Virus record (IMG/VR): IMGVR_UViG_3300029448_000420
Location: 1 to 24,595 of that record
DNA from: a virus
DNA: 24,595 nucleotides
Reading direction: 5' to 3' (one strand)
Shown: positions 1 to 24,595 of the stretch, one piece after another
Layout: every line of letters starts with the position of its first letter
How positions within the stretch are numbered: position 1 is the stretch's first letter
Notes under the pieces: generated by a model
What the model was told of the DNA's origin: nothing
Seen by the model: only the letters and a program-made list of their open reading frames with translations
Databases searched by the model: none
Position numbers and translations under genes: made by a program

Positions 1-2
1 AT

Positions 3-1058
3 GCTGCTGATACGATGACCGGAATGCTCACTTTGAATCATGCTGGCGATGAAATGCTTCGACTGCAGGATACAAGTTCTTCTGGTAATCCGTATGTGAC
101 GTGGTATCAGGCTGGTACTCGACGTGCTTATATTCAATACATTGATAGTGGAGATAAATTATATCTCAAAAATGACGCAGGAAATACTGGCCTTACAATC
201 GATGGTGGTACTAGTGGATTACAATGGTCTAGCGGTAGTAGTACTTGGACTGTTTGGCACTCTGGTAATGACGGAAGTGGTTCAGGTCTAGCTGCTGACA
301 CACTAGACGGATACCATGCGTCTACTAGCCGAAGTTCAGCTAATACTATTCCAATTCGTAATAGTAGCGGTTATATGGATCTTGGTTGGATCAACACAAC
401 GTCAGGAAGCACAACCAATACAATTACAAAGGTTTATGCCACCTACGGCAGCGACGCTTACATCCGATATTGCACTCCGAATCATTTAGCTAATGCGATG
501 AGCAATGTGGTAAAAACCGCTGGCAGTTCAATGAGCGGGACACTTTATCGTGGTTCGTCTACTGCTGGTCAAAGCAATACAACTACGGGTTGGGCGCTTG
601 GCAACGGCACATTACATGCTAGTGGTTCAGCCACTCCTGTTTGTTTCAATGTAAATGCCAACACTGTGCTATGTTCTTTACGGCGCAGTGGCTCACAAAA
701 AGGAAGGATTAATGTAGACACAAGCCGTGCTTATTTTTATACAAGTTCTGATTACAGGCTCAAAGAAAATATCAGTCTTATGACTGATGGAATTGAGCGA
801 GTCAAACGGCTCAAACCATCATATTTTAGATGGATTGAATCTCAAGATTCTGATGAAGGTTTTATTGCTCATGAACTTGCTGAAGTGTGTCCGGGTGCAG
901 TTGACGGAGAAAAAGATGCTGTTGATGACGCAGGCAATATTAAAGAACAAGCTGTTGAATACTCCTATGTAACACCTGTCTTAACAGCTGCCATTAAGGA
1001 GCTTATTCAAAAGGTTGAAACATTAGAACAGCAAGTAGCAACTTTAACTGGAGCTTGA
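3..1058 (+). CDS. Tail fibre / receptor-binding protein with C-terminal S74 chaperone domain (5' partial)
   Basis: The reading frame is open to the left edge, so the N-terminus lies outside the window; the ATG at 15 is probably internal. The body is Gly/Ser/Thr-rich beta-type sequence (motif MTGMLTLNHAGDE), as in trimeric phage fibres. From about position 744 the motif SSDYRLKENI starts an intramolecular chaperone of endosialidase domain (Peptidase S74), followed by GFIAHELAEVCPGAV and a C-terminal coiled coil (LIQKVETLEQQVATL). In this family the domain drives trimer folding and then cleaves itself off at a conserved serine. An identically built fibre gene follows downstream, so the two probably form the host-recognition apparatus. 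The specific receptor cannot be told. Confidence 0.85.
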   Translation, partial: AADTMTGMLTLNHAGDEMLRLQDTSSSGNPYVTWYQAGTRRAYIQYIDSGDKLYLKNDAGNTGLTIDGGTSGLQWSSGSSTWTVWHSGNDGSGSGLAADTLDGYHASTSRSSANTIPIRNSSGYMDLGWINTTSGSTTNTITKVYATYGSDAYIRYCTPNHLANAMSNVVKTAGSSMSGTLYRGSSTAGQSNTTTGWALGNGTLHASGSATPVCFNVNANTVLCSLRRSGSQKGRINVDTSRAYFYTSSDYRLKENISLMTDGIERVKRLKPSYFRWIESQDSDEGFIAHELAEVCPGAVDGEKDAVDDAGNIKEQAVEYSYVTPVLTAAIKELIQKVETLEQQVATLTGA

Positions 1059-1087
1059 TCTAAAACAAACAGCCAATTGATGCACGT

Positions 1088-1135
1088 TTGCATGCACAGA
1101 AGTACTCGTTAAAATATAACTATATTACTGTGCAT
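1088..1135 (+). promoter_or_regulatory. Candidate promoter and inverted repeat between the fibre genes
   Basis: The 81-bp gap between the two fibre genes has a sigma70-like pair, TTGCAT (1088-1093) and TAAAAT (1110-1115) with 16 bp between. An 8-bp perfect inverted repeat, ATGCACAG (1092-1099) and CTGTGCAT (1128-1135), brackets the -10 region, and ATGCAC is also repeated directly at 1080-1085. The second arm ends five bases before the ATG at 1140. This could be a promoter with an operator, or a weak RNA hairpin. The assignment is pattern-based only. Confidence 0.3.
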
Positions 1136-1139
1136 AGAA

Positions 1140-3839
1140 ATGGCTGCTATTGATTTTCCAACAGCAACTTCAAATGGTCAAACGTTTGAAGCAGATACAG
1201 GTGTAGTTTATACTTATGTCGGAACTCCTCCCAATGGTTACTGGTCGGGAACATTTACAACATCTGGTTTTGCCATTTTAGATCAATATATTGCAAAAAA
1301 TGATGCAAATACTATTCAAACAATTCAAACCCAAGGTCTCAAGTTCAACAACGGCAGTACAGATACAATTCTGATCGACGGACTTAATAGCAGAATTGGA
1401 ATCGGTACTACAACAACAAGCGGTGCATCGACATATTATGATGATTTAGTTATTAACAATACTGCTAGCGGTACAGGATCAGGTATTACTCTTTTAGCAA
1501 ACGCCACAAATGGTTCTAGTGCCATTGATTTTGGGGATACGGATGCTATTGGTCGAGGCCGTATTAGTTATAGTCATGCTGTTGATAATTTGATAATTGA
1601 CGTTGCAGGCACCGAAGCCGCTCGAATCGACAGCTCGGGAAATATTGGGATTGGCACTACTTCAATAGATGCTTCTTTGCATGTAAAAGGTGCTGGTACT
1701 CATGGAACTTTTGTACTAGAAGCTGGTGGTACGTCGGGAATTAGCAATCAAATATACATCCAGGGTCATAATAATGCTGGCACATCTCTTGGTGAGATTA
1801 ATTTTGAAGAGACTGCTGCTAACCAAGGTGCGCTTGTTTTCAAAACCAATGGAGGCTCTGTTGCCGAGCGGATGCGAATCGACAGCTCGGGAAATGTTGC
1901 AATTGGACCAAACACGCAAGGACATGGATTACTTACACTTTCACAATCTGCGTCATCTGCTTTTAATGCTTTAGTTATTCAGCAAGGTAATACTGGCTCA
2001 GCAGCAACTGATGGTCTGCATATTGGTATTGACAGTGCTGTTGACTCATACATCATTCATAAAGAAAATAGGGCATTATATTTTGGTACTGCTAACACCG
2101 AACGCGCCCGAATCGACAGCTCGGGCAGGCTCTTAGTTGGTACGTCTAGTAGTCTCTTTGGGTCTACTAATGTTCAATGCGGAAACACTGGCGGAAATAA
2201 TTTTACGGGTATCCGTTACTCAACAGGAGCAGGAGGCGCACAACTTGTATTAGGGCACAGTCAGAGTAGTACCGTAGGAACCAACGTACTTCTTTCTAAT
2301 GATGATTACATTGGCTCTGTTGAATTTAGAGCAGCCGATGGCTCAAATTATCTTGTTGGTGCAAGTATTGATGCACGTGTAGACGGCACACCTGGCGCTA
2401 ACGACATGCCGGGGCGTCTAGTGTTCTCCACTACGGCGGATGGGGCGAGTTCTCCGACGGAGCGGATGCGAATCGACAGCTCGGGCAACCTCGGGGTGGG
2501 CACGCAGAGCCCATTTAGCGATGCAAAATTAACTGTGGACAACGGCGGCAGTGGCGATGTAGCTATTGCTCTTTCCAGAAGCGGATCAGGCCAAAATGAT
2601 GCAGCAATCGTTAATAGTGCCGGTGAACTTGTATTCAAAAATGGATTTGCTTCTACAGTTAGCGGTATGTCTGAGCGGATGAGGATCGACAGCTCGGGCA
2701 ATGTGGGACTGGGCAAATCAAGCAACCTCTTTTACCGATTAACGTTCCAAGAAGGTGCTGGTGATGCTAATCGGATTGGCTGGGTAAGCACATCAGGAAA
2801 CAGAAAAGCAAGTATTGATTGCGGTAATACTGCTGCACTAGTATTTAATATCGGCACAAGTGATACTGAGCGGATGCGAATCGACAGCTCGGGTTCTCTG
2901 AAAATAACAGCAGGTACTAACGTAGATAATATCTACTCTTATGCTGCAGCAACCGGAACTTCAGCGGTATGTTTTAGAGGCGGTCACTCTGCGACAGCAG
3001 GAAATCCTGGGACTGGTACAGATAGTATTTACATTTTTGCTAACGGTAACATTCAAAATACAAACAATTCTTATGGCGCAATCTCTGACGCCAAGCTGAA
3101 AGAGAACATCGTTGACGCCCGCTCCCAGTGGGACGACATTAAAGCTCTTCAGGTTCGCAACTACAACTTCATCGAAGGACAAACACACACTCAAATCGGT
3201 TTAGTCGCCCAAGAGGTCGAACCCATCAGTCCTGGCTTGGTTTATGAGTCTCCAGACCGCGATGCCGAACGTAACGACCTTGGCACCGTCACCAAATCGG
3301 TGAACTACTCAGTGCTCTACATGAAAGCGGTGAAGGCGCTTCAGGAAGCAATGGAGCGTATCGAAACCCTTGAGCTTCCTGAGCTTCCCAACGAAAATCC
3401 AATTAATATAAGACAGACAACGTCTCTACTGAATAATCCTTTTATTACTTTCTTGAATAGTAGTGGGGATACTGCAGGATCAATCATTCAAAATGGCGTT
3501 AATTCTGTTACTTATGCCACATCTTCTGATTATCGACTGAAAGATAACGTCGTTGAGTTAACTGCTGCAATCCCCCGTTTAAAGCAGTTGGCACCTAAGA
3601 GGTTTAATTTTACTGCAGCTGCTGATGTCACAGTTGATGGGTTCCTTGCCCATGAAGCACAAGCTGTTGTTCCAGAAGCAGTTACAGGAAGTCATAATCA
3701 AGTCGATGGAGACGGTAATCCAGTGATGCAGGGAATTGATCAATCTAAACTTGTACCGTTATTAACGGCTGCACTGCAAGAAGCTATTGGAAGGATTGAA
3801 ACATTAGAAACAAGGATTGCAACTTTAGAAGGTAGCTGA
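1140..3839 (+). CDS. Large tail fibre / receptor-binding protein with two tandem S74 chaperone domains
   Basis: An 899-aa fibre protein. The N-terminus (MAAIDFPTATSNGQTFEAD) resembles phage fibre leader modules. The middle holds six copies of an ERMRIDSSGNxGxG-type segment (coding positions near 1623, 1875, 2109, 2469, 2682 and 2877), typical of fibres with S74 domains. Two separate S74 modules follow. The first begins near residue 649 (SDAKLKENI) and includes IGLVAQEVEP and a coiled coil ending near residue 750. The second begins near residue 795 (SSDYRLKDN) and continues through GFLAHEAQAVVPEAV to a final coiled coil. One terminal S74 domain is the norm, so the internal copy is odd. The first module is visibly more GC-rich than its surroundings, suggesting modular acquisition. 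An intrinsic terminator follows the stop. Confidence 0.88.
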   Translation: MAAIDFPTATSNGQTFEADTGVVYTYVGTPPNGYWSGTFTTSGFAILDQYIAKNDANTIQTIQTQGLKFNNGSTDTILIDGLNSRIGIGTTTTSGASTYYDDLVINNTASGTGSGITLLANATNGSSAIDFGDTDAIGRGRISYSHAVDNLIIDVAGTEAARIDSSGNIGIGTTSIDASLHVKGAGTHGTFVLEAGGTSGISNQIYIQGHNNAGTSLGEINFEETAANQGALVFKTNGGSVAERMRIDSSGNVAIGPNTQGHGLLTLSQSASSAFNALVIQQGNTGSAATDGLHIGIDSAVDSYIIHKENRALYFGTANTERARIDSSGRLLVGTSSSLFGSTNVQCGNTGGNNFTGIRYSTGAGGAQLVLGHSQSSTVGTNVLLSNDDYIGSVEFRAADGSNYLVGASIDARVDGTPGANDMPGRLVFSTTADGASSPTERMRIDSSGNLGVGTQSPFSDAKLTVDNGGSGDVAIALSRSGSGQNDAAIVNSAGELVFKNGFASTVSGMSERMRIDSSGNVGLGKSSNLFYRLTFQEGAGDANRIGWVSTSGNRKASIDCGNTAALVFNIGTSDTERMRIDSSGSLKITAGTNVDNIYSYAAATGTSAVCFRGGHSATAGNPGTGTDSIYIFANGNIQNTNNSYGAISDAKLKENIVDARSQWDDIKALQVRNYNFIEGQTHTQIGLVAQEVEPISPGLVYESPDRDAERNDLGTVTKSVNYSVLYMKAVKALQEAMERIETLELPELPNENPINIRQTTSLLNNPFITFLNSSGDTAGSIIQNGVNSVTYATSSDYRLKDNVVELTAAIPRLKQLAPKRFNFTAAADVTVDGFLAHEAQAVVPEAVTGSHNQVDGDGNPVMQGIDQSKLVPLLTAALQEAIGRIETLETRIATLEGS
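1623..2893 (+). repeat. Six dispersed copies of a 17-bp coding repeat
   Basis: The 17-mer CGAATCGACAGCTCGGG occurs exactly at 1623-1639, 1875-1891, 2109-2125, 2469-2485 and 2877-2893. A variant, AGGATCGACAGCTCGGG, lies at 2682-2698. Several copies extend leftwards as GAGCGGATG. They encode RIDSSG of the fibre repeat. Nucleotide identity is greater than protein constraint requires, given Ser, Arg and Gly degeneracy, and the repeat is GC-richer than the AT-rich spacers between copies. Confidence 0.85.
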
Positions 3840-3862
3840 TTGGTACTGATATCACGACAAGT

Positions 3863-3888
3863 AATCCTCACTTAAGTGGGGATTTTTT
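3863..3888 (+). terminator. Rho-independent terminator after the fibre genes
   Basis: AATCCTCAC, loop TTAA, GTGGGGATT (one G-T pair), followed by a run of six T. The stem can extend through the loop's TTAA. It lies 24 bp after the fibre stop codon and should end the fibre transcript. Confidence 0.85.
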
Positions 3889-3918
3889 GTTAGATTAAAA
3901 TCTGATTTGTTATATCAA

Positions 3919-4098
3919 ATGGCTTGCAAAAAATCTGAACTTGTATCTGCAATCAATTCTTTCGGCGCTGCTCGTGCCAGTGGTGACAGTAATCTTCAAG
4001 CATTTGCAGCACAACTTGTAGGAGAATACATTGAAACCCTTGAGTTTGCAGAAGAGGACCCTGAAGAAGAAGTAGTAGAAGAGAGTGACGCTGAATAA
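3919..4098 (+). CDS. Small conserved phage protein (MACKKSEL type)
   Basis: A 59-aa protein with a helical, amphipathic core (LVSAINSFGAARASGDSNLQ) and a strongly acidic C-terminal tail rich in Glu. I chose the ATG at 3919 (MACKKSEL) over a TTG four codons earlier. Small proteins with this N-terminus are, from memory, common in marine cyanophages next to fibre genes; their function is unknown. It is the first gene after the fibre terminator and starts a run of short + strand genes. Confidence 0.75.
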   Translation: MACKKSELVSAINSFGAARASGDSNLQAFAAQLVGEYIETLEFAEEDPEEEVVEESDAE

Positions 4099-4145
4099 TT
4101 TAGCATTCAAAGTATCTTAAAATAAGAATATTATGAGGACCACTT

Positions 4146-4427
4146 ATGTCTCCAGCTGAACGAGAACAATTCTGGCAAGCTGTAGAAAGTGGTTCCAATC
4201 CACTCTTATCCGTCATGCATGGATTAGTCGAGAAGTGGGGATTGCCTGCAATCATCATGTGCCTCGGTGATATTGGACGTGTGCTATCAGAAGATGCAGA
4301 AAGCGCTTCACTTACGCCAAATCAGCGTGGGTTAATTCTTGGTGCTTGTGCACAAGTGTGCGCTTTAAGTGATCACATGCATGCAGAAATGGAACATTTA
4401 ACTGCAACTGAAAATGGATCCCACTGA
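4146..4427 (+). CDS. Hypothetical helical protein, 93 aa
   Basis: A GAGG Shine-Dalgarno element lies about 8 bases upstream of the ATG at 4146. The protein is mostly helical, with a hydrophobic stretch near residues 30-48 (KWGLPAIIMCLGDIGRVL) and three His in the C-terminal part (SDHMHAEMEH). No catalytic motif is recognised. It overlaps the next small gene by 14 nt, so translation is probably coupled. Confidence 0.7.
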   Translation: MSPAEREQFWQAVESGSNPLLSVMHGLVEKWGLPAIIMCLGDIGRVLSEDAESASLTPNQRGLILGACAQVCALSDHMHAEMEHLTATENGSH

Positions 4428-4548
4428 ACTAGAAAACTGGCAGCGTGTCAAAGATCATTTTGAAACTTTGCCAGAAGAAAAGCGCGACAATTGGTTCTAT
4501 AAACGAGCAAAAGCAATTTTAGAGGGTAAAGAAGACCCGTTAAAATAG
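4414..4548 (+). CDS. Small conserved phage protein, 44 aa (MDPTELEN type)
   Basis: A short ORF with start ATG (4414) and stop TAG (4546-4548), encoding MDPTELENWQRVKDHF followed by a charged helix with ETLPEEKRDNWFYKRAKAI. It overlaps the upstream gene by 14 nt in another frame. From memory, very similar peptides occur in marine cyanophages at similar positions. Function is unknown. It is too short for most ORF length cutoffs and easily missed. Confidence 0.7.
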   Translation: MDPTELENWQRVKDHFETLPEEKRDNWFYKRAKAILEGKEDPLK

Positions 4549-4570
4549 TATTAATTGTGTAATTAATACG

Positions 4571-4858
4571 ATGGCCAAACAACGTATGGCTGGTCAAAAA
4601 TTAAAAGAAAGTTTGACCCCAAATAAACCACGTCGTACTCCAAATCATCCGACAAAGTCACACGTCGTTTTAGCAAAAGAAGGCGGAAAAGAAAAGCTCA
4701 TTCGGTTTGGCCAGCAAGGTGTTAAAGGTGCTGGCAAAAATCCTAAGTCAGCAAAAGATAAAGCACGTAAGAAATCCTATTACGCACGTCATAACGCACA
4801 AGATTCCAATCCAAGCAAGATGTCTGCTCGGTATTGGTCACACAAAGTGAAATGGTGA
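4571..4858 (+). CDS. Small basic phage protein, 95 aa
   Basis: A Lys/Arg-rich protein (MAKQRMAGQKLKESL ... KSAKDKARKKSYYARH ... MSARYWSHKVKW). The motif with repeated Lys, HVVLAKEGGKEKLIRFGQQG and YYARH is one I associate with a conserved family in marine cyanophages (possibly DUF6321). The charge suggests nucleic-acid binding or a virion-internal role, which is inference. Its TGA overlaps the ATG of the peptidase gene (TGATG), pointing to coupling. Confidence 0.75.
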   Translation: MAKQRMAGQKLKESLTPNKPRRTPNHPTKSHVVLAKEGGKEKLIRFGQQGVKGAGKNPKSAKDKARKKSYYARHNAQDSNPSKMSARYWSHKVKW

Positions 4859-5505
4859 TGGCCTATACAGCTCAAGACGACGGTTTATATTATATCCCTA
4901 TTGTTGATGTAGGAAAACAATTACGGGATAACTTTGGATTGACAATCCGTGAGCACGAATACTTCGATCCTGTTGATGATGTGCATTCACCAAACAGTTA
5001 TCACAACTACGGTTATGCAATCGATGTTCAAGACTGGCGTCCTGATGTCATCAACGGTGTTGACTGGAGGACACGTACAAAAAATTTAGAGGCTTTACTG
5101 CAAGGATCAGGTGCTGAAGTTTTTGGACCCAGTAGTGGTGTACCTGGCCATGAGACACATTTGCATTTAGCTGCAGATGGCGGAATCTTTAAGTTAAACG
5201 AAAAACAATATCAACATTTATTTGGAGGGCAGGCGGGCGGACGCAATGCCACGTTTCCAGGAGCAATCATCACTAGTAGTACAACAAGGTCCGTATTGCC
5301 CCTTGCCTCATCCAGTGATAACCCAGGATCCTCAACCGATGGCTCTATTAATAGCAGCATTTCTGATGCTAAAGAACGTGCTCAGAATTATGCAGCGATG
5401 AGTAAAGCAGAGATCAATAGTTTATACGATAAAATGAGAGATGAAGATCCGGCGAAAGCTAGAACTGAAGGCATGAAAATGCACAAAGCATTCTTTGGTA
5501 AATAG
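4858..5505 (+). CDS. M15/LAS-type peptidase, probable endolysin or virion lysin
   Basis: With the ATG at 4858, coupled to the preceding TGA, the protein has 215 aa. It carries the LAS-family zinc-site pattern: SYHNYGYAID gives H49-x6-D56, and GHETHLHL supplies H101 and H103 as the HxH motif. LAS enzymes such as VanX, VanY and M15 endolysins cleave peptide bonds of peptidoglycan stem peptides. The C-terminal third is Ser/Asn-rich, then helical and charged (residues about 165-215), and may be a binding or targeting tail. An upstream TTG start (4834) is possible but would lie inside the previous gene. Separate small membrane proteins downstream could provide holin and spanin functions. Confidence 0.7.
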   Translation: MAYTAQDDGLYYIPIVDVGKQLRDNFGLTIREHEYFDPVDDVHSPNSYHNYGYAIDVQDWRPDVINGVDWRTRTKNLEALLQGSGAEVFGPSSGVPGHETHLHLAADGGIFKLNEKQYQHLFGGQAGGRNATFPGAIITSSTTRSVLPLASSSDNPGSSTDGSINSSISDAKERAQNYAAMSKAEINSLYDKMRDEDPAKARTEGMKMHKAFFGK

Positions 5506-5506
5506 T

Positions 5507-5689
5507 ATGGCTGACAAAAAATCTCGCGTTAACGAAGCTGGTAATTACACCAAACCAGAGATGCGCAAACGTCTGTTTCAGTCCATCAAGTCTGGCACCA
5601 AAGGCGGTAAATCCGGCCAGTGGTCTGCGCGTAAAGCACAGATGCTTGCCAAAGCATACAAAGCAAAAGGTGGAGGCTACAAAAACTAA
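5507..5689 (+). CDS. DUF5872-like small basic protein, 60 aa
   Basis: Starts at the ATG at 5507, one base after the peptidase stop (TAG, 5503-5505). Basic and glycine-rich: MADKKSRVNEAGNYTKPEMR, RLFQSIKSGTKGGKSGQWSA, ending KGGGYKN. This pattern matches what I recall of the DUF5872 family in phages. No function is established; nucleic-acid binding is plausible from its charge. A second protein with related features lies at 6051-6305. Confidence 0.72.
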   Translation: MADKKSRVNEAGNYTKPEMRKRLFQSIKSGTKGGKSGQWSARKAQMLAKAYKAKGGGYKN

Positions 5690-6051
5690 TGCCTAATTTA
5701 ATTTCAGTCACACAACGTGGCGACGATGTACTTGGTTTAGGTGACTCAATCAAACAAGGCATTTACGATAAAAATTCCACTAGGTTTGCTGCTTCAATTC
5801 TTAAGCATCCAGCTTTTATGCCTTTAACTGATTTAATTTTCCCTCAACCAATAGCTGATGGCACTTTGAAAGGAGTGATTAAAGCACATGGTTATGAAGC
5901 TGCACCTTCAGTAGTCTTTACGGATGCACCTGAAACTTATAAATTTAGATTAGATCCAGAAACAGAAGAAGCTTTAACACGACAAAAAGCTCATCTGGAC
6001 GCAGGTGTTTCAGGCACTTTTGTACCCGGCTCTCTTAGTGGTATGAGGTGA
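5689..6051 (+). CDS. Hypothetical protein, 120 aa
   Basis: The ATG overlaps the previous stop (TAATG) and the gene's TGA overlaps the next ATG at 6051, so this is a tightly coupled member of the small-gene run. The sequence (MPNLISVTQRGDDVLGLGDS ... FMPLTDLIFPQPIADGTLK ... PSVVFTDAPETYKFRLDPET) shows no motif I recognise and no membrane segment. The mixed alpha/beta look suggests a folded soluble protein. Confidence 0.65.
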   Translation: MPNLISVTQRGDDVLGLGDSIKQGIYDKNSTRFAASILKHPAFMPLTDLIFPQPIADGTLKGVIKAHGYEAAPSVVFTDAPETYKFRLDPETEEALTRQKAHLDAGVSGTFVPGSLSGMR

Positions 6052-6305
6052 TGGCCAAAGCACGCTCTCAACAATCGCTCGATAGCTGGACCAAAGAAGA
6101 TTGGGGAACCAAGTCTGGCAAAAATTCAACGCAAGGTAAAAACGCAACTGGTGAGCGTTATCTACCCAAGAAAGCTCGTGAATCTTTAACAGATAAAGAA
6201 TACGCCAGAAGCACGGCTAAAAAACGTGCAGCAATGCGTAAAGGCAAGCAGCACAGTAAGCAGCCTGAAGATGTGGCCAAAAAGACTGCACATCACAGGA
6301 GCTGA
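6051..6305 (+). CDS. DUF5872-like basic protein, 84 aa
   Basis: The ATG at 6051 overlaps the upstream TGA; a GTG one codon earlier is less likely. The signature SLDSWTKEDWGTKSGKNS, GERYLPKKARESLTDKEYA and KKRAAMRKGKQ fits the DUF5872-type family as I recall it. It is highly basic (Lys, Arg, His). It is the last gene before a 133-bp non-coding segment that leads into the integrase. Function unknown. Confidence 0.75.
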   Translation: MAKARSQQSLDSWTKEDWGTKSGKNSTQGKNATGERYLPKKARESLTDKEYARSTAKKRAAMRKGKQHSKQPEDVAKKTAHHRS

Positions 6306-6438
6306 GGTATAATCAGCAAGCCACCACCAGTGTGGTCTTACCATTACACAACACCCGCGTGCTGAACCTCCCAAGGTAAAGCCCACGCGGTTCGTTTGTC
6401 AACGGTAGATTCGCACTGGTGATGCTTATATCAAATCA
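6306..6438. other. Non-coding segment with nested inverted repeats upstream of the integrase (candidate attP or ncRNA)
   Basis: No ORF is supported. It contains a perfect hairpin ACCAC-CAGT-GTGGT (6323-6336), a 7-bp inverted repeat CCGCGTG (6355-6361) / CACGCGG (6384-6390), and nested inside it ACCT-CCCA-AGGT (6366-6377). On the minus strand, 6358 down to about 6330 reads GCGGGTGTTGTGTAATGGTA..., like the acceptor strand and D arm of a glycine tRNA (T8, A14, GG18-19 and A21 equivalents present). The anticodon arm does not fold, so it is not a functional tRNA. Next to an integrase, this could be an attachment site or a tRNA remnant. Confidence 0.4.
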
Positions 6439-7206
6439 ATGTTGGTTTCAAGACTTTGCAAACGGACGCTGTCATTCAAGCGTTTGTCGGACTCCACCCA
6501 ATACGGATGGAGAAACGCTTCAAAACATTTTGAGAATGTAGACACTTCCAAAATTGACAGGGAGTTCTGCGTTGATCACAGGTGCGAACTCCTTGAGTGT
6601 GACTACAAGGAAGGTTATGTTCGAACACAACTTGGCTACCTCGGTTCGATGTGGGAACGCGGGGTAGAAATGGGAATTCTTGAATGGAATCCTTGGCGTG
6701 GAATGCTTAAGGGATTAGGTCGGTCTAAGAAAAAGTATCCACATAAAAAATTTGATCACTTCCACAGGTTCCATGACGATCCACTGTTCATGGCAGTCTG
6801 GCTACACGGCTTCAGGATCAGTGAAGCGGCCTGCTTGCTGCCGGAAGATTTTGTGACCGCCGCTGATAAACCGTATATCAACATCGAGCACAATCATATT
6901 CGTAAATGTAAAAACGAATACACGCAGAGGCAGGTGCCAATACACCCTGCGTATTTTAAATTTATTGAAAAATTCCCTTTTACAACAAACCCTAATGCAG
7001 GTGATTACTTTAGTCGCAAGCTGAAGAAACACACAGGCATATCAGCTCACGGTATTCGCCATTCGTTTATCACTCGTATGCGACAAGCAGGAATTGAATA
7101 CAGCATTGCCATGGGAATTGTTGGACACAAACCTAAAGGCATGACCGCTGAATATGGCGATGTCTTACTGGAGGACATGGCTGAACAGATTGAGAAAGTT
7201 AGTTGA
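6439..7206 (+). CDS. int: Tyrosine recombinase (phage integrase)
   Basis: A 255-aa protein with all tyrosine-recombinase catalytic residues visible: R126 in GFRISEA, a Lys in the beta-turn at 156/158 (RKCKNEYTQRQVP), H204-x-x-R207 in HGIRHSF, H230 in GIVGHKPKG and the nucleophile Y239 in TAEYGD. The N-terminal part (about 1-95) would be the core-binding domain; the protein is shorter than lambda Int and lacks an obvious arm-binding domain. It would catalyse site-specific integration or excision, usually at a tRNA gene. Repeats suitable as accessory sites lie on both sides. No Shine-Dalgarno is evident before the ATG. No repressor gene is visible in the window, so whether the phage is truly temperate is open. 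Confidence 0.9.
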   Translation: MLVSRLCKRTLSFKRLSDSTQYGWRNASKHFENVDTSKIDREFCVDHRCELLECDYKEGYVRTQLGYLGSMWERGVEMGILEWNPWRGMLKGLGRSKKKYPHKKFDHFHRFHDDPLFMAVWLHGFRISEAACLLPEDFVTAADKPYINIEHNHIRKCKNEYTQRQVPIHPAYFKFIEKFPFTTNPNAGDYFSRKLKKHTGISAHGIRHSFITRMRQAGIEYSIAMGIVGHKPKGMTAEYGDVLLEDMAEQIEKVS

Positions 7207-7216
7207 ATCAAATTAC

Positions 7217-7320
7217 TGCACTTGCTGCACTTGCTACTCTTAGCCCTATAACTGTTTAAAATAAATAGTTAATAGGCAGGGATTAAAATACAGATATATA
7301 GATAACTATAGTAGCAAGTG
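7217..7320. repeat. Direct and inverted repeats downstream of int
   Basis: TGCACTTGC is repeated in tandem (7217-7225, 7226-7234). CACTTGCTAC (7228-7237) has a perfect 10-bp inverted partner, GTAGCAAGTG (7311-7320), six bases before the next ATG. Between them is AT-rich, non-coding DNA. These could be integrase arm sites or part of attP, a regulator-binding region, or a long-range RNA stem covering the start of the 7326 gene. Confidence 0.55.
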
Positions 7321-7325
7321 TAGCC

Positions 7326-7910
7326 ATGCCAAATGCACCTACTCCAATACCTCCAGTAATGCCTTTACCTGGAGCATTTGAGGTGCCTAAGTCTACACTT
7401 GCTCCGCCTTCATTCAATGTTCCAACTTGGGTCCCAATACCTGCTAGATTAAAAGATATTCCAGGACCTAAAACCAGGGGAACAAAAGAAAAGTCGTCAG
7501 AAGAAGAGGAAGAAGAACAGAAAACAGACAGAGAGGTGCTGGATTCCGTGCAGGAAGTCATGACACCATTACCCCCTCTGCCGCCTTACTTTGGAACTGA
7601 CCTAGAAGTTGATAGTCAAATTGAACAAGTAGAATTACCTGGAGGATTTCAAGTACCAGTACCTAAGCAAGAAATCCTCGTCACTGCAGTAGCGACTGCA
7701 GGAGCAGCGGCGGTTGCATCTGTCGGCGCAACAATGGTGGCAGGCAATTTATTCAAACAGATCGTTAAAGTTGCAAAACCTACAATCAAAATTGCTTTAA
7801 AGAAAATCGCTAATCTTCGAGGGAAGCCTTCTGCTCCAACGTGGGCAAGGCAGCGATTGGAATCACGTCAGCGCATAAAGGATAAAAAGGGCTGGAGGGA
7901 TGCAACGTAA
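7326..7910 (+). CDS. Proline-rich protein with one membrane-like segment, 194 aa
   Basis: Three parts are visible: a Pro-rich N-terminus (1-50), a polyacidic patch at about 58-65 (SSEEEEEEQK), and an Ala/Val-rich hydrophobic stretch at about 117-140 (ILVTAVATAGAAAVASVGAT), followed by a basic tail. A glycine/alanine-rich transmembrane helix of this kind can occur in virion proteins ejected into the host or in membrane proteins. I do not recognise the family. The last 101 bp overlap the 3' end of the convergent minus-strand gene. Confidence 0.65.
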   Translation: MPNAPTPIPPVMPLPGAFEVPKSTLAPPSFNVPTWVPIPARLKDIPGPKTRGTKEKSSEEEEEEQKTDREVLDSVQEVMTPLPPLPPYFGTDLEVDSQIEQVELPGGFQVPVPKQEILVTAVATAGAAAVASVGATMVAGNLFKQIVKVAKPTIKIALKKIANLRGKPSAPTWARQRLESRQRIKDKKGWRDAT

Positions 7911-8394
7911 ATCCGCGTTCGTAAATGCCAATGCACTCTTTGACACGAATTAGTTCGTAGTCTAAACGTGTTTTATCAATCTGCAATTGCGCGAGAGCTT
8001 TACAACGTTCAACAGCTCCACCGTTCAATGGGATAGAGATGCTTACTTGAGCTCCAGCATTATTACTGTTGGAGTAAGTATTTGAGTAATTTTCTGTAGA
8101 CAAATAATAAGGAGTTACAGACAGCACAGCTCCATTGCAGTGGATACCACCACCAAACGACTGGGTACTTAAAGATCCTTGGTTGATTTGTACAGCTTGA
8201 TTAGCAACGGAACCAGTAATAGCTGCCTGAGGATTGGCAGATACACTGGTTGCATCGTTAGCTAAAGCTGGAGTAGTAAAAATTACTGCGCAAATACTGA
8301 TAAGGTATTTGTTGTAGTGTCGGTGGTAATAGTCCGCAATGTATCGACAGTTTCGACTAAACCAGCTGGACGCGTTGTGATCTCTAGTTGCCAT
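7810..8394 (-). CDS. Secreted cyanophage-type protein, 194 aa
   Basis: An apparent signal peptide (YLISICAVIFTTPALA, then ND) begins about 29 residues after the ATG at 8394, an unusually long n-region. The mature part contains ITGSVANQAVQINQGSLSTQ and SFGGGIHCNGAVLSVTPYYL, a pattern I recall from marine cyanophage secreted proteins. A C-terminal helical part has Cys residues. It overlaps the upstream secreted-protein gene by 112 nt in the -1 frame and the convergent + gene by 101 bp. No better start is visible nearer the signal sequence: only a rare ATT occurs in frame. Location is probably periplasm or outer membrane; function unknown. Confidence 0.7.
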   Translation of the reverse strand: MATRDHNASSWFSRNCRYIADYYHRHYNKYLISICAVIFTTPALANDATSVSANPQAAITGSVANQAVQINQGSLSTQSFGGGIHCNGAVLSVTPYYLSTENYSNTYSNSNNAGAQVSISIPLNGGAVERCKALAQLQIDKTRLDYELIRVKECIGIYERGFTLHPSSPFYPLCADVIPIAALPTLEQKASLED

Positions 8395-8666
8395 GGCTGA
8401 GTAGCATCTACGATATGAAATTGAATATCAGCTGTATCTGTAATATCAGAAATGTCTACAGAAGCGCCGTTAATATCAATAGCTTCAATATTGTCGCCAT
8501 TCCAGACGTAAGCATCACCACCAAATCGCTCAATAGCTTCTGTTTCAGTTACCGTTTGAGTCGCAGTAACGGTTTGTGTCATCGTACCAGTCGTAAAATT
8601 TGGCTGAGCCGATTGCGCAAAAGCTGCACTTGGGGAAATAAGTAATAATAGTAGAAGGTGCTTCAT
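8283..8666 (-). CDS. Small secreted protein with cleavable signal peptide, 127 aa
   Basis: MKHLLLLLLISPSAAFAQSA is a clear Sec signal peptide with an AFA-Q cleavage site and no lipobox. The mature part is rich in Thr and beta-branched residues (TTGTMTQTVTATQTVTETEA) and then ADIQFHIVDATQPWQLEITT, suggesting a beta fold. From memory, cyanophages carry such a protein directly before the secreted VANQAVQ-type protein, as here. The two minus-strand genes are an island between + strand genes, suggesting their own promoter upstream of 8666. Confidence 0.75.
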   Translation of the reverse strand: MKHLLLLLLISPSAAFAQSAQPNFTTGTMTQTVTATQTVTETEAIERFGGDAYVWNGDNIEAIDINGASVDISDITDTADIQFHIVDATQPWQLEITTRPAGLVETVDTLRTITTDTTTNTLSVFAQ

Positions 8667-8704
8667 GATATTTAAAAGCCCGACAGTTCTATTCTAACTT
8701 TATT

Positions 8705-8926
8705 ATGAATAACGAAGAAGTACAAGAAGAGAAGTTTGCTCTACTATCGACATTTGTACGTCTGGGTATTTTAGTATGGGCAGGCGGAATTCTGACATTA
8801 ACGTATGTCAGCATTCCTTGGTTACCGCAACAGAAAATTGATCCAACATTTATTGCTTCAGTATTTACTGGAACCTTAAGTACATTTGGCATTGAACGCG
8901 CCAAAAGAGATAAGGAAAAAAGCTAA
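8705..8926 (+). CDS. Small membrane protein with two hydrophobic segments (holin candidate)
   Basis: 73 aa. The first hydrophobic helix spans roughly residues 13-35 (STFVRLGILVWAGGILTLTY) and a second spans about 48-62 (FIASVFTGTLSTFGI). The tail is charged (ERAKRDKEKS) and would lie in the cytoplasm. Size and topology fit a class II holin, but a holin cannot be proved by sequence. It starts 38 bp from the divergent secreted-protein gene and precedes two more small membrane-associated genes. Confidence 0.7.
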   Translation: MNNEEVQEEKFALLSTFVRLGILVWAGGILTLTYVSIPWLPQQKIDPTFIASVFTGTLSTFGIERAKRDKEKS

Positions 8927-8951
8927 AATAAAACAAGAGACATAACTAACG

Positions 8952-9116
8952 ATGCTTACTTTAATTCGGCCTATCTTGTTTAGCTTCATTACATCAAAGA
9001 GCGTAAAAAAACTCATTGTTGATCTGCTTGAAGCCTTGGCTGCAAAAACTGAAAATTCGTTAGATGATTTGGCTGTACAGACAGTCAAAGATGCCCTTTT
9101 GCCTAAAGTAAAATAA
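8952..9116 (+). CDS. Short conserved phage protein, 54 aa
   Basis: ATG at 8952, stop TAA at 9114-9116. It encodes MLTLIRPILFSFITSKSVKK, then an amphipathic helical part with Leu/Asp repeats (LIVDLLEALAAKTENSLDDL), ending LPKVK. From memory, near-identical short proteins are found in many marine cyanophages. The hydrophobic N-terminus may be membrane-associated. Too short for usual ORF cutoffs. It lies in the small membrane-protein run with the 8705 and 9180 genes. Confidence 0.7.
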   Translation: MLTLIRPILFSFITSKSVKKLIVDLLEALAAKTENSLDDLAVQTVKDALLPKVK

Positions 9117-9179
9117 CCGAACTTTAATCCCTACGTAAGCGCACGGGACTGCGAGGAGGTTATACATCCCCCAAAAGTC

Positions 9180-9413
9180 ATGATTGAATCACTTGTGTCT
9201 GCAACGATAGCTGTCATAACGGGTGGTGCAATCTTGACTTCCCGTACCCATTCTCGTATTACTGAAATGGAAAAGCGTATTGATGCATTTGAGTTGCGAG
9301 TAGCAGAAGATTATTTATCAAAGAAAGACTTCGGCGGGATACTAGGAAGGCTAGAACGTCAGATGGAAAAAATGGACGAGAAACTAGATCGATTAATTGA
9401 AAGCAAAGGTTAA
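9180..9413 (+). CDS. Membrane-anchored coiled-coil protein, 77 aa (spanin- or XhlA-like)
   Basis: The N-terminal hydrophobic segment (LVSATIAVITGGAILTS) is followed by a heptad-patterned charged helix (RITEMEKRIDAFELRVAEDY and LERQMEKMDEKLDRLIES). This layout resembles inner-membrane spanins or lysis accessory proteins; no lipoprotein partner is seen. A GAGGAGGT Shine-Dalgarno-like element lies at about 9153-9160, some 19 bases before the ATG and so rather far. The function is inferred from topology and neighbours only. Confidence 0.7.
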   Translation: MIESLVSATIAVITGGAILTSRTHSRITEMEKRIDAFELRVAEDYLSKKDFGGILGRLERQMEKMDEKLDRLIESKG

Positions 9414-9470
9414 TCTCCCGAAAGAGACAATTAATAAGTAAAGTTAAGACAAGTTGCTTACTAACAACTT

Positions 9471-9923
9471 ATGGGTATCGCTGAAGACTGGAGTGAACTT
9501 CTATTCTCTCTAGATTGCCTTTCTAAAGGCTCTGCTAAGCGCAAGTTCCGTAAATCAATTAAATATGGTTGGGGCGGATTGTGCTGTTACTGTCGCTCCG
9601 AAAGAGCAACAACACTAGATCACGTCAAACCAAAGTCAAAAGGGGGAAGTAGTTTAAGAAGCAATTTGCTTCCTGCCTGCCAGACATGTAATCACTCTAA
9701 AGGGTCAGAAAACTGGCTAACATGGTTTGAAAGGCAAACATTTTATAACAGTATTGCCAAAGAACTTATTGAAGAGTGGATTTCAAACAAAAGATTTATC
9801 GAGGAGGAATTAGATGACCGCGAAACTATCAATAGAACAGAGGTTTGCTCTTACACGAGCCCGTTACGAAGTTTCGAGGATGAGCCGTCCAGCCTTGGAA
9901 AGGACAGCCTTGCGCTTGCTTAA
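9471..9923 (+). CDS. HNH endonuclease
   Basis: The HNH core is complete: CCYC (zinc Cys 38 and 41), TTLDHVKPKSKGG (D50 H51), LRSNLLPACQTCNHSKG (N65, Cys 70 and 73, N74-H75). Such nucleases nick or cut DNA and in phages are often free-standing homing endonucleases. It is 150 aa; the last 36 residues, beyond about 9814, are read through the start of the next gene in another frame and look unstructured, as if the ORF had been extended by loss of an earlier stop. Its position directly before the NblA-like gene suggests insertion there. Confidence 0.85.
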   Translation: MGIAEDWSELLFSLDCLSKGSAKRKFRKSIKYGWGGLCCYCRSERATTLDHVKPKSKGGSSLRSNLLPACQTCNHSKGSENWLTWFERQTFYNSIAKELIEEWISNKRFIEEELDDRETINRTEVCSYTSPLRSFEDEPSSLGKDSLALA

Positions 9924-10137
9924 AACACGAATGGAGCAAAAGAATGGTGTCCAAGAGACGTTAGCTGCAAACGGTATTATTTTTAAAATCGACGAGCAGC
10001 AAGGCGGCTTGCCGGAGATCATTAGTGAAGAAACCTTCATGGATCTACTGACACTTACTGATGAGTTGCCTACAACAATCGATGAAGATGATTATGAAAA
10101 CGACGACCTGGACGATGATGGCCTCATGATTATTTAA
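9814..10137 (+). CDS. nblA: NblA-like phycobilisome-degradation adaptor with acidic tail
   Basis: A strong Shine-Dalgarno (GAGGAGG) precedes the ATG at 9814. Residues 5-24 (LSIEQRFALTRARYEVSRMS) match my recollection of cyanobacterial NblA proteins, LSLEQQF...QVSQMS, with identical spacing of L-S-E-Q-F and V-S-x-M-S; a second amphipathic helix with a QETL motif follows with about one residue offset. NblA (about 60 aa) forms helical-hairpin dimers and links phycobiliproteins to the Clp protease. Cyanophage nblA genes are known. This protein is longer (107 aa): residues 60-107 form a strongly acidic tail not found in NblA. It overlaps the HNH gene by 110 nt. The call rests on an eye alignment, so it remains provisional. 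Confidence 0.5.
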   Translation: MTAKLSIEQRFALTRARYEVSRMSRPALERTALRLLKTRMEQKNGVQETLAANGIIFKIDEQQGGLPEIISEETFMDLLTLTDELPTTIDEDDYENDDLDDDGLMII

Positions 10138-10172
10138 ATTTAGTTAGACTGACTTCAGTTATTTAGCTAAAC

Positions 10173-10409
10173 ATGGAATATGTTGTAGGTCCTGTAATTG
10201 CTGCACTTATGAGCATTGCATTTACAGAAAAGAGATTGAGGATGATTGACAATAAAAATACGGTAAACGTAAAAAATCTGGAAGAACAGATTGAGGTTGT
10301 ATCTAATCAAAGCGATAAATACAATCAAGAGTTGCCCTCGCAAGTTATGCGGACACTTCTGCCAGTTGCAAAAGAAGTCACTAAGTTGAAACAGACAGTC
10401 GGCATATAA
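10173..10409 (+). CDS. Small membrane-anchored protein, 78 aa
   Basis: A short hydrophobic N-terminus (MEYVVGPVIAALMSIAF) is followed by a charged, partly coiled helix (VNVKNLEEQIEVVSNQSDKY) and a C-terminal ending KLKQTVGI. From memory it resembles conserved cyanophage small proteins. Topology is N-terminal anchor with a soluble tail. It could belong to the lysis or membrane group with the 8705 and 9180 proteins; no function is assigned. Confidence 0.65.
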   Translation: MEYVVGPVIAALMSIAFTEKRLRMIDNKNTVNVKNLEEQIEVVSNQSDKYNQELPSQVMRTLLPVAKEVTKLKQTVGI

Positions 10410-10433
10410 TAGATAAGTAGCCGTTAAGAAGAT

Positions 10434-10748
10434 GTGAGATCCGCAGGAATACGCAATAAACCCGTTGATCGCCGCTATTTAAGCGATCAAGATAAATCTG
10501 ACTACAACAATAGTGGTGAATACAGCCGCGCAGCAACGGCTGTAAAGCGTGCTCGTGCGTATCGAGGCAACATGGCGTATCAACGTAATCGTCCGCCTCG
10601 TACTGTTGAAAGGACGCCAGGTACAGGCGGTTTTGGTGTAGGTCTTGGTGCACAGATTGCTCGTAACCGAGAGATTGGTCAGACAAAACAAATGTTTGAA
10701 GAGCTTAGACCAGACCTTGAACAGCCGATGTACGATATCTATAAATAA
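10434..10748 (+). CDS. Hypothetical basic protein, 104 aa, GTG start
   Basis: Starts with GTG at 10434 (MRSAGIRNKPVDRRYLSDQD); an overlapping ATG at 10432 runs into a stop at once. It is Arg/Tyr-rich, with a glycine-rich stretch (TPGTGGFGVGLGAQIARNRE). The next in-frame Met is at residue 47, so a GTG start is favoured. Basic and of low hydrophobicity, perhaps a structural or nucleic-acid-binding protein. It is the last + gene before the bidirectional terminator. Confidence 0.6.
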   Translation: MRSAGIRNKPVDRRYLSDQDKSDYNNSGEYSRAATAVKRARAYRGNMAYQRNRPPRTVERTPGTGGFGVGLGAQIARNREIGQTKQMFEELRPDLEQPMYDIYK

Positions 10749-10754
10749 ACAGAA

Positions 10755-10778
10755 AAAAGCCCCCGTTAGGGGGCTTTT
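10755..10778. terminator. Bidirectional rho-independent terminator
   Basis: AAAAGCCCCC, loop GTTA, GGGGGCTTTT: a perfect 10-bp stem with A-tract and T-tract, so it works for both strands. It lies between the convergent genes ending at 10748 (+) and 10800 (-) and marks the boundary between the + and - halves of the window. Confidence 0.92.
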
Positions 10779-10799
10779 GAGTGAGCCTGATCTAGTTTA

Positions 10800-11168
10800 T
10801 CAGAAACTATACTTCACGCCAACTTTGGTGCCATAGCCGTTATCAGCATCGCCGTCAACAGTAATGAAGGAGACTTCACCATAGACGTTCAGAGATTCAG
10901 TCACGTTAAAGCCAGCACCGGCCTTACCAGAAAGCTCAGTTGTGGTATCAGCGCCATCAACAGCAACAATAGAAGGACCAGCTTGAACATAGTAAGAGCC
11001 ACGCTCACCAACAGGACCTTCGTAACCGACATGGAAGTCAGTCACAGCAGATTGATAATCGGAACCGGCGAATCCACTGTTGGACTCGATGTTGGCGTAA
11101 GGACCAGCGATCGCAGGAGCAGCGAACAGAGAAACAGCTGCAGCGGCAGCAGAAATTTTAACAATCAT
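10800..11168 (-). CDS. Outer-membrane beta-barrel-like protein with signal peptide, 122 aa
   Basis: A Sec signal peptide (MIVKISAAAAAVSLFAAPAIA, cleavage before GPYANIE) is followed by alternating strands with Tyr and Gly (FHVGYEGPVGERGSYYVQAG, LNVYGEVSFITV) and a C-terminal strand ending GVKYSF. A terminal Phe is the classic BAM-recognition signal of outer-membrane barrels. At about 100 mature residues it is small. From memory, close relatives are common in marine cyanophages. A role in altering the host surface, for example superinfection exclusion, is inference. Its 3' end faces the bidirectional terminator. Confidence 0.8.
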   Translation of the reverse strand: MIVKISAAAAAVSLFAAPAIAGPYANIESNSGFAGSDYQSAVTDFHVGYEGPVGERGSYYVQAGPSIVAVDGADTTTELSGKAGAGFNVTESLNVYGEVSFITVDGDADNGYGTKVGVKYSF

Positions 11169-11235
11169 GATTAAAAAGAATTAGATATCGAGCGACAGTA
11201 CATATCGCACTTACAATTTTAATTGATAAAAAGAC

Positions 11236-11262
11236 AAAAAAAGACCTCCTAATAAGGAGGCC
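11236..11262 (-). terminator. Rho-independent terminator on the minus strand
   Basis: On the minus strand: CCTCCT, loop TATT, AGGAGG (with an extra mismatch then a G-C pair), followed by a run of seven T. It sits just after the stop of the 56-aa gene (11280-11450) and separates it from the outer-membrane protein gene. Confidence 0.8.
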
Positions 11263-11279
11263 ATACAGTTATTTAATTG

Positions 11280-11450
11280 TCAGTTATAGCAGTACTTGAT
11301 ACCACGATAGGTGTAGCAACGACCAGTTTTGTCTTCTTTAGTCCAAGTCATGGTCTGAAGTTCGTTACTGATGTGATGCTGACGCTCTGCTTGACTGCGC
11401 AGCTCTTTTTTGCGGGCAGAAATTAAGCCCTGTACGGTTAGGTTAGACAT
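11280..11450 (-). CDS. Small conserved protein, 56 aa, with DUF4278-like ending
   Basis: ATG at 11450, stop at 11282-11280. It encodes MSNLTVQGLISARKKELRSQ, a helical part, and the ending CYTYRGIKYCYN. The YRGxxY pattern recalls DUF4278, a small cyanobacterial/cyanophage family (from memory). Two Cys flank this motif. It is followed at once by an intrinsic terminator and preceded by a 124-bp non-coding segment, so it may be transcribed alone. Function unknown. Confidence 0.65.
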   Translation of the reverse strand: MSNLTVQGLISARKKELRSQAERQHHISNELQTMTWTKEDKTGRCYTYRGIKYCYN

Positions 11451-11574
11451 AAGTTGTTCTCGATAAGTGTGAATGAATTCCCGTTGCTTCGCCCCTGCGG
11501 GTTACTTGCGACCTAGCTAAAGGTTCAACGCACTTACATAAAGTGTAGCTAATGTTACTAGTTCACGGCGAACA
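11451..11574. other. Non-coding segment with several small inverted repeats
   Basis: No ORF is supported. It contains CACTT-ACATA-AAGTG (11531-11545), two TAGCTA palindromes (11514-11519, 11546-11551) and two mutually exclusive pairings near the upstream gene's end: AATGTT (11551-11556) with AACATT (11571-11576), or GTTC (11561-11564) with GAAC (11570-11573). No U-tract for a standard terminator is seen. It probably holds the promoter of the 56-aa gene and the 3' region of the 59-aa gene. Confidence 0.4.
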
Positions 11575-11754
11575 TTAACTATCAAGTAATTGTAAATCTA
11601 ACAAAGCTTTATGAAGTCCTAGCTGGATTTTTTTAAGCTCCTCTTGTTCTTTAGGATGACCACCTGGCCATTTTTCTACATACTTATCAAATGCTTTACA
11701 GATGTAACGTAAGGCATTTTGATCGACTTCAAAGTTAAAGGTATAGCCAGACAT
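11575..11754 (-). CDS. Small hypothetical protein, 59 aa
   Basis: ATG at 11754, stop TAA at 11577-11575. It encodes MSGYTFNFEVDQNALRYICK, AFDKYVEKWPGGHPKEQEEL, then a helix ending LLDLQLLDS. It starts 13 bp after the stop of the polymerase gene, so it is probably in the same operon. No recognisable domain. It is below the usual ORF cutoff and easily missed. Confidence 0.65.
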   Translation of the reverse strand: MSGYTFNFEVDQNALRYICKAFDKYVEKWPGGHPKEQEELKKIQLGLHKALLDLQLLDS

Positions 11755-11766
11755 AATACTATCGTA

Positions 11767-13071
11767 TTAGTGTGTACTAGCCCAATTATTGCCATGATCA
11801 GCAGCTGCTGTAATTGGAACACGGAAGTTATAGTAATCGCCAGCTTTAGGAGCAGCAGCTTCTAATAGATGTTTGACGCGATCAACTTCTGAAGGTATAA
11901 CAGATAACTGCACTTCATCGTGCACATATGCACACCTTGTGTAGTCAGTGTCGTATGTAAGACCTGCTGCATCAAGCAACTCTTGACCTATTACCACCCA
12001 ACGCTTACTGATGATGGCACCTGCGGACTGTAAAAGATAATTGAGCGAGGCGTGTTCAGCAGTACAGAACACAGGCCTCCCATCAAGAGCCCTAAGACGA
12101 CCACAACCTCTAACTCGTTCTTTAACTGCATTAATCAGTGGCTCCAAACCAGGAATAGCGTCAAGAAATTTACGGCGCAGCTCTTGACCTAGCTGCTTTT
12201 TCTGTGCATCAGAAAGTTCAGGATGGAAACTATGACCAAGTTTCTGATCACCAGCACCATATATAAACGCATACGTAAGGGTCTTGACCTCCTTACGCGT
12301 GCATCCTACGCGATCAGCGTTTTGTTGATGAATGTCTCCATTAAGTAAAACATCTGCATAAGCGCCATTATCAAACCGTGCGAGATAATGTCCAAGTGCC
12401 CTGAGCTCTAGCTGTTCAAGGTCTGCACCTACAAGAATGTGACCTTGATGAGGGACAAAGAGCTCCCGTGCCCATGGTGCGCTCACGACCTGTCCAAGAT
12501 TCGGACCACGGTGCGCATTTCGTCCCGTTTGTGTCGCAAGTGTGCAGCTGTGGTGAATGCAACCGTCGCCCTCAATAGAGTTGAACCAAGAGTTGGTTCC
12601 CTCCGACAGTTGCCCTAACCACTTCTGCAATGTAAGAAGTCGAATAAACATCTCACATTCATCATGAAGTAATTGATTCCCTTGAGACAAAGCAGCGTCC
12701 CGCATCTCGCCAATAGTTGCTTCGTCAACCTTGGGCTTACCAGTGTTAGTAACCTTTGTAAAACGAGCACCGCGAAAAGTTTGAAGTGCCCATGCAATGT
12801 TTTGACGAGACGTTGGATTGAAGTCAATAAGTCTTGTCATTGGCGCACCTGCTACATAACCCTTCTTTTTATCAGCACGCTTAGGAGTAAAAACTTTACC
12901 GGGTACATACTTATAAACGGAAGTAATGCGTTGAGATAATGCGTCGAACTCTTCTTGAAGTTCTGAGCGAACGCGAATAGCAGCATCCATGTCAAAGCGA
13001 AAACCTGAAGCTTCTTGCTGAGACATGATTTCAGCTACTTGCATTTCTAGTTTGACGTAATCAGCAATCAT
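11767..13071 (-). CDS. T7-type family A DNA polymerase, polymerase domain only
   Basis: A 434-aa protein that aligns with T7 gp5 from just after its exonuclease domain to the C-terminus. Motif A: LVGADLEQLELRALGHY (catalytic D217). Motif B: RKEVKTLTYAFIYGAGD (R259, K263, Y267). Motif C: YVHDEVQL (H384 D385 E386). All catalytic residues are present. The thumb has YVAGAP and FNPTSRQN as in T7, but the segment before them, corresponding to the thioredoxin-binding loop, is far shorter than in T7. The 3'-5' exonuclease is a separate gene 14 bp upstream, in a different frame with stops between, so the polymerase is genuinely split. No Shine-Dalgarno precedes the ATG at 13071. Confidence 0.93.
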   Translation of the reverse strand: MIADYVKLEMQVAEIMSQQEASGFRFDMDAAIRVRSELQEEFDALSQRITSVYKYVPGKVFTPKRADKKKGYVAGAPMTRLIDFNPTSRQNIAWALQTFRGARFTKVTNTGKPKVDEATIGEMRDAALSQGNQLLHDECEMFIRLLTLQKWLGQLSEGTNSWFNSIEGDGCIHHSCTLATQTGRNAHRGPNLGQVVSAPWARELFVPHQGHILVGADLEQLELRALGHYLARFDNGAYADVLLNGDIHQQNADRVGCTRKEVKTLTYAFIYGAGDQKLGHSFHPELSDAQKKQLGQELRRKFLDAIPGLEPLINAVKERVRGCGRLRALDGRPVFCTAEHASLNYLLQSAGAIISKRWVVIGQELLDAAGLTYDTDYTRCAYVHDEVQLSVIPSEVDRVKHLLEAAAPKAGDYYNFRVPITAAADHGNNWASTH

Positions 13072-13085
13072 TGTTGGTTAATGGA

Positions 13086-13613
13086 TTATTCGTAAGTACT
13101 CATCCGACGCATGAGCATTTGATAAAGCTTGTATGTAACTTCAGTATCCTGAATACAGTAATCAAGCATTTCAGGCGTATATTCTTTCCAAGATTCTTTG
13201 TCTTCACCGAAGTCTCCTTTAAAGCACTGAAGACGATAACCCCAAGCTTTGAGGCTATGACGACCGTATAGACGCTGAGGCATTCCTTCTGGACGCCGCT
13301 CGTAGTCTCTATCCTCAATTTTTGGATAAAATAATCTACTCATGATAAGCGTATCAATAATTTCACCAGTAGGATTGAAGTCTGGATACTGCTCTTTAAT
13401 CAAAGGAATGTCATAGCCAATAATGTTATGACCAATAAGCACATCTGCACGTTCAAGAGTTTTAATACCTTGAAGAATAGTGCGCTCAGGCAAATGGTCA
13501 AATACTTCGGGCTCAGCTGTATCGGCTACATTACGCACAACAATGCAATGCATCTTAGAACCACGTCTAAGTAAGCCGGTACTTTCAATATCAAACAGAA
13601 GCTCAGTCTTCAC
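13086..13613 (-). CDS. DnaQ-like 3'-5' exonuclease, split proofreading domain of a T7-type polymerase
   Basis: With GTG at 13613 the protein starts MKTELLFDIESTGLL, exactly where T7 gp5 begins (MIVSDIEANALL); this gives 175 aa and an 11-nt overlap with the deaminase-like gene. An ATG at 13649 (187 aa) is the alternative. Exo I is DIE, Exo II lies in GHNIIGYDIPL (N and D), and Exo III is YCIQDTEV (Tyr and Asp), so all four acidic ligands are present. T7-like features continue: IDTLIMSRLFYP and GRHSLKAWGYRL. It should work in trans with the polymerase encoded next, giving proofreading as a two-subunit enzyme. Confidence 0.9.
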   Translation of the reverse strand: MKTELLFDIESTGLLRRGSKMHCIVVRNVADTAEPEVFDHLPERTILQGIKTLERADVLIGHNIIGYDIPLIKEQYPDFNPTGEIIDTLIMSRLFYPKIEDRDYERRPEGMPQRLYGRHSLKAWGYRLQCFKGDFGEDKESWKEYTPEMLDYCIQDTEVTYKLYQMLMRRMSTYE

Positions 13614-14154
13614 CGAAGTTTTCGTCTGAGGTTTTTGGATCGTAGTCATCTGGTTTAAATGGATTGGAGTCTGGATAGAGTTCTTCGTCGATTTCTTGGT
13701 CAAGTGCTTTGTTGACGGCAAATCTTGGATCTTCATTATCATGAAATGGTTCAATTGCAATAGATAGTTCGCGAGCTAATCGACCAGCTCTACGGAATTC
13801 ATATTTGTAATATGGCTCCCACTGATGAGCAGTGATGATTATTTTTTTAATGCCCATCACATGGCATTGAAAGATAGAAGCGGAAAAAGGATATCGAGTG
13901 GTATAGATAACAGCTCCAGCCATTGGAGTTCCACGTTTAGCAGCTGCAGCAATGGCATAACAGACACAATCGATTTCAATGCCACTGCTTGTTAAAAGGC
14001 TGCGTCCATCTCCAAGTATTTCGCGATCGCGGACAACGATGCATCCTCCTGGTGCGGTCGGATGAGTAGAAGCAGCGCCAACGGCTCTAGCTAAACTCAT
14101 AAAATATTGTTCTTTATTTTTAATGTATGTAGGATCACCTTGTGGGCTAGACAT
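13603..14154 (-). CDS. dCMP/cytidine-deaminase-fold protein lacking the zinc and catalytic motifs
   Basis: 183 aa from ATG 14154 (a GTG two codons upstream is possible). The fold signature is clear: GGCIVVRDREILGDGRS, AIAAAAKRGTPMAGAVIYTT and MGIKKIIIT match the deoxycytidylate deaminase family. The catalytic HAE is read here as D-C-V (D62 to V64, within IDCVCYAI) and the PCxxC zinc motif as P-F-S-A-S (from P89), so none of the three standard zinc ligands nor the catalytic Glu remains. I checked both stretches against the nucleotides. Active members make dUMP for thymidylate synthase; this one is likely an inactive homologue with a regulatory or binding role. The acidic C-terminal tail overlaps the exonuclease gene. 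Confidence 0.75.
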   Translation of the reverse strand: MSSPQGDPTYIKNKEQYFMSLARAVGAASTHPTAPGGCIVVRDREILGDGRSLLTSSGIEIDCVCYAIAAAAKRGTPMAGAVIYTTRYPFSASIFQCHVMGIKKIIITAHQWEPYYKYEFRRAGRLARELSIAIEPFHDNEDPRFAVNKALDQEIDEELYPDSNPFKPDDYDPKTSDENFGED

Positions 14155-14190
14155 ATACACAATTAGAGGAATATATTCTTATATTAGATA

Positions 14191-14604
14191 ATGAGTCAAA
14201 TAGATGTGAGTCAAATGGATTACAAAAAGTTCTGCTATGAGTACGACAAATTCGATGAATACATGAAAAATTTTAGAGAAGAAAATCCTGAATTAACCAC
14301 CGACTCTTCTTCTGAGAAACTGACTTTCAGCAAGTTAGAGCATAAGCACGATACAAACGATGCATGGTTGGAGCTAGGTAAAAAGAATGACATGATTCAA
14401 AACCCGGCTCATTACACCGGAGGGAAAACAGAAGCTATTGATATTATTGAAGATGCTATCTCTCATGCCTCAAGTGTAGAGTCTGGCTTTCTACAAGGTC
14501 AAGTTTTGAAATACATGTTGAGAATGTGGCTAAAAAACAATCCATTGGAAGATGCAAAGAAAGCACAGTGGTATCTAACAAGGTTGATTAAGCAAGTGCG
14601 ATAA
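14191..14604 (+). CDS. DUF3310 protein
   Basis: 137 aa. The C-terminal half carries the DUF3310 pattern: MIQNPAHYTGGKTEAIDIIE, GFLQGQVLKYMLRMWLKNNP, EDAKKAQWYLTRLI. The family is widespread in phages and of uncertain function, sometimes called nucleotide kinase-like. The N-terminal 60 residues are a charged extension. It is the only + strand gene in the minus-strand replication block and starts 36 bp from the divergent deaminase-like gene, so both promoters must share that small gap. A hairpin follows its stop. Confidence 0.85.
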   Translation: MSQIDVSQMDYKKFCYEYDKFDEYMKNFREENPELTTDSSSEKLTFSKLEHKHDTNDAWLELGKKNDMIQNPAHYTGGKTEAIDIIEDAISHASSVESGFLQGQVLKYMLRMWLKNNPLEDAKKAQWYLTRLIKQVR

Positions 14605-14613
14605 ACTAGAAGA

Positions 14614-14629
14614 GCGCTCGTTAGAGCGC
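14614..14629. terminator. Hairpin between convergent genes (weak terminator)
   Basis: GCGCTC-GTTA-GAGCGC is a perfect 6-bp stem between the stop of the + gene (14604) and the stop of the minus gene (14632). No long T-tract follows on either strand, so termination may be weak. Confidence 0.5.
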
Positions 14630-14631
14630 AA

Positions 14632-15039
14632 TTAGCAGCGTTTAAAGAATAAATATTGACTTCGTTGTTCTAAAGTCTCGTGATCTTGAATATGAGGCAA
14701 AAGCAGGTCATATACTTTATTCATATCTTGACTGAAGTGCTTGAAATAAACGGATATACCTGAGGATAATTCTGTAATTGTAGGTACGTACCAAGCTGCA
14801 GGAATAAAACAATCCCAAGGTTCAAGCTCAAGAGACACCCAACTGTTCAGTTCTTCTAAGCGCTGAGCAGTTTTTATTATGTGTGCTTCTTGCGCTTGAT
14901 CCTGAGGGATACTTAGTTTATTGTTATATAGTAAAGCATGTTTCCACATCAAAGTACCATCTTTATGAATCAAACGGCAAGGATGAACTAAAACGCCAGA
15001 TGGTAAGTTGTATAAACATTGAGAGGCAATGTGTTTCAT
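14632..15039 (-). CDS. Hypothetical protein, 135 aa
   Basis: Start ATG 15039 is set by the Shine-Dalgarno AAGGAG about 12 bases upstream and by the TAA of the previous gene one base away; longer N-terminal versions would run deep into that gene. Sequence: MKHIASQCLYNLPSGVLVHP, then helices with Trp and Leu (LNSWVSLELEPWDCFIPAAW), ending YLFFKRC. No recognised motif and no clear membrane helix. It is coupled to the Dam-like gene upstream. Confidence 0.6.
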   Translation of the reverse strand: MKHIASQCLYNLPSGVLVHPCRLIHKDGTLMWKHALLYNNKLSIPQDQAQEAHIIKTAQRLEELNSWVSLELEPWDCFIPAAWYVPTITELSSGISVYFKHFSQDMNKVYDLLLPHIQDHETLEQRSQYLFFKRC

Positions 15040-15040
15040 A

Positions 15041-15709
15041 TTAAAGATCTCCTTTGCGATCTTCAAAGAAATCAAGATCCTTTGACCAATTGTCGCCAGC
15101 ATATTCGTTATAAATAATTCTGCCAACATCTCTAAAGGTACTATAGAAAAGAGTCACTTTATCGATATCAGACATAGTTTGATCTAAAGGCGGCCCATAA
15201 AGTAAGACATTCCAAGAAGATGGGCAGACAGGTTCAAACCCTTTTGCTGTAGCACGCAGCTGCTTAATTCGTTTGAATGGAATACAAACAGGATAATCCC
15301 AGATAACAGGACAAGCCCGCATAATTTCTGAAGCACTGGTAAAGAAGACAAAACTTTTAATGTGATTATTGCGATACTCATTGATTGTTTTGTTCAACCA
15401 AACTCGTGTATTACGTACAGCTCCTTTAGGCGAAACCCATACATTACCGTGCCAAGTTTCAGTCAAAGGGTTGACATTAATTGCTGGTACAGAGGTAGCA
15501 TCAACAAGAACTTGTTGAACAGGATCGGAAGTAGGATCAAAATCAATTGATCCCATTACGTTACGAGCACGTTCAATAAGCTGAGGAGTTGGATATAGAG
15601 GAAGTTTAAGTCCTTGTGCCTGGAGCTTATCCGCTAAATTCTGCTGCGATCGTTCGGAGGCTTTCCTGGCTCCCACCTGCTTCCACGCTAAATGTTCTTG
15701 TTCCAGCAT
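15041..15709 (-). CDS. Dam-type adenine methyltransferase-like protein with a degenerate catalytic motif
   Basis: 222 aa from ATG 15709, overlapping the upstream gene by 83 nt. The layout follows phage N6-adenine methyltransferases (Dam family): YPTPQLIERARNVMGSIDFD followed by PTSDP (the IDxDPxSD element), then WHGNVWVSPKG where active enzymes have W-NPPY. The catalytic (D/N)PPY is thus S-P-K-G here, checked on the nucleotides. Later FVFFTSASEIMRACPVIWDY and PSSWNVLLYGP fit the family's fold. It may be an inactive relative used for DNA binding or protection, or may have changed substrate. Family assignment is by eye, fairly confident; activity is doubtful. Confidence 0.6.
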   Translation of the reverse strand: MLEQEHLAWKQVGARKASERSQQNLADKLQAQGLKLPLYPTPQLIERARNVMGSIDFDPTSDPVQQVLVDATSVPAINVNPLTETWHGNVWVSPKGAVRNTRVWLNKTINEYRNNHIKSFVFFTSASEIMRACPVIWDYPVCIPFKRIKQLRATAKGFEPVCPSSWNVLLYGPPLDQTMSDIDKVTLFYSTFRDVGRIIYNEYAGDNWSKDLDFFEDRKGDL

Positions 15710-16049
15710 CACTGATCAATGTAATAAGTACGTTTTTAGACCAGTCATTCTCGTCAACTTCTTGAATGAGTTTACGTAAGAACTTAATAACATCGTCATC
15801 GTTAGCATTTTCAGCTTCGATGATATCCCTCTCAATATCAACACCACTCATAAAAGTGGTGGAATCATTTTGAAGATTGATAATTAAACTCCCTGCGCCA
15901 TAAGTCAAAACGCCATTACTTGCAATGTTAATAAAATCAGTGAGGATAAGTTCAGCGGTAGCAGCAAGAAACTTCTGCTCTTGCTCCTTTTCGTCTCCAA
16001 ACTTATCTGATTGGATTAATTGTTGGAGTAAATCAGTACGACGTGACAT
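15627..16049 (-). CDS. Hypothetical protein, 140 aa
   Basis: ATG at 16049. The sequence (MSRRTDLLQQLIQSDKFGDE, FLAATAELILTDFINIASNG, EVDENDWSKNVLITLISDAG) is mixed helical/beta and acidic. Nothing recognised. Its last 83 nt also encode the start of the Dam-like protein in another frame, so the two are probably translated together. Confidence 0.6.
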   Translation of the reverse strand: MSRRTDLLQQLIQSDKFGDEKEQEQKFLAATAELILTDFINIASNGVLTYGAGSLIINLQNDSTTFMSGVDIERDIIEAENANDDDVIKFLRKLIQEVDENDWSKNVLITLISDAGTRTFSVEAGGSQESLRTIAAEFSG

Positions 16050-16081
16050 AATAGAATGACTCTTGTATAAGGATAAGTAAT

Positions 16082-16897
16082 TTAATAATCTAATGTGGGA
16101 TTTTCGTCATCTTCATTGTTATCAGTAGGCCCTTGATGCAAGCCTGAATTTTCAGAAGATGTTTGTGTTATATGACGACCAGCAAGCATATCAAGCATGA
16201 CTGCTTCAAACTTGTCACCATATACAGTATTGGGGTCAAGAATTAGTGCCTCACGCTCAGCCAATTCAGCACTTTCCATAAGTTTTTCTTGTTCTTTCAG
16301 CGCTTCTTCCATGACATATTCAGCAACTTGCTGTTTAAGTGTATGAAGTTCGCAGGCAAGTTCAAAGCTTTCATAATAACTATCCTGATCAACAAAAACC
16401 CCGACATTCTGTGGAATTAGATGAAAGGGATTACAGCAGTATTTATTGCCGCAGGTTGAGCGTACAGACGTGTAACCAAGGTCTCCCCAGCTAAACCACA
16501 TAGCAACCCGTTGAGGGTGGTGCTGAGTGCTGCTTGTTAGGCCGTGCCGCCTCCAAGCAAACTGAGGCTGCTTAGTACGTTTATTGATGCAGCCTTTCCA
16601 TTCCCAACATTCATCAGGTGCACCGATTTCAACCTGAGACCAGAACTTAAGAGCTTTCTTGCGATTCGCCTTAAGAAGAGAGTCGATATTAAAAGAGATA
16701 CGACCTTCACGAGCAGCCGCTACACAACGAACACATGCTTGGTGACTGTCAAATCTCATTGAATGAGAAGAGAAACGTCCAAGTGAATGGCCTGTATAAA
16801 GGCATAGCTCACCTTCTATAGCAGTGTTGGACATTTGCATGACACGTCTTCCGTAAGCGTGACCTCCTCGTTTTTTGCTGGGTTGAGCTTCAGGCAT
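16082..16897 (-). CDS. HNH-endonuclease-like protein with altered active site
   Basis: 271 aa. The central region fits phage homing-type HNH proteins with a zinc loop: FWSQVEIGAPDECWEWKGCI, PQRVAMWFSWGDLG, then VRSTCGNKYCCNPFHLIPQ. In canonical members the first His (VDHLC...) precedes the CxNxxCxNPxHL element; here it is replaced (VRSTC), so cleavage activity is doubtful, although the zinc ligands and last His remain. An N-terminal Cys-rich part (CLYTGHS, ACVRC) may bind another zinc. The C-terminus is helical and acidic. The ATG overlaps the TAA of the upstream gene. Confidence 0.65.
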   Translation of the reverse strand: MPEAQPSKKRGGHAYGRRVMQMSNTAIEGELCLYTGHSLGRFSSHSMRFDSHQACVRCVAAAREGRISFNIDSLLKANRKKALKFWSQVEIGAPDECWEWKGCINKRTKQPQFAWRRHGLTSSTQHHPQRVAMWFSWGDLGYTSVRSTCGNKYCCNPFHLIPQNVGVFVDQDSYYESFELACELHTLKQQVAEYVMEEALKEQEKLMESAELAEREALILDPNTVYGDKFEAVMLDMLAGRHITQTSSENSGLHQGPTDNNEDDENPTLDY

Positions 16898-17133
16898 TAA
16901 AAATCTCCTTCAGGTTTTACATAGTTACCACCATTAGCTGGATACTGCTCTTCGAGAGGCAGTTTTTCGAGTTGATGATTAATCATGTATTCATAACGAG
17001 TACTGTTTTCATATTTAATACGTACAAGTTTTGCACGTGATGTGTAGTACTCAGCGGGTCCAACTACAAGTGCAGTCAAATCATTTGATTTAACACGCAC
17101 GCGAAGACCAAGTTGAATATCAGATGCTTTCAT
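16897..17133 (-). CDS. Hypothetical small protein, 78 aa
   Basis: ATG at 17133; its TAA overlaps the next ATG (TAATG). The sequence MKASDIQLGLRVRVKSNDLT, ALVVGPAEYY, AKLVRIKYENSTRYEYMI is strand-rich, like small SH3/KOW-type barrels that begin with a -GxRVRVK- strand. That is a resemblance only. It lies between the primase-helicase and the HNH-like gene in one operon. Confidence 0.65.
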   Translation of the reverse strand: MKASDIQLGLRVRVKSNDLTALVVGPAEYYTSRAKLVRIKYENSTRYEYMINHQLEKLPLEEQYPANGGNYVKPEGDF

Positions 17134-17162
17134 AGTAATAGTTGCGAGAGAAATATGTGTAA

Positions 17163-19388
17163 TTAAAAGTCGTTCAAAATATGATTCTCATCAAGAGGAT
17201 CATTTTTAGGACGCTGCCAAATTCGAACAGACTTAAATTTATTAGTCTGTGGATCCTTACGTTTTGTACTTAAACGTCGCCAACCTAGTGATTGAAGAAC
17301 ATCAGCAACACGACGAGCTTCACGACGACCTTGATTACGTGGATCAAGCTCTAATGCTTGTGTCAGAATATCGGCTGCATAAACTTCGGGACGAATACTG
17401 ACGTATGCAGCGATTTTTTCAAACCACGGATCAGGATCACCAAACTCTTGTATGTATTCTGAAATAGCAGCAATTTCACCGCTATTGAACTCATAACTAA
17501 CGCCGCTACGATATGCATGAACAGCAGCTGCCCAAATACTATCGCGTTGTTCTGCTAAACGTTTCCAAGGAATTTGAAAACCTGCACCAATTTCAAGTGG
17601 TACAAATCGACGGTTACCGGTACTATCAACAAGAAACTGGTTTCTGTTAGTCGTACCAATCATCACAAACCTTCTTGGCAATTTCGAAGGCAATGATGCA
17701 TAGGGATAGCGAACTTCGTCTACACGACTAGTAACCAAGTTTTTAAAGTTCTCGATATTACGAGAGTTGAAATAGTTATCAATTTCAGGTAACTCAAGAA
17801 GCCATGCAACATGCAATCGGTACTGCTCTTTCATCAACGTTTCCAGAGGAGTTGTAATTTCTGAGAACAATCCTTTAGGAACAAGATTACGTGCAAACAT
17901 TGACTTACCAACACCTTGAGCACCTACAAGAATTGGCAACCAAGACATTGATTCGCCTGGTTGATAAGCACGTGCAACAGCGCCAATCATCATCCGTTGC
18001 ATTGCAAGCGTTGCAAGCGGCTGAGGGTTGCCTAGAAATACATTGCCTATCGAGTCCCAGTCTTCATGAGGTTTGGCGTGAGCAGCGCAATGATCCAGAT
18101 ACTTAGTGATAGGGCAGTAACTATTCTTAAGTGCTGCATATTGAATAGCAGCTTTAATGCGAGGTTCAGGAATAAAGATTCCATTTTCACAGGCAAGCTT
18201 AGTAGTCATTAAGTCAAGATCATGGCCTTCTAATTGAACGACTACGCCAGCATGATTGTTATATTCAATTGCTCCGGTTAGCTTATTTTTACGTAAGTCA
18301 GTCAAAATCGATTTGACTTTCGCTACATCGTCTTCGCGCTCTTTAGCTGCATCATCATTTGACTTTTTTGGCCTACCGCGTTTTTTGACATCTTTAGTAT
18401 CAGGCAGTGGTTCAGGTTCAAAATCCATAGATTCTCCTTTTGAATGGGATATAATTTCATCAAAATTAAGTAGTGGATCTGTTTCGTTGTATCCACTTGC
18501 ATTACTTGTAGCACTAAAAGATAAGTGAGCAGGTAATGAGCTAGTCCAGTTAGGATCTTGTTTTTTAGCTAACGAATAAAGTTTAGTATGCCCTGCGTAT
18601 CTACCGAGACCTTTCCATTTATATGGTCGAATATTATCAGGTTTATGACCGTGATGGCCGCGTAAAACCCAAGCAACCCAATCGTCAAAAATTACACTAC
18701 CTACGCCAGCACAAGCTGCCATAACAGGTACGTAATAAGACTCGTATTCACCATCATCTGATGGACGTAAAAAGTCACGCAAGAGCCACTGACAACGCTG
18801 TATATCAACATCATTGCAAGCTGTTGGTATGAATTCCGCAGGCTCGTCGAAGTCAATATCTGCCAGCAGAAAATCAGGAACAATCGCGTCAGCATTAAGA
18901 CGACTAACAGAATTTGTATTGCCGTACCACAGACGTTCAGGCTTTTGACCGCAATTGTCTTTAAGCGATTCAAGACTCAACTCCGCAAGTAAACGATTGA
19001 CAATTAGCCAATATGCACCTTTATGTTGAGCAGCACTGTCTAAGTCAAGTGCAAGTAGAAAAAGTGCTCTAAATCGATGCTCTTCAGGTGTATGACTGGC
19101 AGAAGTATATGTAGCTACACACCATTGCTGAGCTGTCGTTGTATCCCAAAAAGCATCTAAAGTAGTGTCACCGTCGAAATCGATAACAATTAGATTACTA
19201 CCTGATGCATTATCACCACAGCGATGACGTTCATAAAAATGAGTAGCACACCAGCCATAACCAGCATGTACCCATTTTAAAAGCCACTCAATATCAACAA
19301 AGATATTTTTCCAACCTTTAGCAACAAGCTGTGGATTTTGTTTATTCTGACAGTTCTTGTTGACTGCAATCTTCAGTATCTTTGACAT
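17163..19388 (-). CDS. AEP primase - VirE-type helicase fusion
   Basis: 741 aa. N-terminal archaeo-eukaryotic primase-type domain: VIDFDGD (D70, D72), YTSASHTPEEHRFRALF (S97, H99, R105) and KPERLWYGNTNS. A linker with an AT-hook-like KKRGRPKK (335-342). C-terminal VirE/SF3-like ATPase: Walker A GAQGVGKS (489-496), LLELPEIDN (E532, Walker B), IGTTNRNQFL (N581, sensor 1), GNRRFVPLEI (Arg 593-594). Such fusions prime and unwind DNA at phage or plasmid origins and replace the T7 gp4 primase-helicase. The 5' end overlaps the nuclease gene by 47 nt. Confidence 0.9.
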   Translation of the reverse strand: MSKILKIAVNKNCQNKQNPQLVAKGWKNIFVDIEWLLKWVHAGYGWCATHFYERHRCGDNASGSNLIVIDFDGDTTLDAFWDTTTAQQWCVATYTSASHTPEEHRFRALFLLALDLDSAAQHKGAYWLIVNRLLAELSLESLKDNCGQKPERLWYGNTNSVSRLNADAIVPDFLLADIDFDEPAEFIPTACNDVDIQRCQWLLRDFLRPSDDGEYESYYVPVMAACAGVGSVIFDDWVAWVLRGHHGHKPDNIRPYKWKGLGRYAGHTKLYSLAKKQDPNWTSSLPAHLSFSATSNASGYNETDPLLNFDEIISHSKGESMDFEPEPLPDTKDVKKRGRPKKSNDDAAKEREDDVAKVKSILTDLRKNKLTGAIEYNNHAGVVVQLEGHDLDLMTTKLACENGIFIPEPRIKAAIQYAALKNSYCPITKYLDHCAAHAKPHEDWDSIGNVFLGNPQPLATLAMQRMMIGAVARAYQPGESMSWLPILVGAQGVGKSMFARNLVPKGLFSEITTPLETLMKEQYRLHVAWLLELPEIDNYFNSRNIENFKNLVTSRVDEVRYPYASLPSKLPRRFVMIGTTNRNQFLVDSTGNRRFVPLEIGAGFQIPWKRLAEQRDSIWAAAVHAYRSGVSYEFNSGEIAAISEYIQEFGDPDPWFEKIAAYVSIRPEVYAADILTQALELDPRNQGRREARRVADVLQSLGWRRLSTKRKDPQTNKFKSVRIWQRPKNDPLDENHILNDF

Positions 19389-20109
19389 CCTCTAATTCGT
19401 GAAATTGTTTAGCCCGCTTTATAAACCTAGTTTCAAACCGATTCATTTGATCTGAATCGATGAAAATTCCTTGAGTAGTTTCTGGAGTAGAAACAATAAT
19501 CAAGGCAACGTCACACATGAATCCAGTGCGCTCGTGAAGTGCAAGACGATAAGCCGCCATTTGCTGAGCACACTTTTGATATTTACGAAATCCACCAAAG
19601 CCAGCACGATCACCTCTTTCAGGAAACGTATTCATATATGGAGCTGTACTTGTCTTAAAGTCAGCAATGACTTTGACTCCACCGATCTCGCCAATAAGGT
19701 CGGGACATCCGGCATACATATGTTCAGTAGACCAAACATAAGCTACCTCTCTATCATCACTTCTCAAGTGATTCCAGTCAGGACGAAGCGGTCGCTCTGA
19801 CCAATGAAGTATATCAAACCAATCAAGATATTGAGTGATGCCGTTCCAATAATCCTGATATTCTTCAGGAATATTTGGATCTAAACCACGCAAGTAGTTT
19901 TCACAACCAAGGTGGATGGCTGAACCTCTAGTGCTAGCTTCTTCAAGCGCACCTGGGTTATTTTTTTGCCACGTACGTAAAGAAGCTTTTGATTTTTCTG
20001 TTTCGGTAGCCGAAAGTATAGTGGTAACTGACGGCATATAAAGGCCGGAACACAGGTATTTACGATATCCTGACGGCGTTTGAATACGATAGGGCAGATC
20101 AGTAGTCAC
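19342..20109 (-). CDS. PD-(D/E)XK exonuclease (RecB/Cas4-like)
   Basis: 255 aa with GTG start at 20109, which overlaps the upstream stop by 11 nt. Motifs: PSVTTILS at the N-terminus; RGSAIHLGCE (H66); E121; GCPDLIGEI (D137); VIADFKTS (D150-x-K152); QQMAAYRLAL (Q183, Y187). This is the order of the RecB-like nuclease family, as in Cas4-type and phage exonucleases (lambda-exonuclease fold). It should degrade or resect DNA for recombination or replication. No Cys cluster for an Fe-S centre is seen, unlike Cas4. It lies in the replication operon between the coiled-coil protein and the primase-helicase. Confidence 0.88.
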   Translation of the reverse strand: MTTDLPYRIQTPSGYRKYLCSGLYMPSVTTILSATETEKSKASLRTWQKNNPGALEEASTRGSAIHLGCENYLRGLDPNIPEEYQDYWNGITQYLDWFDILHWSERPLRPDWNHLRSDDREVAYVWSTEHMYAGCPDLIGEIGGVKVIADFKTSTAPYMNTFPERGDRAGFGGFRKYQKCAQQMAAYRLALHERTGFMCDVALIIVSTPETTQGIFIDSDQMNRFETRFIKRAKQFHELEDVKDTEDCSQQELSE

Positions 20110-20449
20110 TATCCTCTACGTTAGGCTGTTGCGCTTGAAACGCTGTGCTGTAATTAGAAGGTGTGGTTTGCTGTTGAAACATGGCATACAACTGACCTAC
20201 TGCTTGTCCAACGGCATCTACAACTTGTCCCATTGCAGCAACTTGTTGATTCAAGACAGCCACTTCCTGGCGTAGTGCCATCGTGTGATCCATCAAAGAT
20301 GGTTTCGGCGCAATCATTGCAGATTGAGGAGCAGCAGCTGGTTCTGCTGGAGGAGCTTCATTAGCGTGCTTCTGTTTTGCACCTTCAATAATTTGAGCAA
20401 TTCTGGCTTGCATTTCTGGAGGCAAGCCTTCGGTATTAATGTTAGTCAT
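20099..20449 (-). CDS. Coiled-coil hypothetical protein, 116 aa
   Basis: ATG at 20449. A Pro/Ala-rich N-terminal half (NEAPPAEPAAAPQ) is followed by a helix with heptads (LRQEVAVLNQQVAAMGQVVD, AVGQAVGQLYAMF) and a Gln-rich tail. Probably a multimeric scaffold or adapter; no enzyme motif. It is coupled to the nuclease gene by an 11-nt overlap (GTGACTACTGA). Confidence 0.65.
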   Translation of the reverse strand: MTNINTEGLPPEMQARIAQIIEGAKQKHANEAPPAEPAAAPQSAMIAPKPSLMDHTMALRQEVAVLNQQVAAMGQVVDAVGQAVGQLYAMFQQQTTPSNYSTAFQAQQPNVEDSDY

Positions 20450-20483
20450 GAGTTAAGTAAATAAATGGATTGATTAGAGTTAT

Positions 20484-21224
20484 TTAGAACTCCGCTTCAT
20501 CTTCAATTTTTTTAGCTTGTGTGCTGGGGAGCACAGTCGCTCCTCTTTTGTCTGTGCCACCTGCAGGTAAACCTTTAGCGTCAGTTTGCTTCCCATCAAA
20601 AGGATCTTTCCCTTCAAAGAAGTTAGGTAACCAAATACTTTCTTTTTCGGTAGCCCATTGTTTAACAATCTTCTCTGGTACTTTACGAACCTTTGGGAGA
20701 ATGCTGTATGAAGTTTCAAGGCCAGTGCCTTTACGAGTAATCTTAATCGAGAAATTAGCAAGTCCATCATCAGTCCATGTATAGTCTTCGATTTCCTGAA
20801 GAATTTCAGTAAGCTGTTCTCTTAAAGACTTCTGCTCGATAAACACAACTTCTAGTCTTCCACGTGCTGCACTAGTTGCAACCCATGCGAGAAACTTACG
20901 TGGTTTAACGGTAGTGCCATCAATCTTTGGTCGATCTGGTTTTGACCAATCAGTTTCACGAGCAAGATCAGTAGCGTTGTTTGGATAAGAACGAGTAACT
21001 ACATATCCATTGAATCGCAGTTCACCAGTTTTTTCATTTAACGTTTCCGATGCATATTGCCAACCAGTAACAGCGTGACCTGTTTCATAACAGCCAAGCA
21101 ATCGGAACTCTTCTGATTCACCATCTTTGAGAGAGCTTGGTTTCCAATAAGGTTGAGGTTCTTTAGTTTCAATTTTATCTGTTGATGTTGCCAGTAAATC
21201 TGGCGGTAATACTTGGAGAGTCAT
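20484..21224 (-). CDS. Putative ssDNA-binding protein with acidic, Phe-terminated tail, 246 aa
   Basis: I take ATG 21224 (MTLQVLPPDL); the longer frame starts with a TTG and has a hydrophobic leader without function. Features: YWKPSSLKDGESEEFRLLGC, a central beta part, then GRLEVVFIEQKSLREQLTEI and ITRKGTGLETSYSIL. The C-terminus is acidic with a final Phe (EDEAEF), like SSB and T7 gp2.5 tails that recruit replication enzymes. I recognise no named domain, so the ssDNA-binding call is inferred from tail and position next to a second SSB-like gene. Confidence 0.55.
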   Translation of the reverse strand: MTLQVLPPDLLATSTDKIETKEPQPYWKPSSLKDGESEEFRLLGCYETGHAVTGWQYASETLNEKTGELRFNGYVVTRSYPNNATDLARETDWSKPDRPKIDGTTVKPRKFLAWVATSAARGRLEVVFIEQKSLREQLTEILQEIEDYTWTDDGLANFSIKITRKGTGLETSYSILPKVRKVPEKIVKQWATEKESIWLPNFFEGKDPFDGKQTDAKGLPAGGTDKRGATVLPSTQAKKIEDEAEF

Positions 21225-21286
21225 AGAATTATAATTCAACTCTCCAAATATAAGCAATAGGATTAATAATTGTGAGCCATAATTAA

Positions 21287-21949
21287 TCAATATTCGGGAA
21301 TAGGATCAGTCTCTGCATAACCTTTTGCCTTACCTTTTGACTGATCTTTAGAGCCTTGAGATTTTTCAAGATCTTTGCGAGTAGAAAAATCATTTGCAAC
21401 GATTGCACGATAAGGACTAGTGTCGCCCTCCTTACGATACTCACGAATATAACCGTGCACGCAGATAGGACGCCCTGATCTAAAACGCTCAAGCAACTTA
21501 GGCTTGCGGCTTTCATGCAATTCCATATATAGCCAAGTCGTTACGTCAGAATTATCTAAAGTAGTTCCAATTTTAATGGCGCAGACTCCATTCTTTCGAT
21601 CTTTAGCTTCATCTTTACCGAAGAAAGCATTACCAAGAACCACTTGATTGCAATACATGTCTTGAGGAATGTTCGGCTCAATCGTTGTAATAATCAAGTC
21701 AAGAGGCTGTGAAGTGTCATCATTAAAGACGAGGTAACCAGTCACTAAGGCCTTAGTGCTTTGTTTCCATTCGTGGAACGAATCAAGTTTACCTCCTGTT
21801 TTGTTGAAGCAGAGTAGGCGTAGTTTGACCTCTCCAGAACTATTATTAGAGGGCACAACAGCATCAGCACCGCAATAGTCGAGCCCATAAACATTAATTG
21901 GATCTGGGAAATGGGATCTGAGTTCAACAGTAGCAGCAATAAAATTCAT
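21287..21949 (-). CDS. SSB-like OB-fold protein, 220 aa
   Basis: Residues about 105-185 look like an SSB OB-fold (VVLGNAFFGKDEAKDRKNGV, TTWLYMELHESRKPKLLERF, GRPICVHGYIREYRKEGDTS). The N-terminal part may be a second OB barrel (LRLLCFNKTGG, TKALVTGYLVF). The tail is charged, ending DPIPEY, similar in form to the DDDIPF tail of bacterial SSB. It would coat single-stranded DNA during replication. Domain limits are read by eye. Confidence 0.7.
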   Translation of the reverse strand: MNFIAATVELRSHFPDPINVYGLDYCGADAVVPSNNSSGEVKLRLLCFNKTGGKLDSFHEWKQSTKALVTGYLVFNDDTSQPLDLIITTIEPNIPQDMYCNQVVLGNAFFGKDEAKDRKNGVCAIKIGTTLDNSDVTTWLYMELHESRKPKLLERFRSGRPICVHGYIREYRKEGDTSPYRAIVANDFSTRKDLEKSQGSKDQSKGKAKGYAETDPIPEY

Positions 21950-21985
21950 ATTTGTGGGATATCAATCAGCCTTTAGTTTAAAGAC

Positions 21986-22618
21986 TTAACCCCACATTGC
22001 GTGAGTTATTGTAGGCAGTTCATTGTCTAAAATTTCTCCTATACTAGCAGCAATTTGCATGTGTTCACGTTGAGTTCCATTACTAGCGCGAAGATCAACA
22101 TAGTGAAGCCAACTACGAATAGTGCCACACATATACAAGCGAGTAACTGTATTTAAAGGGAGTACAGAACGAGCACATTCTTTAGCTACACCTGAGTGAA
22201 GCAATGATTCATAAAGAGTAACTGACTCACGGAAGTGATCGTCAATGCGCTGCTTATAGTAGTCTTTAGTTACTTCAGGCAGATCATCTATAGAATTCTG
22301 CCTGTTCTTTTCATCCTGACGTCGGAGATCAGGCAATACCGTAGCGAACGTATCTGTCGGGATAGCGTACCTTTGAGAAAATTCTTGAAAGGTAAACGAT
22401 CGATGCCTAAGAATTTGTGCACTGATTGCACGAGTTGTGTGTATCTCAATGCACATTGACGCCATTTCGAATGGAGACCAGTGCTTGTGTTTGATGAGAT
22501 ATTTGATAAGACGTTCAACATTAGGATTGTCCTCATTTTTTGGATTAGATACTCTAGCAATTTTACCGATAAGTGCTTCTGCGTCTGGTGTAATCCAGAC
22601 TAATTTAGAGTTATGCAT
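21986..22618 (-). CDS. thyX: Flavin-dependent thymidylate synthase
   Basis: 210 aa. The ThyX motif is present as RHRSFTFQEFSQRY (71-84), against the classical RHRxxSxNExSxRY (Thr for Ser and Gln for Asn, as in many cyanobacterial and phage ThyX). Further signatures: HWSPFEMASM near the N-terminus and LRASNGTQREHMQIA near the C-terminus. The enzyme methylates dUMP to dTMP using FAD, NADPH and methylene-tetrahydrofolate. It heads the minus-strand replication operon, near the RNR beta gene. The ATG at 22618 faces the divergent + gene at 22654. Confidence 0.93.
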   Translation of the reverse strand: MHNSKLVWITPDAEALIGKIARVSNPKNEDNPNVERLIKYLIKHKHWSPFEMASMCIEIHTTRAISAQILRHRSFTFQEFSQRYAIPTDTFATVLPDLRRQDEKNRQNSIDDLPEVTKDYYKQRIDDHFRESVTLYESLLHSGVAKECARSVLPLNTVTRLYMCGTIRSWLHYVDLRASNGTQREHMQIAASIGEILDNELPTITHAMWG

Positions 22619-22653
22619 TACAATAAAAAAGTATTTACAAATAATAGCTTATA

Positions 22654-23628
22654 ATGGCTAATTTTGACAAAAAGTGGAGTGAACTTTCTCAAGAAGAAAG
22701 TATAGATATGAAGGAGCAGTTTGGTAGCAAACAAGCTTGGCAAGATGCTAAAGCTCAATACGAAGGTTATGGAAACGAAGCGGATAAGAAAGCAAATAAA
22801 ACTACTACGTCTGGGGTACATCAGGAAGAAGCTGACGAACCCACTCCTGCTCAGACAGAGAATCGTGCAGAAGCTTTAGAACGTACTCAAAACTATTCAG
22901 CTCAATCATCTAGTACAAATACAAACTCAAGTGGTTTAAGGACAGACGGTTACGCAACAGTTGATGATAGCGGTAAAACAGTTACATATTATGGTAAAGA
23001 AGCAGAAAAAATGAAAGCTGCTGATGCCAAATCAAGCAAAACTATAGATACATCATCACCTGCATATGCTACTGAAACAGGATACGGAGCTGATGGCAGT
23101 TTGACTGCTAAACAAATTGAAGATATGGGATATACTCCCCACCTTTATAGAGAATCGGATTATACTCAGCATATAAACACTCAGTTTTTTGATCCAAATT
23201 CAGCAGAAGCGATTAAAGCTCGTCAAGAGTTTGAAGGAGTGAATCCATATCATACAGGTGAAATTGATAGTAAACTCAAGAATGTTAATCATGATTTTTA
23301 CGATCCAAGCGTAAATGAAGGATATGCTTTTACTGCGGCTCAAGGAGATACCCCTGCTCAGCACAATTACGATGGAGATCGTAAAGCAGGCGAAGAGCTA
23401 TATAAAAGTCAGTTAAAAGATGCTGGAATGGATATGAATACATTTAATGTACCGCGTGGACATGAATGGGATCCAGTTAAAGGGTATTATGTACCAAATA
23501 CAAAAACACGACAAGGTTCAGCAGCTACATATGACAACATGTTTATGAGAGAACCTCAGAACTTAACTACAGATCGAAAATCTTATATTCACAAATCATA
23601 TAATCCACTTAGCGCTTATACTTCGTAA
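22654..23628 (+). CDS. Low-complexity hydrophilic protein, 324 aa
   Basis: Start ATG at 22654. Strongly hydrophilic and rich in Asn, Thr, Ser, Asp, Gly, Lys and Tyr; no membrane or signal segment. The N-terminal 30 residues are helical (FDKKWSELSQEESIDMKEQF). The middle is likely disordered, with repeated aromatic-Asp elements (FFDPNSAEA, NHDFYDPSVN, GHEWDPVKGYYVPN). I recognise no family; such proteins are often virion or scaffold components. It is a + strand gene between minus-strand genes, ending flush against the stop of the next. Confidence 0.65.
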   Translation: MANFDKKWSELSQEESIDMKEQFGSKQAWQDAKAQYEGYGNEADKKANKTTTSGVHQEEADEPTPAQTENRAEALERTQNYSAQSSSTNTNSSGLRTDGYATVDDSGKTVTYYGKEAEKMKAADAKSSKTIDTSSPAYATETGYGADGSLTAKQIEDMGYTPHLYRESDYTQHINTQFFDPNSAEAIKARQEFEGVNPYHTGEIDSKLKNVNHDFYDPSVNEGYAFTAAQGDTPAQHNYDGDRKAGEELYKSQLKDAGMDMNTFNVPRGHEWDPVKGYYVPNTKTRQGSAATYDNMFMREPQNLTTDRKSYIHKSYNPLSAYTS

Positions 23629-23895
23629 TTAGTCATCATTGTTTTTTATTTTTCCATATAGCTTAGGTCTAATTCGTCCGTAACCTGATTCGATTGAATG
23701 AATAGGATTGTCTTTCCCTAACTTGTCGTAGTATTCGTCAAAGATATCAGTTTTAGAATAAGCACGTACAGCATCGAACTGACGCTCACCATCTTTGGTA
23801 AATGTAATAATGTGAACGTCAGTTGGAAGTTGAGTGTCGTCAAATGTATCTGGACAAATGTCTTGTTCGACGACTTGAATTTTACTACTATGCAT
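23629..23895 (-). CDS. Hypothetical small protein, 88 aa
   Basis: ATG at 23895, overlapping the end of the RNR gene by 8 nt, so it is probably cotranscribed and coupled. Sequence: MHSSKIQVVEQDICPDTFDD, VHIITFTKDGERQFDAVRAY, then FDEYYDKLGKDN. A small alpha/beta protein; beta-strand, helix and an IHSIESGYG segment are plausible. Nothing recognised. The stop codon abuts the convergent + gene. Confidence 0.65.
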   Translation of the reverse strand: MHSSKIQVVEQDICPDTFDDTQLPTDVHIITFTKDGERQFDAVRAYSKTDIFDEYYDKLGKDNPIHSIESGYGRIRPKLYGKIKNNDD

Positions 23896-24595
23896 ATTGA
23901 GGTAGGTTTACATTATTGGTTTCAAAGAAAGCAGGCATACGACTAGCCCGTGTTTCAATTAGACCTTCAGCTTTTCCTCTCTTGTAGAGAGAATCTGAAC
24001 TCGAAAGCCAGAAGTTGCTGGAGAGATGCTTGTGATCACATTCCCCTTTGAGGGACTGAAGTACCCACGAGACCGTAGCGCGGCGGAGATTGTTGAGGGT
24101 TTTGTCAGACGTAAGTCCAAGCGCTTCGCATACAAGCGTGTTGGCTGCCACGTGTGTTTGTTCGTCTCGACTGATGTCAGCACTTGTTGTGCGGAGTCCT
24201 GTATCACCAAGGAATCGGAAGATGGGTAGGAGGACGAAGAAGACACTTCTCTCCAATACAACGGCTTTGAGTACGGGATGGCGATCGAGTTCGAGCCACG
24301 CATTCTTAATCCTTTGAGCTTCTTTCTCAAACCGAATGGGGATTTGATGCGCTTCAGCAGCGTAGTTAAGTGCGAGATCATGTTTCTCTTCGTCTTGTAC
24401 ATTAGATTCTAGTAATTCTTTGCAGCCTTTAATATCAGGCAGATCACCTTTCATAGCATCTTTAATAAAGTCACCAACTGGAATCTCAAGACAGCGAAGT
24501 GCAAGAGCTCTTTGGATAACTTCTTCGCCTCCTTGCAGGAGTTGACCAGACGATACTTGAACAGGTGTCCATGTACGTTTGCGCTGATGAAGCTG
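23888..24595 (-). CDS. Class I ribonucleotide reductase beta-like subunit (5' partial)
   Basis: The frame is open to the right edge; the ATG at 24454 is internal. Upstream residues read LLQGGEEVIQRALALRC. Ferritin-like di-metal ligands are visible: the GEE acidic residue, ESNVQDEEKHDLALNY (ExxH), VVLERSVFF (E) and SRDEQTHVAAN (ExxH). At the usual radical-Tyr place, four residues after the first His, there is Leu; the next Tyr is at +6. This recalls, from memory, the atypical class I RNR beta subunits of cyanopodo- and cyanosiphoviruses. It would reduce ribonucleotides with an alpha subunit encoded outside the window. Confidence 0.7.
   Translation of the reverse strand, partial: QLHQRKRTWTPVQVSSGQLLQGGEEVIQRALALRCLEIPVGDFIKDAMKGDLPDIKGCKELLESNVQDEEKHDLALNYAAEAHQIPIRFEKEAQRIKNAWLELDRHPVLKAVVLERSVFFVLLPIFRFLGDTGLRTTSADISRDEQTHVAANTLVCEALGLTSDKTLNNLRRATVSWVLQSLKGECDHKHLSSNFWLSSSDSLYKRGKAEGLIETRASRMPAFFETNNVNLPQYA

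Follow-up and report, generated by a model that had tools for sequence, protein, structure and literature searches.

The window analysed here, i.e., the 24,595 nt of virus record IMGVR_UViG_3300029448_000420 (positions 1 to 24,595), harbours a gene for a 107-aa protein (9814..10137, + strand) that most probably encodes a phage NblA, an adaptor for phycobilisome degradation, with its activity being extrapolated from characterised NblA proteins. This identity, already put forward in a preliminary description of the DNA, is supported by the agreement of profile searches, an ungapped core alignment, predicted helices and a cyanophage context. The open reading frame extends from an ATG at 9814 to a stop at 10135–10137, coinciding exactly with the gene first delimited there. 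A putative ribosome-binding site (GAGGAGG, 9801..9807, +) lies 5´ of the ATG, within the preceding HNH gene, and a GAGGA-type motif was retained in most relatives, which were found at 64 IMG/VR loci.

The NblA domain comprises residues 4–50 (9823..9963, +) and covers positions 1–47 of the 50 in the Pfam profile PF04485. The search against this profile suggested in the preliminary description did return NblA, with 24 bits (E 5.6e-5, residues 4–50) for the single protein and 25 bits in a six-frame search, the latter being counted as over the cut-off of 25; the match was therefore obtained, but the single-protein score sits right at the Pfam cut-off. Among related records, 16 out of 26 contained a PF04485 match over the cut-off. 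All 49 non-redundant relatives matched NblA, with any other Pfam family being matched by two of them at most. When a profile of these 49 sequences was searched against the PDB, the solved NblA 3cs5 ranked first (E 1.2e-4), with all the rest at E 0.1 or worse; Diaphanous protein matches, found at E 0.1 and worse, were judged to be due to chance. Profile-profile comparison of the family with five known NblA proteins (three from solved structures, plus those of phages Ma-LMM01 and PaV-LD) gave a probability of 82% (E 1e-5) over 43 ungapped columns. Moreover, none of 20,000 shuffles of the protein reached the real score against the five-NblA profile (14.6 bits vs. 12.2 bits for the best shuffled sequence). 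The protein scored 17.8 bits against the NCBIfam equivalog model PhycobilmeDegNblA (NF045916), whose cut-off of 100 bits it did not reach; it belongs to the wider Pfam family and lies outside this narrow model.

Identity between the window protein and canonical NblA amounts to about 15–29%, and the ungapped alignment of the two shares L5-S6-x-E8-Q9-x-F11, V20, M23-S24, M40 and N44. The pattern L-[ST]-x-E-Q-x-F, V, [MI]-S, M, N is common to the cyanobacterial proteins (PF04485; 3cs5, 2q8v, 1ojh) and to the window protein with the same spacing, within an ungapped core of ~47 residues that forms a short and then a long helix in both. The exact spacing of the core noted initially was thus borne out, at a level above chance in the profile searches and shuffles. 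The solved NblA monomer is made up of a short helix followed by a long one. AlphaFold predicted helices at residues 7–21 and 25–52 in the full protein (mean pLDDT 62) and at 7–21 and 25–53 in the core alone (mean pLDDT 85.6), in agreement with this two-helix arrangement. Foldseek and VIA-align, applied to the whole model and to the core, yielded weak helical matches and no NblA; with only 54 helical residues, the pair is too small for the missing match to settle the fold. A second weak NblA match (14.9 bits), in a 49-kb contig of nearly the same sequence as the window, lacked the core motif and was dropped, and no NblA was found in a plasmid search.

Cyanobacterial NblA stops at ~60 residues, whereas the window family adds a further 54 conserved, acidic residues. 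The preliminary description had pointed to an Asp/Glu-rich tail of 48 residues; an acidic extension does exist, but it comprises about 54 residues (54–107) and is strongly rich in Asp and Glu only in the last 25. Its first part (residues 54–82, 9973..10059, +; GIxFKIDExQxGLPEIISEETFxxLL) is of mixed composition, is conserved nearly as well as the acidic end, and contains G54, K58, P67, E68, I69, S71, E72, T74, F75 and L79 as invariant positions in 49 sequences. The C-terminal segment (residues 83–107, 10060..10134, +) has 12 Asp/Glu and no Lys/Arg, a net charge of −12, and E95, D98, D102 and L104 invariant in the same set, with a conserved stretch near the end of approximately E-x-D-D-L-x-x-D-G-L. 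Overall, the window protein combines a core of net charge +6 with a tail of −17. A query with the core only, which gives tailed proteins no advantage, hit 80 loci, and the tail was present in all 78 complete genes among them (net charge −14 to −19); the remaining two were a truncated 67-residue frame and a broken frame. The pN/pS values were 0.19–0.20 for the core, 0.24 for residues 54–82 and 0.32 for the last 25 residues; synonymous sites were saturated, so that only the order of these values is meaningful, and they place the tail under purifying selection. Given its presence in 78/78 relatives from the core-only query, the tail genuinely belongs to the protein and is maintained by selection; it is not the product of read-through. 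A PDB search with the tail alone retrieved only antibody and other chance matches.

The 3´ end of an HNH endonuclease gene (9471..9923, +; PF01844/PF14279, phrog_2214) shares 110 bases with nblA in a different frame. An HNH match was detected in 67 of 68 loci, and the out-of-frame overlap, ranging from 53 to 182 bases, recurred in the same relative frame in 48 out of 49 relatives. This conservation suggests that translation of nblA is probably coupled to that of the upstream HNH gene.

With regard to the phage itself, the preliminary description had listed a T7-type polymerase and an integrase. The integrase was corroborated as a tyrosine recombinase (6439..7206, +; PF00589, phrog_1). The polymerase is a DNA polymerase I of the cyanopodovirus kind, split over two genes (11767..13760, −; phrog_15971/phrog_17), and inspection of the window revealed no RNA polymerase. 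Its polymerase part (11767–13071) is 44–46% identical to those of marine cyanopodoviruses, and its exonuclease part (13086–13760) was assigned by position and by a DNA match adjoining the NATL1A-7 polymerase. The genome also encodes a VapE-like helicase-primase (PF05272, 17163–19388), which together with the cyanopodovirus-type polymerase makes up a mixed replication module.

Members of the psbA/psbD family occurred in 17 out of 26 related IMG/VR records, and hli-like matches (E ≤ 0.001, mostly under the family cut-off) in 17 of the 23 related records searched. For the psbA of one related contig, the nearest sequences were those of Synechococcus phages (76–79% DNA identity). The terminase encoded on the 49-kb contig shares 55% identity with its counterpart in Synechococcus phage S-EIV1, the matches that follow being near 24%, and the same contig also carries a PHROG ‘major head protein’. 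Polymerase and terminase were both nearest to phages of Synechococcus and Prochlorococcus, and S-EIV1-like membership is indicated by the related terminase together with two neighbour genes kept around the NblA-like gene. On the similarities of polymerase, psbA and terminase, the window is assigned as part of the genome of an S-EIV1-like marine cyanophage. From this cyanophage context, the host is probably Synechococcus, a phycobilisome bearer; the phycobilisome-bearing host expected from the outset is consistent with psbA in related contigs and with the cyanophage-type polymerase and terminase. Neither a tRNA nor any Rfam family was found in the window, leaving no attachment site by which to name the host. 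Non-photosynthetic bacteria were rejected as hosts, the gene-bearing genome contigs being short fragments judged to be mis-binned phage DNA; fragments of the lineage that are probably mis-binned lie inside published metagenome bins of non-photosynthetic taxa (loci L083, L084, L085 and L086). Also on the 49-kb contig is a gene for a sigma-70 factor comprising regions 1.2 to 4 (L080:11898-12833; PF00140, PF04542, PF04539, PF04545), which may redirect host transcription, and similar genes were present in the other long contigs as well.

S-EIV1 itself encodes a 106-aa ‘hypothetical protein’ (AHV82245.1, S-EIV1 73902-74222) that, as a single sequence, matched NblA below threshold (17.4 bits). Combined with relatives from 31 viral contigs, it aligned with canonical NblA with a probability of 93% (E 3.8e-7) over 49 ungapped columns. 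It is flanked by homologues of the window ORFs 4571-4858 (49%) and 14191-14604 (51%). Direct profile comparison of the window family with the S-EIV1 group was weak (22%, E 0.001, 54 ungapped columns). Both groups have an ungapped core, an acidic tail and a common gene neighbourhood, whereas in the S-EIV1 group the EQ pair is gone from an otherwise retained core motif, and the middle segment of the tail is shorter. On these sequence features, AHV82245.1 and the window gene are read as orthologues. We found no record that calls AHV82245.1 NblA; its link to the tailed NblA may be unreported, and the same may hold for the conservation of the acidic tail across the family.

By analogy with characterised NblA, the window protein would be a small adaptor of two helices, expected to work as a dimer, which during infection binds the phycobiliproteins in the antenna of the host and passes them to the host ClpC protease, whereby phycobilisomes would be dismantled. 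NblA is known to bring phycobiliprotein to ClpC (PMC7966870), and a passage of PMC9602691 describes phycobilin loss in S. elongatus upon expression of a marine viral nblA; from its homology to NblA, the window protein should likewise cause phycobilin loss in infection. As for the tail, we favour a candidate tuning or docking arm. Its most likely role would be that of a flexible negative arm beside the positively charged core that tunes the adaptor, possibly by contacting the ClpC protease or phycobiliprotein, by restraining the basic core in a form of self-regulation, or by affecting adaptor turnover. A more specific version, which we consider unlikely, takes the tail as a second working module whose conserved end (approximately E-x-x-D-L-x-x-D-G-L) would dock on host ClpC or another host factor, much as further adaptors of AAA+ proteases do through a tethered docking peptide, and would thereby provide the lineage with an antenna-degradation adaptor of its own that is more efficient or redirected.

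Two other explanations depart further from a phage NblA that degrades the antenna. The protein could descend from NblA and no longer degrade phycobilisomes, steering host Clp to other targets or blocking host NblA as a heterodimer partner, with the acidic tail as the carrier of the new function. Such a change would fit a tail whose conservation almost equals that of the core and whose charge is the opposite, as well as the S-EIV1 group, which lacks the EQ pair yet keeps the rest of the core and the acidic tail. Nevertheless, the window group retains the canonical core residues without gaps, and phycobilin loss does follow from the marine viral NblA that has been tested to date, as stated in a passage of PMC9602691, so that we regard this explanation as quite improbable.

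Still further down the scale, at a very slight probability, the protein would not be NblA at all, and an unrelated helical protein, e.g., a virion or DNA-mimic regulatory protein, would resemble the motif by chance. The borderline single-sequence score, the missing fold-level match and the proneness of short, helical, acidic proteins to weak matches leave some room for this. It is hard to reconcile, however, with NblA being matched by 49/49 relatives and hardly any other family, with the PDB profile search and the shuffles, and with the cyanophage context, all of which argue for the NblA assignment.

Viral NblA is already known, including from uncultured marine cyanophages, and the window gene is not new in kind; its novelty falls short of what the preliminary description implied, phage NblA as such having been published. 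Flores-Uribe et al. 2019 reportedly described a lineage of uncultured marine cyanophages in which NblA occurs together with an integrase and a DNA polymerase that is split. The NblA of such a lineage was reportedly tested by Nadel et al. 2019, and later papers cite both works for phage nblA. The window likewise combines NblA, integrase and split DNA polymerase, and its lineage is probably the one reportedly described by Flores-Uribe et al. 2019. A passage in PMC12892361 gives an estimate that phage NblA cuts the light captured for photosynthesis in the oceans by up to 5% (Nadel et al. 2025), and it therefore matters which phages carry NblA and in what form. To these, the present family adds the S-EIV1-like lineage with psbA and integrase, where the gene is widespread and invariably carries the tail, and the cultured phage S-EIV1 provides a system where the tailed form is directly testable.

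The window NblA was finally compared with those of other phages. NblA of the freshwater cyanophages Ma-LMM01 and PaV-LD likewise matches PF04485 (52 and 45 bits, respectively), but is much closer to host NblA, has no tail and belongs to other phage lineages. Marine cyanopodoviruses (S-TIP37, S-RIP2, S-CBP1/3/4, P-SSP7) share the NblA core with the window protein, although their proteins are mostly of 60–90 aa and without the long acidic tail; profile-profile similarity between the two families was weak, and S-TIP37 NblA scored 28 bits against Pfam NblA. A search with the profile of the window family missed NblA in eight known phages; the Pfam profile recovered it in three of them. As in the window, the cyanopodovirus nblA shares bases with the 3´ end of the nuclease gene that precedes it and has a ‘nucleotide kinase’ gene nearby (4.4 kb downstream of nblA in the window), but the overlap partner is a T7-like exonuclease gene rather than HNH. 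In S-TIP37, this nblA (MH540083 12509-12703), overlapping the T7-like exonuclease gene, is unannotated in the record, and in several other cyanopodovirus records nblA is likewise unannotated or labelled ‘hypothetical’.
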